Below are positions 1 through 64,000 of a stretch of 64,000 nt of DNA, one piece after another. Source of the stretch: Brucella cytisi. GTDB lineage: Bacteria > Pseudomonadota > Alphaproteobacteria > Rhizobiales > Rhizobiaceae. Made by a program: the position numbers and the translations under genes. The first letter of the stretch is position 1, and each line of letters opens with the position of its first letter. The notes beneath the pieces were generated by a model that was not told the DNA's origin, did not search any database, and saw only the letters and a program-made list of their open reading frames with translations. The DNA is taken from the NCBI GenBank assembly GCA_012103075.1, contig JAAVLQ010000002.1, positions 1,476,001 to 1,540,000 of the forward strand, read 5' to 3'.

Positions 1-76
1 CGGCACCGATTGCAGCGGTTGATGTCGTTTTGCCAACGCCACCCTTACCGGAAGTTACAACAATCACTTTTGCCAT
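1..76 (-). CDS. minD: Septum site-determining ATPase MinD (5' end only)
   Basis: Only the first 25 codons are in the window; the gene runs off the left edge. The translation starts MAKVIVVTSGKGGVGKTT, which contains the deviant Walker A motif (KGGVGKTT) of MinD/ParA ATPases. MinD is a peripheral membrane ATPase that recruits MinC to the poles and blocks polar Z-ring assembly. The ATG at 76 has the ribosome-binding-like GGAGAC about 7 bases upstream. minC lies just upstream on the same strand, giving the usual minC-minD(-minE) order. Identification is secure because of the motif and its neighbour. Confidence 0.95.
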   Translation of the reverse strand, partial: MAKVIVVTSGKGGVGKTTSTAAIGA

Positions 77-223
77 ATTTGTCTCCTGTATCTCCCGCGC
101 GCCTCCAGAGCATTCGTTACCCGGGATATGAAATGCTCTGCTTTTCTTTTCAGCACTCAAAAGTGCCCTGACAATTTGTCTGGACTAGCATTCTCTCAAG
201 GCTGTTGGCCTTTTGGGAAAATG

Positions 224-952
224 CTAGTTTAGCGTTTCGGCCATCATGTAATCGCCGTCGAGCCAGAGCTGGACTGCCTGTCCGCGCAATCGGCTCTCCA
301 TGTCTTCGGCCGTCTTGTAAAGACCATCGATGGCAACGAGTTCTGCCTCCATCTTGCGGCAGAAAATGCGCGCATCGGCATTTCCGGCTGTTCCAGCCAT
401 CGCACGACCGCGCAGCGCGCCATAAAACGTGGATCGAGCCGCCAGCCACCACTTCCGCGCCGGACGCTACAGAACCAACAATCGTTACATCGCCGTCCGG
501 AAAGTAGACCGACTGACCAGACCGTACCGGCTCGGTAACCACCATGGACGGAACGGCCTTGACGAGTTGTACCGATGCGGGTGCCACCGGAGTGCGCTCC
601 TGCAACTTCGCTTCTGTGATCTCCGGGTCGAAATCTGCGGCAGGTTGTCCGCCACGCATCGCTGGCGGCATGCCCGCCCCAGCAGCGAGGGCCGCGCATT
701 TTCAAAGCCCGTGATCCAGACACCACGTTTAACCAAATCCTCAAGCAATTGAACCAATTGCGGACGCTCGATCGAAACGTTCTCCAGATCGAGAACGATC
801 GGACGATTCAGAAAGAAACCCACGGAACGGGCTGCAAGATCGTCCAGCTTGTCGAGCCAGCCATCGAGCGGCAGTTCAGGCGAGAGTACCAGCGCAAGAA
901 AGGATCTCCCTTTCAAACGGATTGGACGAGACTGTGTTAGCACTTGATTCAT
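224..952 (-). CDS. minC: Septum inhibitor MinC (two frameshifts)
   Basis: MinC inhibits FtsZ polymerisation away from midcell and works with MinD. The corrected product is 242 residues. The N-terminal domain starts [18 protein letters not shown]. The C-terminal MinC_C beta-helix includes [17 protein letters not shown] and the [17 protein letters not shown] stretch typical of the family. It ends in AETLN at 224. The frame breaks near 671-685, where a GGGG run seems one G short, and near 425-430, where TTTT seems one T too long. The two cancel, so start and stop are in the same frame. The ATG at 952 is chosen because it starts the family N-terminus. minD follows 148 bases downstream. The indels are probably sequencing errors. 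Confidence 0.9.
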
Positions 953-1224
953 CTTGGTTAAAAAACGGTTTATCCGGTCTATATGCACAATGGTTAACAG
1001 ATGGTTAATTTCTGAAGCCAGAACGCCCCCATTGCTGGAGCGGTCGGTCACTTTTGACGATCAAAGCATAACTATCGGCGAGGCATCAGCCTCCGGGCAC
1101 GGAACGCAACATTGTGCCCACCTGAACAGCCGAAAGCGCCTCCAGCCTGAAAACGACTCAGCTTATTCTTGATTGTAAACGGATATCAGGATCGATAATC
1201 ATTGTTTCTTCACCCATCCACAGA

Positions 1225-1440
1225 AGACCGCGCAGAAAATATATATTTAAATTCCAATCAAATATGACGCTACGTAATGTATTATAATTTTATAATATAT
1301 TTTTATTTGGCCGAAAATCAGAATAACTTGCAACAATTAGGAAATTGCAAAACATTATCCGATTCTTTTTAAAGTATATTTATTCTAATTGTTCCGTAAT
1401 TGCAGATCAACTAAATCAGTTTCTGGTATTGTCGACACTG
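1225..1440. other. AT-rich intergenic block
   Basis: Composition changes sharply here to long A/T runs, unlike the roughly 55-60 percent GC of the neighbouring genes. An almost perfect inverted repeat (TATTATAA, two bases, TTATAATA) sits at 1280-1297. No ORF or known motif is visible. It could be a promoter or nucleoid-protein binding region upstream of minC or a remnant of foreign DNA. Low certainty on function; the composition itself is directly visible. Confidence 0.5.
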
Positions 1441-1657
1441 CGTCAAGAATTCCATGAACAATCTGCGCTATAAAAAGAATCTTCACACGCCCTATCAACC
1501 AACCTAGCCGACACAGCAAATGAGTATAACCCAACCAGGGCAACAGCGATCTTTCTGATCGCTTTCATTCCTCTTCGAACGCAGCTTTATTCAGTGAGAA
1601 TAATCCCTGACGGAAACACTGTAATATAAATCTTCTGGAAGGTTCCGCTCAAAGGAA

Positions 1658-1698
1658 CCGCCTCGCGTTTGGGCGGGGGGCTTAGGGGCGCGAGGCGG
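1658..1698. other. GC-rich hairpin
   Basis: A perfect 10-bp stem (CCGCCTCGCG at 1658-1667 and CGCGAGGCGG at 1689-1698) encloses a 21-base G-rich loop. It is followed within 35 bases by a nested inverted repeat at 1731-1769. Both lie downstream, in minus-strand sense, of the left CCTCCTCCC array, so they could be further stem-loops or processing structures of the same transcript. No T tract follows, so a simple terminator is less likely. Confidence 0.45.
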
Positions 1699-1730
1699 GC
1701 GAGCTCTCAGGAGTGCACGCACAGGAAAAT

Positions 1731-1769
1731 GGAACGTTAGCTCCGATTCTGGAACTAACAATACGTTCC
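1731..1769. other. Nested inverted repeat
   Basis: Outer arms GGAACGT (1731-1737) and ACGTTCC (1763-1769) enclose inner arms GTTAG (1736-1740) and CTAAC (1755-1759). The two foldings share two bases and could form one bulged stem. It lies between the GC-rich hairpin at 1658-1698 and the left CCTCCTCCC array. Function unknown. Confidence 0.4.
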
Positions 1770-1799
1770 AGCCTGAAAAATTACGTGAGTAGAATATAG

Positions 1800-1916
1800 A
1801 AAAGCCCACAACGCTCGGGAGGAGGAGAACGTTGTGGGCTTAATCTATAAGCGCGATTGGGAGGAGGAGTATCGCGCTTTGGGTCCGGCTCTTGGGAGGA
1901 GGAGTGAACCGGACGC
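1800..1916 (-). ncRNA. Triple anti-SD hairpin array, left copy (Cuckoo/CcsR-type sRNAs)
   Basis: Read on the minus strand, three successive hairpins each display CCTCCTCCC in the loop. The stems are GTCCGG/CCGGAC (1909-1914 with 1883-1888, motif 1894-1902), AAGCGCGAT/ATCGCGCTT (1871-1879 with 1849-1857, motif 1859-1867) and AGCCCACAACG/CGTTGTGGGCT (1830-1840 with 1803-1813, motif 1817-1825). A T-rich run follows the last. Established knowledge: alphaproteobacterial 'Cuckoo' RNAs, including Rhodobacter CcsR1-4, carry CCUCCUCCC in hairpin loops and occur in tandem; the motif is complementary to Shine-Dalgarno sequences. Here I infer three processed sRNAs or one three-armed sRNA. I do not see the DUF1127 gene that precedes the Rhodobacter copies. 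Confidence 0.8.
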
Positions 1917-1991
1917 TTTTTAATAACCCCTCCGGCTGGCCTACTCAATCAACAAGCTTGCATTGCTGATATGCACTTTCAACAGATCCAA

Positions 1992-2030
1992 ATGAAAACC
2001 GCCTCGCAGCGAATGAACGCGCTGAGGCGG
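1992..2030 (-). terminator. Bulged hairpin with T tract upstream of left sRNA array
   Basis: The stem is CCGCCTC (1999-2005) with GAGGCGG (2024-2030), plus AGCG (2008-2011) with CGCT (2020-2023), separated by a two-base GC bulge. Read on the minus strand it is followed by TTTTCATTT, as expected of an intrinsic terminator or a stable processing stem. It lies about 80 bases before the left array. The plus-strand hairpin at 2395-2435 has the same geometry. Confidence 0.6.
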
Positions 2031-2394
2031 CATATCTCCCCGAAAGCCCCTAATCGAAGAAGATGGAGGAACTTACTCACAGCTTTAACGAAAATAAATA
2101 GACAATCTGCACGCACACTTGAGAATCTGGTGAACAATATCAGCCAATGGTTGAGAAACCTATCTCAACGAACTTTTCCGCGTCTGCAATCGTTCGACTA
2201 AACACTATTAAAGATCGGGTACAGTTCAGTCCTGCAATGCAATTAAAATGCTCTTATACCGGGTGGAACCTGAATGAGTATCACTCAATAATCCTACACA
2301 AATTTCAGTATTTTCTGAAAATTATAGAGTTCTATTAGGGGGTTGCTTTCTCCATGAGCACGGTTATTGTTCCTCTCACTTGGAGGAGGGAGTA

Positions 2395-2435
2395 CCGCCC
2401 CAGCGCGCTAGACCGCTGCGGGGCGGTTTCTTTTT
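2395..2435 (+). terminator. Bulged hairpin with T tract upstream of right sRNA array
   Basis: The stem is CCGCCCC (2395-2401) with GGGGCGG (2420-2426), and AGCG (2402-2405) with CGCT (2414-2417), again with a two-base GC bulge. TTTCTTTTT follows. Geometry and inner stem match the minus-strand hairpin at 1992-2030. It sits about 75 bases before the right array, so the two units look like inverted duplicates. Confidence 0.65.
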
Positions 2436-2509
2436 AGCTACCCAAAATGCATATCTGCATTGCAGCGTTGGCCCTTGTAAGCAGCGGCCCTTATTCCTAT
2501 TTTGATCTT

Positions 2510-2635
2510 GTTCGGTTTTACTCCTCCTCCCAAAAACCGAACCCAAAGCGCGATACTCCTCCTCCCAATCGCGCTTTATAGATCCGCCCACTGCACATTC
2601 CTCCTCCCAGTGCAGTGGGCGTTCTCTTTTCTGGA
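2510..2635 (+). ncRNA. Triple anti-SD hairpin array, right copy (Cuckoo/CcsR-type sRNAs)
   Basis: Three plus-strand hairpins carry CCTCCTCCC in their loops. They are GTTCGGTTTT/AAAACCGAAC (2510-2519 with 2533-2542, motif 2523-2531), AAAGCGCGAT/ATCGCGCTTT (2545-2554 with 2568-2577, motif 2558-2566) and GCCCACTGCAC/GTGCAGTGGGC (2586-2596 with 2610-2620, motif 2600-2608). TTCTCTTTT follows. The middle hairpin is nearly identical to the middle hairpin of the left array; the outer stems have diverged in compensating pairs. Family as for the left copy. Likely role: base-pairing to ribosome-binding sites or acting as sponges. Target genes cannot be read from the sequence. Confidence 0.82.
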
Positions 2636-2749
2636 ACTCTCCACACATATCGGAAATTTGTACCCAATCAGGTGACCCTGTGGCTATTTCAGTAGTTTTA
2701 AGGGTTTGCAGGTAATTTCTGCGCGTGATGCACGAGGGAGCGGGGTTCC

Positions 2750-4430
2750 ATGTTCTTCAGCACGACCTTCAAATCGGCCAGACCGTCGCTGCTATGCGCG
2801 CCTATGCTCTGGCTAGGTTTTGTTCTCGTTCTGCTGATCGCGCTTCTGTCATTCAGGCTCAATGCCCCCATTGGACCAATGTACTGGGACAGCTACATCT
2901 ACTTCGACGCAGCCCAGCGCATAAAAATGGAACAGATTCCCGGTGTAGACTTTTCCACGCCTGTCGGGCCGCTTGGCTACTATCTTTTGCATGGGGACAC
3001 TCCTTGTTCCCGCAGGCACAACCGCTTTTGCTCGTTCAATGGTCAATATTGGTCGTTGCAGCCCCTCTGACGGCATGGGTACTGACAGAGCTTCCCCATA
3101 ATCGAATAACCGGATTTCTCATCCTTGTTCCATTTCTGGTTTTCGCAATCTTTCCGGCCAATACACAAAGCTTTTATCCCTATCCCGGACTGGATGGGTT
3201 TGGCATTTATAATCGCCATACATCGCTTTTGCTCTACGTGCTGATATGTGGGTTGCTGTTTATGCGAAACGGCGCAAAGCTCGCGCTGTTTTGTGCGGCA
3301 GTGATGCTCGCCTTGTTTTTGATGAAGGTCACGGGCTTTCTTGCAGGTGGACTGTTCGGGCTTGCGGCACTTCTCGCTGGACGAATCTCTTTACGCAACG
3401 TTCTGCTGGCCGCCGCCATTACCGTTGCATTTCTGCTCGTCCATGAATTGCACAATGGGAATATCGGCGGATATATTCGCGATATTGCTACATTGATCGC
3501 CCTGAACGAAGAAGCCCTGCTCCCACGTTTCCTGACCGTCATATCGTCGAAGCTGGACGTCATTCTGCCAGCGGCGATCCTTGTTCTCACTCTTTTCTGG
3601 AATGAACAGTTCCATTCCGGCAAACGCAATCGCTTTTTCGACCGGAGTTCGGTCTGGCTCACCGTTGGGCTTCTGGGTGGCATCATCCTTGAGACACAGA
3701 ACACCGGAAGCCGAAATTCATATTCCTTTGGCCTATCCTGCTCATGATTTTTCAGCGGATAAAAGCTGGCACCGAGAAACTCAAAATCGCCTTCCTCGTG
3801 CTCGCTGCCTTCTGCGTCATCCCGACATTCACCAAGGTTGCGCACCGTGCCCTGCGCGCCGTTGCCGCCGCCCCGACTTATGTGCGACCGACTTTACCGG
3901 AATTGAAGAATCTCGGGCAGGTGTTGACCCGACCCGATTTTCTGCAACGGGCAGAGCTTTTCGAAACCCACTACCCGGAAAACAATGCAGCCTATGACGC
4001 GCTGGCAGCGCAAGGCCAACTACCTAGCTGGCAGCTTTATTCGGAAATCGATTTCCGTGTCTACTGGCTCGTTTCTGCAAACCGGATGGTGAAGGATCTG
4101 AAATCCTTCGAGACCCAGAACAACGTTCGCCTGCAAAGCATCATGTCGCTCGACTTCGTCAATCCGTTTGCATGGATATTGGATCGCGATGCGACACGGC
4201 ATATCCAGATCGGCGCCGATCCCTTCCGCACCGTCCCGGCGTTATCCGAGGAAACGAAGGCTGCCGTAGAAGCAACCGACGGCATATTGCGCCCGAAATG
4301 TCCGACGACGACCAATCGTCTTGCCTTACAGAAAATATATGCCGAAGCACTGCAGGATCGCGCCGTCGTCGCTTTGAACCCCTGTTGGGATTTGCTGCTT
4401 CGCCCCGGTCTGATCCGTAATCAGAAATGA
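2750..4430 (+). CDS. GT-C-like multi-spanning membrane protein (two frameshifts)
   Basis: The corrected product is about 560 residues: an N-terminal membrane segment, a short external loop with an acidic residue in a WDSYIYFDAAQR context followed by DFSTPVGPLGYYL, a run of hydrophobic helices, and a soluble C-terminal part of about 220 residues. That first-loop pattern is typical of GT-C fold glycosyltransferases, which use polyprenyl-phosphate sugars. The frame breaks near 2997 (GGGG, one G short) and near 3705 (one base short). It converges on the minus-strand donor-sugar cluster and ends one base from its first stop. I infer that it transfers the sugar made by that cluster; the acceptor is unknown. 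It could also be an uncharacterised membrane protein without enzymatic activity. Confidence 0.6.
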
Positions 4431-4431
4431 C

Positions 4432-5847
4432 TCATTTGATCTGAGCCTTGACGAAGTCCCGAACAATTCGGACGATGCCGCGTGAAAGAACCTCATCCAG
4501 CGCCTTGATGAACGCGTCCACATGCTCGCGCCCGCAGATCAGCGGCGGCTCAAGACGGATGACGTTTCGATTATATTCAGTAAAGGCGACCAGAACCCCA
4601 TGATCGCGCAGCAGATGGCTGCCAATAAAGCCGGGAAGCGAACCTTTCAGCTTCTCATCAAGCATCGCCGGGACAGGTCGCAACACGACCGGCATCGTTT
4701 GTGAGAAATCATGGAACTCCAGCCCTACCATCATCCCCTTCCCGCGCACGTCTTTCAAAAGCGCAGGATAGCGGTTCTGCAGCTCATGCAGACGATCCAG
4801 AAGATATTCTCCGACATCGGCTGCATTGTCGATCAGATGCTCGTCGTAAAGAACGTTCAGAGCTTCAATCGACGTGATGCAGGCTTCGCCAATCCCGCCA
4901 AAAGTCGCCATCGCATGGATCATCGCCGTCTTGGGCGTGCCGTAAGCCTTCATGTAGACGTCGCGCCGCGCGATCATGGCGGCCATCGCGGTCTTTCCAC
5001 CGCCAAGCGACTTCGCCAGTGCGGTGACGTCCGGTATGACGCCATAATGCTCGAAAGCATAGAATTTCCCGGTTCGCCCCAGTCCACATTGCACTTCGTC
5101 GGCAACCCAGATCACACCATACTGGTCGCAAAGGTTTCGCAACTTTTGCCAGAACTGTGCGTCAGCCTGAATGATACCGCCGCCACCTTGCACCGTTTCA
5201 AGCACAATCACCCCGATCTCGGGGTCAGAGCGAAACGCATTTTCAATGGCTGCAATGTCACCGAAGGGAACCCGAACGGTGTTATCGACCAGCTTGAATT
5301 CGCCACGATATAGCCCGCCATCAGTGATGGACAGAACACCCTTCGTTTTGCCATGGAACGAATTTTCCGCATAGACGATCTTGGCCTTTTTAGGACTTGC
5401 GGCGCGTTCCGCAACCTTGATCGCCGCTTCCATTGCTTCCGAGCCGGAAGACCCCAGAAACACCATGTCGAGATCGCCCGGCGAGCAAGCCGCAATGTCA
5501 TAAGCAAGAGCGGCTGCATATTGCGACATGAAGGCGATTGCAATCTCGTGGCGCATTTCTTCCTGAAACTGACGCCGTGCTTCGAGAATACGTGGATGAT
5601 TATGGCCGAAAGCCAGCGATCCGAAACCACCGAAAAAATCGAGAATGGGGCGCCCATTCTGGTCATAATAATACATGCCTTCAGCACGCTCGATCTTCAC
5701 CTTATGAAAGCCGAGCAGCTTCATGAAGTGAAGCTGGCCCGGATTGAGGTGAGTGGTAAACAGCTCCGTCATCCGTGGCAGATCGAGCGCTTTCGCCTCG
5801 GCAACCGTCAACAGCTTCGGCTTCAGCGTTGTATTAGTCTTGTTCAT
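4432..5847 (-). CDS. Class III PLP-dependent aminotransferase
   Basis: This intact 471-residue protein has the class III (ornithine/GABA/acetoin type) signatures: SSGSEAMEAAIK near 132-144, the pyridoxal-phosphate ring-binding VADEVQCGLGRTG around 248-260, and the Schiff-base lysine in TALAKSLGGGK near 279. It would move an amino group between an amino donor and a keto or aldehyde group. It is the last gene of a minus-strand operon with an epimerase, a small DMT protein, a DprE1-like oxidase and a UbiA protein. The substrate may therefore be a sugar or lipid-linked sugar, but class III enzymes mostly use amino acids and polyamines. Substrate assignment is open. Confidence 0.75.
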   Translation of the reverse strand: MNKTNTTLKPKLLTVAEAKALDLPRMTELFTTHLNPGQLHFMKLLGFHKVKIERAEGMYYYDQNGRPILDFFGGFGSLAFGHNHPRILEARRQFQEEMRHEIAIAFMSQYAAALAYDIAACSPGDLDMVFLGSSGSEAMEAAIKVAERAASPKKAKIVYAENSFHGKTKGVLSITDGGLYRGEFKLVDNTVRVPFGDIAAIENAFRSDPEIGVIVLETVQGGGGIIQADAQFWQKLRNLCDQYGVIWVADEVQCGLGRTGKFYAFEHYGVIPDVTALAKSLGGGKTAMAAMIARRDVYMKAYGTPKTAMIHAMATFGGIGEACITSIEALNVLYDEHLIDNAADVGEYLLDRLHELQNRYPALLKDVRGKGMMVGLEFHDFSQTMPVVLRPVPAMLDEKLKGSLPGFIGSHLLRDHGVLVAFTEYNRNVIRLEPPLICGREHVDAFIKALDEVLSRGIVRIVRDFVKAQIK

Positions 5848-5855
5848 TTCTGCCT

Positions 5856-6863
5856 CTATGCCGTTTCGGAAGCCCGCACATCCGATGATGCCGCGCCGAT
5901 TTTCTTGCGATATTCGCTGTAAGCCGCGATCAGCATGTCCTCATCACGATATTGCGGTATCCAGCCAAGCTCACGCTCGCCCTTCGAGACATCGAGAACA
6001 CACATTTCGTCGGCAATCAGATATTGCTCCGGGTCCATGATCGGCATGTTCATCCAGTCCAGCAGATCCAGCGTGCGTTTCACCGCCCGGGCGGGTGTTG
6101 GCAACAAAATAGATTTCGAACCCGCATGGCTGATCAGATCACCAAGCAGTTTGCGGACAGGAGGCGGATTGAGCGAGCCGAGATTATAGGCCTCGTTTGG
6201 AACGCTAGCCTTGAAAGCGGCACGTGCCGCCTCCGCACAGTCGAACACCGAAATGAACTGGTAAGGGTTCCTGCCCGAGCCGATCATCGGCACCGGCAAA
6301 TTGTAATCAATCAGCTTGAATAGCTTTTCCAAAATGCCGAGACGGCCCGGTCCAATGATAAGACGAGGACGAAACAGGGAGATATTCATGCCCCGCACGC
6401 GCCATTCAATGGCGAGTTCTTCGGTTTTCAGTTTTGACAGGCCGTACTCACCGAGCGGCTTGCACGGATGGTCTTCTTTCTGTGGCCAGACATAGGTGTG
6501 CCCGTACACCATATCGGTGGTGAAATGGACGAGCTTGTTGGCACCAGCCGCATCCATCGCCTTGATGATGTTCGCCGTCCCGTAATAATTGACAGGAAAG
6601 AAGAAGTCGTGCCGCTTTGCCCGGACCTGAATTGGTGAAAGCATTTTGGCGGACAAGTTATAGACCATGTCGTCTGCGCGGATACCAAGCCTGCGGATTG
6701 CTTCCGGATCGGTCACATCAGTCGCGATGAAAGCGGTATCAGCATAGTGTGGCAGATCGCTTTTCACGATATCCGCGACAAGGACCTCGTGACCATCGGC
6801 AAGTAGCTTTGGAGCAAGATAGCGCCCGACAAAACCGTCGCCACCAAAGATTACATGTCTCAT
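5856..6863 (-). CDS. NAD-dependent epimerase/dehydratase (extended SDR)
   Basis: The intact extended short-chain dehydrogenase has an N-terminal Rossmann motif (FGGDGFVG), a TTDMVYG segment around 120-126, and the active-site YGLSK (YxxxK) near 147. Such enzymes epimerise, dehydrate or reduce nucleotide sugars. I chose the ATG at 6863, preceded by GGGGGC, over a TTG at 6881 that would overlap the preceding gene. It lies between the aminotransferase and the small DMT gene. In mycobacterial decaprenyl-phosphoryl-arabinose synthesis a reductase (DprE2, a classical SDR) acts with DprE1. This protein occupies that place but is from another SDR branch, so a different sugar or reaction is likely. 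Confidence 0.75.
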   Translation of the reverse strand: MRHVIFGGDGFVGRYLAPKLLADGHEVLVADIVKSDLPHYADTAFIATDVTDPEAIRRLGIRADDMVYNLSAKMLSPIQVRAKRHDFFFPVNYYGTANIIKAMDAAGANKLVHFTTDMVYGHTYVWPQKEDHPCKPLGEYGLSKLKTEELAIEWRVRGMNISLFRPRLIIGPGRLGILEKLFKLIDYNLPVPMIGSGRNPYQFISVFDCAEAARAAFKASVPNEAYNLGSLNPPPVRKLLGDLISHAGSKSILLPTPARAVKRTLDLLDWMNMPIMDPEQYLIADEMCVLDVSKGERELGWIPQYRDEDMLIAAYSEYRKKIGAASSDVRASETA

Positions 6864-6877
6864 CGTACTGCCCCCGT

Positions 6878-7296
6878 TCAACTATGCGTCTGCTGGTTCA
6901 CATGCTTTTCCACCTGCGGTTCGGACGGCTTGCCGCTTTGTGCGATCAGCACCGTCCCGATGCAGATGAAAGCAATTCCCGCAATCTTGTAGGCGCCAAG
7001 TTCTTCCTTGAACAAAAGCCGGGCGAACAGAGCGACCGCGACATAGGCAAGACTGAGGAACGGATAAGCAAACGAAAGATCCACTTTCGACAGCACGTAA
7101 AGATGCGACGCCATCGAGATCACGAAGGTGAGCAAACCGGCAAAAATCCGGGATTGAAGACAATCTGGAATATGCGCTGGATCAATGTTTCGGCTGAAAA
7201 GCTGATCGGCCCGAGCGTCAGCATGCCATATTTCAACATCAACTGCGCGGCAGCATTGGTCATGACTGTGAACAGGATGAAGGGAATATATTTCAT
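6878..7296 (-). CDS. Small DMT-superfamily membrane protein, EmrE/ArnE-like (frameshift)
   Basis: The corrected product is 139 residues with four membrane helices. It starts MKYIPFILFTVMTNAAAQL; the C-terminal half includes SFAYPFLSLAYVAVALFARL and the glycine-rich last helix IAGIAFICIGTVLIAQSG. Size and topology match EmrE-type exporters and the ArnE/ArnF proteins that flip undecaprenyl-phosphate-aminoarabinose. The frame breaks near 7150 in a T run (five T, six expected). It lies 8 bases after the DprE1-like gene and just before the epimerase, so a role in flipping a polyprenyl-linked sugar is a reasonable inference. A drug-efflux function cannot be excluded. Confidence 0.65.
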
Positions 7297-7304
7297 CACG
7301 TTTC

Positions 7305-8616
7305 CTAACCTGCAGCGCCAAGCATCGATGCGGTCCGGCGCCAGAAATTGGAACTGAAAGCCTTGTCGCGAAAGGCCTCGAAATCGCGCCAGCGCGGATA
7401 GCTTGCAGCAAAAACCTCTGCGCTCATCCTTTGGTCCTTATATGGATTGACCCGGCCACCGGCCTCAACAGTCATCTGGTCCAGACGGTTCAGCAATTCC
7501 AGCGTTGTGTGGCCACGATTGGGGAAATCCATCGTCAGCGTATATCCCGGCATCGGAAATGACATGAGACCGGGAGACTTCATCGAACCGAAACGCTTGA
7601 GTACCGTCAGAAAGGAGACCTGTCCTCCATTGCGACTGGCCTCAAGCATCGCTGGAACGATCTTTCGGGCTGCTTCGAATGGAATTACACTTTGATGCTG
7701 GTAGAGCCCTGCCGGGCCGTAAAGCCTGTTCCAGTTTCTCACTCCGTCGAGTGGATAAAAGAAGCTTTGATACGGCACTCTACGCGCTGTTTTCAGCCGC
7801 CTCTTGCGCTGGAAATAGGCCGCATTGAAAAGCGACAGGCTTGTCTTGTTCAACAGCGAGAATGGCAATTCAACCGGCACGCCAAACCGTCCAGCGATCG
7901 AAATAGAGCCATTCGGCGCGGCAACATGATTACCGACCATCAGCAAGCCCCCGGCCATCGGAGAGCTGATCGACCCGTGCAACAGCATATTCATTTTCAT
8001 GATCGGCCAACTCGGCCATATCAAAATAAGCATCGAGGTTGGCGAAAGGCAGAACCTTTTCCTCGACATCGAGACCGCCGACCCGCTTGAGCCGGATCGT
8101 TGCGCGAAGAATTAATCCAGTTAGTCCCATTCCACCGATGGTTGCCCGAAACAGATCAATGTGCTCCGTATCGGAACATCTGTAGTAGACGCCGTCCGAG
8201 CGAAGCAGTTCCAGCCTTTCAACATGACACCCGAAAGTACCCTGCCGGTGATGGTTTTACCGTGCACGTCATTGGCAATGGCACCGCCGAGCGTCACAAA
8301 CTGCGTGCCCGGCGTGACAGGCAGGAAATAACCATGCGAAGCAACATGGGCGATGATCTCGCTCAGAAGCATGCCACTCTCAGCCGTAAGCAATCCCGTA
8401 TCGGGATCGAAATGCAGTATCTTTTTGCACCTGCATGGGCACGAGAAAGCCCGCATCATTATGGCAGCTATCGCCGTAGGAGCGACCATTTCCGAATGGC
8501 AACAGGCTCGCATCGCCGGGCAAGGCTCGCGTGAAATCATTCTCCAGTCTCTCCAGCGGAAGGTATTGCCGCCTTCGCCGGTTAATACGTCCGAAACTGT
8601 CGAAGGATTGTTCCAT
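7305..8616 (-). CDS. DprE1-like FAD-dependent oxidoreductase (three frameshifts)
   Basis: The corrected product is 436 residues. It has an FAD-binding PCMH domain with GNGRSYGDSC near 50-59 and NDVHGKNHHRQGTFG near 125, both hallmarks of DprE1, the decaprenylphosphoryl-beta-D-ribose 2'-oxidase. The C-terminal half resembles the aldonolactone-oxidase family. The start at 8616 overlaps the upstream stop (TGATG). Breaks lie near 8435, 8262 (AAAA, one A short) and 7955. The residue that aligns with the benzothiazinone-target cysteine cannot be placed without an alignment. Together with the HAD-UbiA protein it suggests conversion of polyprenyl-phosphoribose to a 2'-keto or arabino form. Confidence 0.78.
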
Positions 8617-10145
8617 CAGTGCATACCAGCCACAAGAAGCAGCACCGCGCCAAGCACGATGACGACCTGACTGCGCCAATCCCCGGCAATGAAGAGGACC
8701 GGGTCGTCATCCATGTCGCCGCGATGCGCCAATATCCACACACGCACGTTGATATAGAGCACGATCGGACCGAGCGGCCATATCAGCCAAGGATAGGTGT
8801 AGAGCGTCTTGACGGCATCGCTATTGATATAGAGTGCCAAAACCAGCGCTGCGGTAAACGCGGCTGCGACTCCACACTGTCCGACAATATCGCGATCTTC
8901 CGGACGGTAGCCTCGCCCCAAAATCCGGTCCTTTTCTGTCACTGTAGCGCCCTGCAGTTCGACATAACGCTTCACCAGCGCCAGCGACAGAAAGAAGAAC
9001 ATGGCAAAGGCCATCAGCCAGAACGATGGCGGGATATAGGAAGCCGCCGACCCTCCCAATAGCCGCAGGCTGTAAAGTCCCGCGAGACAAATCACGTCTC
9101 CCAACAACATGCGTTTCAAGGCGAAGGTATAGGCGGTCGTGAAAAACAGATAGGTGACGATTGCAAGCGTAAAGGCGGGCGGAAGGAAAAAGCAGACGAA
9201 AGCCGTCAGAAGCAACAACAGGGCCGCAACGCTTAGGCCAAAGGGAATCGATATCTTTCCGTGTGCAAAAGGTCGCTGATTTTTTCGCACATGTCTTCGA
9301 TCCACCGGAAGATCGACAATATCATTGACGATATAGATCGCAGACGATGCCGCAGAAAAGGCCACGAATGCCGGGCAAGTCGCAATCAACACGTCTGGCT
9401 TCATTATGTCATGCGCCAGAATGGCCGGGACAAAGACGAGCAGATTCTTTAGCCACTGATGAACGCGGAGCATACGAGCATAGGTTCGAATAGTTGGTTT
9501 TTCGGCACTGAAAAGTTCACAACCAGTTTGCTTCTGGAAATGTGCCGCTGCACGATCAGGTGCGACAACGATCGCCTGTCGGGCGGCATCGAAAACAGGC
9601 AGGTCATCACGATCATTTCCGGCATAGTCGAATCCCTGTCGCCCATAGTGCTGGACAAGCACATCAGCCTTGCGCTGTGCCGAAAGATTGGTCGTACCGG
9701 ATGTTGAATAGACAGCGCTGAAAATCCCAAGCTCAGACGCAACAGCCTTGGCCATCGGTTCAGCGGCAGCTGTTGCCAGCACCAAAGTCCGCCCGGACCC
9801 ATGTTCGCTACGCAGAAATTCCAGAAACTCGGTTCGGTAGGGAAGTCGCGATGCATCGAGCGTTACGCGCTCAGCCACCTGTCGCTTGAGATATGCCTTG
9901 CCTGAGAACAGCCACACAGGCAGCATGAAGACGAACAGAATGTTCCTCTTCAAAAGAAGAAAAATACCCTCCCACAGCAGATCGGTCGAAACCAGAGTTC
10001 CGTCCAGATCGACTGCCAGCGGCACATTCTTGCTGCTTTGCCCCGCGTATCCATTTTCAGCCCTTTTTCCGCTCAGGCGTGAATGCGGTTCGATCAACCT
10101 TTTTCGCCCGAGCCCCTGTCGTAAAGGGATAGAGGCAGAAACCAA
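8616..10145 (-). CDS. HAD phosphatase-UbiA prenyltransferase fusion (5-phosphoribosyl-polyprenyl synthase-like)
   Basis: This intact 509-residue protein has a HAD phosphatase domain in the first 220 residues (motif I DLDGTLVST near 46) and a polytopic UbiA domain with YIVNDIVDLPVDRRH near 270. Known relatives are mycobacterial DPPR synthase (UbiA) with its phosphatase, and rhizobial NoeC/NoeH. They attach 5-phosphoribose to a polyprenyl phosphate and remove the 5-phosphate. The fusion would do both steps at the membrane. The reading frame opens with TTG at 10145 and I see no better start upstream of the HAD motif, so the start is uncertain. It is the first gene of the operon running to 4432. 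Confidence 0.8.
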   Translation of the reverse strand: MVSASIPLRQGLGRKRLIEPHSRLSGKRAENGYAGQSSKNVPLAVDLDGTLVSTDLLWEGIFLLLKRNILFVFMLPVWLFSGKAYLKRQVAERVTLDASRLPYRTEFLEFLRSEHGSGRTLVLATAAAEPMAKAVASELGIFSAVYSTSGTTNLSAQRKADVLVQHYGRQGFDYAGNDRDDLPVFDAARQAIVVAPDRAAAHFQKQTGCELFSAEKPTIRTYARMLRVHQWLKNLLVFVPAILAHDIMKPDVLIATCPAFVAFSAASSAIYIVNDIVDLPVDRRHVRKNQRPFAHGKISIPFGLSVAALLLLLTAFVCFFLPPAFTLAIVTYLFFTTAYTFALKRMLLGDVICLAGLYSLRLLGGSAASYIPPSFWLMAFAMFFFLSLALVKRYVELQGATVTEKDRILGRGYRPEDRDIVGQCGVAAAFTAALVLALYINSDAVKTLYTYPWLIWPLGPIVLYINVRVWILAHRGDMDDDPVLFIAGDWRSQVVIVLGAVLLLVAGMH

Positions 10146-10261
10146 ATGAAAAATGAATTTTTCCGTTACAATCGAGAATTGATTTGCTGAGTACAGTTTC
10201 TGCTTAAAATTTCCTCAATAGCTAGAATACAGCATATTGTTTGCGGGTTTCATAGTTTTAA

Positions 10262-10288
10262 GTTCGCCGGAGAGACTTTCCGGCGAAC
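10262..10288. terminator. Hairpin downstream of the NAGGN synthetase gene
   Basis: GTTCGCCGG (10262-10270) pairs with CCGGCGAAC (10280-10288) around a 9-base loop. On the minus strand TTAAAACTATG follows. It lies between the ngg stop (10320) and the UbiA promoter region, so it probably ends the NAGGN operon transcript. Confidence 0.6.
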
Positions 10289-10319
10289 ATTCCATAGTTT
10301 AGATCTCTCTCAACAATCA

Positions 10320-12089
10320 TTATCTTGAGCCCGGAAAAAGCAAATCGATAAACTTGCCAGCAGTCGGTTGTGGTTCATGGTTGGCAAGGCCGGGTCGCTC
10401 ATTGGCTTCGATGAAAATATAGTCTGGCTTTTCGGGCTGCTTGACCATGAAATCGATCCCGACAACGGGAATGCCTATTGCACGCGCAGCCTTACAGGCA
10501 GCATCGACAAGGTTTCTATGAACAGACGCTGTCACGTCGTGGATCGTACCGCCTGTATGTAGATTGGCCGCCTTGCGCACCGTGACTTCACGATGATCCT
10601 CCAAAACAGAATCGAGCGACAGACCTTGTTCCTCTAAGCATCTTTTCGTTTCGGCATCGACAGGAATACGGCTTTCTCCGCCTGTCGCCGCAGCGCGTCT
10701 GCGGGATTGTATCTCGATAAGCTTGCGGATTGTTGCTTTGCCATCGCCGACCACCCGTGGCGGACGGCGAACTGCAGCTGCAACGAGCTGGTAGTCGATA
10801 ACCACCAGCCGAAGGTCCTCACCTTCAAAACACGCCTCCAGCAGCACGCGGTCGCACACGGTTCGCGCCTGTTTGATCGCCGTTCGCAGGTCCTTCATGG
10901 TCGATATGCCGACGGAAATTCCTCTCCCCTGTTCGCCCCGGGCTGGTTTCACCACCAGCTTGCTGTGACGTTTTAGAAAAGCTTCCAGCGCATCATCGTC
11001 CGCTTCGGCGGCAATCTGCTCCGGTACTGTCAGATCAGCCTTCTCGACGACGCGCCGCGTCACGGCCTTGTCGTCGCAAATTGACATCGCTACACCCGAT
11101 GTCATTTCAGACAAGCTCTCACGGCAATGGACGGAACGCCCGCCATAGGAGAGGCGGAAAAACCGCCTTCAGCATCGGTTATTTCAACCTGAATACCACG
11201 ACGCACCGCTTCATCCACGATTATGCGAGCATAGGGATTGAGCGCATCGAAGGTTTCCAGATGCGAGGCGAAAAATTTCTCGTTGATTGCGTTCTTGCGC
11301 TTTATCGCGAAGAGCGGAACGCGACGAAACTTCAGCTTTTCATAGAGCCTTATGGCATTCTCATTATCGTGCAGAACCGAGAGATCGATATGGCTCAAAC
11401 CGCGAGCCTGAAAATGCTCGGCAAGTTTTCGCACCAGTTTTTCACCGATACCCGGCTGCCGCGCTTGAGGATGAACTGCCAGACACCAAAGCGAAGCACT
11501 GCGATCAGGATCATCGAAAAGGCGCTGATGGTCGATGCCCGTTACAGTGCCAACAATTTCGCCGGTAGCATCGTCCTGAGCCACGAAATAGGTAACAGCA
11601 CGGTTGTCTCGCTCCGATGAGAAAAAAGTCGGGACGCAGTTGAACCATGCCACAGGCCGCATAGACGGCGTTGATGCCTTCCGCGTCCACTTCGGAGACT
11701 GCGCGACGTATGGTGATGCCACGTATCCGTCGCCCGCCCGGTCGATAAGTCGCAAGTTCAATCCGGTATGTATGCGACGGATCGAGAAATATCTCATGTG
11801 GTGCGAGTGACAGTAGTACATGAGGATCGCTGACGTAAAAGACGATATCGCGGCTCGCTGGCGCTTCGTCCCGTAATGCTTCCACTATGGCTTCATTGGT
11901 CTCGAAGGTCTGCGCGAAGAGTAGTCGACCCCAGCCGCAATCGACAACCATATCCTGCTTGCGATCTTCGCTTCCCGCCTTGTCATGGCCGTGCGCATGT
12001 TCCTGATAAAAGCCTGCGCTTTCAGGTGTACGCAAGCGCGTAAGACGGTGCGAAAAGGCTTTGCGACCCTTCGCTTTCTGCCGGGTCAT
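10320..12089 (-). CDS. ngg: N-acetylglutaminylglutamine synthetase, GNAT/ATP-grasp fusion (two frameshifts)
   Basis: The corrected product is 589 residues. The N-terminal part carries a GNAT acetyltransferase fold (AVHPQARQPGIGEKLVRKLAEH, the acetyl-CoA loop, near 215). The C-terminal part is an ATP-grasp ligase (KLVVKPARGEQGRGISVG, IFIEANERPGLANH). The fusion is the NAGGN-system synthetase, which acetylates and ligates glutamines into the osmoprotectant dipeptide precursor. Breaks: near 11628, T run one too long; near 11118, C run one short. They cancel. The ATG at 12089 has GAGGTGG five bases upstream; an ATG at 12113 is the alternative. asnO precedes by 25 bases. Confidence 0.87.
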
Positions 12090-12114
12090 ATCCACCTCAC
12101 CGGTTTTCCGCATT

Positions 12115-13890
12115 TCATGCCTCCTGCGTTTGCAGCCACATTTCAAGGAGGCCAGCCTGCCAAAGCTCAGAACCGCGCAACGGCGTTATGTGTTCGGACG
12201 GTTTTGCAAACAGGCGTTCAAGATAATCGCGTTGGAAAAGCCCGCGCTCCCTCGCCTTTTGTGAAGAGAGAGCGTCTCGCAGCATATCGAGATAAGGGCC
12301 ATCGATATATTTGAGCTGCGGAACCGGGAAATATCCCTTCTTGCGATCAATCACTTCGCTTGGAACGACCTTTCTCGCCACATCCTTGAGGATACCCTTG
12401 CCGCCGTCGCGCAGTTTTTCCTCCGACGGAATGCGGGCGGCAAGCTCGACCAGCTCATGATCCAGAAATGGCACCCGCGCTTCAAGCCCCCCGCCATCGT
12501 CATGTTATCCACGCGCTTGACCGGGTCGTCCACGAGCATCACATTCGTATCGAGCCGCAGCGCACGGTCGACAGGCGTATCCGCTCCATCCTGCAGCAGA
12601 TGTTCTTCCAGAAGGTCCTGACTGTAATCACGTTCTGACATCCATTCCGGCGATAGCTGCGTGGCGAGAACGTCGTGCGGGCGGTCACGGAACCCTTTGG
12701 CATAGTCGCTGACGACATCGTTGGAATCGACTAGCGGTGGATACCAGTGATAGCCGCCGAACACTTCATCCGCGCCCTGTCCCGACTGGACAACCTTGAT
12801 ATGCTTCGAAACTTCCTTGGAAAGAAGGTAGAAGCCGACATTATCATAGGACACCATTGGCTCGGACATTGCCGCGATTGTTCCCGGCAACGCATCCATG
12901 AGGTCTGCTGACGGTACGAAGATCTTATGATGTTCGGTGCCGAAATGTTTGGCGATCAGATCGGAATAAACAAACTCGTCGCCTTTTTCGCCGTTGGCTT
13001 CCTCAAACCCGACAGAAAAGCTCATCAAGCCGGATTGGCCCGCCTCAGCAAGCAGACCAACGATCAGGCTCGAATCCACCCCCCCGCCAGACAAAAGCAC
13101 ACCAACCGGCACGTCGGAAATCATCCGGCGCTTGACAGCGACGCGCAGCATATCGAGCAATTGTTCCTGCCATTCCTCGCGGCTCAACGCGCCGTCCCCG
13201 GCAGACGCCGATAGGGTGCCTGCCAATAAATACGGTCAGTGAAGCGCCCATTCGGTTCGTAAACACGGATCGTCGCCGGGGAAGCTTTCGAACACCATTA
13301 TAGATCGTGCGCGGTGGCGGCACGACGGCATGAAAGCTCATGTAATTGTGCAAGGCCGCGCGGTCTATCGAGGTGTCAATGCCGCCTGCCTTAACCAGAG
13401 CAGGCAAAGAAGAGGCGAACCGCAAGGCACCGGCCACCTCGGCGATATAGAGCGGCTTGATGCCGAACCGATCACGCGCCGGGATAATCCTGCCGGTATC
13501 ACGTTCGTGAATGGCGAAAGCGAACATGCCGAGAAAGCGCGTAACGCAGCTTTCGCCCCATGCGTGCCATGCCTTGAGAATGACTTCTGTGTCTCCATCG
13601 GAGAAGAACTTGTAGCCCATCTGTTCCAGCTCGGCGCGCAGTTCGCGGAAATTATAGATGCAGCCATTGAACACCAGCGTCAAACCGAGGTCAGCATCGA
13701 TCATCGGTTGCTGCGATTTTTCGGAAAGATCAAGGATTCTCAATCTTCGATGCCCGAAGCCGATATTGCCCCGGATCACAATCCCGGATGCATCGGGCCC
13801 GCGAGGACTGAGTACATCCGCCATTTTCGAGACTGCCGAAACTGACGGGGAACCACCGTCAAACCTGACTTCTCCGCAAATACCACACAT
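12115..13890 (-). CDS. asnO: N-acetylglutaminylglutamine amidotransferase, AsnB-like (three frameshifts)
   Basis: The corrected product is 592 residues. It opens MCGICGEVRFDGG, so Cys2 is the N-terminal nucleophile of a class II glutamine amidotransferase; this fixes the start at 13890. The synthetase half has the ATP pyrophosphatase P-loop LLSGGGVDSS and DEVFGGYHWY. It is asparagine-synthase-like and belongs to the NAGGN system, amidating the dipeptide to N-acetylglutaminylglutamine amide. Breaks: near 13279 (CCCC), 13207 (GGGG) and 12490 (GGGGGG), each one base short. Three missing bases restore the frame exactly. It overlaps nothing and lies 124 bases after the GntR gene. Confidence 0.88.
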
Positions 13891-13930
13891 AAAAAGGGTC
13901 GAAACCTCCATTGTCATTCATAAACAAATG

Positions 13931-13960
13931 AGGCCGTCGCATCTGTTAAGGCGGCGGCCT
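13931..13960. terminator. Hairpin between gntR and asnO
   Basis: AGGCCGTCGC (13931-13940) pairs, with one G-T wobble, with GCGGCGGCCT (13951-13960). On the minus strand CATTTGTTTA follows. It could partly terminate the importer-gntR transcript before asnO or act as a processing stem. Confidence 0.45.
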
Positions 13961-14013
13961 GCATAATTGCAAATGCGGGAGCGCCGGGATTGTTCCCAAC
14001 TTTTTCGTTTCCA

Positions 14014-14792
14014 CTACGTGGCTTTCCCGACTAAATTCGCCTTGGAAAGCATATAGTTTTCAGCGGAAACCATATGCTCAAACGTTATACAGCGCGCATC
14101 CTCGCTGCGATTTTCGACAAGCGCTGCAAGCAATCGGTGCTGGAAGATAAGTCCTTCTTCGCGCGAAGCCGGTGTCGGATCAGCATAGATCGCGCGCGCT
14201 ATTGGCAGGCTTCGCAACAGATTGTGGGTCAATCCGCAGATGACCCCAACAGACGGTCCGGACAAAGCTGTGCCAGCAAGGAATGGAAATCCAGTTCCGC
14301 AATGCGCTGGCGATATTGATCATCAAGATCGACCGGCGGGCGATCGTAGACCCGCATCGCATTTTCCAGCCGAGCAATGTCGTCACCAGTCAATCTGCCG
14401 GACAAGAGAGCAGCAACCTCCGGTTCGAGAAGCTTACGGATAGCGTAAACTTCGGCAAGGCTCGGCTGATCGAAAAAGAAATAGCTTCCAAGCATTTCCA
14501 TTGCGTGCTGGGCGGAAGGTTCGGCCACAAAAGCCCCGCCTCCGGGACCGCTGCGCGTAAAAATCAGACCCTGCGTCTCCAGCGCCTTCATCGCTTCGCG
14601 CACAGTGCCCTTGGCGGCCTTGAACTGGTCAATCAGTTCCTTTTCCTGTGGCAGTCGATCTCCCGGCCTCAATGCATCGGAACGGATAACATCCTTGATA
14701 CGGTCGGCAATCTCTTCCGGTCGCCGACGGACCTTTGCCACCCTCGCGCGCGATTGCGGTTCGTGATCGGAATTCTGGCCCATTCTGACCAT
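14014..14792 (-). CDS. GntR-family regulator with FCD domain (frameshift)
   Basis: The corrected product is 259 residues. The N-terminal winged helix includes GDRLPQEKELIDQFKAAKGTVREAMKALE (residues about 45-75, a typical GntR HTH). The C-terminal helical FCD ligand domain follows, including YAIRKLLEPEVAALLSGRL. The break near 14272 is a T run one short. The ATG at 14792 has AAGGAGAG upstream, inside the end of the ATPase gene. FCD regulators respond to small organic acids or amino acids. Placed between the importer and NAGGN genes, it may regulate either; the ligand is unknown. Confidence 0.8.
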
Positions 14793-14798
14793 ATCTTG

Positions 14799-15596
14799 CT
14801 ACTCTCTCCTTATGCGCGGCGCGCTTTCCACGAGTTGTCGTGTATAGGCATGTTCAGGTCTGGCAAAAGAGCGCTTGCGGTTGCTTCTTCAACGATCTCC
14901 CCGAAATACATAACCGCAACCCTGTCGGAGATGGCTTCCACCACGGCAAGGTCATGACTGATGAAGAGATAGGAGAGACCAAACTCTTTCTTCAGTTGAT
15001 CCAGAAGCAGAAGAACCTGTGCCTGAACTGAGACATCAAGCGCGCTAACTGGTTCATCGAGCACCACGATTTCCGCTTCAGCGGCCAGCGTGCGCGCAAT
15101 GGCGATACGCTGCGCCTGCCCGCCGGAGAATTCGTGCGGATAGCGTTCCAGCGTATCCTTGGGCATCTGAACGGCGTCCAGCAACTGGATCATGCGTTGC
15201 TGGCACTGAGCTGAATCCAGCCCGCTCAGAAGCCTGAGTGGTGTTTCCAGTATCTGCCGGATCGTCTTTCTGGGATTGAGTGAAGCGACAGGGTCCTGAA
15301 ACACATATTGTATGACCTTGCCGAATGCCCGAGCACCGGAATTTCGCAGTTCATGCGCATCGCGTCCAGCAATTGTCATCGTACCGCCCGTCGGCTCTGT
15401 CAGCCCGACGAGCATTCTGGCGAGCGTGCTTTTGCCCGATCCGCTTTCACCGACAATCGCCAGTGTCTCACCGCTTCCAAGATCGAACGAAACATTTTTA
15501 ACCGCCTCGACCTTGTGACGCTCTTTTCCCCAGAAGTGTTCGTCCGCCACCGAACGTTTTGGTGAGATCGCGAACGCTGATCGCATTTCCGCTCAT
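14799..15596 (-). CDS. Dipeptide/oligopeptide ABC transporter ATPase, DppF-type (two frameshifts)
   Basis: The corrected product is 265 residues. It shows Walker [11 protein letters not shown], signature FSGGQAQRIAIARTL, Walker B IVVLDEPVSALD and the H-loop FISHDLAVV. This is the second of two OppD/DppD-OppF/DppF family ATPases in the operon. The start at 15596 overlaps the upstream stop (ATGA). Breaks: near 15535 (A run one too long) and near 14868 (T run one short). Correcting the latter gives the family ending PEHAYTRQLVESAP and moves the stop to 14799, seven bases before gntR. Confidence 0.85.
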
Positions 15597-16463
15597 CCTG
15601 CCGCCTTCCCGTTTTCACGCTTGAAGAGACCAGCCACACGTTCCAGAAAGTCGGCACCCTGCCCAAGTTCGGGAACGCAAGCTATCAAGCGTTTCGTATA
15701 GCTGTGCTGCGGATTGGACAGAACTGCCGAAGTTGTACCCGTCTCGATAATCTCGCCGTCTTTCATCACTGCCACGCGGTCACAAATCTCCGAAACCACT
15801 CCAAAGTCATGGGTGATAAACAGGAGAGCCATGCCGCGCTCGCGCTGGAGATCGCGCAGCAGTTCAAGAATGTGCGCCTGTACGGTGACATCGAGCGCCG
15901 TGGTCGGCTCGTCCGCAATGATGATATCGGGATCATTGGCCAGAGCCATGGCAATGCCGACACGTTGACGCTGGCCACCTGAAAGCTGGTGCGGATAGTG
16001 ATTGGCCCGTTCCGCTGCATCCGGAATGCCAACCTTGTCAAGAAGCACAATCGCCTGTTCTCGCCGCTCACTGGCTCCAATCCGCCGATGCGCTGCAATT
16101 GCTTCCTCGACCTGCCGACCGACCGGATACATAGGATGCAACGTCGTCAGTGGGTCCTGAAACACATAAGCAACTCTTGCGCCCCGTGCCGCCGTCAACT
16201 CGGTTTCAGACATTGAAAGAACGTCCCGGTCGCCCAGATAGATCGCGCCGTCGCGGATAAGTCCGGGCGGGGACGCCACGAGGCCCATTACTGACAGGGC
16301 GGTCACGCTTTTGCCCGATCCGCTCTCCCCGATCAGGCCGAGACATTCGCCGCGTTCAAGTTCCAGTGAAACGCTGCGGACAGCGGGGGGTGAAATGCCC
16401 GCCATTGACGAAGCCCGTTTCGAGACCGGCAATAGAAAGAGCTTTTTGGCTATCCTTGATCAT
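15593..16463 (-). CDS. Dipeptide/oligopeptide ABC transporter ATPase, DppD-type (frameshift)
   Basis: The corrected product is 289 residues. It shows Walker [16 protein letters not shown]-loop [11 protein letters not shown], signature [15 protein letters not shown], Walker [14 protein letters not shown] and the OppD-type C-terminal zinc/iron-sulphur-like region [15 protein letters not shown]. The break near 16388 is a C run one too long. The start at 16463 ([17 protein letters not shown]) is followed by a normal family N-terminus. The preceding permease reads into this gene in the same frame, which I attribute to a further indel. Confidence 0.85.
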
Positions 16464-17391
16464 GGGCGATGACCGGTCCCCGGCAATATCGGTTATCGCG
16501 CCCGGCCGCCCCAGCGCACCTGACCGCAATCGCGGATCGAGAACATCGCGCACCCCATCTCCCAATACGTTGAGACTGATGACCAGCAGGAAGATCATCA
16601 GTCCCGGCACGATGGAGACATGCGGGGCATTGAACAGTTGCGCGCGGCCCTCGCCGAGCATGGAGCCGAGATCGGCCTGCGGCGGCTGCGCGCCAAGACC
16701 GAGGAAGCTCAGGCCCGCCGTTTCGAGGATCATCCAGCCCGCCGTGGTCGACATGGTAATGACGATAACCGGCAGCACATTGGGCAGCACTTCGCTTAAC
16801 AGGATCGAAACCGGGCTTTTCCCGGAGAGCCGGGCAGCATCAATAAACTCACGATGCGCGAGACCAAGCGTAACCCCGCGAACATTACGCGCGAAGAACG
16901 GAATATTGACCACCGCAATCGCGTAAAGCGCATTCATCAGGCCCGGCCCGAGCACCGCCACGATAGCCAGCGCCAGCAGGATATAAGGAAATGCCATCAG
17001 CATATCGATGCCGCGCATCATCAAATTGTCGGTTCGTCCGCCCGCATAGCCGGCCACGAGACCGATCGCCGAGCCAACAATCGCTGCGATCAGCGTCGCT
17101 GCAAATCCTACTGCGACAGACACCCGCGTGCCCCATATGACACGACTCAATATATCGCGCCCGAGCTGATCCGTTCCAAGAAGATGTCCTTCGCTGAAAA
17201 CGGGTTTCAATCGCATTGCGGGAGAAGTCGCGTCAGGATTGGGAAGCGGGAGAACCGGGGCCAGCAGAATGACGAGGCAGATCACGAACAGCATAAAAAC
17301 CGAAAGCCGCCAGTCGATTGCTCATCAGGAGCCGCCATGATGACATGCGGACCGCCGTTGGCGCGGCAGAAATTTCTGGAAGCGCGCTCAT
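16460..17391 (-). CDS. Peptide ABC transporter permease, DppC-type (frameshifts at both ends)
   Basis: The corrected product is about 309 residues with six membrane helices and the binding-protein-dependent permease EAA loop (EFIDAARLSGKSPVSILLSEVLPN). The DppC-specific N-terminal region has the HLLGTDQLGRDILSRVIWG signature. The start at 17391 overlaps dppB (ATGA). Break 1 near 17300: a T run one too long. As given, the frame has no stop before the next ATPase. One surplus G in the GGGG near 16481 would give a stop overlapping the ATPase start (ATGA), as in the other junctions of this operon. Confidence 0.8.
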
Positions 17392-18335
17392 GAGCGTATC
17401 CTTGGATCGAGCATAGTCTGGATGACATCAGCGAGTAGATTGAAGAGAACATAACTCGCGGCAACCACAAGTACGCCACCCTGCACCAGCAAGATATCGC
17501 GGGTGGAAATGGCTTTCACCAGCATGGCGCCAATACCGGGCCACTGGAACACGGTTTCGATGTAGACGGCGCCGCCCAGCACAAATCCCGCCTGAATACC
17601 GATCACAGGAATGACGCTGACAAGTGCGGCGCGAAACGCATGACCGTATATCACGCGACGTTCGTTGAGACCTTTGGCCCGGGCTGTCCGGATATAGTCC
17701 CGGCGAAGCACTTCCAGCATCGCGCCGCGGGTCAGACGTGCGATCACGCCCGCCGCTACCACGGCCAGCGTCGTGGCAGGCAGGATCAGATGCCAGAGCA
17801 GATCCTTCAGGTCACCACCGCCATAAACAGCATACATGCCGGACGCTGGCAGAATGCGCCAATGGACCGCGAAGAGATAGATCAGAAGCAACCCCAACCA
17901 GAATGAGGGAATGGAAATTCCGGCAAGCACGATGAAAGTGATCGTCCTGTCTGCCCAGCCGAACTGCCGTACCGCCGAAACGATGCCCGCGAGCAGGCCG
18001 AAGACTGAACACAGTACCAGTGCTACGCCCGCAAGCACGAGTGTCGCCTGAAAGCGCTCCATAACCTCATCCAGCACCGGACGATTGAGCACGAAGGAAC
18101 GCCCGAAATCTCCATGCAGGAGATTGCCCATCCAGATGAAGTATTGTTGCAGCAACGGCTTGTCGAGACCGAGATCGCGATTGATCCGCTCTACATTTTC
18201 CGGTGTTGCGTATGATCCGAGCAACGCAGTCGCCGTATCACCGGGGATCATCGCCATGACGAGAAAAACGATGATCGAGAGCCCGAGCAACACAGGAACA
18301 ACGGCCAAAAGTCGCTTGAGGATATAGGCTGGCAT
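17388..18335 (-). CDS. Peptide ABC transporter permease, DppB-type
   Basis: This intact 315-residue permease begins MPAYILKRLLAVVPVLLGLS, the DppB/OppB N-terminus, and has six helices. Its EAA loop (DYIRTARAKGLNERRVIYGHAFRAAL) lies near 205-230. It forms the membrane channel with the DppC-type protein. It starts 16 bases after the binding-protein gene and overlaps the DppC gene by four bases, so translation is probably coupled. Confidence 0.88.
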   Translation of the reverse strand: MPAYILKRLLAVVPVLLGLSIIVFLVMAMIPGDTATALLGSYATPENVERINRDLGLDKPLLQQYFIWMGNLLHGDFGRSFVLNRPVLDEVMERFQATLVLAGVALVLCSVFGLLAGIVSAVRQFGWADRTITFIVLAGISIPSFWLGLLLIYLFAVHWRILPASGMYAVYGGGDLKDLLWHLILPATTLAVVAAGVIARLTRGAMLEVLRRDYIRTARAKGLNERRVIYGHAFRAALVSVIPVIGIQAGFVLGGAVYIETVFQWPGIGAMLVKAISTRDILLVQGGVLVVAASYVLFNLLADVIQTMLDPRIRS

Positions 18336-18351
18336 GAATGCCCTCCCCTGC

Positions 18352-19914
18352 TTATTCCTTGGTTACGTCTTTCAGATGCAGCAGGAAGGACGGCTGCAAC
18401 TTGAACCCCTTGACGGCAGCGGTCGTGACTGCGTTTTGCTTCCAGTTCGCCACGAACAGCCATGGTGCATCGTCATGGACAATGTTCTGCACTTCGCCAT
18501 AAAGCTTGCCGCGCTCGGTTTGATCGGTCGATGACCGCGCCTTTTCCAGAAGCTCATCCACTTTGGGGTTGGAATAGTAACCGGAATTGAAGCCGCCCTT
18601 GTCCGGCAATGCATCACTGCGCAGCGTCAGATAAGGCACCGTGTCCGGATCATTGGTCATCCACGCCATCTCGGCCATATCGGCCTTGCCCTCCAGCCCC
18701 GGATTGACCCGACCAAGGAACGTGTTCCACTCATAGGTTTCTATCTTGACCTTGAAGCCCACAGCCTGAAGATCGGCCCGGATTGCGGCGCCCATCGTGA
18801 TTGGATCAAGCATGCCCGAACCGCCTTCGGTCACATAGAACGTAATTTCAGGATTGCTTGCACCAGCTTCGGCAAGGAGCGCCTTGGCCTTTTCCGGATC
18901 ATAAGGATAGGGTTCGGTTTTGTTCTCGACCCAGTTGAAGGCGGGTGGGATCGGCCCCGCAGCAACAGTTGCGGAACCCTGCAACACATTATCTACAAGG
19001 CCTTGCTTGTTAACCGCATAATTCGCCGCCTGACGCACTTTCTTATCCGCGAATGGACCGCTCTTCGCGTTCAGGATGGTAAACCAGACATGGGGGCCCG
19101 CCTGTTCGGCAACCGCGAAATTCGCGTCCTGTTTGAAGGTGGCAAGATTATCTGGCGGCACTTCCACCATGACATCCAGCCCGCCTGCCATCATCTCCGC
19201 GACGCGTGTATTGGCATCCGTGATCGGGCGGAACACAACTGCTTCCAATGCTGGCGCTGTGTCCCAATAGTCGGGATTACGCTCCACCACCACACGCTGG
19301 CCGGATTGCCATTCCGCGAACTTGAACGGACCGGTTCCAGATGGATGACGGCCAAATTCCTTACCGTATTTCTTGACCTCTTCCGGCGACACGATCAGGC
19401 CGGTCGGATAGGCCAGATTGGAAAGAAATGGAGCGAAAGGCTCCTTCAGCTTGAACTCGACAGTGTGTTCATCGAGCACATTGACTGCATCGATGGACGA
19501 GAAATTGAACGAAAGCGGAAATGGGCCGGTGTTATAGAACGGATGGTCTTCCTTTAGCATTCTGTCGAAGTTGAACTTGACCGCTTCGGCATTGAAATCC
19601 GAACCATCATGGAACTTCACACCTTGACGCAGCTTGAACGTATAGGTCTTGCCGTCGTCCGAAATCGTCCAGCTTTCCGCCAGTGCCGGTTCTACTTCCA
19701 GCGTTCCGTCCTTGTAGCGCACAAGGCCGTCATAAATATTGACGAGGATGCGGAAATCATTGGTGGCCGTGACTGTATGCGGATCGAGCGATTGCGGCTC
19801 TGCAATCTGCCCGACAATCAGCACATTGGGCGGCGTTTGCGCCAGCGCGACTGTGCCCGCCCCGGCGACCGAAAGCGCCATAGCAGTCAGGACGGCACGG
19901 AATAACCTTCTCAT
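18352..19914 (-). CDS. Peptide ABC transporter substrate-binding protein
   Basis: This intact protein of about 520 residues has a signal peptide (MRRLFRAVLTAMALSVAGAG, cleavage near ALA-QT) and family 5 solute-binding features (EPQSLDPHTVTATND, LAESWTISDDGKTYTFKLRQGVKFHDG). It captures peptides or similar solutes in the periplasm. I prefer the ATG at 19914, which has AAGGGG eight bases upstream, to the one at 19929. It heads the importer-gntR-asnO-ngg gene row and follows the M42 peptidase gene by 140 bases. The cargo may be NAGGN or its breakdown products; this is inferred from context only. Confidence 0.87.
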   Translation of the reverse strand: MRRLFRAVLTAMALSVAGAGTVALAQTPPNVLIVGQIAEPQSLDPHTVTATNDFRILVNIYDGLVRYKDGTLEVEPALAESWTISDDGKTYTFKLRQGVKFHDGSDFNAEAVKFNFDRMLKEDHPFYNTGPFPLSFNFSSIDAVNVLDEHTVEFKLKEPFAPFLSNLAYPTGLIVSPEEVKKYGKEFGRHPSGTGPFKFAEWQSGQRVVVERNPDYWDTAPALEAVVFRPITDANTRVAEMMAGGLDVMVEVPPDNLATFKQDANFAVAEQAGPHVWFTILNAKSGPFADKKVRQAANYAVNKQGLVDNVLQGSATVAAGPIPPAFNWVENKTEPYPYDPEKAKALLAEAGASNPEITFYVTEGGSGMLDPITMGAAIRADLQAVGFKVKIETYEWNTFLGRVNPGLEGKADMAEMAWMTNDPDTVPYLTLRSDALPDKGGFNSGYYSNPKVDELLEKARSSTDQTERGKLYGEVQNIVHDDAPWLFVANWKQNAVTTAAVKGFKLQPSFLLHLKDVTKE

Positions 19915-20056
19915 GGGGTTCCCCTTCATTTGTCAAATCCGTCAGACTCTAATTTATAGGCATAAATCAACGATCATCAATTAATTATCATAATTAATTT
20001 TTGCGAGACAAAAAAAGCGGGCCTGAGCCCACTCGCGAATTCAGAAAGTTCAGAGC

Positions 20057-21220
20057 CTATTCTGCAGGCGTATCCTCGGGTTTCAAATCCTGCTCCGCCT
20101 TGGTCGATTTCTGATGCGTGAAACCCTTGAGGCCCTTGGCGGTTTCCTCGGCATCGCGTTTGATCTCGACTTCGCTCATTGCATAATGAACTGCAAGTTT
20201 TGCAATGGAAGTGAGCGCGCTCAGATGAATGCGCTCATAGCCATGCGAGGCATCAACACCGAAGGTCAGCAAAGCCGTGCGCACATCATGCCCCGCCTCA
20301 ACCGCAGACGCAGCATCGGAACGGTAATAACGGAACACGTCCTTCTGGACCTGAATGTCATGCTCTCCGCAAAGCTCGTAGAGTTTCTTCGTCAAATGGT
20401 AATCGAACGGTCCGGTCTGGTCCGCCATGGCAAGCGTGACGCCGAACTCCGAAGAATTCTGGCCCGGTGCTGTCGTTCCATTATCGATGGCGACCAGCGA
20501 GGCAATATCCGGCACAACGACCGCAGAGGCACCCACTCCAACTTCCTCGCCGATGGTGAACAGCCAATAGCTGTCGACCGGCGTTTCCACATTGGCTCTC
20601 TGCATTGCCTCAAGGGCTGCAAGCATGATGGCGACACCTGCCTTGTCATCAAGGTGGCGCGAGACGATAAAGCCATTATCGATGAATTCGGGCGCGGGGT
20701 CGACAGCAACTATGTCACCGACATCGATACCGAGCTGCAGCAGATCATCGCGATTTCGGGCGAGCGCATCGACGCGGAGTTCGACATAAGGCCAGCCGAC
20801 CGGCTGCGTATCGACTTCGTCATTGAATGTATGGCCGGAAGCTTTCAGCGGCAGGATCGAACCACGATAAATTCCTTTGGACGAAAAGATGGAAACGCGG
20901 GCACCTTCAGCGAAACGCGCTGACCAGTTACCGATGGAAACCAGTTCCAGTCGTCCGTTTTCCTTCAGATATTTTACCTGTGCGCCGAGTGTATCGACAT
21001 GAGATACGATCCCGCGCGCCGGTCTCTCCGTCAGGCCCGCCCGGCGTGCACGAATGGCACCCCGGCGCGTCAGCATAACCTCAAGCCCCAGATGCTCCAG
21101 CTCGCGCGCAACATAACGCACGGCTTCGTCGGTAAACCCGGTCGGGCTCGGTATGGCGAGAAGCGCCTTGAGCCGTGTTACGAGATAGTCCTGATCGATT
21201 GTGATAGCGGTCTGCATCAT
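20057..21220 (-). CDS. NAGGN-system M42-family metallopeptidase
   Basis: This intact protein of 386-387 residues has M42 aminopeptidase features: a metal-binding HVDT near 74, HLDDKAGVA near 187, EE in FTIGEEVGVG near 221, the aspartate in LVAIDNGT, and a final YERIH near 335. The family includes the osmoprotectant NAGGN-associated peptidase, which probably hydrolyses the amide dipeptide or a precursor. It is encoded on the same strand as, and upstream of, the importer and NAGGN genes, in line with that role. Start is the ATG at 21220 or 21217. Confidence 0.85.
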   Translation of the reverse strand: MMQTAITIDQDYLVTRLKALLAIPSPTGFTDEAVRYVARELEHLGLEVMLTRRGAIRARRAGLTERPARGIVSHVDTLGAQVKYLKENGRLELVSIGNWSARFAEGARVSIFSSKGIYRGSILPLKASGHTFNDEVDTQPVGWPYVELRVDALARNRDDLLQLGIDVGDIVAVDPAPEFIDNGFIVSRHLDDKAGVAIMLAALEAMQRANVETPVDSYWLFTIGEEVGVGASAVVVPDIASLVAIDNGTTAPGQNSSEFGVTLAMADQTGPFDYHLTKKLYELCGEHDIQVQKDVFRYYRSDAASAVEAGHDVRTALLTFGVDASHGYERIHLSALTSIAKLAVHYAMSEVEIKRDAEETAKGLKGFTHQKSTKAEQDLKPEDTPAE

Positions 21221-21308
21221 TCATGTGTCGCAAAACAAGACCGCAACGTCAACGTCATCTCCAGAACAGAAAACGTCGGCACCGGTGTTACGCGGCGCCG
21301 AGATGCCA

Positions 21309-22308
<1,000 letters not shown>

Positions 22309-24509
22309 TCAGAGGGCGCAGGAAACGCAGCCCTGCACTTCCGTGCCGGAGAGCGCCATCTGGCGCAGGCGGATGTAGTAGATGGTCTTGATGCCCTTCT
22401 TCCACGCATAGATCTGTGCGCGGTTGATATCGCGTGTCGTTGCGGTATCGCGGAAGAACAATGTCAGAGACAGGCCCTGATCGACGTGCTGTGTTGCTGC
22501 CGCATAGGTGTCGATGATCTTCTCCGGCCCGATCTCATAGGCGTCCTGATAGTAATCGAGATTGTCATTGGTCATGAACGCTGCCGGATAGTAGACGCGA
22601 CCGATCTTGCCCTCCTTGCGGATTTCAATCTTCGACACGATCGGATGGATCGAAGAGGTCGAATGATTGATGTAGGAGATTGAGCCTGTCGGCGGCACAG
22701 CCTGAAGGTTCTGGTTGTAAAGTCCGCCTTTCATCACCGCATTTTTCAGGTCGCGCCAGTCATCCTGCGTCGGAATCGCAATGTCAGCCTTTTCGAAAAT
22801 TTCTCGAACCTTTTCCGTCGCCGGCTCCCAAAGCTGCTCGGTATATTTGTCGAAATATTCACCCGACGCATACTTGGATTTCTCGAACCCTTTGAAGGAC
22901 TTGCCCGTTTCCACCGCGATCAGGTTCGATGCGCGGATCGCGTGATAAGTCACCGTATAGAAATAAATATTCGTGAAATCGATGCCTTCCTCCGAGCCGT
23001 AATAAACCCGCTCGCGGGCCAGATAACCATGCAGGTTCATCTGGCCGAGACCGATGGCATGGCTTTCATCATTACCTCGGGCGACCGACGGCACGGAACC
23101 GATATGGCTCATATCGGAAACTGCAGTCAGGGCGCGGATGGAGGTCTCAATGGTCTTGCCGAAATCGGACGAATCCATTGCTGCTGCAATGTTGAGCGAA
23201 CCCAGATTGCACGAAATATCCTTGCCGAGATAATTATAGGACAGGTCTTCGCCGAAGATGCTCGCTTCGCTCACCCGAGGATTTCCGAACAGAGATTGCT
23301 CATGGTGATGCGCCCGTCGATCGGATTGGCGCGATTCACCGTGTCCTCGAACATGATGTAGGGATAACCGGATTCGAACTGAATCTCGGCCAGCACTTGA
23401 AAGAACTCGCGTGCGTTGATCTTCTTCTTGGTAATGCGCGCATCGTCGACCATTTCCCGATATTTTTCGGTAACCGAAATCTCGGTCAGCGGCACGCCGT
23501 AAACCCGCTCCACATCATAGGGCGAGAAGAGGTACATATCCTCGTTGTTCTTGGCGAGTTCGAAGGTAATGTCTGGAATGACCACGCCCAGCGACAAGGT
23601 CTTGATACGGATTTTCTCGTCCGCGTTTTCGCGCTTCGTATCTAGGAAACGCATAATATCCGGATGGTGTGCGTGTAGATAGACAGCGCCAGCGCCTTGC
23701 CGTGCGCCAAGCTGATTGGCGTAGGAAAAGGAATCTTCCAAAAGCTTCATCACCGGAATAATGCCGGATGACTGGTTCTGGATCTGCTTGATGGGTGCTC
23801 CCGCCTCGCGAATATTGGTGAGGCTCAAGGCCACCCCGCCGCCCCGCTTCGACAATTGCAGAGCCGAATTGATGGAGCGCCCGATGGACTCCATATTGTC
23901 CTCGACACGCAGCAGAAAGCAGGAGACGAGTTCGCCACGCTGTTTCTTGCCTGCGTTGAGGAAGGTGGGTGTCGCAGGCTGGTAGCGGCCTGAAATAATC
24001 TCCTCCATCAAATCGCGCGCCAGCTGTTCATTGCCGCGCGCCAGCGCCAGCGCCACCATACAGACACGGTCTTCATAGCGCTCCAGATAGCGCTTTCCGT
24101 CGAAGGTCTTCAGCGTATAGCTGGTGTAATATTTAAATGCGCCGAGAAACGTCGGAAACCGGAATTTCTTCGCATAGGCTTCGTCGAAAAGATCGCGTAC
24201 GAAATTGAAGGAATACTGGTCCAGTACTTCCTGTTCGTAATAGCCTTCGACCACCAGATAATCGAGCTTTTCCCGCAAGTTATGAAAAAGACAGTGTTCT
24301 GGTTCACGTGCTGGAGAAAATATTGCCGCGCGGCCTGCCCGTCGCGATCAAGCTGGATTTTTCCCTCGTCATCGTAAAGGTTCAGCATCGCGTTGAGCGC
24401 GTGATAAATCCAGCCCGTCCGAGGATTTTGACGGTTTGCTGCTGCTGGAAGTTGCCGCTTGAGGCGCATCCTGCTGCGCCACTTGCCGTGCTTCGCGCTC
24501 TCGGATCAA
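22309..24509 (-). CDS. nrdE: Class Ib ribonucleotide reductase alpha subunit NrdE (three frameshifts)
   Basis: The corrected product is about 733 residues. It carries the alpha-subunit active-site region ([44 protein letters not shown]) and the redox-active C-terminus CVSCAL. It reduces ribonucleoside diphosphates with electrons from NrdH. Breaks: near 24410 (TTT one too long), 24280 (CC one short) and 23276 (GGG one short). The start is uncertain: I use a TTG at 24509, nine bases after nrdI; GTG at 24482 is possible. The first 45 residues are low-complexity ([10 protein letters not shown]). This essential gene being broken three times supports sequencing error. Confidence 0.9.
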
Positions 24510-24517
24510 GGTCGTTT

Positions 24518-24913
24518 CTACCGTGTCCAAAATCGTTCCATCCCGTTTTTGACATTGCCGATGTCTTCATCGGTTCCCAGAAGTTCGAAGCGGTAGAGAT
24601 AGGGAACCTGACATTTGGCGGAAATAATGTTGCCGGCGATACAGAAAGCTTCGCCGAAATTGCTGTTTCCCGCGGCGATTACGCCGCGGATGAAGGAGCG
24701 GTTGCTGTCGTCATTGAGGAAGCGGATCACAGGCTTGGGGACAGCGCCCTTGGAGCCGCCTCCGCCATATGTGGGCGTCACGAGCACGAATGGCTTGCGC
24801 ACCTGCAATCCGTCCGAACCGTCCATCGGGATACGGTTCGACTGCATGCCAAGCCGCTCAACAAACCGGTGCGTATTCTCCGACCGGCTGGAGAAATAGA
24901 CGATCAGGCTCAT
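24518..24913 (-). CDS. nrdI: Flavodoxin-like NrdI
   Basis: This intact protein of 131 residues begins [21 protein letters not shown], the NrdI flavin-binding start, and continues with VTPTYGGGG and [11 protein letters not shown]. NrdI supplies an oxidant to assemble the dimanganese cofactor of NrdF. It lies between nrdH and nrdE in the standard nrdHIEF order and starts 13 bases after the nrdH stop. Confidence 0.95.
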
Positions 24914-24926
24914 GCGACCGCAGCCT

Positions 24927-25145
24927 TCAGGCGAGAGTGCTGATCATATCGGGCCGGAAGCCCGCCCAATGGGATTCTCCTGCCACAACCACCGGCACCG
25001 GCGATAACCCATGCCCTGAACGAGATGGAAAGCATCGACATCGGCAGAAATATCGATGATTTCATATTCGATACCCGCGATCAAGGGCGCGTGTAGTGGC
25101 CGTGCATTGGACGCAGGCGGGCTTGCTGTAAACGGTGACGTTCAT
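24927..25145 (-). CDS. nrdH: Glutaredoxin-like NrdH (two frameshifts)
   Basis: The corrected product is 72 residues. It starts [21 protein letters not shown] with the redox motif CVQC at 11-14, and ends [14 protein letters not shown], the typical NrdH tail (AGFRPD). It passes electrons from thioredoxin reductase to NrdE. Breaks: near 25088 (GGG one too long) and near 25008 (GG one short), which cancel. It is the first gene of nrdHIEF, about 280 bases downstream of the riboswitch. Confidence 0.9.
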
Positions 25146-25425
25146 TTTTTCCTCACTGATTGGGGAGACGCAAAGAGCCATTCGCGCATCGCAAGATGCG
25201 CGTTGAAAGACATGAGACACGGGATTGGCCAGCCGCAAATAAACAGCCTGACCGCAACAAACTATGCCTCGAAGGGAGGACCGGAACCGAAACTGAATAT
25301 ACTGGGCATGGACTTCACCCCGAAGCTATGAGCGGGAAGTTCGGGGCAGCAACCCGTAAGGCAATAGTTTGCCACACAAGATTGCGCGCCAACCGGACAC
25401 CCCGCCCGTGGACGTACTCGTTCAA

Positions 25426-25600
25426 GGCAGGTCTCCCGCTCACGGATCAACGTTCTGTCCGCCTTCCCAGCCAAAGCCAGTGACGTGATAGACAAAACTC
25501 TCCGCTTACAGTTGCGGGGGCAGCTCCGGCATTGCCGCATCCGTCATGGATGAAACGCACCGGATTCCCGTCTTAGCTTTCGACTCAACGAATCGAAAGA
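25426..25600 (-). promoter_or_regulatory. Cobalamin riboswitch upstream of nrdHIEF
   Basis: On the minus strand the conserved blocks occur in order: GACGGGAATCCGGTGC (about 25557-25572), AATGCCGGAGCTGCCCCCGC then AACTGTAAGCGG (B12 box core, about 25501-25536), TCACTGG and TGGGAAGGCGG, and the 3' block GCGGGAGACCTGCC (25426-25439). A small hairpin (CTTTCGA/TCGAAAG, 25577-25599) precedes them. Cobalamin-binding riboswitches repress downstream genes when B12 is available. Placing one on the B12-independent class Ib reductase implies the cell also has a B12-dependent reductase (NrdJ) elsewhere; that is an inference. The 280-base leader after it (25146-25425) has a hairpin at 25318-25346 without a T tract. 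Confidence 0.92.
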
Positions 25601-25607
25601 ACCTAGA

Positions 25608-25621
25608 ACACTATATATAGT
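25608..25621. promoter_or_regulatory. Possible NrdR box
   Basis: ACACTATATATAGT resembles the NrdR-box consensus (acaCwATATaTwGtgt), with a good left half and weaker right half. It lies just upstream of the riboswitch, where the nrd promoter is expected. NrdR boxes usually come in pairs; I see only one, so the call is tentative. Confidence 0.45.
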
Positions 25622-25715
25622 AGCCGAAGTTAAAACCCGTCAACGGATAGTTGGCGATAGCGTAAAATTAGTGAGCCAATTTGGGGACCCTGTGAACGCC
25701 GGGGACCATAGCTGC

Positions 25716-26546
25716 CTATTTTGCGGGTTTGATCGGTTTCGGTCTGAATTCCGGCTTGATGGCCTTGAGGGCCATGCGGTCCACCATTGCGGGGACAATC
25801 AGTTTCAGCCAGCGTCCGAGGCGCATCTGGCGTGTCATCAGCACCTCACGCTTGCGCGCCTGCGTGCCTTCCAGCATCAGCTGCACAGCTTCTTCGACCG
25901 GCATCATGTCATCTTCACGCACACCGCTCTTTCCCAGCGCGCTGCCGTCTGCGCTATAGCCCACCTTGCGAATGTCGGTTTTGACGACACCCGGATAGAC
26001 GATTGTCACGGATATGCCGCTTGGGTACAGTTCCGCGCGCAGGGCCTCGCAGAAGCCTGACAGAGCAAACTTCGTTCCGCTATAGGCCGTGCGCCCGGGC
26101 ACGCCGATCAATCCGGCCACGGATGAGACAGCGACAATCCGCCCCCTGCTGGCCGCCAGATATGGAAGTGCGGCATGGATAGGCCAGACACTGCCCCAAT
26201 AGTTCAATTCCATCAGGTCATGCATCCAATCGAGATCATCCGGCTTGATCTCGGCAAAATTGGCATGGGCCGACATGCCCGCATTCACGATCAGCGTATC
26301 AATGCGACCATAGGCGGAAACCGCCTTATCGATCAGAGCGATACAGGCGGCGCGATCCTTTACGTCGGTAGGCACCACAAGGGTGGAGCTGCCCAGTTGC
26401 CGCAGTTCAGTAGCAAGATTCTCCAGCTTGTGCACATTGCGAGCAGCGAGCACCACAGCAACACTGGCGCGGTCGCGCCGAGCGATCTGCCGCGCGGTTT
26501 CAGCGCCGATACCATCCGATGCTCCCGTTATGATCGTCACGTCCAT
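25716..26546 (-). CDS. Short-chain dehydrogenase/reductase
   Basis: This intact 276-residue classical SDR has the cofactor motif TGASDGIG (residues 7-14), the NAG motif (LIVNAGMSA), the catalytic serine (AVSSVAG) and YSGTK (YxxxK) near 154. A C-terminal extension of about 40 residues rich in basic and proline residues follows. The ATG at 26546 has GGAGGG upstream. It is the last gene of a minus-strand row MFS-DoxX-SDR whose promoter carries a SoxR-like box, so it may reduce quinones or aldehydes under redox stress. Substrate unknown. Confidence 0.8.
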   Translation of the reverse strand: MDVTIITGASDGIGAETARQIARRDRASVAVVLAARNVHKLENLATELRQLGSSTLVVPTDVKDRAACIALIDKAVSAYGRIDTLIVNAGMSAHANFAEIKPDDLDWMHDLMELNYWGSVWPIHAALPYLAASRGRIVAVSSVAGLIGVPGRTAYSGTKFALSGFCEALRAELYPSGISVTIVYPGVVKTDIRKVGYSADGSALGKSGVREDDMMPVEEAVQLMLEGTQARKREVLMTRQMRLGRWLKLIVPAMVDRMALKAIKPEFRPKPIKPAK

Positions 26547-26616
26547 GCGGGCCCTCCCTGCCTATCGATCAGACGACAGGCAAGGTACAGGCACGGCAAT
26601 CCGTGCGTCCAGCACT

Positions 26617-27015
26617 TTAGACTTTGCGCGATAGAATGGCGGCCATCGCCAAACCACCGATCAGCGATATGTGCTCGAGTGCCACCGTCATGTCGCGGAA
26701 AGCTTCTTCTCCCTCCTTGGCCCAGAACGGGTGCGCAACGGGAATGGTCAGGATCGTAAAGACGGCAAGAACGCCACAAGCCAGCCGGGTTCCACGATTG
26801 AAGATGATCATCAGCGATCCGACAATCTGCAAAAGCAGGGTCGCGCTGTTGAACAGCCAGCCAGGATGGAGACCAAAGCTCTCCATTTCCACAGCATTGG
26901 CATCGAAATCGAAGAGCTTGGCCAGACCGCTCGACCAGAAAACGAAGGTCAGGACGACCCGCGTCAGCAAATGACTGGCACGGGAATCGAGGGTGTCGGC
27001 GATGAAACGCGGCAT
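26617..27015 (-). CDS. DoxX-family membrane protein
   Basis: This intact protein of 132 residues has four predicted helices and the DoxX pattern VLTFVFWSSGLAKLFDFDAN, then NSATLLLQIVGSLMIIFNRGTRL, and an acidic FWAKEGEEAF loop. DoxX proteins are small inner-membrane proteins often linked to thiol or redox stress; biochemical roles vary. It starts two bases after the MFS stop, so it is in the same operon. Confidence 0.8.
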   Translation of the reverse strand: MPRFIADTLDSRASHLLTRVVLTFVFWSSGLAKLFDFDANAVEMESFGLHPGWLFNSATLLLQIVGSLMIIFNRGTRLACGVLAVFTILTIPVAHPFWAKEGEEAFRDMTVALEHISLIGGLAMAAILSRKV

Positions 27016-27017
27016 AG

Positions 27018-28421
27018 TCAGCCCTTTCCGCCGGTGACACGGATGACCTTGAATGCGACGGCCACGGCAATTGCTGGCGCGAGCGCGAATGTCACCGATA
27101 GCCAGAGCGAGGCATTCGCCGCGCCTTCCACGCGTCCGGGCACGGCAATGCCTGCAAAATTGGCAACCATCCCTGCGCAAGCCGTCCCAAAGGCTATGGC
27201 GAAGAGCTGCACGATCGTCATTCCACCCGCTGCGAGATCCTGCTCGGTGGACGGAGCGCTCTGATAGACGCGGGTAACGAGGCTTGGCGGTGCAAGGCCG
27301 ATCCCGAAACCGATCAGGATGAGCCCCGTGCAAACGGGCGCGAGCAGCGACCAGTTGCCGTTGCCATGGATCGGGAGAAATACGGCAAGCAGGACGAGAC
27401 CGGCAAGCGCGAGAACAGGTCCGGCAACGACAAGCTTGTCGCCGCCCTTCTCCTGCCATCTGGAACTCAGGAAGGATGCAACCGTCCAGCCGATTGCCAT
27501 TAGTGCCGCCAGATATCCTGCCCATAGCGGAGACTGGCCATGCAGGTGCTGAAGCAGATAAGGCACGTATATTTCGGGCTGCATGCTGAGCATCAAAAGC
27601 GCAATAATGAGATAGAGAGCACCGAGCGGCGTCGACAGGCTGAATGACCGACGCGGCAGGAGACGTGCCTTGGCGTCGCGGTCCACGACCGCGATGATGG
27701 AGATCATGAATATCGCAGCACCCAGACCGACGACTTTCCATAGCGTCTCCTTTGACAGGCTCCCCGCTGACACCGCGAGGACAGCCCCGGTCAAGAGGAT
27801 GAGCTGAAGAACCGGAATGGAAACTCGCTCATTTTGTCCCAGCTCGAGCGTGGTAAAGTCGCGAAGGCCACTACGGTGAAAAAGACCCGAAACCGGCAGC
27901 AACGACCAGAAAGCGGCGCGCCATGCGCCATATCCGGCAAAGATGCCCCCAATCGCCGGACCGATCAGAGTCGCCACGCCGAACATCGCGGAAATAAGAC
28001 CGATTGCCCGGCCCCACAGGTGCTCGGGCAAAACGACACGTGTGAGACCATAAGCGAGCGCGTAAAGAAAGCCGCCGCCGAGGCCCTGCACGCTCCGCCC
28101 CGCCAGCATGACCGGCATGTTGGTGGCCAGAGACGAAATCAGCGTACCGGCTGCGAACAGCAGGGTCGCCACGACATAGGCGCCTCTTGGACCGGCACTT
28201 TTCAGAAGCCGCGCGGTAAGTGCAGCCCCCAGAATGGAGGCAACGACGAACAAGGTCGTCGCCCGGGCGTAGAAATCCATACCGCCAATGTCTTGCACCA
28301 CGCTCGGCATGACTGTAGTCGCGATGTACATATTGACCGCATGGAGAGTGACCCCTCCGGCCAAAGCTAAGGCATAGAGGCCGTTTTACCGCTTAGAAGC
28401 TCCCCCAGCCAGCAGGCGCAT
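27018..28421 (-). CDS. MFS drug-efflux-type transporter (frameshifts)
   Basis: The protein is about 467 residues with some 14 hydrophobic segments, of the DHA2-like type (AVNMYIATTVMPSVVQDIGG, RSVQGLGGGFLYALAYG). The N-terminus needs two compensating corrections near 28395-28405 (GGGGG one too long, AAAA one short) to join MRLLAGELLSGKNGLY to the rest. A second compensating pair near 27843-27882 is probable. The ATG at 28421 is the best start. A SoxR-like box lies about 90-110 bases upstream. SoxR commonly activates MFS efflux pumps that export redox-cycling drugs, which fits. Confidence 0.78.
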
Positions 28422-28511
28422 GTTCCCCACTTCCCGCTGGTGTTGTCTCTTCGATCGAACTTTGCACTGTCGGCCTCCGTAATCTGAATTGTTGCCGACG
28501 GGTTTATAGGA

Positions 28512-28529
28512 CTTCAACTTTGGTTGAGG
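28512..28529. promoter_or_regulatory. SoxR-type box upstream of MFS-DoxX-SDR
   Basis: The 18-mer CTTCAACTTTGGTTGAGG keeps the right half TTGAGG and most of the left half of the SoxR operator pattern (CCTCAA, six bases, TTGAGG). It is an imperfect version of the box at 30273-30290 and lies 91 bases before the MFS start. Confidence 0.6.
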
Positions 28530-28657
28530 TCAATAGGCTATTTTCACTGGAAATGAAGGCTTTTGACCGGTGCGAAATGTGGTATGGAACTCCGCAAAAT
28601 CGCCGCCGTGAAAGAGCGCAGCAGCGCCGGGAAAGGTTCGTCTCAGATGTAGGGAAG

Positions 28658-29127
28658 TCAGATGAGATCGCCGGGCTTGACCATTAATCTTCTGGGACCA
28701 GCGCCTTGTTGACCGAGGATGTCGTCCGGATTTCGCAACGGGCATTCGGACAGCGAGAGACAACCGCAGCCGATGCAACTCGTTATCTGGTCGCGAAGCT
28801 GCATCAGGCTGTCGATACGTTCCTGAAGCATATCTTTCCGGGCTTCAGAAAAACGCCGCCAATCTTCTGTCGTCGGCACGTGGTCGTGCGGAAGATCCGC
28901 CGTGGGGCCTCACGAATGATCGCCAGAGGAATACCCGCGCGTTGCGCGATCTTGATGATGGCGATGCGGCGTAACACAGCGCGGTGATAGCGGCGCTGGT
29001 TACCCTCTGTGCGCCAGCCCTCGATGAGCCCCTTGGTTTCGTAGAAATGGACCGTAGAGACCGCCACGCCAGCGCGCCGGGAAACGTCACCAACTGTCAG
29101 GCTTTTCTTGAGACCTGAATGTTCCAT
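28658..29127 (-). CDS. soxR: Redox-sensing MerR-family activator SoxR (frameshift)
   Basis: The corrected product is 156 residues. It has a MerR winged helix ([26 protein letters not shown]), a dimerisation helix, and the [2Fe-2S] cluster motif [12 protein letters not shown] with cysteines at about 118, 121, 123 and 129. SoxR senses redox-cycling compounds through cluster oxidation and activates from long-spacer promoters. The break near 28906 is a C run one short. The ATG at 29127 fits the family N-terminus. It is downstream of the flavin reductase and upstream of the MFS operon. Confidence 0.93.
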
Positions 29128-29187
29128 ATCGTCAAACTCGATCATGCCGAATGTGTAGGCTGCAGTCCCGCAAAATTGCAAGACGGT

Positions 29188-29723
29188 TCACAAATCCGCG
29201 TCCCGTCTCAACGCGCGATAATTGCGGCATGCCCATAGCAACGGGCGCGAATGCAGCGGCAAATCGGTATTCGTTACCAGCCCGGCAAAAGCGTGTGATC
29301 CGCCATTGGAACGCTGCCCGCCAGTTCGCAGTCAATAGCAGCCGAAGCCCCGAAAAGATGCGGCCTGCCAGATGGCCAATCGCCCCACACACCAATGAGA
29401 AATCTTTGCGCGTGAGGAACCTTGCCTGCGAAGGCATCACCGATCATCTCCTGCCCTTCCGCGAGCATGGCGAGCGAGAAGCCGCCATCAGAAATGATCG
29501 CCGTTGCCAGTGCGCTGTCGCGTTTCACCGAAACCAAAACCATCGGCGGCTCGGCGGAAAGCGACAACACCGCTGTCACCGTGCGACCGCAGGCTTCACC
29601 AGCATCACATGCCGTCACCACGGACACCGTTGCGGCCATCCGCGACATCGCATCCGCGAACTCTCGTTTCGAAACGGCGCCGATTACGTCGCGGTCTATA
29701 TGCAGCACATTTCTGTTCATCAT
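29188..29723 (-). CDS. Flavin reductase-like FMN-binding protein (frameshift)
   Basis: The corrected product is about 178 residues. It has the flavin-reductase-like domain: FADAMSRMAATVSVVTA, GRTVTAVLSLSAEPPMVLVSV, a central FLIGVWGDWPSG, and HTLFAGLVTNTD near the end. It probably reduces FMN/FAD with NAD(P)H, feeding a monooxygenase or iron reduction. The break near 29289 is a T run one short; correction moves the stop to 29188. The start could be 29723 or 29720. It lies between cytochrome c and soxR, consistent with one redox-stress operon. Confidence 0.82.
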
Positions 29724-29840
29724 GTCAGGCAACCTTCGGCTTCTGTCCCGATAGCGCCGGTCGGAAAACGCCCCGCAGCGCTTCCGACCGGCCATGGCCT
29801 CACGTCGGGATGTCCGTTCGGCCATATCGGTTCCAAACAG

Positions 29841-30234
29841 CTATTCGGAGTGCTGTTTCAGATAGGCGATCATGTTTTCGAGATCTTTTTTTCCTTGGTC
29901 AGTCCGGCAAAAGCCATCCGGTGCCTTTCACCATGGCCTGCGGCTTCTTGAGAAAGGTCTTCAACTCCTTCTCGTTCCAGACCAATCCCTCGGTAGCCAC
30001 CTTGCGCATTGCATCCGAATAGGGATAGCCGGGATAGGATGCGGCCTTGCGGCCCAACACACCTTTCAGTGATGGGCCGCGTTTGCTTTCGTCGGCATCC
30101 GCCGTGTGGCAAACAGAGCATCGCTTGAAGAGTTTTTCCCCTGCCGCAGCATCTGCCCCTTCACCAGAGGCGACCGTCGAAACAATGAGGACCGTGGAAA
30201 AAGCAAGGGGAACAAGAAGAAGCGACAAGCGCAT
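29841..30234 (-). CDS. Class I cytochrome c (two frameshifts)
   Basis: The corrected product is 131 residues. It has a signal peptide (MRLSLLLVPLAFSTVLIVSTVAS), the haem-binding CSVCH near 38-42, and the distal methionine in MAFAGLTK. It would be a soluble periplasmic electron carrier of the c2/c-550 type. Breaks near 29918 (one base short) and 29890 (A run one short) restore MIAYLKQHSE and the stop at 29841. A perfect SoxR-type palindrome lies 39 bases upstream of the start, so it probably heads the cytochrome-flavin reductase-soxR operon. Confidence 0.85.
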
Positions 30235-30272
30235 GGACGATACTCCAGATAATCGGCCATGCTTCTCTAGTT

Positions 30273-30290
30273 CCTCAACCAAGGTTGAGG
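30273..30290. promoter_or_regulatory. SoxR box (perfect palindrome)
   Basis: CCTCAACCAAGGTTGAGG is a perfect 18-bp inverted repeat. The outer CCTCAA...TTGAGG matches the conserved arms of the SoxR operator at the soxS promoter. Its position 39 bases upstream of the cytochrome c ATG suits a MerR-type activator site in the promoter spacer. Confidence 0.8.
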
Positions 30291-30322
30291 TCAAGAGCAA
30301 ATCTCGTCTGCTTTTTCACTTT

Positions 30323-32009
<1,687 letters not shown>

Positions 32010-32062
32010 GACAATAAATTCCTTCAACTGCCCGGAGCAGCGACTGCGACAATGGGGATGAT

Positions 32063-32079
32063 GGCGGGCTACGACCGCC
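32063..32079. promoter_or_regulatory. Hairpin in the leuA leader
   Basis: GGCGG (32063-32067) pairs with CCGCC (32075-32079). An overlapping alternative pairs GATGGC with GCCATC (about 32058-32091). It lies just after the stop of the leucine-rich leader ORF, as an attenuator would, but no T tract follows, so it may act on translation or only by chance. Confidence 0.35.
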
Positions 32080-32088
32080 GGAATGCCA

Positions 32089-32154
32089 TCAGGTCCAACG
32101 GTCGCGTGTAAGTCGAAGGAGAAGGAGCGCGTCAGTGAGACGCGTCTCGCCCAA
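32089..32154 (-). CDS. Possible leucine leader peptide for leuA attenuation
   Basis: A 21-codon ORF reads from a TTG at 32154 to a TGA at 32089 and contains [14 protein letters not shown]: five leucines in six codons, all CTC or CTT. It is 80 bases upstream of leuA on the same strand and is followed by alternative hairpins. This is the pattern of transcriptional or translational attenuation by leucine supply. There is no ATG and no clear ribosome-binding site, so it may instead be chance. Confidence 0.45.
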
Positions 32155-32311
32155 CGGAGCGTTCAACTCCGTCGAAGCAAGTGTTCTGCAGCAGGTGCAA
32201 GGTGGCACTGATCGGCTCTCTGAAAAGCGGGCTTGTTCGATCAATAATAGACCGGGCGCTATTGGCGTTCTTGCGGGCATAGGTCATTATATAGCGCAAA
32301 AGGGTCAACCC

Positions 32312-33057
32312 ATGTCACTGAATTACCCGTCACCGCTTACGCTTGGCTTATCTGCCGTGGCACATGATGATGCGTCCTTTGCAGGACCATCGCACCGACA
32401 TCAGGATGCGCAACTGATCTATGCGCGATCCGGTGTGGTATCCGTCACAACAGAGAATGGCACCGGGTCGTACCGCCCAACCGCGCAGTCTGGGTACCTT
32501 CGATGATGGAACATGCAACACGCAGCCACGGACCGGTTCAGTTTCGCACCATCTTTGTCTGTTCGGATCCGGCCCGATCCCTCCCCATGTCCTGCTGCGT
32601 GGTGGAGGTTTCGCCCTTGTTGCGGGAGTTGATCCTGCGTCTGGTGGATTTACAGGATCGTGCCATTACATCGTTTACACAGCGCATCGGTGAACTTTTA
32701 CTGGAAGAGCTGACCTTTCTCCCGACCGAACCACTCAATTTGCCGATGCCTGTAGATCAACGATTCCGCGATCTTTGCGAAACGTTGCAAGCGAATCCTG
32801 ATACGGAACTCCCCTTGATGCTGCCGCCGCTCGAACCGGAATGAGCAGGCGCAGTTTCATGCGTCATTTCGAGCGTGAAACCAGCTTGCCCTATGGTCGC
32901 TGGCGGCAACAGGCCGCTGCTCGCTGCCTTGCCCAGCTTGGCCGCAGGCATGCCTGTTGTGACTGTGGCGCTGGACTGCGGATATCAAAGCGCGAGCGCC
33001 TTTGCAGCAACGTTCAAGCGCAGCCTTGGACGAAGCCCTGCAAGTTATTTTGATTAA
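32312..33057 (+). CDS. AraC-family transcriptional regulator (three frameshifts)
   Basis: The corrected product is 248 residues. An N-terminal cupin-like sensor domain (SHRHQDAQLIYARSGVVSV, then VPPNRAVWVPSMMEH) is followed by two HTH motifs: LDAAAARTGMSRRSFMRHFERET and VTVALDCGYQSASAFAATFKRSLG, the standard AraC C-terminal pair. Breaks: near 32467 (one short), 32815 (C run one short) and 32913 (C run one too long). It is divergent from leuA and followed by an iron alcohol dehydrogenase after 360 bases. Its target could be either; small AraC proteins of this type often control a neighbouring exporter or enzyme. Confidence 0.82.
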
Positions 33058-33416
33058 AACATCACAAAGTCGTGTGATGCACACGGATAACAAATAAACA
33101 TTTTCAATCACTTACCTCGTGATCTGCTTCGCCAAACAGCTTTTAAGAGTTGATTTCAGCGCCTTAGTCGAAGGGTGAAATTGACAGCCCCGCAGTCCAT
33201 CCTGTATCCGTCTCTAAGTTTTGAACATTGTTCAGCATATTGAACAAACGGAGGTTCTCCCAAGACTTTCATTTCAAAACGCCGATGCATCGGCTGCATC
33301 GAAAAATTGCCGGAGCGCTTCTTTCCCAAGACAGAAGCGTTTCCGGGATAAGCTCAGCGTAGTGTGCCGGTGAGGAAATGAGAGACCTCCGCGCTGATGA
33401 TGGTAATAAGGGTGGA
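33058..33416. promoter_or_regulatory. Promoter region of the alcohol dehydrogenase gene with inverted repeat
   Basis: No gene is visible. TTGTTCA (33228-33234) and TGAACAA (33241-33247) form an inverted repeat around six bases, and a second TGAAC arm overlaps at 33222. This is a likely operator for the dehydrogenase-permease unit. The regulator is not identifiable; the adjacent AraC protein is the nearest candidate. Confidence 0.45.
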
Positions 33417-34586
33417 ATGATGACAACAGAGATCAAGCCATTTTCGTTCGATACTGTCGGCTCGATGCTCGTCGAATGGAGTGCTGCAAAGCGCCTCGGC
33501 GAAATCCTCGGCGAACGATTTTCCGAACGCAAGATTCTGATCGTGACGGACAGGGGTCTCCATAAGGCCGGCGTCCTCAATCAAGCATTGGCCTCGCTGG
33601 AAAAAGCAGGCTTCGGCATTAGTGTTTTCGATGACGTGGTGGCCGATCCACCGGAATCCGTGCTGTTTGCCTGCGTCGAGCAAGCAAAGACCGCCGGTTG
33701 CAACCTCGTGCTCGGTCTGGGCGGCGGCTCTTCCATGGATATCGCCAAGCTCGCAGCAGTACTGCTTGTCTCTGAACAGGAACTTTCCGAACTGTATGGT
33801 ATCGGCAAGGTGCAGGGCAGCCGCCTTCCGCTGATCCAGATCCCGACCACAGCAGGGACGGGATCGGAAGTCACGAACATCACCATTCTGACAACCGGCG
33901 AAACCACGAAGATGGGCGTCGTTGCCCGTCAGCTCTATGCCGATTTCGTTATCCTCGATGCGGAACTGACCTGTGGCCTGCCTGCTCTTCATACGGCTGC
34001 AACTGGTATCGACGCCATGGTGCACGCGATCGAGGCTTACACAAGCCGAATCAAGAAAAACCCACTGTCCGACGCATTTGCACGCGAAGCGCTGAAGCTT
34101 CTTTCGGCTAATCTCATCGCGGCTTGCGAAAACGGCAATGATCGTCATGCCCGCGAGGCCATGCTGCTCGGCGCCAATTATGCTGGTCAGGCTTTCTCCA
34201 ATTCGCCCGTCGGCGCTGTTCACGCATTGGCGTATCCGCTTGGCGGCCACTACCATGTGCCGCATGGCCTTTCCAATGCGCTGATGCTGGGGCCTGTGCT
34301 GCGTTACAACATGGCGGGCGCGGCCAAGCTCTATGCAGAGCTTGGCGATCTGTTGCTGGAGAAATCCGAAGGCACGACCGAAGAGCGTTCAGCAGCCTTC
34401 GTCACCTATATGGAAGAGCTGATGGACAAGTCCGGCGCGCCGCGCCGTCTGCGTGATGTCGGCGTGACGGAAGAAAGCCTCGAAATGCTGGCGCGCGACG
34501 CGATGCTGCAAACACGGCTTCTGGGTAACAACCCGGTCAACGTGGCCGAGGCCGACGCTCTGACGCTTTATCGCGAAGCTTTCTAA
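33417..34586 (+). CDS. Iron-containing (group III) alcohol dehydrogenase
   Basis: This intact protein of about 389 residues has the NAD-binding GLGGGSSMDIAKL near 97-109, IPTTAGTGSEVT near 142, and the metal ligands in DAMVHAIEAYTS and the GGHYHVPHGLSNA histidine cluster. It oxidises or reduces an alcohol/aldehyde such as 1,3-propanediol, lactaldehyde or maleylacetate-like substrates. The start is the ATG at 33417 or 33420, after AAGGGTGG. A large permease follows after 89 bases, suggesting that the substrate is imported by it. The specific substrate cannot be told. Confidence 0.83.
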   Translation: MMTTEIKPFSFDTVGSMLVEWSAAKRLGEILGERFSERKILIVTDRGLHKAGVLNQALASLEKAGFGISVFDDVVADPPESVLFACVEQAKTAGCNLVLGLGGGSSMDIAKLAAVLLVSEQELSELYGIGKVQGSRLPLIQIPTTAGTGSEVTNITILTTGETTKMGVVARQLYADFVILDAELTCGLPALHTAATGIDAMVHAIEAYTSRIKKNPLSDAFAREALKLLSANLIAACENGNDRHAREAMLLGANYAGQAFSNSPVGAVHALAYPLGGHYHVPHGLSNALMLGPVLRYNMAGAAKLYAELGDLLLEKSEGTTEERSAAFVTYMEELMDKSGAPRRLRDVGVTEESLEMLARDAMLQTRLLGNNPVNVAEADALTLYREAF

Positions 34587-34675
34587 TCAAACACAACGAC
34601 CTGACGCGTCAGGCACCGGGGAAGTGAGCTGACTGCCGCTTCCCGCAGCTTGTCTCTGCGTCTCCGGAGAATAAA

Positions 34676-36036
34676 TTGAGCACTGAACGTATCGACGGTC
34701 AGGAGCAGCCCTATTGGCCTGCTGGACCATTCAAAATTCGCCTGCCCTTCGTTCACTACAAATTCGAATGGCCTGACTATTTTCAAGGTCTGCTGATGTG
34801 CGCAGTGGACCTTTCCGCCATCCCGCTCATGACTGAACTCCTCGGGATGCCTTTCGAGGTCGCCCTTGCTGTGGTCGTGCTGAACGGCCTGTTCTATCTT
34901 GCGCATCATCTTCTTGGCGATCCCGTGGTTCCGGGCTGGATCACGCCTGCCATCCCACTTCTGATGGCCTATTGCTCCACATTCCCCGAAGGCCCCGAAC
35001 GCGTTCACGCCCCGGTCGCGTTCCAGATGATGCTCGGCATATTCTCGATCTTTATCGGCGCGACGGGCATGGCGCATCGAGTGGTGCAGATTATTCCTGC
35101 CGCCATCAAGGCGGGCATAATTGTCGGCGCGGGATTTGCCGCTGTGATATCGGTTTTCCAGTTGGGTGGACGTTTCGATGCATTCCCATTCACGATCACC
35201 ATTGCCGTCGGCCTTGGCTTCTACGTCATCTTCTCCCGCCATTTTGCGCGTATCAAGAACAGTAATCCGGTGCTTGCCATTGTCGGAAAGCTTGGCGTGT
35301 TCCCGATTATTCTGCTCGCTGTCGTTATCGCTCCCTCTTCGGTGAAGCACAGTGGCCGAAGCTTGAATGGTCGATCACAAGTCCGGATTTTACCACGCTA
35401 TGGCGCGAATATACGGTTTTCGGCCTTGGCTTGCCGCCGATTTCGATGTTCCTTAGTGCAATCCCGACAATGCTTGCAGCCTATATCGTTGTGTTCGGCG
35501 ATGTCCTGCAAAGCCGCGCCATTCTGAAGGAAGCCGACGAAGCACGTCCTGATGAGAAAGTGGACTACAACCCCGACCGGGCCCATCTCATCTTTGGCGG
35601 ACGCAATGCTGCAATGAGTGTTCTCGGACCGGATGTATGCATGTGCGGCCCGCTCTGGTCGGCCATGCACGTCGTCATCACCGAGCGGTTTTCGCAAGGA
35701 AAGAAGGCCATGCATTCGATCTTTGGTGGCGCAGGTTCATTTCGCTGGGGCACCAATACTGGCCTGTTTCTGATGCCGATCGTCACTCTGGTACAGCCGA
35801 TCCTTGGCGTTGCACTCGCCCTCACCTTGCTTATTCAGGGGTATGTGTCGGTTCGCGTCGGCATTCTTGAAGCACGTTCCCAACGCGATCTTGGCATTGC
35901 CGGCGTGGTCGGTGCGGTTCTTGCCACTCGCGGTGCAGCCCGGGCTTTTGCGACCGGTGTCGTCCTGTGCCTTTTGATATATGGTCGTGACTTCTTCCGT
36001 GGTGAAGTAGACAACACCTTTACCAAAGACAACTGA
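34676..36036 (+). CDS. Large multi-spanning permease, SLC23/SulP- or DUF3360-like (frameshift)
   Basis: The corrected product is about 453 residues with roughly 11 hydrophobic segments. Notable stretches are HHLLGDPVVPGWITPAIPLL, MAHRVVQIIPAAIKAGIIVGAGF and the glycine-rich IFGGAGSFRWGTNTGLFLMP. The pattern recalls nucleobase/sulphate (SLC23/SLC26) permeases and the uncharacterised DUF3360 membrane family; I am not certain which. The TTG at 34676 is preceded by CGGAG. The break near 35335 is a C run one short. It follows the alcohol dehydrogenase and ends at a strong terminator. The substrate is unknown. Confidence 0.6.
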
Positions 36037-36041
36037 CCTAT

Positions 36042-36068
36042 AGCCCTCCCGGTCCTATCGGGAGGGCT
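36042..36068. terminator. Bidirectional terminator between permease and thuB
   Basis: AGCCCTCCCG (36042-36051) pairs perfectly with CGGGAGGGCT (36059-36068) around a 7-base loop. It lies between two convergent stop codons (36036 and 36078), so it probably serves both transcripts. Confidence 0.85.
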
Positions 36069-36077
36069 TCTGGCTTT

Positions 36078-37123
36078 CTATCCACTCACGACTTCAGGCA
36101 ACGGTCGATCCACTATCATCGCATGATCGAGAACCCGTTGCAGATTGGCAGCGTGACGGAAACCCGGTTCCAGTTCCGCACCATCGGCTACAGCACGCGC
36201 AAAACGTTGATAGTTCGTCTCCACCGTTCCGGCATCAATGTCCCGCCAGACTGGCGTTTCAATGTCCTCGCCGATGGAACCGCGCAGGCTTGAGCCTGTG
36301 GGCGTGTGGAGAATTTCGAGCGCACCCTTGTCACCATGGATACGCAGCCGCAACTCATTCAGGTGCCCCGTCGCCCAGCGACTGGCATGAATGACACCCA
36401 GCGCGCCATTCGCGTATTCAGCCATCATGACGAAGCTGTCATTGGCATCGAGCACATATTCACCAATATGGTTGTTATCTGCTTTTTCAAATGTCTTGAG
36501 ACGTGCCGATGCCCGTTCCACATCGCTTCCGATGGCATAGCTCGCAAAGTCGAGAATATGGATGCCGACGTCGCCCAGAACACCGTTCGAACCGTGTCGG
36601 GTCGATAGGCGCCAGAGCCATTTGCTTTCGGTTTTCCAATCACCCCATGTCTTCGAGACCAGCCAGCTTTGCAGATAAGACGCCTCGAAATGGCGCACCC
36701 GCCAATCTCTCCCGCCATCACCATTTCACGGGCTTTCTGCAGGGGCGCGACATTGCGATAGGTCAGATTGACCATGTTGATAATACCGGCCTGCTCGGCA
36801 GCATCCGCCATTTCAGCGGCTTTTTCGTAACTTTCTGCAAGTGGCTTCTCGCAGAAGACATGCTTGCCCGCGCCCACCAGCGCAAGTGTGGTTGGATGGT
36901 GGATAGCATCCGGCGTGACATTCGCAACGGCATCGAAACGGCCCCACTCCAGCGCATCCTCAAGCCGCGTGAAGCGGTTGTGAATGTCGTGGTTTTCGGA
37001 GAAGGCATCGACACGCTCCGCCGAAACGTCACATGCGGCAACGACCTCGACGCCCTCAATGGCCTTGAAGGCTTCGGCATGGTTCTTCGCCATGCCACCT
37101 GTTCCCAGAATAAGAAGACGCAT
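36078..37123 (-). CDS. thuB: ThuB, Gfo/Idh/MocA oxidoreductase (frameshift)
   Basis: The corrected product is 348 residues. The N-terminal Rossmann domain ([19 protein letters not shown]) and the EKPL motif ([12 protein letters not shown]) near 95 are followed by the alpha/beta substrate domain with [14 protein letters not shown] (family catalytic aspartate/histidine). In Sinorhizobium thuA and thuB act together in disaccharide use, via 3-keto sugar chemistry. The break near 36705 is a G run one short. The ATG at 37123 follows an AGGTG. It is the last gene of thuEFGKAB. Confidence 0.87.
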
Positions 37124-37131
37124 CATGCACC

Positions 37132-37916
37132 TCAACGATAACCGGCTTCGCCCGGCTTGTGCAGTTTAGGTCCACGCTCGACAACAGGCTCGGGCGCCTT
37201 GTCGACCGGAACATTCGGCGCGGTGTGAATGCCCGTCCATGCCGGTTGCGGATTGTATGCCCATTTGACTGAGTTGCGCAAAACCGTCTGCACATTCGCG
37301 TCGTGATAGGTCGGGTAGGTCTCGTGACCGGGACGAAAATAGAACACATTGCCCGCGCCGCGCCGCCGGTCATGCCCGAGCGGAAGACTTCACCACCCGC
37401 GAACCACGAGATGAAAACCGTTTCAAGCGGTTCAGGCACGGAGAACTGTTCACCGTACATTTCCTCGTTCTCAAGCACGAAGTTCTCGTCCAGCCCCTGA
37501 GTGATCGGATGGCCGCGGTTGATGACCCAGAGCCGCTCACGCTCGCCCGCCTCACGCCATTTGAGAGCGCAGGGTGTTCCCATCAGGCGCTTGAAGATTT
37601 TGGAGAAATGTCCGGAATGGAGCACGATCAGCCCCATACCTTCGAAAACGCGCTTTGCCACGCGCTCCACAACCTCGTCATTGACACCGCCATGATCCTT
37701 GTGACCCCACCAGACCAGCACGTCAGTCTTGGCGAGACGGCCTTCGGTCAAACCATGCTCAGGTTCCTGCAAGGTGGCGGTCGTCGCTTCGATTGCGCTA
37801 TCCTCGTTCAGCGCCTTGGCGATAGTGTTGTGCATGCCGTCCGGATAAACCGAACGCACTGTTTCGTTGATCTGCTCGTGAATGTTTTCACCCCAGACGA
37901 CGGTACGAATAGGCAC
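37132..37916 (-). CDS. thuA: ThuA, trehalose-utilisation protein (frameshift)
   Basis: The corrected product is 261 residues. It has the ThuA fold: [48 protein letters not shown] and [17 protein letters not shown]. The family is glutamine-amidotransferase-like and, in rhizobia, is needed for trehalose, sucrose and maltose catabolism with ThuB. The GTG at 37916 has AAGGAGA seven bases upstream, which decides the start. The break near 37357 is a G run one short. It starts 71 bases after thuK. Confidence 0.87.
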
Positions 37917-37986
37917 GAGTATTCTCCTTGCTGCGGGCACCGCGGCCCATTTGTCTCATGTGTCATTAAGCTTGGGAGGTCAGCGT

Positions 37987-38988
37987 CAGACGGCGCGGCC
38001 CTTTTCATCGAAAAGATGAATGTTTTCACCCATCGGGGAAACCGAAAGCGTCTCACCTGATTTACGCACTGCCACGCCGCTTTCGCGGACCACCAGCGGT
38101 TCCTCCGGGCCGAGATCGATATAGACATAGGTATCGGAACCGAGAATTTCGGTGTGAATCACCCGCCGGTCCAGCGAGCATTTTCGGATACAATGGCGAG
38201 GTGTTCGGGACGCAGGCCCACTGTATGCGCACCGAAAGGCTCACTATATCCGCCGGTCAGGAAATTCATCTTCGGTGATCCGATGAACCCGGCGACGAAA
38301 AGCGAATTTGGCTTTTCGTAAAGCTCAAGCGGCGTTCCGATCTGCTCCACGCGTCCGTCGCGCAGCACGCAGATACGGTCGGCCAGTGTCATCGCCTCCA
38401 CCTGATCGTGCGTCACATAGATCATGGTGGTGTCTTCCATGCTCTGGTGCAGCTTGGCGATCTCAAGCCTTGTAGCCACACGTAGTGCCGCATCGAGGTT
38501 GGACAAGGGTTCATCGAAGAGGAACACCTTTGGATCGCGCACGATGGCGCGACCGATTGCGACGCGCTGCCGCTGCCCGCCGGAAAGCTGGCGCGGCAGG
38601 CGCTCAAGATAGGGCGTGAGCTGCAGCATCTCTGCAGCCTTGTGAATGCGGCTCTTGCATTCATCCTTGTTCTTGCCCGCTAGCTGCATGCCGAAGGCCA
38701 TGTTCTCATAAACTGTCATATGCGGATAAAGCGCGTAGGACTGGAACACCACATAGCGATGCCGCGCTTCGAAGGTGCGAAGCTGTTGACCACAGTTCCA
38801 TCAATCGAGAGGCTGCCTGACGAGATTTCCTCCAAACCTGCAATGAGGCGCAACAGCGTGGACTTTCCGCAACCGGAAGGGCCGACGAAAACCATGAACT
38901 CCCCGGGCCGAATATCCATATCCACGCCCTTGATGACCTCGAAGTTACCGAAAGATTTGCGCACATCGCGCAACTGAAGTTCTGCCAT
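37987..38988 (-). CDS. thuK: ThuK, sugar ABC transporter ATPase (three frameshifts)
   Basis: The corrected product is about 333 residues. It has a MalK-type ATPase: Walker [13 protein letters not shown], signature [15 protein letters not shown], Walker [14 protein letters not shown] and the H-loop YVTHDQ, with the C-terminal OB-type regulatory domain ([10 protein letters not shown] near 285). It energises uptake through ThuFG. Breaks: near 38752 (either one base short or a duplicated CA), 38163 (G run one short) and 38041 (T run one short). It begins nine bases after thuG. Confidence 0.88.
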
Positions 38989-38996
38989 GGTTGTAC

Positions 38997-39824
38997 CTAA
39001 CCCTTTACGCCGCCTGCCGTCAGACCGGATACGATCCGCCGCTGGAAGATGAGCACGAGGATGACGAGGGGAACCGTCACGACGACGGAAGCCGCCATGA
39101 TGTTGCCCCGGGGGGATTTCAAACTGACTGCTGCCGGACAGAAGCGCGATAGCAACAGGCACGGTGCGCTGGCTGCCCGAAGAGGTGAAGGTGAGCGCGA
39201 ACAGGAACTCGTTCCACGCAGAGATGAAAGCGAGCAGTCCGGTCGTCACCAGCGCCGGCCACATGAGCGGCATGAAAACTCGCGTGATGATGACCCATGG
39301 CGATGCACCGTCCACGATCGCCGCTTCCTCGATCTCGATCGGCAGATCGCGCATGAAGGTGGTGAGGACCCAGACCGTGAAAGGCAGCGTGAAGATCATA
39401 TAGGAGAAGATCAGCGCCAGCGGTGTGTTGAAGATACCGAGAAAACGGATCAACTCGAACAGACCCGCCAGAACGGCGATCTGCGGAAACATGGACACCG
39501 AAAGAATGGTGAGCAGTAGCAATCCGCGACCACGGAAACTCACACGCGCGAGCGCATAGGCCGCAGTCACCGCAAGCAACAGCGAGATCGCCACCACCAC
39601 GGTCGCCACCAGCAGCGAATTGCCGAGACTGCGAAGGAAGCTGCCCTGCGTGAGAACACCGGCATAGTTTTCAAGCGAAAAACTGCTTGGCCAGTAATCG
39701 ACCTGAAACAACGCCGTCCCGGATTTGAGACTGGTAATGATCGCATAATAGAGGGGAACACGGCGATCAAAATGATCAGTGCCACCAGCAGGTAGAAGCC
39801 GAGGGTTTTCACATATTGCATCAT
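38997..39824 (-). CDS. thuG: ThuG, sugar ABC transporter permease (two frameshifts)
   Basis: The corrected product is 275 residues with six helices, of the MalG type: [16 protein letters not shown], the EAA loop [24 protein letters not shown], and [13 protein letters not shown]. It forms the channel with ThuF. Breaks: near 39752 (C run one short) and near 39113 (C run one too long), which cancel. The start is the ATG at 39824, two bases after the thuF stop. Confidence 0.88.
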
Positions 39825-39825
39825 G

Positions 39826-40809
<984 letters not shown>

Positions 40810-40904
40810 GATCCCACTCTTGGTCCTGCTCAGAGAAACTGGAGCGTTCGGGTTGCCCTTTTCGGGGGCTTGGGAGGACAACCCGAACGCAGCTTGATCG
40901 GTCC

Positions 40905-42170
40905 CTACCAGCCGGAGCCTTCCAGCTCAGTCAGCTCGACCTCAAGCATTTCGAGATTCTCCGCAGCCGTACCGTTGCCCGAGAGCGTCTTGTGTACGGC
41001 AGTCCAGAATTTCGACGACACTTCGTTGTATTTCACCTTCGTCGCAGCTGACGGGCGTGGCACTGCATTCTGGAAGATCGGCTTCCAGTTGGCCATGAAT
41101 GGCTGCGCTGCAATGATATCCTTGTCGTCGTAAAGTGCTTCAATGGTTGGCAGGCGCGAAATCTGGACCGCCTGCACCTTCTGCACTTCCGGCGAAGCCA
41201 GATATTTCACCAGCGCGATGGCAGCATCCTGCTTGGTGGAATATTTGGAAACGGCAAGATTCCAGCCGCCAAGTGTCGAGGATGGCGCATCACCTTCCGC
41301 GCCGGAAGGCAATGGCGCAACCTCGAATTTACCCTTCACGCCGCTATCGGCGTTGTTGCCAAGCGCATAGGCATAAGGCCAGTTGCGCATGAAGACAGCA
41401 TTGCCGGTCTGCCAGACGCCGCGCGATTCCTCTTCCTGATAGGCAAGTGCGCCTTGTGGAGAAATCGAACCGATCCAGCCCTTGGCGCGGTCAATTGCCG
41501 CCGCAGCCTTTTCATTGTTGATGGAAATCGTGCCGTCGGCTTCAACAATCTGGCCGCCACCCGACGATTTGACCCATTCAAGCGCATTGCAGGTCAGGCC
41601 TTCATAAGCGTTGCCCTGAAACACGAAGCCCCAGAGATCGGACTTTCCCTCGGCCCGCTCCTTATCCATGATTTCCTTGGCGGTCGCCGTCATCTCGTCC
41701 CAAGTCTTCGGAACCTGCTTATTGTATTTTTCGAGGAGATCCTTGCGATAGAAAAGTGCCGGAGCGTCAGTATAGAATGGAAGCGCAACCAGCTTTCCAT
41801 TCACGGTCTGCGACGCAATGATGGACGGGAAATGCGCTCCGGTGACATCCTTGGTAGCTTCCGTCAGATCAACGAACTGTTCAGACAGCTGCGGCGCCCA
41901 GACCACATCTGTCTGGTAGACGTCGATGTCGGCGTTACCGGCTGCAAGCCACAGACGATACTGGCTGAACTGCTCGCTGCTTGATGGCGGCATCGATACG
42001 ATGTTGACCTTGTTGCCAGTATCCTTCTCGAACTTGACGATCTGCTCCTGCAGAAACTTGATATTATTGCCCGTTGAATTGGCCGCGATGGAAATCTCCA
42101 CCGCATGAGCGCTCACCGTCGCCATACCAAATGCCACGCAGGCTGCGAGCACACCCTGAAACGCCTTCAT
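40905..42170 (-). CDS. thuE: ThuE, sugar ABC transporter substrate-binding protein
   Basis: This intact protein of about 421 residues has a signal peptide (MKAFQGVLAACVAFGMATVSAHA) and family 1 solute-binding features (VKFEKDTGNKVNIV, DVYQTDVVWAPQLSEQFVDLT, GGWNLAVSKYSTKQDAAIALVKYLAS). It would bind trehalose, maltose or sucrose, as in Sinorhizobium. The ATG at 42170 has a strong GGGAGGAGGG six bases upstream, which fixes the start against a longer frame. It heads the thuEFGKAB operon, divergent from thuR. Confidence 0.9.
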   Translation of the reverse strand: MKAFQGVLAACVAFGMATVSAHAVEISIAANSTGNNIKFLQEQIVKFEKDTGNKVNIVSMPPSSSEQFSQYRLWLAAGNADIDVYQTDVVWAPQLSEQFVDLTEATKDVTGAHFPSIIASQTVNGKLVALPFYTDAPALFYRKDLLEKYNKQVPKTWDEMTATAKEIMDKERAEGKSDLWGFVFQGNAYEGLTCNALEWVKSSGGGQIVEADGTISINNEKAAAAIDRAKGWIGSISPQGALAYQEEESRGVWQTGNAVFMRNWPYAYALGNNADSGVKGKFEVAPLPSGAEGDAPSSTLGGWNLAVSKYSTKQDAAIALVKYLASPEVQKVQAVQISRLPTIEALYDDKDIIAAQPFMANWKPIFQNAVPRPSAATKVKYNEVSSKFWTAVHKTLSGNGTAAENLEMLEVELTELEGSGW

Positions 42171-42538
42171 TGTTCCCTCCTCCCATCCATTCTGTAAGCG
42201 GTTTGATAAAATCGAAAACGGTTTGGATAGCGAAAAGGTTGCAGAGGACCGCATTTCTGTCAAGCTGCAGATTCAGCACCGCACTTCACTTCATCCAATG
42301 TCAGTTCTATAATGGCAGTATTTCAATAGCTTATCGCTGCATCTCGTTGTTGATTAGTACTCCAAGTTCTCGGCCTTTCAAATGTTTCAGAACGAAAGTT
42401 TAAACAAACTTGAAATCGGTTTGGATTTCGTGCACCCTAAATGTTGCACCGGTTCAAAGAACTCAACCGATCAATTGTTAATCGCAAGGAAGCAGCTATA
42501 ATCCGCTGCCTTGCCTGCCTGAATAATTCGAAAGCCAA
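42171..42538. promoter_or_regulatory. thuE-thuR divergent promoter with repeated CGGTTTG sites
   Basis: CGGTTTG occurs at 42199-42205, 42219-42225 and 42417-42423. Each is in a near-palindromic A/T context, the last flanked by GAAATC and GGATTTC. A CCGG-centred ACCGGTT lies near 42449. These are good candidates for ThuR (LacI-type) operators, the first two near the thuE promoter and the last near thuR. No gene lies here. Confidence 0.55.
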
Positions 42539-43559
42539 ATGAAGCTCCGTGAATTCGCCAAACAACTCGGCCTCTCAGCCACGACCGTCAGCCGGGCGTT
42601 GAGCGGCTATCCCGAAGTGGCGGAAAGCACGCGCAAGCGTGTCATGGACGAGGCTGTGCGCCTCGGTTACCGACCCAATGTCAACGCGGTCAGACTGGTT
42701 ACCGGTCGTGCCGGTGCAATTGGTGTCGTGATGGGCCGCAACAGCGAGTTTCACTTCGCCGAGTTCATGCGCGGCATGGCAGAACGGCTCAGTCAGGATG
42801 AAGTCGATATTCTCGTCAGCCCGATTGCCAACAACGGAACTGATGACGAGGTGCAGCTCTGTCGACGTCTGGCCACAAGCCATCGCGTCGATGCGATCAT
42901 TGTTACCTCTCCAAAGCCCAATGACGAGCGTATCCGCATGCTGCACGAACTGGGCATGCCATTCCTCGTGCACGGACGATCTGAAACCGATATCCCGCAT
43001 GCATGGCTCGACATAGACAATGAAGGCGCGGTTTATCGTTCAACCGCCCACCTGCTCGACCTAGGTCATCGTCGCATTGCAATGATAAACGGTCGCTACG
43101 GCTTCACCTTTTCGCTCCATCGCGACGAAGGCTACCGGAAAGCTCTCGAAAGCAGGGGATTGCCTTCGATCCGGAACTTGTCGAGCACGGCGACTTCACG
43201 GACGAGATCGGCTATCGCCTCGCGCGCAAACTTCTGGAGCGCGATCCGCGCCCGACCGCGTTTGTTGCCGGCTCTATGATGACTGCGCTTGGCATATATC
43301 GGGCCGCGCGCTCCTTCGGCCTGACCATCTGCAAGGATATCTCCGTCATCGCTCATGATGACGTCATTTCGTTCCTGAGCGCCGACAATATGGTGCCGTC
43401 CTGACCGCAACCCGCTCATCGATGCGCGCTGCGGGGAAACGCTGTGCCGATCTCTTGATGGATATACTCGACGGGCGTGCGGCAACTGACATCCATGAAT
43501 TATGGCCGGTCGAACTGATCCTGCGGGAATCAGCAACCCGCGTGCCGGAATGGGCCTAG
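42539..43559 (+). CDS. thuR: ThuR, LacI-family repressor (two frameshifts)
   Basis: The corrected product is 340 residues. The N-terminal LacI helix-turn-helix reads MKLREFAKQLGLSATTVSRALSG, with the hinge helix RPNVNAVRLVTG, then the periplasmic-binding-like sensor domain (DIDNEGAVYRSTAHLLDLGHRRIAMI; VIAHDDVISFL). It should repress thuEFGKAB and be relieved by a disaccharide. Breaks: near 43158 (G run one short) and near 43401 (C run one short). It is transcribed divergently from thuE. Confidence 0.88.
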
Positions 43560-43698
43560 TAATATTCAAGATTTGACGCGATTTGTCAGATTCAGGCCAC
43601 TGGTGTAGATTTGTCGTGCAACGCGGAATTGGTTCAACACGTAGAAATACGCTTCCGAAACCAAACCGCGTTGCATGCGGTTTATATCGGAGTAAAAA

Positions 43699-44624
43699 TT
43701 GCGTAGTGAACAATCTATTCTTCAAATTTCCATAGCGGTTACTATTCTGGTTGCTGGATTCGGCGTCGTTTTCGGCCTGTTATCCGGCTCATTTTCTATC
43801 GTATTCGATGGCGTTTACATGTTGGCCGACGCTGCGATGAGCGGGCTCGCCCTCCTCGTCTCGCGTCTCATCGCCCTTTCCGCCTTGCCGGAACAGCCGC
43901 GCGGAAAGTTGCGTGATCGCTTCACAATGGGCTTCTGGCATCTCGAACCGATGGTTCTCGGCCTCAACGGCATGATGCTCACCGGCGTTGCGATCTACGC
44001 GCTCATCAACGCAGTCGGCAGCCTGATGGATGGCGGACGCGATCTCGAATTCAGCTACGCCATTTTCTATGCAGTCGTTGCCCTGATTGCCTGCCCGGGT
44101 ATGGCACTCTTGGAAATGCGTGCGAACCGAACCTTAAAATCAGATTTCGTCGCACTTGATGCTAAAGCCCGGATCATGTCCGGCGGCATAACCGCGGCAC
44201 TTCTGATAGCCTTTTCGGTCGGCTATGCCATCGAAGGAACGGAACTCGGCTGGCTGACGCCCTATATCGATCCGGCAGTTCTCGCGGTCGTTTGTCTTGT
44301 CATCATTCCCATGCCAATCGGCACGATCAGACAGGCACTGGCCGACATATTCCCCGTTACGCCCGTTGATCTCAAACAACATGTCGATGCGGTTGCAGAA
44401 GAGTTCGTCAAACGGAACAGCTTTCTGTCATACCGCGCTTATGTCGCAAAGGTCGGTCGCGGCAAGCAGATCGAACTCTATTTCATCGTTCCGCCCGATC
44501 TTCCGCCACGAAAGCTCGAGGAATGGGACGCATTGCGCGACGAGATCGGCGATGCGCTTGGCGGTGAAGGGCCGAACCGTTGGCTGACGATTGCCTTTAC
44601 CACAGATTTGGAGGGGCCATCTGA
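43699..44624 (+). CDS. Cation diffusion facilitator (CDF) transporter (probable 3' frameshift)
   Basis: The protein has about 308 residues and six helices. The first pair carries the CDF metal site in SIVFDGVYMLADAAMSG, followed by a cytosolic C-terminal domain (VDAVAEEFVKRNSFLSYRAYVAKVGRG, then PPDLPPRKLEEWDALRDEIG). It exports divalent metal ions or protons-for-cation. The TTG at 43699 has GGAG at suitable spacing. As given, the frame runs to 44697 and into the convergent gntR gene. Inserting one base in GAGGGG near 44612 gives the family ending DLEWAI and a stop at 44624, without overlap. Confidence 0.8.
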
Positions 44625-44636
44625 CCTGAAAGGTTG

Positions 44637-45366
44637 TTACTCGTTCGTCAGCGACAACTGTCGGCGTAGCCGCATCGTGCGGTTGTCGCCGGGCTGACGG
44701 GGCAGCCGGTTGAAAGCGTTCAGGTAGTTGGTCTTGGTGCGCATGATGTGTGCCTCCAGTATTTCCCGCAGTTCCTCGGGCTTGTCCGCATCGGCCAACT
44801 CGATGATAGTGGCATGGTCGGCGAAGGATCGCGCCGGCTCGCCTTCGGCACCGATGGCAAGATGTGTCCGCAAGGCTGCGACACGCCCCAGAATGCTGTC
44901 ATAAGCGCGCGCGAGATAGCGGTTGCCGCAGACGCGGAAAAAAGGCCAGATGGAACTCCGTGTCGCAACGCCCGTAAGCGCGCAGATCATTCTCATCTAT
45001 AGCCACACGCATAAGATCATATTGCTTTTTCAGTTGAGAGACGAGCTTCTTGCGATTGCCGATCAGCGCCAGTCGCATGGCCTGATCTTCCAGCCCCACA
45101 CGGAAATCGCAAAGTTCCGCTATGTCTTCCTGCGTCGGCGTGAAAACATAGGTGCCGGACTTCGGAACGATGTGAACCAGTTCCTGCATCTGCAGGATGT
45201 TGAGTGCCTCGCGCACCGGCGTGCGACTGACATCGAAAGCCGCAGCGAGCATGTCTTCAGAGAGGTTTTCTCCGAACTGAAACTCTGCATCGACAATGGC
45301 ACCGCGAATACGTTCCGCGATGCTGCTTGCCAGCGACTTCTTGCTCTTACCTCGAATCTCTCTCAT
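44637..45366 (-). CDS. GntR-family regulator, FadR/FCD type (frameshift)
   Basis: The corrected product is 242 residues. It has a winged helix (SIAERIRGAIVDAEFQFGENLSEDMLAAAF, VSRTPVREALNILQMQELV) and an FCD ligand domain with LCDFRVGLEDQAMRLA and the metal-binding histidines in DTEFHLAFF and SFADHATII. The break near 44938 is a T run one too long. It is followed on the same strand by nothing until the CDF gene, and precedes the MFS gene by 111 bases. It most likely controls the divergent MFS and SDR/lyase genes. Confidence 0.82.
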
Positions 45367-45442
45367 GTCCGAATCTTACAGACGCCTTATTGCGACGTAT
45401 AGAGCGGTTCAAACCGCATTCAAATTACACTCGTCAACGATA

Positions 45443-45469
45443 ACGGGCCCGACCGAAGACCGGGCCCGT
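45443..45469. terminator. Hairpin after the MFS gene
   Basis: ACGGGCCC (45443-45450) pairs with GGGCCCGT (45462-45469) around an 11-base loop. It sits 9 bases beyond the corrected MFS stop at 45478 and 77 bases before the GntR start, so it probably terminates the MFS transcript. Confidence 0.7.
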
Positions 45470-45477
45470 CGTTCCGA

Positions 45478-46763
45478 TTAGTCCCGTTTGGCTTTCAGGC
45501 TCATGCAGAGGAAAAAGCCCGGATCGGGAATATCGACAATGCCAGCAGCGACAGCGAGAAGCTGTCGGTCGTGGATTTGACCCAGCCAACCAGATAGGGC
45601 CCGGTGAACCCGCCAAGCTGTGCAAAGCCATTGATGGCCGCAAGTCCGCCAGCGGCAGCGGCGCCGGACAGGAACTGCGTCGGCAGTGTCCAGAACACGC
45701 CAAGGTAAGACCACAGGAAGAACGCGCAGACCGACAGGAGCACCGGGCTCAGGATCGGCGACGGAGACAGCGCACTGGCAGCAAGGAAGATACCGCCGAA
45801 CAGACCAGCAATCGCGGTGTGAATCTTGCGCTCGCCGGTACGATCCGAACTGCGCGAAATCACGACAAGTCCGATCGCGGCAAACACGAACGGAATGGCC
45901 GAAATGAGCCCGGTCTGAGCTGCGGTATAGTCGCCAAGGCTCTTCACGATCTGCGGCAACCACATGATCACGCCGTAAACAGCGATACCGTTGAACATAT
46001 AGACCAGCGTCAGAAGCCAGACGCGATAATCACTGAAAACCTCTTTCAGCGAGTGACGGGTATCGGCCTGTTTGCCCTCGTTTTCCTTGGCAAGTTCGGC
46101 CATCAGCCATGCGCGTTCGTCGGCAGTCAGCCAACGCTTGTCCTTTTCTGGACTGTCGACCAGATAGAAGAAGGTCACGACACCGAGGATCACTGCGGGC
46201 AACCCTTCAAGAATGAACATCGCCTGCCAGCCATGCAGGCCGAAAAGCCCCTCGCCTGCATCCATCAGCCAGCCGGAGAACGGTGCACCCACAACGATTG
46301 AAAGTACCGTTGCCGTCATGAACAGGGCCGTTGCGCGACCACGTTCCTTGGCCGGGAACCAATAGGTGAGATAAAGTAGAACGCCCGGCGCAAAACCGGC
46401 TTCTGCCACGCCGAGCAGAAAGCGCAGGATGTAGAATGAAACCGGGCCCTGCACGAAGGCCATGGCGCAGGACACGATCCCCCACGTAACCATGATGCGC
46501 GCAATCCAGACGCGCGAGCCGAGCTTGTGCAACATCATGTTGCTCGGCACTTCGAACAGCATGTAGCCAATGAAGAAAATACCCGCACCGATGCCGAACA
46601 TATATGGCGTCAGGCCGATATCATTGTTCATGTGAAGCGCGGCGTAGCCGATATTCACGCGGTCGAGATAGTTGACGATGAAGCAGATGAAGCAGAACAG
46701 AACGATCCGCAGATTAAGCTTGCGAATAGTGCTGTCGCGCAGGTCGGGTGTTACCGACTGCAC
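45478..46763 (-). CDS. MFS transporter, anion:cation symporter type (frameshift)
   Basis: The corrected product is 428 residues and 12 helices. NYLDRVNIGYAALHMNNDIG at the first helix and GYMLFEVPSNMMLHKLGSRVWIAR are signatures of the ACS family, which imports carboxylates such as tartrate, phthalate or hydroxyphenylacetate. The frame opens with GTG at 46763. The break near 45525 is a G run one short; correction gives GFFLCMSLKAKRD and a stop at 45478. It is divergent from an SDR and a PEP-mutase-family lyase, which probably degrade the imported acid. Confidence 0.8.
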
Positions 46764-47172
46764 TCAGAGTGGAATTGACCACGATGTCCTCCCGTGTCTC
46801 CGCTCACGTTCCGGCATGAGCGGCATGCAGTGATCTATGCGGGAGCTGTCACACGATGATGCGCACTCCCGTTTAGAGCTTTATCAGCGGAAATGGAACC
46901 GGGGGCCATTCCGGCTCACTTCCAACAGACAGGCAATCCCGATCACGGACAGGCTACGAGCACTGGTCCGGCCGTTATCGTCTCACTCCCACCGCAATGA
47001 TTAGCGTGCAAACAACTACTTTACAAGTAGCATACAAAATCTTGTACCCTAGATTGACAGAAGTGCCCGTACATGGCTTTTAAAGCCACTATCGCCGAAC
47101 GGTTGCGACTGCGGATTCCCTTCGGCGACCCATGGGCGCGTAACAGCGCTCGCCTTCGAGGAGGAAGATTTC
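46764..47172. promoter_or_regulatory. Divergent MFS/SDR control region with operator-like repeats
   Basis: No gene. CTACTT-tac-AAGTAG (47016-47030) and TACAA-aatc-TTGTA (47033-47046) are adjacent inverted repeats sharing a TTGTA/TACAA core, as in FCD-GntR operators. The neighbouring GntR protein (44637-45366) is the likely binder. GGAGGAAG at 47159-47166 is the ribosome-binding site of the SDR. Confidence 0.55.
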
Positions 47173-47940
47173 ATGACGAAAAACAACGCTTCAACAGCGT
47201 TTCCGACCGATTTTTGCAGACCGGGTGGTGCTTGTCACCGGCGGTGCGTCAGGTATCGGCAAAGCCGTTGCTGAAAAGCTTATCGCGCTCAATGCCAAGG
47301 TAGTGCTTTGGGATGTGAACGGCGCTCGCCTGCAGGAAATTGCTGACAAGCACGGCGAACAGGTTCTGACAGCAATTGTGGATGTCTCTGACAAGGCCGC
47401 GGTTGATCGCGCAGCGCACAACCTCACCACGAAATGGGGTGGCATCGACCACCGGTCAATAATGCGGGCATTATCGGTCAGCGCATGACCGTCAAGGAAT
47501 TCGATGCGGACGAGCTGGATCGGGTTCTGGCCGTTAATCTGAAAAGCGTGTTCTACGTTTCCAGCGCTTTTCTCAACAATCTGGGCAAGAAGCCGAATAA
47601 ATCGGTTGTCGGCCTGTCTTCCATCGCCGGTCGTACCGGCGGCATGGTCGGCAATATCGCCTATGCGACCACCAAGGGAGCAATCGCTTCCTACACATAC
47701 GCGCTTGCCAAGGAGCTTGCGCCGGAAATCCGTGTCAATGCGCTGGCGCCCGGCGTGATCGACACAGAAATCCAGAAGGACGTCTTTGCCGATCCGGCCA
47801 ATATCGCGAAGATGGCCGAGCTCATTCCCTTGAAGCGGCTTGGAACTGCCGATGAAGTTGCAGACGCAGCCATCTGGCTGCTGTCGCCGGGAGCTGCCTA
47901 TATTACCGGTGTTGTGCTTGATGTTTCAGGCGGACGATAA
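47173..47940 (+). CDS. Short-chain dehydrogenase (two frameshifts)
   Basis: The corrected product is 255 residues. It has the cofactor loop TGGASGIGKAVAEKL, NNAG (in PVNNAGIIGQ), the catalytic serine in SSIAGRTGG and YATTK, and a C-terminal TGVVLDVSGGR typical of FabG-like SDRs. It probably oxidises a hydroxy acid to a keto acid. Breaks: near 47216 (T run one too long) and near 47451 (C run one short), which cancel. It starts at the ATG at 47173 after GGAGGAAG. The lyase gene follows after 10 bases. Confidence 0.83.
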
Positions 47941-47950
47941 GGAGACGACG

Positions 47951-48817
47951 ATGACGCAGGCAAAGGCCCTGAAAAACCTCATCAAAACCGGTCGTATCAT
48001 TCAGGCGCCGGGTGCGCCCGATCCGCTGACCGCCCGCATCGTGCAGCAGGCAGGGTTTCCGGCCATCTACATGACCGGGTTCGGCGCGACGGCGAGCCGC
48101 CTCGGCACACCTGATCTTGGTCTTCTCACACAGACCGAAATGACAACCCATGCGCGGGATATGACCCGCGTGGTGGATATTCCGGTCATCGCCGATGCCG
48201 ATACTGGCTACGGCGGCCCGGCCAATATCGTTCGTACGGTGGAGGAATATATTCAGTCCGGCGTCGCCGCCATTCATCTGGAAGACCAGATGGCGCCGAA
48301 ACGCTGTGGTCAGCTTGCCGGTATCCGGCTGATCCCCGCCGAAGAAAATGTGCGTCGCCTAAAATGCGCGATTGCGGCGCGCGCCGAAAAGGACCTGCTC
48401 CTGATCGCCCGCACCGATGCCATGCCTGCAGCCGGAGCAGAAGAAGCCATTCGTCGCGCGAAAATGTATCAGGATACGGGTGTCGATCTTGTTTTCGTCG
48501 ATGGCATCAAGACCATCGCGGAAGTGGAAGCCGTTGCCCGCCACGTCGAGGGACCGAAGGTCGTCAGCATTGTCGACGGCAACGAAACCGTGGCGCTGAC
48601 GGCCGCCGACCTCGAACAGATGGGCTTCAACGTAGTGTTCTATGCACTTTCAACGCTGTTTTCGGCAGTGAAGGCGGTGGGCGACACGCTGTCAGCCCTC
48701 AAGCGTGACGGTACGCCGAAGGCGCGCGCTGGCGATATGATCACCTATCAGCAGTATTGCGACATCGTTGACCTGAAGAAATTTCAGAATCTTGATGAGG
48801 AATATGGCTGGTCATAA
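47951..48817 (+). CDS. Isocitrate lyase/PEP mutase superfamily lyase
   Basis: This intact 288-residue protein has a PEP-mutase-like barrel with the Mg-binding DADTGYGG (82-89), HLEDQ (109-113) and the catalytic loop KRCGQ (117-121). Isocitrate- and methylisocitrate-lyase relatives have K[KR]CGH; here glutamine replaces histidine. Possible activities are methylisocitrate-, dimethylmalate- or other 2-hydroxy-diacid carbon-carbon cleavage, or oxaloacetate hydrolysis. It is co-transcribed with the SDR and opposite an ACS-type transporter. The substrate is not known. Confidence 0.8.
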   Translation: MTQAKALKNLIKTGRIIQAPGAPDPLTARIVQQAGFPAIYMTGFGATASRLGTPDLGLLTQTEMTTHARDMTRVVDIPVIADADTGYGGPANIVRTVEEYIQSGVAAIHLEDQMAPKRCGQLAGIRLIPAEENVRRLKCAIAARAEKDLLLIARTDAMPAAGAEEAIRRAKMYQDTGVDLVFVDGIKTIAEVEAVARHVEGPKVVSIVDGNETVALTAADLEQMGFNVVFYALSTLFSAVKAVGDTLSALKRDGTPKARAGDMITYQQYCDIVDLKKFQNLDEEYGWS

Positions 48818-48865
48818 CCGGATGAAATGAGGCAGGTGGCAACGCCTGCCTTTTTTCAGCTATTA

Positions 48866-48966
48866 GAGCGTGATGATTTTAAGTTGAATCGTTATCCCGC
48901 TCTAAGCTTTTGTTTAAGCATGATTCTATCCGAAAACCGGTTCCCACTTTTCGGAATCATGCTCTA
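48866..48966. repeat. Dispersed rhizobial intergenic palindromic repeat
   Basis: Two modules: a region starting TTAGAGCGTGATGATTTTAA and ending in CGCTCTAAGC, then an inverted repeat with arms GCATGATTC and GAATCATGC (48918-48962) around TCCGAAAA...TTTTCGGA. Elements of this type, starting AGAGC and holding an ACCGGTT centre, are widespread between genes of Rhizobiales; I recognise the type but not a registered name. The minus-strand RES gene reads into it. Confidence 0.7.
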
Positions 48967-49618
48967 AGTTTTTCGCCTGAATGCGCGAAGAGGCTCTTTC
49001 AACCGTGATCTGATAGTGATCGCCCTGCGTTACCTCAGCGATACGGCTCGGACTAAACGCAACCGCGTTGATGCCGCCTTCGTGGCGCAAACTGTCGAAC
49101 AGAATTCCAAACTCACCGTCCTTGCGCATTTCCTCGCCGAACGCCTGTGAAGCGGCATAATCAGTCGGATCGTAGATGGCAGGCAATGCTGCCTGTTCAC
49201 CGCATATATCGACGAAATCTTCCTCCAGCTTCGCCGTATAAACCCGAAAGGTACGGGCCAGACCGTCCTGTTGTGTTGCAACGGTTTCGCGACGCATGTG
49301 GTGCGCAACCTCGACGACGGATGTGGTCAGCCGCGCCGCCGCATACCGCACCAAGCTCAGGACCATTGAAGCGCATACCGCCCGGTGCCACATGCAGAAA
49401 CGTCGCCATGACGATGCTGGAATTGGGTCTGCCAAACACCCATTCCTCGTGCGGAAGGCGCTGCAGTCGTTCACTCAGAAGACGGTCATTCGTCCAGCCT
49501 GCCAGTTCCATTACGGCTTCGAGATCGGCAGCAGTGGCAACCGTGTCAAAAGACCAATCGGCGGGAACCGCGACGGGATCAGGCGATAGCTTGGCCATGG
49601 AGCGGGATTGCGCTTCAC
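48926..49618 (-). CDS. RES-domain toxin (two frameshifts)
   Basis: The corrected product is about 230 residues. The N-terminus YRLIPSRFPPIGLFDTVAT carries the RES arginine, and the second part has GMRFNGPELGAWYAA, AEVAHHMRRE-like and IYDPTDYAASQAFGEEMR. RES toxins degrade NAD and pair with Xre-type antitoxins. The GTG at 49618 overlaps the antitoxin stop (GTGA). Breaks: near 49554 (T run one short) and near 49350 (two short or one too long). The literal frame ends at 48926 inside the palindromic repeat. One surplus A near 48970 would instead give a stop at 48964. Confidence 0.82.
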
Positions 49619-50142
49619 GAGAACACCACGTCTTCATCGCGATAGGGCTGGAACTCGCGATCCAGTTCGTTGGGCTCCATATAAAGGCCGCCGCGCGCCG
49701 CATCCAGAAACCGGCGGACGGTCAGCAAGCCATCCTGCAAGCCGCTTGTCACAAGCCGCAACGGTGGATGCCCGCCAAAGACGCCGGACTGATTGGGCGT
49801 ATGCAACCAGCGGATACCGGCCTTTTCATCGGAATAAAGCACGCCCAGCGCCTGATGAATGCCAAGCACGGCGGACAAGCGCATCAGCACGTCCACATCC
49901 AGCGTGATATCGCGACGCTCGCGCACCGCCTTCACCCAGTTGTAATAGGTTGATCTGGAAGGCAGACCCAGCACCATGAGCCGCTGCTGCTCGTCCAGCC
50001 CCCACAGATCAGCAATGGTCAGAAATGTACGCAGACCCGGCCCACTCAACCGCTTGCGGGAATGAGGAGAAAAACGAGCCGCGTCGAGAACATCAGGCCC
50101 CTTGCCTATCATTGTCTTCAACACCGTATTGTTTCTGACCAT
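49615..50142 (-). CDS. Xre/MbcA/ParS-type antitoxin (DUF2384)
   Basis: This intact 175-residue protein has an N-terminal HTH-like part (GLRTFLTIADLWGLDEQQRLMVLGLPSRSTYYNW) and the DUF2384 C-terminal region with MRLSAVLGIHQALGVLY and a GGLYMEPNELDREFQPYRDEDVVF tail. Such antitoxins block RES NAD-degrading toxins and repress their own operon. The ATG at 50142 has GGAGG nine bases upstream, and a perfect 16-bp palindrome lies 31-46 bases upstream. It overlaps the toxin by four bases, so expression is coupled. Confidence 0.87.
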   Translation of the reverse strand: MVRNNTVLKTMIGKGPDVLDAARFSPHSRKRLSGPGLRTFLTIADLWGLDEQQRLMVLGLPSRSTYYNWVKAVRERRDITLDVDVLMRLSAVLGIHQALGVLYSDEKAGIRWLHTPNQSGVFGGHPPLRLVTSGLQDGLLTVRRFLDAARGGLYMEPNELDREFQPYRDEDVVFS

Positions 50143-50172
50143 AACAGCCTCCGATCGTCCAGATCAGAATAT

Positions 50173-50188
50173 AGTCCAAATTTGGACT
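50173..50188. promoter_or_regulatory. Operator palindrome of the RES-Xre system
   Basis: AGTCCAAATTTGGACT is a perfect 16-bp inverted repeat 31 bases before the antitoxin start. That is the position and symmetry expected for autoregulatory binding by the antitoxin. Confidence 0.7.
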
Positions 50189-50226
50189 TTTGCAACCCTA
50201 CGGTGTTTCGAGTGAGGAGACAGGCT

Positions 50227-52077
50227 TTATTCGGCGGCGATAAGGGGCGTTTCAGCAGCCGCATCCGGCATTGTATCGAAGTGGACCGGACGCAGCGAGA
50301 CATAGCCGTTGCGGATGTCCAGCACATGCGAATAGACATTCTGGCCGTTTTCGAGCCGCGGTAGCTTGTCTTCATGCATGATGCTGATGACGATGGCTTG
50401 CGGGCAGCGCGTCTTCAGCGCCTCATGGAACCGCATCTTGGAAGCCGGATCGAGGGCACCGGTTGCCTCGTCGAGGAAGATAATCGACGGCTTGTGCAAG
50501 AGAATGCGCGCCAGCACGATCTTCTGCTTCTGGCCGCCGGAAAGAATCATATCCCAAGGCGTGCCATCGGCATCGGTGTCATTCATACGCTCAATAAATT
50601 CACCCAGCCCCGCCTCATGCAGGACGGCAGCAACAGCGAGATCGCTGAACAGGCTCTCATCGGCGGGCAGGCTGACAAGCTGCTTCAAGGAGACGGAGGG
50701 GAACTTGGCCTCCCGGGTCGCATAAAGCGAGGTGGCATTCTGCGGATAGATGATATCGCCGGTGCCATATGGCCACAGGCCGTTCAGCGCCTTTACGAAG
50801 GAAGTTTTGCCTGAACCGGATTCACCGCGCATATAGACCCAGTCGCCTGAACGAATATTGATCACGCCAGAGCGCAGGAACGGTGCTTCGCTATCCGGTC
50901 CCTGCATGAGAGTGAGATTGCGTACCGACAGGCCGAAACGCGGATGCTGTTCGGCGAAAGCGAAGCGGTTGATGCCTGAGCGGCTATAGAATTCCGTCGG
51001 GTCCTGAACATTCTCGATGGCCTGCGCGAGACCGATCACGCGGCCCGCATTGGCGCGCAGATTGGCAATCGCCGGCATCACCTGAATGAACCACGAACAA
51101 TCGTTGATCATTGCTGCGACGAGTTCCGCGCCCGTTACATAGTTCCGGAAACTGACGGAACCGCTCATATAGGGCAGAAGGCCCGGAATATAGGCAACGA
51201 TACGGTTCGACAGAAAACCATAGGCTTGCGAAAAGGCGAGATAGGCAGCATCGAAACGGTTAAGCCGATTCCAAGTGCCATCGACATCCTTGTAGAGACG
51301 ATCATTGACCGACCGCTGGACGGCTTCACCGCCGGATGCAGAAATCTGGAAACTGCGCCGCAGCAGCGTCGTCCACTCGCCACGATAGGAACCTTCGGCC
51401 TTCTGGATGCCGAGATTGAGGCGCTCCGTGCGCTTGCCGATCTTGATCGCGACCAGCGTTCCGAGCGGGACATAGATCACGATTGCAGCAAAGGCCAGAA
51501 CGGCGCTGCCATAGCTTCCGAGGAAATCCAGTCCCTCCACGTGGGTGGACATTTCAATCAGCTTCTGGCCAATGAAGAAAGCAGACAGGAACACACCGAC
51601 AATGCCCATGACGAGGCCGATGGCGCCGCCGGTCATGCCCTTGATCGATTCCTGCAGGCGCTGATCGATATTGTCCGGCTGATCCTTGCCCCTGCCCTGT
51701 TGCAGATGGAAATGCGTATGCTTGCCGTTCAAAAGCGCAGTGGAAAACTGGTCGTTCAGCCATTTGCGCCATTTGCGATGCAACGTGGTGGACAGGAAAT
51801 GGCGGGAACCGACCAGCATCACATCCTTTGCCAGCATCAGCAGAACAAGAATGCCTGCATTGGCGGCAATGGTTATGAGAGGATGCTGAACAGGCGCAGT
51901 GTTGACGTTAACAATGGAATTCATGAGCAGGCCCGAGGCCTCAGCTACCCATACGGTGGTCTTGCTCACGAACGCCGTCATCAGGAAGATTGCGATGGTG
52001 AGAACCCGTGCTTCCTTCCAGCGGTCGGAAACCCAATAGGCGCGCATCAGCCCCCAGAATGACGTCATGTCAGCCAC
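50227..52077 (-). CDS. SbmA/BacA-related ABC exporter, membrane-ATPase fusion
   Basis: This intact protein of about 616 residues has an ABC_membrane_2/SbmA-BacA-type membrane domain (FLSTTLHRKWRKWLNDQF, SYRGEWTTLLRRSFQISASGGE, SSHxP-like PALANLRANAGRV context) and an ATPase domain with Walker A RGESGSGKTSF, signature LSGGQKQKIVLARIL and Walker B IIFLDEATGALD. Relatives in this group include Sinorhizobium ExsE and Brucella ExsA, thought to handle very-long-chain fatty acids or peptides. I place the start at the GTG at 52077, after GGGAGG; a longer frame to 52143 exists. Repeats spaced by 10 bp lie upstream. Confidence 0.8.
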   Translation of the reverse strand: MADMTSFWGLMRAYWVSDRWKEARVLTIAIFLMTAFVSKTTVWVAEASGLLMNSIVNVNTAPVQHPLITIAANAGILVLLMLAKDVMLVGSRHFLSTTLHRKWRKWLNDQFSTALLNGKHTHFHLQQGRGKDQPDNIDQRLQESIKGMTGGAIGLVMGIVGVFLSAFFIGQKLIEMSTHVEGLDFLGSYGSAVLAFAAIVIYVPLGTLVAIKIGKRTERLNLGIQKAEGSYRGEWTTLLRRSFQISASGGEAVQRSVNDRLYKDVDGTWNRLNRFDAAYLAFSQAYGFLSNRIVAYIPGLLPYMSGSVSFRNYVTGAELVAAMINDCSWFIQVMPAIANLRANAGRVIGLAQAIENVQDPTEFYSRSGINRFAFAEQHPRFGLSVRNLTLMQGPDSEAPFLRSGVINIRSGDWVYMRGESGSGKTSFVKALNGLWPYGTGDIIYPQNATSLYATREAKFPSVSLKQLVSLPADESLFSDLAVAAVLHEAGLGEFIERMNDTDADGTPWDMILSGGQKQKIVLARILLHKPSIIFLDEATGALDPASKMRFHEALKTRCPQAIVISIMHEDKLPRLENGQNVYSHVLDIRNGYVSLRPVHFDTMPDAAAETPLIAAE

Positions 52078-52160
52078 GGCAGACCTCCCCCCCTTGCCTG
52101 CAAGGATTGCTGTCTGGTCTGCCGGTTTTTGCTCAATCCACACCTCGTTCTAGCACCAAA

Positions 52161-52190
52161 TTTGTAACGCTTTGTAACATATTGCAACAA
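52161..52190. promoter_or_regulatory. Three 10-bp direct repeats upstream of the exporter
   Basis: TTTGTAACGC, TTTGTAACAT and ATTGCAACAA follow each other without gap, so the GTAAC/GCAAC core recurs every 10 bp on one DNA face. This is the pattern of OmpR/PhoB-family response-regulator sites. The rest of 52191-52383 shows no gene. Confidence 0.5.
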
Positions 52191-52383
52191 ACTGTGGTTA
52201 ACGGAGTGTTAATAGTCAACACAAAAGCGGAGCACTAACCCGTGAACATGGGGTGCGCATCAGCAACAAGCTGAAATCGTTAAGCTATCGGCAAGCTAAT
52301 TATTTTGGATGAAGCGCACGTTTTACTCCGGAAATTCGACGTTTCCGGGGATCATTGCCAATGATTCGAGCAAAACGGTCCCA

Positions 52384-53285
52384 CTAAGCCACCAGATAGG
52401 CCTGCAGACGCGGCACTACAAAATCAAGGAAGACACGGACCCGTTGCGGCAATCGCGCACCGCCAAGAAACACGGCGTGTACTTCCTCAATGTCGTTCTC
52501 CACCGCCTCGGCCAGAACCTCCACCAATGCGCCAGAGGCGAGGTCGTTCCGCGCATGATAATCGCCGATCCGGGCGAGCCCCAGCCCCGCGACTGCCATG
52601 CGCCGGACCGTCTCCCCATTATTGGCCAGCAGCGAACCGTAGACCGCGCGATCCACGATGCGACCGCTTTCCTTCAGCGGCCAGACGGGTGCTGCGCGGC
52701 GAAAATTGAAACCAATGCAATTGTGATCGGCAAGATCGTCTATGGTCAACGGCGTCCCGCAACGTTCCAGATAGGCGGGGGCCGCCACGATCTTGCGACG
52801 GGCCGTACCCAGCTTGCGCGCCATCATGCTGGAATTGGGCAAGGTGCCGATGCGGAAAGCCACGTCGGTGCGGTCAAGATAAAGGTCAACCAGCTCATCC
52901 GACAGGGACAGGTCAATCACGATATTCGGATAGGCCGACAGAAATTCTGGCAACAAAGGCTCCAGCGCCAGCGTGCCCAATGCCACCGATGCATTGACGC
53001 GAACCGTACCGCCCGTGCTTGCAGAACCCTGCGAAAGTTCGCGTTCGACTTCTTCGAAATCGTGCAGCAGCCCCTGACTACGCTCATAATAAATCTGTCC
53101 TTCGGTCGTCAGCGACAGGCGGCGGGAAGTGCGCTCCAGAAGCCGCACGCCGAGCCTTGCTTCGATACGGGATATGAGCTTGCTGATGGTCGAAGGATTC
53201 ATGCGCAGAAGACGGGCCGCTTCGGAGAAACTGCCTGTTTCCACCACCCGCAAAAGACCTGCATTTCGCCAACGCGATTATCCAT
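52384..53285 (-). CDS. LysR-family transcriptional regulator (frameshift)
   Basis: The corrected product is 300 residues. The N-terminal winged helix includes GEMQVFLRVVETGSFSEAARLLRMNPSTISKLISRIEARLG, and the LysR effector domain covers the rest (GTVRVNASVALGTLALEPLLPEFL). The break near 53243 is a T run one short; correction gives the ATG at 53285. It is divergent from an aldo-keto reductase and MFS exporter, its probable targets. The 210-base gap between (53286-53495) holds their promoters. Confidence 0.85.
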
Positions 53286-53495
53286 CGCCCGCTCCATCTG
53301 TGAAACAGTTTCACCGATAATGTGGATTCCGAGCGGATTTTCAAGCCCACGAGATTATCCTATTTCTGCTTCACGAAATCAAACCTGACCGAAAGCTGTT
53401 TGGTACAGGATCAACAAAATGACGGCCCGAAGCATGAGCCTCCCAAGTTCGCGCTCCTCACGCGAAACGCCGAAGGCCGGTCAACAGGAGATAAT

Positions 53496-54320
53496 ATGAA
53501 AATCGTGAACGCACACGGCGCGGCCATACCCGCGCTCGGCTTCGGTGTTTTCCGCATGACGGATGCGGAAGTGGAAAACGTTGTTCCAGCGGCGTTGGAA
53601 GCCGGCTTCCGCCATTTCGACACGGCGCAGATCTACCAGAACGAGGCTGCTCTCGGGCGCGCACTGGAAAAAGCAGGCCCACGACGCGAGGACCTGTTCC
53701 TCACCACGAAAGTCTGGGTCGATAATTATAATGCCGAAAAATTCGGCGCATCCGTCGACGAAAGCCTCGACAAGCTGAAAGTGGATCAGGTCGACCTCCT
53801 GCTTGTGCACTGGCCTGCCGACAAGGTGGCTATTGCCGATCAGATTGACATGCTGAACGCAGTGCAAACGGCAGGCAAGACGCGCTTCATTGGCGTGAGC
53901 AATCAGAATGTCGCGCAAATGAAAGAGTCTATTCTTCGCAGTGCAGCACCCATCGTCACCAACCAGATCGAAGTCCATCCTTATCTCGACCAGAATGCCG
54001 TAGCAGAGGCCGCAAAGGCAGCAGGCATTGCCATCACCGCCTATTACGGCATGGCTGATGGCGCAGTGCCGCGCGACCCCATCTTGCAGGCCATTGGCGC
54101 CCGATACGGCAAGACTGCCGCTCAGGTGGGTCTACGCTGGCTGATTGAACGCGGCTTCATCGCACTTTCCAAGACAGCCAAGCCCGAGCGTGTCGCTGAA
54201 AACTTCGACATATTCGACTTTGAGCTCAGCGTAGAAGACATGACGGCGATCTCCAAACTCGCTCGCCCCAATGGACGACTGGTCAGCCCCGAAGGTCTGG
54301 CCCCGGTCTGGGACAAATAA
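53496..54320 (+). CDS. Aldo-keto reductase
   Basis: This intact 274-residue protein has the AKR catalytic residues in FDTAQIYQNE (Asp and Tyr near 39-44), LTTKVW (Lys near 72) and LLLVHWPAD (His near 105), plus the NADPH-binding end ALSKTAKPERVAENF. It reduces aldehydes or ketones, for example 2,5-diketogluconate-like or methylglyoxal-type substrates. The ATG at 53496 has CAGGAG upstream; a longer frame from 53322 lacks support. It starts a plus-strand unit with an MFS exporter. Confidence 0.85.
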   Translation: MKIVNAHGAAIPALGFGVFRMTDAEVENVVPAALEAGFRHFDTAQIYQNEAALGRALEKAGPRREDLFLTTKVWVDNYNAEKFGASVDESLDKLKVDQVDLLLVHWPADKVAIADQIDMLNAVQTAGKTRFIGVSNQNVAQMKESILRSAAPIVTNQIEVHPYLDQNAVAEAAKAAGIAITAYYGMADGAVPRDPILQAIGARYGKTAAQVGLRWLIERGFIALSKTAKPERVAENFDIFDFELSVEDMTAISKLARPNGRLVSPEGLAPVWDK

Positions 54321-54331
54321 CGGAGGCTATG

Positions 54332-55533
54332 ATGAGCACGATGACGTCTCACGACAGCGCGACGAAGACGGCCGGTTTCAACTGGCCGCTTCTGGCGCTT
54401 GCAATCGGTGCATTTGGTATTGGCACTACGGAATTTGCACCTATGGGTCTGCTGCCGGTCATTGCCGACGGCATTGACGTTTCCATTCCGACGGCCGGTC
54501 TTCTGGTCAGCGCCTATGCCATCGGCGTCATGGTCGGCGCACCGATCATGACACTTGCCTTCGGACGGTTCGGCAAACGCACGGCACTGATGCTGCTGAT
54601 GGGCATTTTCACACTCGGCAACATCCTGTCGGCTCTCGCACCGGATTACTGGACGCTGCTTGCAGCGCGCCCGTAACGAGCCTCAATCACGGTGCATTTT
54701 TCGGCCTCGGTTCCATTGTTGCAGCCAGCGTCGTGCCTCCTGAAAAGCGGGCAAGCGCCGTTGCCACCATGTTCATGGGTCTGACAATTGCTAATATCGG
54801 TGGCGTACCGGCTGCAACCCGGATCGGTCAGCAGATCGGCTGGCGCATGTCATTTGCCGGTACCGCTGTTCTGGGTCTGGTCGCCATCACCGCGCTCTGG
54901 CTTTCGCTGCCGCGCGGCGAAGCAGGCAAGATGCCCGACATCCGTCGTGAGCTTGGCGTCCTGATGCGCCCGACCGTGCTGATGTCGCTCGCAACAACCG
55001 TCATGGGCGCTGGCGCCATGTTCACGCTCTACACCTACGTAGCACCTGTACTGACCGACCTTACCGGAGCTTCGGAAGGCTTCGTGACACTGGCGCTTAT
55101 TCTTATCGGCGTGGGCTTCACTATCGGCAACGCACTCGGCGGACGCCTCGCAGACTGGTCTCTCAATGGTGCAACGCGGATATTTCTCGCAGCGCTTGCC
55201 ATCATCAGTCTGGCATTGCCGTTCCTGCTGGGAAGCCATACCGGTGCGGCAATCGGCTTGCTCGCCCGGGGTGCGGCGGCTTTCGCCATCGTTCCTCCGG
55301 TTCAGACCCGCGTGATGCAGGCTGCATCGGAAGCACCTGGGCTGGCATCGTCGATCAATATCGGTGCGTTCAACCTCGGCAATGCCGTGGGCGCGGCCCT
55401 TGGTGGCGGCGTCATCAGCGCAGGCTATGGCTATGCAGCCATTCCGGTCGCAGGTGGCCTGCTGGCAGCGGCAGGACTGTTGTTCACACTGTCCCGCCGC
55501 CCAAAAACAGCACTGGCTCCATCAGCCTGCTAA
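54332..55533 (+). CDS. MFS efflux transporter, AraJ/DHA1 type (frameshift)
   Basis: The corrected product is 400 residues with 12 helices. Features: FGIGTTEFAPMGLLPVIADGIDVSIPTAGLLVSAYAIGVMVGAP, the DHA1/AraJ-type start, and LVTRFGKRTALML-like loop 2-3. These proteins export sugars or drugs. The break near 54676 is a C run one short. Of ATGs at 54329 and 54332 I prefer the second, spaced five bases from GGAGG. It follows the aldo-keto reductase and its last four bases overlap the end of the convergent ABC permease gene. Confidence 0.83.
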
Positions 55534-56670
55534 TCCAACGTTCTCCTGAACCGCAGAAGCGCCAGCGACGCAAACAGGAACACGAAAAATATGAGGGCGT
55601 TCACCTCTCCGGCAATGTCGGAAAGGTGGGCGCCCTTAAGCATGACTGCGCGGACGATCCGCAGAAAATGCGTGAGCGGAAAAATCTCGCCCAGCGCCTG
55701 CGCCCAATCGGGCATACCCCGAAACGGAAACATGAAGCCGGACAGCATCAGAGACGGCAGGAAGAAGAAAAAAAAAGTGAGCTGCATGGCCTGCATCTGC
55801 GTGCGCGAAGCTGTCGAGATCGTGTAGCCGAGCAGGACCAGCGACAGGACGAAGATCAGCACGCAGGTCAGTAGAAGTGCCAGCGATCCCACAAAGGGCA
55901 CGCCGAACAGAAGCTTTGCCGCGACCAGCACGACCACAACCTGCACGCCGCCGACGACCAGAAATGGCAGGACCTTGCCCAGCATGATTTCGGCTGGCGT
56001 GGCGGGCATGGCAAGCAGGTTTTCCATCGTGCCGCGTTCGGTCTCACGGGTCAGTGCCATGGCCGTCATCATCACCATCGTCATTTGCAAGATGACGCCC
56101 AGCAGGCCGGGAACGATATTGTATTGCGACACACCTTCCGGGTTGTAACGCCGATGCACGATGACCTGTAGCTGGCTTCGCGCGGCATCTGCGGCTTCGG
56201 CCTGCTTACCCTGTTCACGCAGGAGCGCCTGACTTGCGACAGTTCCAAGCGTTGAAATGGCGCCGCTTGCCACCGACGGGTCGGTCGCATCGGCCTCGAT
56301 CAGAATTTGCGGCTGTTCGCCGGCATCGACACGCCTTGCGAAATCCGACGGGATCGTCACCACGAAGGAAACCGTGCCATCGGCAATCAACGTCTCGGCT
56401 TCTGCCGCACTTTTGCACCACATGGTCGAAACGGTAATAGCCTGTGGTTTCAAGAGCGGAAATCATGGCGCGCGTATAATGATCTTGGCTGGTCACAACC
56501 AAAGCGCTCGGCAGGCTCTTCGGATCATTGTTGATGGCAAAGCCGAAGAGCAGCAACTGCATCAATGGAACGACCAGCATCATGGCAAAGGTGATGCGGT
56601 CACGCCGCATCTGGATGAATTCCTTCACCAGCATCGCGCCAAGACGCTCGAACGAGAACCAGCCGCTCAT
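55530..56670 (-). CDS. ABC-2-type permease, YbhS/YbhR-like (frameshift)
   Basis: The corrected product is 379 residues: one N-terminal helix, a large periplasmic region, then five helices (LLGVILQMTMVMMTAMALTRE, ERGTMENLLAMPATPAEIMLGK). This is the ABC2_membrane layout of YhhJ/YbhR proteins. The break near 56424 is an A run one too long. The ATG at 56670 overlaps the ATPase stop (ATGA). It is the last gene of the TetR-HlyD-ATPase-permease operon. Only one permease is present; E. coli has two (YbhS and YbhR). Confidence 0.82.
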
Positions 56671-57617
56671 TGTTTGCTGCTCCCTGAGTTTTTGCCTTTG
56701 GACATATTGTCCCGGGCATTGGCCATGAACTGGATGAACACATCCTCAAGGCTGGTTTCACCCGCCTCGACAGTAATGCCCTCGCGGTGCCTGATCTTTT
56801 CCAGAGCTGCCTCAAGCTTCGCCCTGTCGGACCCCACGACATGGAGCGTCGCACCGAAAGGCGCAACCTGCTCGACACCCGGCTCGCCCTCCAGTTCACG
56901 CGCCACTTCGCCGAGCCTCGGACCGTTGACGATGAAGGTCGTCAGCCCTGCCTTATCGATAACGTCCCGGACTGTTCCCGTCGCCAATAACTTGCCATAG
57001 GAAATATAGCTGATGCGGTGGCAGCGTTCGGCTTCATCCATGTAATGGGTTGAAACGAGCACAGTCAGCCCGCCATCCGCGAGGCGATGTATCTCGTCCC
57101 AGAAGTCGCGCCGCGCCTTCGGATCAACCCCGGCAGTTGGTTCATCCAGCAACAGAAGCTTTGGCTTGTGCATGATACATGCTGCCAGTGCCAACCGCTG
57201 TTTCCAGCCGCCGGAAAGCGTGCCCGCCAGCTGGTCTCCACGAGATGTCAGGCCCAGTTCCTCAAGTGTCCGTGCCACATGCTCCGTCACCGGCTTCAAC
57301 CGGTAGAGACGTGCAACGAATTCAAGGTTCTCGGCAATTGTCAGGTCTTCATAGAATGAAAAGCGCTGCGTCATGTAGCCGACTTCACGCTTGATCTTCA
57401 GCCCTTCGGTACGAAGATCGAAACCAAGCACCTTGCCTTCACCCTCGTCGGGTGTCAGCAGTCCGCACATTATGCGGATCGTAGTCGTCTTGCCTGAACC
57501 ATTCGGCCCCAGAAAGCCGACAATCTCACCCTCGGCCACCGACATGCTCACATGATCGACGACCGTAGCGTCGCCGAACCGCTTGACGAGACCTTTGACA
57601 TCGATAGCGTTCACCAT
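56667..57617 (-). CDS. ABC transporter ATPase, YbhF-like (single domain)
   Basis: This intact 316-residue protein has Walker A GPNGSGKTTTIRIM, Q-loop GYMTQRFSFYEDLTI, signature LSGGWKQRLALAACI, Walker B LLLLDEPTAGVDP and the H-loop LVSTHYMDEAERC. Its long C-terminal part ends in low-complexity basic/polar residues. E. coli YbhF has two such domains fused; here only one is present. It is in an operon with HlyD-type and ABC-2 permease proteins and is probably an efflux pump. Confidence 0.87.
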   Translation of the reverse strand: MVNAIDVKGLVKRFGDATVVDHVSMSVAEGEIVGFLGPNGSGKTTTIRIMCGLLTPDEGEGKVLGFDLRTEGLKIKREVGYMTQRFSFYEDLTIAENLEFVARLYRLKPVTEHVARTLEELGLTSRGDQLAGTLSGGWKQRLALAACIMHKPKLLLLDEPTAGVDPKARRDFWDEIHRLADGGLTVLVSTHYMDEAERCHRISYISYGKLLATGTVRDVIDKAGLTTFIVNGPRLGEVARELEGEPGVEQVAPFGATLHVVGSDRAKLEAALEKIRHREGITVEAGETSLEDVFIQFMANARDNMSKGKNSGSSKQ

Positions 57618-57629
57618 TGCCGCCTCCGC

Positions 57630-58573
57630 CTATCGGGCAGCCAGATCGACATCCACGATCTGACCGGGCTGCAGAGGCGATGCAGGATCGACCGGGTGCG
57701 CCTCGACGAGATAGACAAGCTTCTGGCGCGTTTCGAGCGAGTAGATGACGGGAGGCGTGAACTCGGGATCGGGGAGACATAACTCACCCGGGCTTGCAGG
57801 CCGGGCGCGCAACCATCGCAGCGCACGGACAGCGTATCGCCCACCTGCACCGCCGAGAATTTGTTTTCCGGTATGTAGACTTTCAACTTGACCGCGCCAT
57901 CGGGTAGCATCGTCAAAACCGGTGCAGACGGCCCGGCGATATCGCCCGGATTGCGGATGACATCGGTGATCCGGCCCGGGGCGGGTGCTTCAATCGTTCG
58001 CTTGGTCAGATGCCAGCGTGCGGAATCAAGCTGCGCTTCAGCACTCTTGACGGCATTTTCCGCCGCCTTGATTTCTTCAGGGCGCGCGGGCAATCGACCG
58101 ACCGCCAGATTGGCTGTGGCCTGATTGATCGAGGCCTCAGCCACTTCAACCTTGGTGGCCGCGTCGTCAAGTTGCGCCTGCGTCATCACTCCGCGTTTCG
58201 TCAGGTCTTGCGTGCGCAAAAGCGTTCGCTGGGCATCGTCTGCCTGTGCTTTAGCCGTCCTTACGGTGGCTTCCAGAACTGCAATTTCATCGGGACGTTT
58301 GCCAACCTGCAAGTCCGCCAGTTGCGCGCGTGCCTGCGCCAATGCAGCCTCGGCCTGCGCGACGGCGATCTTTGCGTCCGCATCTTCCGTCTTTGCTATC
58401 GGCTTGCCCGGCTCGACACGATCTCCGCGCCTGACTGCAACGGAGTGGACCTGCGCGACTTCCAGCGGCGCAAGCTGCACAAATTCACCCTCAACATAAC
58501 CAACGGCAAGGGGCTGCGCACTGCATGCGGCGAAGAGATAAGAAGCGAAAGGAATAATACAGAGAACGCTCAT
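57630..58573 (-). CDS. HlyD-family periplasmic adaptor, YbhG-like (frameshift)
   Basis: The corrected product is 314 residues. It begins with a membrane anchor or signal (MSVLCIIPFASYLFAACSAQP, possible lipobox-like C17), followed by a biotinyl-lipoyl region (EVAQVHSVAVRRGDRVEPGKPIAK), a long coiled-coil hairpin (residues about 70-190) and a barrel (TIEAPAPGRITDV). It bridges the pump and outer membrane. The break near 57786 is a C run one short; correction gives DPEFTPPVIYSLETRQKLVYLVEA and a stop at 57630. The start overlaps the TetR stop (ATGA). Confidence 0.87.
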
Positions 58574-59277
58574 GCCAACACCTCGCCGTTTTTGGCGGTG
58601 TCCTTCGCTGCAAGAATAGCCATGAGATTCTGGCGTGCAATTGCCGCGACAGCCGCCGCCTCTTCCGCGCCCATCGTGGACCAGCCCATGCGCCGTTTCA
58701 CCGCCTCCCGGCCAATGCGGAAATAAACGATCTGTCCGAGCAGAGTGAAGACGAGAAGCCGCGTGGCCTCGCTCTCGGCAGGTTCGCCCGTCGCTACTTC
58801 CCAGATGGCACAGAGCCTCTTGTGCGTTGGCTCGAAAACACCTGAATAAATGCGGTCGAGAGCTGCCGTCGGATGCGCCAGTTCACGCAAGAGAAACTGG
58901 ACAATCTCTCCAGACTGTGGCTGCGCGACGATGAAATGCGTCATCCGCTCCAGCGCCAGACCAAGCTGCTGACGGGCCGTTTCCTTCGTTTCGGCAGGTG
59001 CACTGATCACACCGTGGTGCCCGAGCGCCTGCCCTGCAATGCCCTGTATCGTTTCGACAATATAGTCTGCCGCCGCCAGTCGCAGACCTTCCTTGCCGCC
59101 GAAATGGTAGGCAATGGAACCGATATTCGCCTTGGCCAAACCGGCGATCTCGCGGGTAGATGTGGCGTCGAAACCCTTCGAACCAAACAGTTGTAAAGCC
59201 GCATGGATCAGCGCCGCTCGCGTCTGATCGACCGAGGGCGATGGGGGCTCTTGCCTTGTATGTTTCGTTTTGCTCAT
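58570..59277 (-). CDS. TetR-family regulator, CecR-like
   Basis: This intact 235-residue protein has an N-terminal TetR helix-turn-helix (IHAALQLFGSKGFDATSTREIAGLAKANIGSIAYHFGGKEGL), and the C-terminal part matches the CecR/DUF1956 type. E. coli CecR represses ybhGFSR and is relieved by efflux substrates. The TetR is the first gene of the four-gene operon and a 24-bp palindrome lies seven bases upstream of its ATG, so it probably represses the whole operon. Confidence 0.87.
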   Translation of the reverse strand: MSKTKHTRQEPPSPSVDQTRAALIHAALQLFGSKGFDATSTREIAGLAKANIGSIAYHFGGKEGLRLAAADYIVETIQGIAGQALGHHGVISAPAETKETARQQLGLALERMTHFIVAQPQSGEIVQFLLRELAHPTAALDRIYSGVFEPTHKRLCAIWEVATGEPAESEATRLLVFTLLGQIVYFRIGREAVKRRMGWSTMGAEEAAAVAAIARQNLMAILAAKDTAKNGEVLA

Positions 59278-59283
59278 ACCTTA

Positions 59284-59307
59284 ATTTAATCAATCGATTG
59301 ATTAAAT
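59284..59307. promoter_or_regulatory. CecR-like operator, perfect palindrome
   Basis: The half-sites ATTTAATCAAT (59284-59294) and ATTGATTAAAT (59297-59307) are exact inverted repeats with a CG between. It lies immediately upstream of the TetR start and should overlap its promoter or leader. Confidence 0.75.
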
Positions 59308-59323
59308 GTCAAGTAATAAAAGA

Positions 59324-59362
59324 AAAATCAAGGTGCCGATCGTGGATCTGCACCTTGATTTT
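59324..59362. terminator. Terminator between the carnitine genes and the TetR region
   Basis: AAAATCAAGGTGC (59324-59336) pairs with GCACCTTGATTTT (59350-59362) in a perfect 13-bp stem with A and T tracts at its ends. It lies 21 bases beyond the stop of the minus-strand carnitine dehydrogenase gene and probably ends that transcript. Confidence 0.8.
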
Positions 59363-59383
59363 ACTGAAAATTATAGACGTCGT

Positions 59384-60859
59384 TCAACCTCGTCTTCCAA
59401 CATGTCGCCCGACAGCGATCGGCGTCGGCATCTCACAGTGTGTATGAGAAAGCCCCTCCAATGCGGCCAGAATTCCGGCCTTCACAGCGACCGCCTTGCC
59501 CGCTTTGCTGTCGACATGCAGCAGCATCTGCTCGGCGCTGGCGATTTCCGTATCGTCACGCCTCAGACTATGAAAAGACATGCACGCGTTTTTCGTCAAA
59601 GGAGAGCAACTGCGTTTCCACATGCAGCGCATCGCCCGCCTTAGCCTCGCCAAGATGCATGATATGGGTTTCGACCGTGTAGTAGCTATGACCGGATTTC
59701 AGATACGCCTCGTCCACACCGATATGTGCCAAAAACCTGTCCGTCGCCCGGCCGAATACATCAAGATAGCGATGCTCGGTCATATGCCCGTTATAGTCAA
59801 TCCACTCCGGGATCACCCGCGCATCCAGAAGACGCAACGGACCGGAACCTGCCTTGGAAGAGCCCGCCCCATCGAGCCGTGCGGTATAGGAATTGAGAAG
59901 CGCGCCCGCACCCCAACCCTTGCCGTTTTGCTGATGCGCAAGAGCGCGGATGATCGCGACCAGATTTTCGTCGCGAATCCGCTCCAGTCGCGAATTGAAA
60001 GCCGTTCATTCTGCGCGTCCGACTGGTCCGCAATGCGGTTGATAAGGCTGTCATCGAGATCGGGTACATCTGTCAGTTTCGTCCATGGCCATTGCAGCGC
60101 AGGCCCAAACTGGGCGAGGAAGTGCCGCATACCTGCCGGACCGCCGGCAATGCGATAGGTCTGGAACAGCCCCATCTGCGCCCAGCGAAGCCCGAACGAA
60201 TAGCGGATGATATCGTCGATCTGCTCGACCGTGGCGATGCCATCACGCACGAGCCACAAGGCCTCGCGCCAAAGCGCTTCCAGAAGCCGGTCACCAACAA
60301 AAGCGTCGATCTCCTTTTCAAGCACGACCGGCTCCATTCCGGTCTGGCGGTAGAGCATGGACGCACGTTCAATCGTCGATGCGGAAGTCGCACCTCCCGG
60401 TACAAGTTCTACCAGCGGCAACAGGTAAACGGGATTGTAGGGATGCGCGATCAAGAGGCGCTCCTGATGCCGTAACGCAGCCTGCAATTTGCTTGGAAGG
60501 AAGCCGGAGGTGGACGACGCGATTAGTGCATCGTCTGCGCAAGCGGCTTCAATCTCCGCCAGCACGGCAAGTTTCAAGTCGAGACGCTCGGGCACGCTTT
60601 CCTGAATAAGCGCTGCGTCCGCAACTGCCTCTGCCAACGAGGCCGAAAAGGACAGTTGCCCCTCCTGCGGAAGGCGCACGGTGGTCAGCGCCGCGAGTGC
60701 CTTGCGCGCATTGTCGAGAATGTGTTCGGTCGTCGCCTTTGCATCGGGCGACGGATCATAAACGGCAACGTCGAAACCATTCAGCAGAAAGCGTGCTGCC
60801 CAGCCGCTACCGATGACACCGCTGCCGATACAGGCAATCTTGGGAGGATGGCTGTTCAT
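59384..60859 (-). CDS. Carnitine 3-dehydrogenase fused to betainyl-CoA thioesterase (two frameshifts)
   Basis: The corrected product is 491 residues. The first 320 residues are a 3-hydroxyacyl-CoA-dehydrogenase-type carnitine dehydrogenase: GSGVIGSGWAARFLLNGFDV (NAD loop), TSGFLPSKLQ and the HPYNPVYLLPLVELV catalytic region. The rest is a hotdog thioesterase (WIDYNGHMTEHRYLDVFG, VETHIMHLGEAKAGD). In bacterial carnitine breakdown such fusions oxidise L-carnitine to 3-dehydrocarnitine and hydrolyse betainyl-CoA. Breaks: near 59990 (C run one short) and near 59572 (T run one too long). The ATG at 60859 is two bases after the upstream stop. Confidence 0.88.
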
Positions 60860-60864
60860 GGATA

Positions 60865-61770
60865 TCACCAGCGCTTTGCAAGCTTGAGTTTTTCGCGGAC
60901 TTCGACAGGCGTCAAAACCTTTGTACCCATATTGACGGCGATGGCTTTCGCCCGTTCAACCAGTCCCCATTCGACGCCAGAACGCCCTTTGTCGAGCCAG
61001 ATATTGTCTTCTAGCCCCACGCGGATATTGCCGCCTGCCAGCACGGCAAGCGCCGCATAAGGCAACTGATTGCGACCAATGGAAAACGCCGAGAAAATCC
61101 AGTTGTCCGGCAGATTGTGGACGATGGAAACCAGCGTCGCCAGATCGTCTGGCGCGCCCCATGGGATGCCCATGCATAATTGCACCAGAACGGGATCATC
61201 AAGCAAGCCCTGCTGTTGCAGCCATTGGGCAAGCGGCAGGTGACCTGTATCGAAAATCTCGATCTCCGGGCGCACGCCAAGCCGCTGTATCTGACCAGCC
61301 ATTTCCCTGAGCATGGCGGGCGTGTTGGTCATCACGTAATCGCCTTCGCCGAAATTCATCGTGCCGCAATCCAGCGTGCAGATTTCCGGCAAGAGTTCAG
61401 CGACATGAGCAAGCCGTTCCGTCGCGCCCGCCATATCGGTCTTGGCGGCATCCGGCGGCAGCGGGGCTTCCGGCGAGCCGAAGACCAGATCGCCGCCGAC
61501 ACCTGCTGTCAGATTCAGTACGATATCGACATCGGACGCCCGGATGTGATCCACAACCTCGCGGAAAAAATCCAGTTTGCGCGAAGGTTCACCTGTTTCC
61601 GGATCGCGCACATGAATATGCGCAATAGCGGCACCTGCTTCCGCACTTTCAATGGCCGCATCCGCGATCTGGCGCGGCGTGATCGGCACCTTGTCCGAGC
61701 GATGCGTGGTGGCTCCGGCACCGGTAACGGCGGCAGTGATGAATATTTCGCGCGCGGGCTTTAAAGGCAT
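60865..61770 (-). CDS. Beta-keto acid cleavage enzyme (BKACE, DUF849) for dehydrocarnitine
   Basis: This intact protein of about 301 residues is a DUF849 TIM-barrel zinc enzyme. The zinc-binding HIHVRDPETGEP lies near 52-62; LNLTAGVGGD, TLDCGTMNFG and the second metal site in EIFDTGHL follow. In carnitine degradation a BKACE converts 3-dehydrocarnitine plus acetyl-CoA to betainyl-CoA plus acetoacetate. The adjoining dehydrogenase-thioesterase does the steps before and after, so that substrate is a strong inference. The ATG at 61770 follows GAGGGAAACG. Confidence 0.87.
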   Translation of the reverse strand: MPLKPAREIFITAAVTGAGATTHRSDKVPITPRQIADAAIESAEAGAAIAHIHVRDPETGEPSRKLDFFREVVDHIRASDVDIVLNLTAGVGGDLVFGSPEAPLPPDAAKTDMAGATERLAHVAELLPEICTLDCGTMNFGEGDYVMTNTPAMLREMAGQIQRLGVRPEIEIFDTGHLPLAQWLQQQGLLDDPVLVQLCMGIPWGAPDDLATLVSIVHNLPDNWIFSAFSIGRNQLPYAALAVLAGGNIRVGLEDNIWLDKGRSGVEWGLVERAKAIAVNMGTKVLTPVEVREKLKLAKRW

Positions 61771-61861
61771 GATCGTTTCCCTCAATTTTCGCCGAGTTTG
61801 ACAGGTCGCAAAATGCCGGGATTATCATTTTACGAAATCTATTTGGCGAAGAGCGAATTGC

Positions 61862-62815
61862 ATGATCTTTGAACCCTCCGACGAAGAACTGAGCGTTACC
61901 TTGCTGGTCCTGCCGGATTGTTCGCTTATGTCGCTGGCTGCAACGCTCGACCCGATGCGCGGCGCCAATCGCGTGACGGGACGCTCACTTTATCGCTGGC
62001 GGGTGGTGTCACCAGATGGCAGCGATCCCGTCACATCCAGCGGCCTCAAAGTTGCGGCCAATGGCCGTTTCGAGGCTGGCGCGCAGGACATTCTCATCAT
62101 TGTCAGCGCCTTCCATGCGCTGGAACATGCCACACCGAAGCTTCTCGCCATGCTGGGCCAGACCGCCAAGCAATCGAAGCTCGTCGTGGGTGTGGAAGCC
62201 GGATCATGGGTGCTGGCAAAGGCGGGACTGCTCAACGGACGCAAGGCAACGACGCACTGGGAAGACATGGAAGCATTTTCACAGCGCTTCCCGGAAGTCG
62301 AAATGCAATCGGATCGCTGGGTGCGGGACGGAGCCTTTCTGACAACCGGAGGCGCTGCCCCGGCGCTCGACATGATGCTGGCGCTCATTCGCGCCCGTCA
62401 CGGCTATTCCATCGCGCTGGATGTGGCGAGCCTCTATATCTACGATGAGGTGAAACAGGCCTCCGATGCACAGCCGCTGGTGTCTCTTGGTCGTTTGCTC
62501 AATCGCGAACCGCGACTGGCTGACGCCATAAAAATCATGGAAACCCATATCGACCGCCCGATTCCCGTGTCGGGCATCGCCCGAAGACTCGGCCTTTCGA
62601 CACGCAGCCTTGAATTGCTGTTCGCCAATGTGATCGGGCAGTCACCGGGGAATTACTATCTGTCACTTCGGCTGAAAGCAGCCCGGCGGCTGATCCTCGA
62701 CACGCATCTTTCCATGGCGGACACGGCCGAACAGACCGGCTTTTCGTCGATCAGTTCGCTGTCGCGCGCCTTCAAGCGGCACTTCGGTCAGTCGCCGAGC
62801 AAGCTGCGGCAGTAA
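61862..62815 (+). CDS. cdhR: CdhR-like regulator: class I amidotransferase domain plus AraC HTH
   Basis: This intact 317-residue protein has an N-terminal DJ-1/PfpI-type (GATase1-like) sensor domain of about 190 residues and a C-terminal pair of AraC helix-turn-helix motifs (VSGIARRLGLSTRSLELLFANVIGQSPGNYYLSLRL; MADTAEQTGFSSISSLSRAFKRHFGQSPSKL). Pseudomonas CdhR has this layout and activates carnitine degradation. It is divergent from the BKACE gene with a 91-base promoter region, which supports the assignment. Confidence 0.82.
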   Translation: MIFEPSDEELSVTLLVLPDCSLMSLAATLDPMRGANRVTGRSLYRWRVVSPDGSDPVTSSGLKVAANGRFEAGAQDILIIVSAFHALEHATPKLLAMLGQTAKQSKLVVGVEAGSWVLAKAGLLNGRKATTHWEDMEAFSQRFPEVEMQSDRWVRDGAFLTTGGAAPALDMMLALIRARHGYSIALDVASLYIYDEVKQASDAQPLVSLGRLLNREPRLADAIKIMETHIDRPIPVSGIARRLGLSTRSLELLFANVIGQSPGNYYLSLRLKAARRLILDTHLSMADTAEQTGFSSISSLSRAFKRHFGQSPSKLRQ

Positions 62816-62826
62816 AAGCACCTTAC

Positions 62827-63762
62827 TTAAAGGCCCAGCCCCGACTTCACCTCTGCGAGCGCAGGCTTGCCGTCGAAAGTGGTCACGCCGTCAAGCCATG
62901 CGTCCAGCTGCGCCGGGTTCTCCTTGATCCATTTCGTGACGGCATCCTTGGCTTCCATGCCGTCGTTCAGGATCATGTTCATCATCGTGCTTTCCATATC
63001 CGTGCTGAACTTCAGGTTCGACAGAAAGCGCGAGACATTGGGACAGTCGGTCGCATAGCCCTTGCGAGTTAATGTTTCGACAGTCGCAGCACCATCATCC
63101 GGTCCGAACAGGTTTTCACCATTTTCCAGATAAGTGAGCTTGTAGCGAATATTCATCGGATGCGGCGTCCAGCCGAAAAACACGACGGGCTCATCCTTGC
63201 GCACTGCATTTTGAACCTGCGAGAGCATGGCCTGCTCGCTCGATTCTGCGAGCTGAAAATCCTTCAGGCCGAACTTGTCCTGCTCCACCATAGACTGGAT
63301 CGTGGCGTTGGCGCTGCTACCAGCCTCGATGCCGTAAATCTTTCCACCAAGCTGGTCTTTGAACTTTGCGATGTCGGCATAGTTCTTAATGCCGAGATCC
63401 TTGCCCGTCGCAGCGAGACCGATCTTCGCACCTTCAAGGTTGACACCAGCCTGCTCGATCTTCTTGCCTTCGAGATAGGGTTTGCGTGCTTCTTCCTGAA
63501 GCGGCATCCAGTTCCCGAGAAAAATATCGATCTGCCCGTTTTCCAACGACTGGAAGGTGACCGGCACGGAAAGGATAGTCGTCTGCGGCTCGTATCCGGC
63601 TTTTTCAAGTAGCAGAGAAGCGAGCGCAGTCGTTGCAGTTATGTCGGTCCAGCCGACATCGGAGAATTTGGGTGCCTTGCAGTTTGCGCCTTCAGCGGCA
63701 TGCGCCTGAACGCTGGCAAAGCTGGCGACGCTTGCTGCAAGCAATAGAACTATGCGTTTCAA
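62827..63762 (-). CDS. Choline/carnitine/betaine ABC substrate-binding protein
   Basis: This intact 311-residue protein has a signal peptide (MKRIVLLLAASVASFASVQAHA) and the type II betaine/choline-binding fold (OpuAC/ChoX/CaiX group). Features: FSDVGWTDITATTALASLLLEKAGY, QIDIFLGNWMPLQEE, VVFFGWTPHPMNIRYKLTYLE; the tryptophans and tyrosines fit a quaternary-ammonium cage. It converges on the cdhR stop and its promoter faces the right edge. No permease or ATPase is in the window, so it may serve a transporter elsewhere or beyond 64000. Confidence 0.83.
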   Translation of the reverse strand: MKRIVLLLAASVASFASVQAHAAEGANCKAPKFSDVGWTDITATTALASLLLEKAGYEPQTTILSVPVTFQSLENGQIDIFLGNWMPLQEEARKPYLEGKKIEQAGVNLEGAKIGLAATGKDLGIKNYADIAKFKDQLGGKIYGIEAGSSANATIQSMVEQDKFGLKDFQLAESSEQAMLSQVQNAVRKDEPVVFFGWTPHPMNIRYKLTYLENGENLFGPDDGAATVETLTRKGYATDCPNVSRFLSNLKFSTDMESTMMNMILNDGMEAKDAVTKWIKENPAQLDAWLDGVTTFDGKPALAEVKSGLGL

Positions 63763-64000
63763 TGTCTTCTCCCCTTTGTTTTATTGAGAACAACATGATA
63801 GGGGAAACAGGAAACACCTGTTCGCAATATGCGCAATCATCTTTGCGTTTTGCGCAACAATTGACCAATGATCGGTTGGGTCGATTTCTAGAGCGTTTCC
63901 GTTTTTCTCTGAATCGAATGCGCTTCCCAAATCAGTTTTGTTCTGATTCACTGATGCTGGCTGGATGGAGGCCAGCGTTGGATGACCGCACCGATATCGA
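63763..64000. other. Intergenic region with a possible dispersed repeat
   Basis: No gene is visible. The promoter of the binding protein should lie here. AGAGCGTTTCCGTTTTTCTC at about 63891-63912, followed by GAATCGAATGCGCTTCCC, resembles the 5' part of the AGAGCG-type rhizobial intergenic repeat also seen near 48866. An inverted pair (AATCAG / CTGATT, near 63931 and 63943) follows. Confidence 0.5.

What the first reader, a model, noticed from the sequence alone, without database searches (positions are those of the whole stretch)
1800..2635. Inverted twin arrays of anti-Shine-Dalgarno hairpins
Two arrays of three hairpins, one on each strand and pointing outwards, all present CCTCCTCCC in the loop (motifs at 1817-1825, 1859-1867, 1894-1902 on the complementary strand; 2523-2531, 2558-2566, 2600-2608). 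The middle hairpins are nearly identical; outer stems differ but remain paired, which implies selection on structure. Established knowledge: Cuckoo/CcsR RNAs in Alphaproteobacteria have this motif. A divergent pair of three-armed units without a DUF1127 gene is an arrangement I do not know of. It could act as a strong, broad translational silencer or sponge.
Basis: partly seen in the sequence, partly recalled or inferred. Interest (0 to 1): 0.8.

Follow-up and report, generated by a model that had tools for sequence, protein, structure and literature searches.

The report
Twin RNA silencers with candidate decoys
Two copies of a known kind of small RNA, which silences messages by covering their ribosome-binding sites, sit back to back here, and one is preceded by a short, strongly conserved element carrying the matching ribosome-binding-site sequence, which may be a built-in decoy.

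Summary
The six CCTCCTCCC motifs and two outward-facing triple hairpins are real. Both units pass Rfam RF02344 (alphar14: NfeR1/Cuckoo), so they are known anti-Shine-Dalgarno sRNAs; their stems covary. The genome has eight copies, three beside DUF1127 genes. The divergent pair is one syntenic locus in 11 of 35 genus genomes: a lineage-specific arrangement.

More interesting is what lies between the arrays. Each unit is preceded on its own strand by a short element ending in a GC hairpin and T-run. The + strand element (about 2338-2435) contains ACTTGGAGGA, invariant in 29 of 29 genomes and complementary to the alphar14 loops. Of 49 model hits in the genus, 48 lie 59-212 nt upstream of an alphar14 copy. 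It has no shared ORF and no Rfam match, and persists without alphar14 in one genome. I propose a candidate decoy RNA, probability about 0.35. Against it: no expression data, a site predicted mostly paired, and a weak counterpart on the other strand.

The parts
1799..1918 (-). alphar14 sRNA unit m (three hairpins, loops CCTCCTCCC)
   Evidence: Rfam RF02344, 79.4 bits against threshold 58.8; fold z -9.2
1959..1975 (-). palindromic box TGCATATCAGCAATGCA upstream of unit m
   Evidence: this and 2448-2464 are the only two matches in the window at up to 2 mismatches; 0.16 expected
1999..2041 (-). m element: weak SD-like GGGGAG (2036-2041) and GC hairpin (1999-2030) followed by a T-rich stretch
   Evidence: R1 model hit, 39.7 bits; similar to the p element; longest match to the loop complement only 5 nt
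2303..2320 (+). palindrome TTTCAGTATTTTCTGAAA, putative control site of the p element
   Evidence: only match in the window at up to 2 mismatches, 0.00 expected; TTTCAGTA...TGAAA in 27 of 27 element-bearing rows and in G003 and G006
2338..2435 (+). p element: candidate small RNA (5' end inferred), with conserved TTGCTTT (2343-2349) and TTATTGT (2364-2370)
   Evidence: 29 of 35 genus genomes have a hit of 107 bits or more; no shared ORF
2378..2389 (+). ACTTGGAGGAGG: Shine-Dalgarno-like site complementary to the alphar14 loops
   Evidence: ACTTGGAGGA invariant in 29 of 29 sequences, 28 distinct
2394..2435 (+). intrinsic terminator of the p element (GC hairpin, then TTTCTTTTT)
   Evidence: folds; flagged in part by the terminator scan; hairpin pairs nearly invariant
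2448..2464 (+). palindromic box TGCATATCTGCATTGCA upstream of unit p
2474..2502 (+). promoter-like CTTGTA-N17-CTATTT of unit p, near the published CTTAGAC-N17-CTATAT
   Evidence: read from sequence; consensus from a passage of PMC10746234; not flagged by the E. coli-type promoter scan
2504..2625 (+). alphar14 sRNA unit p (three hairpins, loops CCTCCTCCC)
   Evidence: Rfam RF02344, 82.4 bits; fold z -11.1 (on 2504-2628)

Best explanation
The locus holds two divergently oriented alphar14 (NfeR1/Cuckoo) sRNA genes. Each should make a three-hairpin RNA of about 120 nt that presents CCUCCUCCC in every loop and lowers translation of many mRNAs by pairing with their Shine-Dalgarno regions. Family membership and conserved structure are shown here; transcription and silencing in this host are inferred from published work on NfeR1. 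Each unit is the downstream half of a cassette seen repeatedly in the genus: a short upstream element (SD-like site plus terminator), a promoter region, then alphar14. In the p cassette the upstream element is best read as a separate conserved RNA whose ACUUGGAGGAG can pair with the alphar14 loops and so may titrate them. That last step is inference, at about 0.35.
For: Rfam hits at 82.4 and 79.4 bits. Covariation in 39 units. alphar14 in 35 of 35 genus genomes and in 60 of 61 genomes of a family sample, 56 of them over the cut-off. Published NfeR1: three hairpins, aSD loops, sigma70 promoter, target silencing with redundant motifs (passages of PMC10746234, PMC7143759, PMC8844928). Cassette: 28 of 29 strong and 20 of 20 weak R1 hits lie 59-212 nt upstream of an alphar14 copy on the same strand. 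ACTTGGAGGA invariant in 29 of 29. The p element pairs with the loops at -20.8 kcal/mol, reached by 0.425% of 4000 random 97-nt stretches of the window. Six example sites (four p, one b, one c) pair better with the loop than with a recalled 16S tail; a recalled canonical SD does the reverse.
Against: No transcript was seen for either strand. In S. meliloti only one of six copies was reliably detected by Northern (PMC7143759, passage), so either unit may be silent. The promoter scan flagged no site at either unit or at the p element (E. coli-type consensus). For the decoy: GGAGGAG is predicted largely paired inside the p RNA (mean unpaired 0.12 over 29 sequences). The m element matches the loops poorly (5 nt here; 12% of random stretches do as well). 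Six of 35 genus genomes have alphar14 but no strong p-element hit. In this genome only three of eight alphar14 copies have a recognisable upstream element.
Confidence: 0.85

Rival explanations
1. The upstream elements are only transcription terminators that insulate alphar14 from read-through; the purine-rich stretch serves the terminator by pairing with the U-run.
For: The consensus fold pairs AGGAG with the U-rich tail in 28-29 of 29 sequences; the elements end in a GC hairpin and T-rich tail.
Against: Invariance covers ACTTGGAGGA, TTGCTTT, TTATT and an upstream palindrome, more than a terminator should need. The element persists in G003 without alphar14 and in G006 across an insertion that separates the two. 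Of 176 other terminator-like sites 5 have 7 nt or more of loop complement, against 39 of 39 in classes p, b and c, which are related by descent.
Confidence: 0.35
2. The p element is an sRNA with main targets other than alphar14 (for example mRNAs, or other CU-rich sRNAs such as AbcR).
For: TTGCTTT and TTATT are as invariant as the SD-like site; kept where no alphar14 copy follows it.
Against: Location directly upstream of alphar14 in 48 of 49 model hits points to alphar14.
Confidence: 0.2
3. The divergent pair works as one unit (a double-dose silencer or co-regulated switch).
For: Both copies are found together in 11 genomes, with matching palindromic boxes and a middle hairpin identical over 32 nt.
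Against: No such pair was found in the other 24 of 35 genus genomes, some of them in many contigs; the m copy of G019 scores only 39.6 bits, below the cut-off; p and m copies group apart.
Confidence: 0.15
4. The p element is a tiny protein-coding gene (MSTVIVPLTWRREY...).
For: An ORF of 27 codons spans it in this genome.
Against: The start codon is lost (ACG, ATA) in several species, and no frame is shared by the 29 sequences.
Confidence: 0.03

Closest known systems
alphar14 / NfeR1 / Cuckoo sRNAs (Rfam RF02344)
   Same: Three hairpins, CCUCCUCCC in each loop, variable but paired stems, several copies per genome, similar promoter at unit p
   Different: Here two copies are divergent at one locus, and some copies are preceded by an SD-like element; neither is mentioned in the passages I read, but the main Cuckoo and alphar14 survey papers were not available to me
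CcsR1-4 of Rhodobacter (RF02791) in the ccaF1 (DUF1127) operon
   Same: Loop motif and presumed action on ribosome-binding sites
   Different: Scores below the CcsR1 threshold; no DUF1127 gene here, although three other copies in this genome follow one
CrfA sponge of the SisA-D (alphaR8) sRNAs in Caulobacter
   Same: An alphaproteobacterial RNA that titrates a sibling family of sRNAs with an anti-Shine-Dalgarno 10-mer; the model for how the p element could work (PMC12559287, passages)
   Different: CrfA acts with Hfq and was shown by experiment; NfeR1 is reported as Hfq-independent; no membership is claimed here

Membership tests
alphar14 (RF02344) | Score over Rfam gathering threshold, full length | tested here: met
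   82.4 and 79.4 bits against 58.8, model 1-123
alphar14 (RF02344) | Three hairpins with CCUCCUCCC unpaired in each loop | tested here: met
alphar14 (RF02344) | Stems vary but stay paired | tested here: met
alphar14 (RF02344) | Alpha-type sigma70 promoter directly upstream | tested here: inconclusive
   Unit p has CTTGTA-N17-CTATTT, near the published consensus; unit m is weaker by eye; the E. coli-type scan flagged neither; no start-site data
alphar14 (RF02344) | Hfq-independent silencing at translation starts | not testable with these tools
   published for NfeR1 only
CcsR (RF02791) | Score over CcsR1 threshold | tested here: not met
   26.8 and 26.7 bits against 65.3
CcsR (RF02791) | Co-transcribed with a DUF1127 gene | tested here: not met
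   nearest DUF1127 on this contig about 36 kb away
sponge/decoy RNA (p element) | Complementary to the target-binding site of an sRNA | tested here: met
   8 nt or more in 29 of 29; -20.8 kcal/mol
sponge/decoy RNA (p element) | Pairing site accessible | tested here: not met
   mean unpaired probability 0.12; a thermodynamic prediction only
sponge/decoy RNA (p element) | Transcribed as its own RNA | tested here: inconclusive
   conserved palindrome and terminator, kept without alphar14 in G003; no promoter flagged; no RNA data
sponge/decoy RNA (p element) | Lowers activity of the sRNA in vivo | not testable with these tools
   none

The most novel reading that the evidence does not exclude
In environmental Brucella/Ochrobactrum species, anti-Shine-Dalgarno silencer RNAs are encoded in repeated cassettes together with their own decoy: a short, separately made RNA carrying an anti-loop Shine-Dalgarno site. 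Silencer and antidote lie about 70 nt apart, and the cell sets translation by the balance of the two.
Probability: 0.35. Interest if true: 0.75.

Novelty: new variant of a known kind. Interest (0 to 1): 0.5.

Why it matters
Anti-Shine-Dalgarno sRNAs of this family were found in 60 of 61 genomes of a family sample, often in several copies with the same loop motif. In my view it is an open question how cells set the dose of such broad silencers. A conserved anti-loop RNA in the same cassette would be a direct, testable answer, and would join CrfA of Caulobacter as an alphaproteobacterial decoy against a sibling family of anti-Shine-Dalgarno sRNAs. If the decoy reading fails, what remains is an ordinary pair of alphar14 genes.

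Tried and rejected
Coding reading of the p element: rejected, no shared frame or start. The intramolecular hairpin CUUUCUCC/GGAGGAGGG of this genome: not kept as a pair in other species. m element as a strong decoy: rejected, weak complementarity. CcsR membership: rejected. Inversion of a 23-kb segment as origin of the twin: not shown; in G004 the minC-side flank lies about 450 bases from the p copy without unit m, and an m-like copy lies about 23 kb away, so insertion or loss of an m cassette is at least as likely. Plasmid collection: no match. Viral contigs: no match to the p-element pattern. 16S tail pattern in the own genome: no match, so the 16S comparison rests on a recalled tail, and on chosen example sites.

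Rows and controls. In one search, 44 loci gave 39 distinct units; the five others were identical to a kept unit or fell outside my position, size or motif limits (three of them m copies: G007, G019, G002), so the tree and pair counts hold 8 of 11 m copies. In one search two rows (c_G013a, c_G024) were picked at a wrong site by my pattern; one search gives them as 7 and 8 nt. G019's m element was not found by the pattern and is not among the 10 m rows. The first terminator control found only 5 sites, none above 4 nt; I loosened the criteria for (176 sites after dropping those that matched alphar14 or element motifs). Random 30-mers reach 7 nt in 141 of 20000.

Selection. The 29 p elements of alignment A2 were picked with the exact 11-mer. 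The BLAST-chosen set agrees (one locus each from 30 of 35 genomes; 27 rows carry the element, all with the motif; G032 and G028 lack it and the G006 row is that genome's other copy), and so does the model search (the same 29 genomes). The model was built from those 29, so their scores are not independent. The family-level search used strict filters with 23 candidates scored per listed genome; absence outside the genus is provisional.

Papers. The Cuckoo paper (PMC4615179) and the alphar14 survey (PMC3346310) were not held, so an earlier description of the divergent pair or the element there cannot be excluded. That I found no description of the element rests on paper searches, in an open-licence library only.

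Full report
OBSERVATION. The minus unit (1799-1918) and plus unit (2504-2628) each fold into three hairpins with the motif in the loops, far more stable than shuffles (z -9.2 and -11.1; 0 of 200 as stable).

WHAT THE ARRAYS ARE. A scan of the whole window against Rfam gives RF02344 (ar14) for both: 82.4 and 79.4 bits against a threshold of 58.8, full length. CcsR1 scores only 26.8 and 26.7 against 65.3. The papers I could read describe alphar14 as three hairpins, each with an identical, ultraconserved CCUCCUCCC and highly different stems; the founding member is NfeR1 of S. meliloti, Hfq-independent (PMC10746234, passages). NfeR1 occurs in six copies of which only one was reliably detected by Northern, and its three motifs were confirmed genetically to act redundantly (PMC7143759, passages; also PMC8844928, passages). 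An earlier paper already proposed grouping three- and four-hairpin CCUCCUCCC RNAs as one multi-copy family blocking ribosome-binding sites (PMC3927594, section 2.7). The units are therefore a known kind.

STRUCTURE UNDER SELECTION. In 39 distinct units (of 44 loci given) 96.7% of cells in the three helices pair, 15 of 28 pairs have changes on both sides (shuffled 9.5) and 118 cells have such changes (shuffled 42.0). Sliding the partners by 1-3 columns gives at most 46.0% paired and 16 such cells. The measure 'further pair types' does not exceed shuffles (32 against 31.8).

HOST. I infer a Brucella in the wide sense that includes Ochrobactrum; that GTDB uses the name so is recalled.

COPIES AND CONTEXT. 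The own genome has eight alphar14 copies. Three follow a DUF1127 gene (Pfam PF06568 at 64.3, 57.4 and 51.7 bits); the nearest DUF1127 to the twin on its contig is about 36 kb off. All 35 genus genomes searched have alphar14. A divergent pair was found in 11 of 35: G000, G002, G007, G008, G010, G012, G018, G019, G029, G033, G034; the m copy of G019 is below the cut-off (39.6 bits), and pairs split over contigs would be missed. All ten other pairs share the minC-side flank with this genome, and nine of ten the other flank. The neighbour is minC-like: MinC_C at 45 bits (cut-off 33.2) and MinC_N at 23.7 (below its cut-off of 27.3) in two frames. The 27 plus and 8 minus copies in the tree form two groups (support 100/98). 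In a family sample (61 genomes; row list cut short) I saw tandem pairs and one convergent pair but no divergent one outside the genus. I read the twin as a lineage-specific neighbourhood.

THE ELEMENT BETWEEN THE ARRAYS. Aligning seven twin loci showed that each alphar14 unit is preceded on its own strand by a short element ending in a GC hairpin and T-rich tail, then a palindromic box, then the promoter region. In the plus cassette ('p element') the segment before the hairpin is ACTTGGAGGAGGGAG. BLAST-chosen p loci from 30 of the 35 genomes showed the element in 27 rows, always with the motif. Two more genomes carry it apart from alphar14 (G003) or separated from it by an insertion (G006). 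Over these 29 sequences (28 distinct) the invariant runs outside the hairpin are TTGCTTT, TTATT and ACTTGGAGGA. A palindrome TTTCAGTA...TGAAA lies just upstream. No reading frame is shared. Rfam gives nothing there even at E up to 5. A covariance model finds one strong hit (107 bits or more) in 29 of 35 genus genomes and no hit in the 148 other genomes of the family sample (strict filters). An exact-pattern scan of species-level genome contigs gave 21 hits, 19 titled Brucella or Ochrobactrum and 2 'Rhizobiales bacterium'.

A REPEATED CASSETTE. The model's 20 weaker hits (34-49 bits) are all upstream of an alphar14 copy on the same strand. Together 48 of 49 hits lie 59-212 nt upstream, 36 of them 66-71 nt, the exception being G003. 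The related elements keep purine-rich sites in other registers of the same loop: class b 3 of 3 with 7 nt; class c 7 of 7 with 7-8 nt; classes m and d are weaker (2 of 10 and 0 of 4 reach 7 nt). Among 176 other terminator-like sites 5 reach 7 nt. Rows within a class are related by descent and not independent. In the window's own genome three of eight alphar14 copies have such an element (p, m and the copy at C2:792782); in the DUF1127-linked three and two others I recognised none.

MECHANISM. Best supported: alphar14 RNAs silence mRNAs by loop-SD pairing (shown for NfeR1 elsewhere, inferred here). Proposed: the p element is a decoy. Its best pairing with the loops is -20.8 kcal/mol, reached by 0.425% of 4000 random stretches of the window; the m element is unremarkable (11.8%). 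As isolated sites, four p, one b and one c example pair better with the loop than with a recalled 16S tail, and a canonical SD does the opposite. A close precedent for the action is CrfA, which titrates four sibling sRNAs bearing an anti-Shine-Dalgarno 10-mer in Caulobacter (PMC12559287, passages).

AGAINST. No expression data. The SD-like site is predicted mostly paired inside the p RNA (mean unpaired 0.12), with different partners in different species, and the consensus fold pairs part of it with the U-run, so an insulating terminator is about as likely. The fold of the p element is only modestly more stable than shuffles (z -2.3, 3 of 200 as stable). The E. coli-type promoter scan flagged no site for the p element or for either alphar14 unit. 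Six of 35 genus genomes have alphar14 but no strong p-element hit.

VERDICT. The arrays are new members of a known family in a divergent arrangement. The cassette with a conserved anti-loop site is a new variant if transcribed, and worth one RNA-seq look.

Noticed in passing
L068:1500-1624 (G033, m copy): Hairpin 1 looks chimeric by eye: its 5' half resembles the m copies and its 3' half the p copies, as if the twins had exchanged sequence.
   Followed up: no
window 150-1051, - strand: A minC-like gene is split over two reading frames (MinC_N below cut-off, MinC_C above). The assembly is rated 85.78% complete and 6.38% contaminated, so sequencing indels are a likely cause.
   Followed up: partly
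window 2725-4430, + strand: The reading frames next to unit p look broken over frames and have no Pfam match.
   Followed up: no
window 25409-25621, - strand: Cobalamin riboswitch, 113.2 bits.
   Followed up: no
window 42176-42184: A seventh, isolated CCTCCTCCC.
   Followed up: no
L097 (G006): An insertion of about 145 bases separates the p element from its alphar14 unit (distance 212 against about 68); its origin was not examined.
   Followed up: no
G045, G052, G057, G087, G090: Same-strand alphar14 copies a few hundred bases apart occur in these and some other genomes of the family sample.
   Followed up: no
window 1959-1975 and 2448-2464: A palindromic box precedes the five non-DUF1127 alphar14 copies of this genome in similar form; it may be the conserved 29-nt stretch reported for NfeR1 promoters, but I did not compare the letters.
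   Followed up: partly
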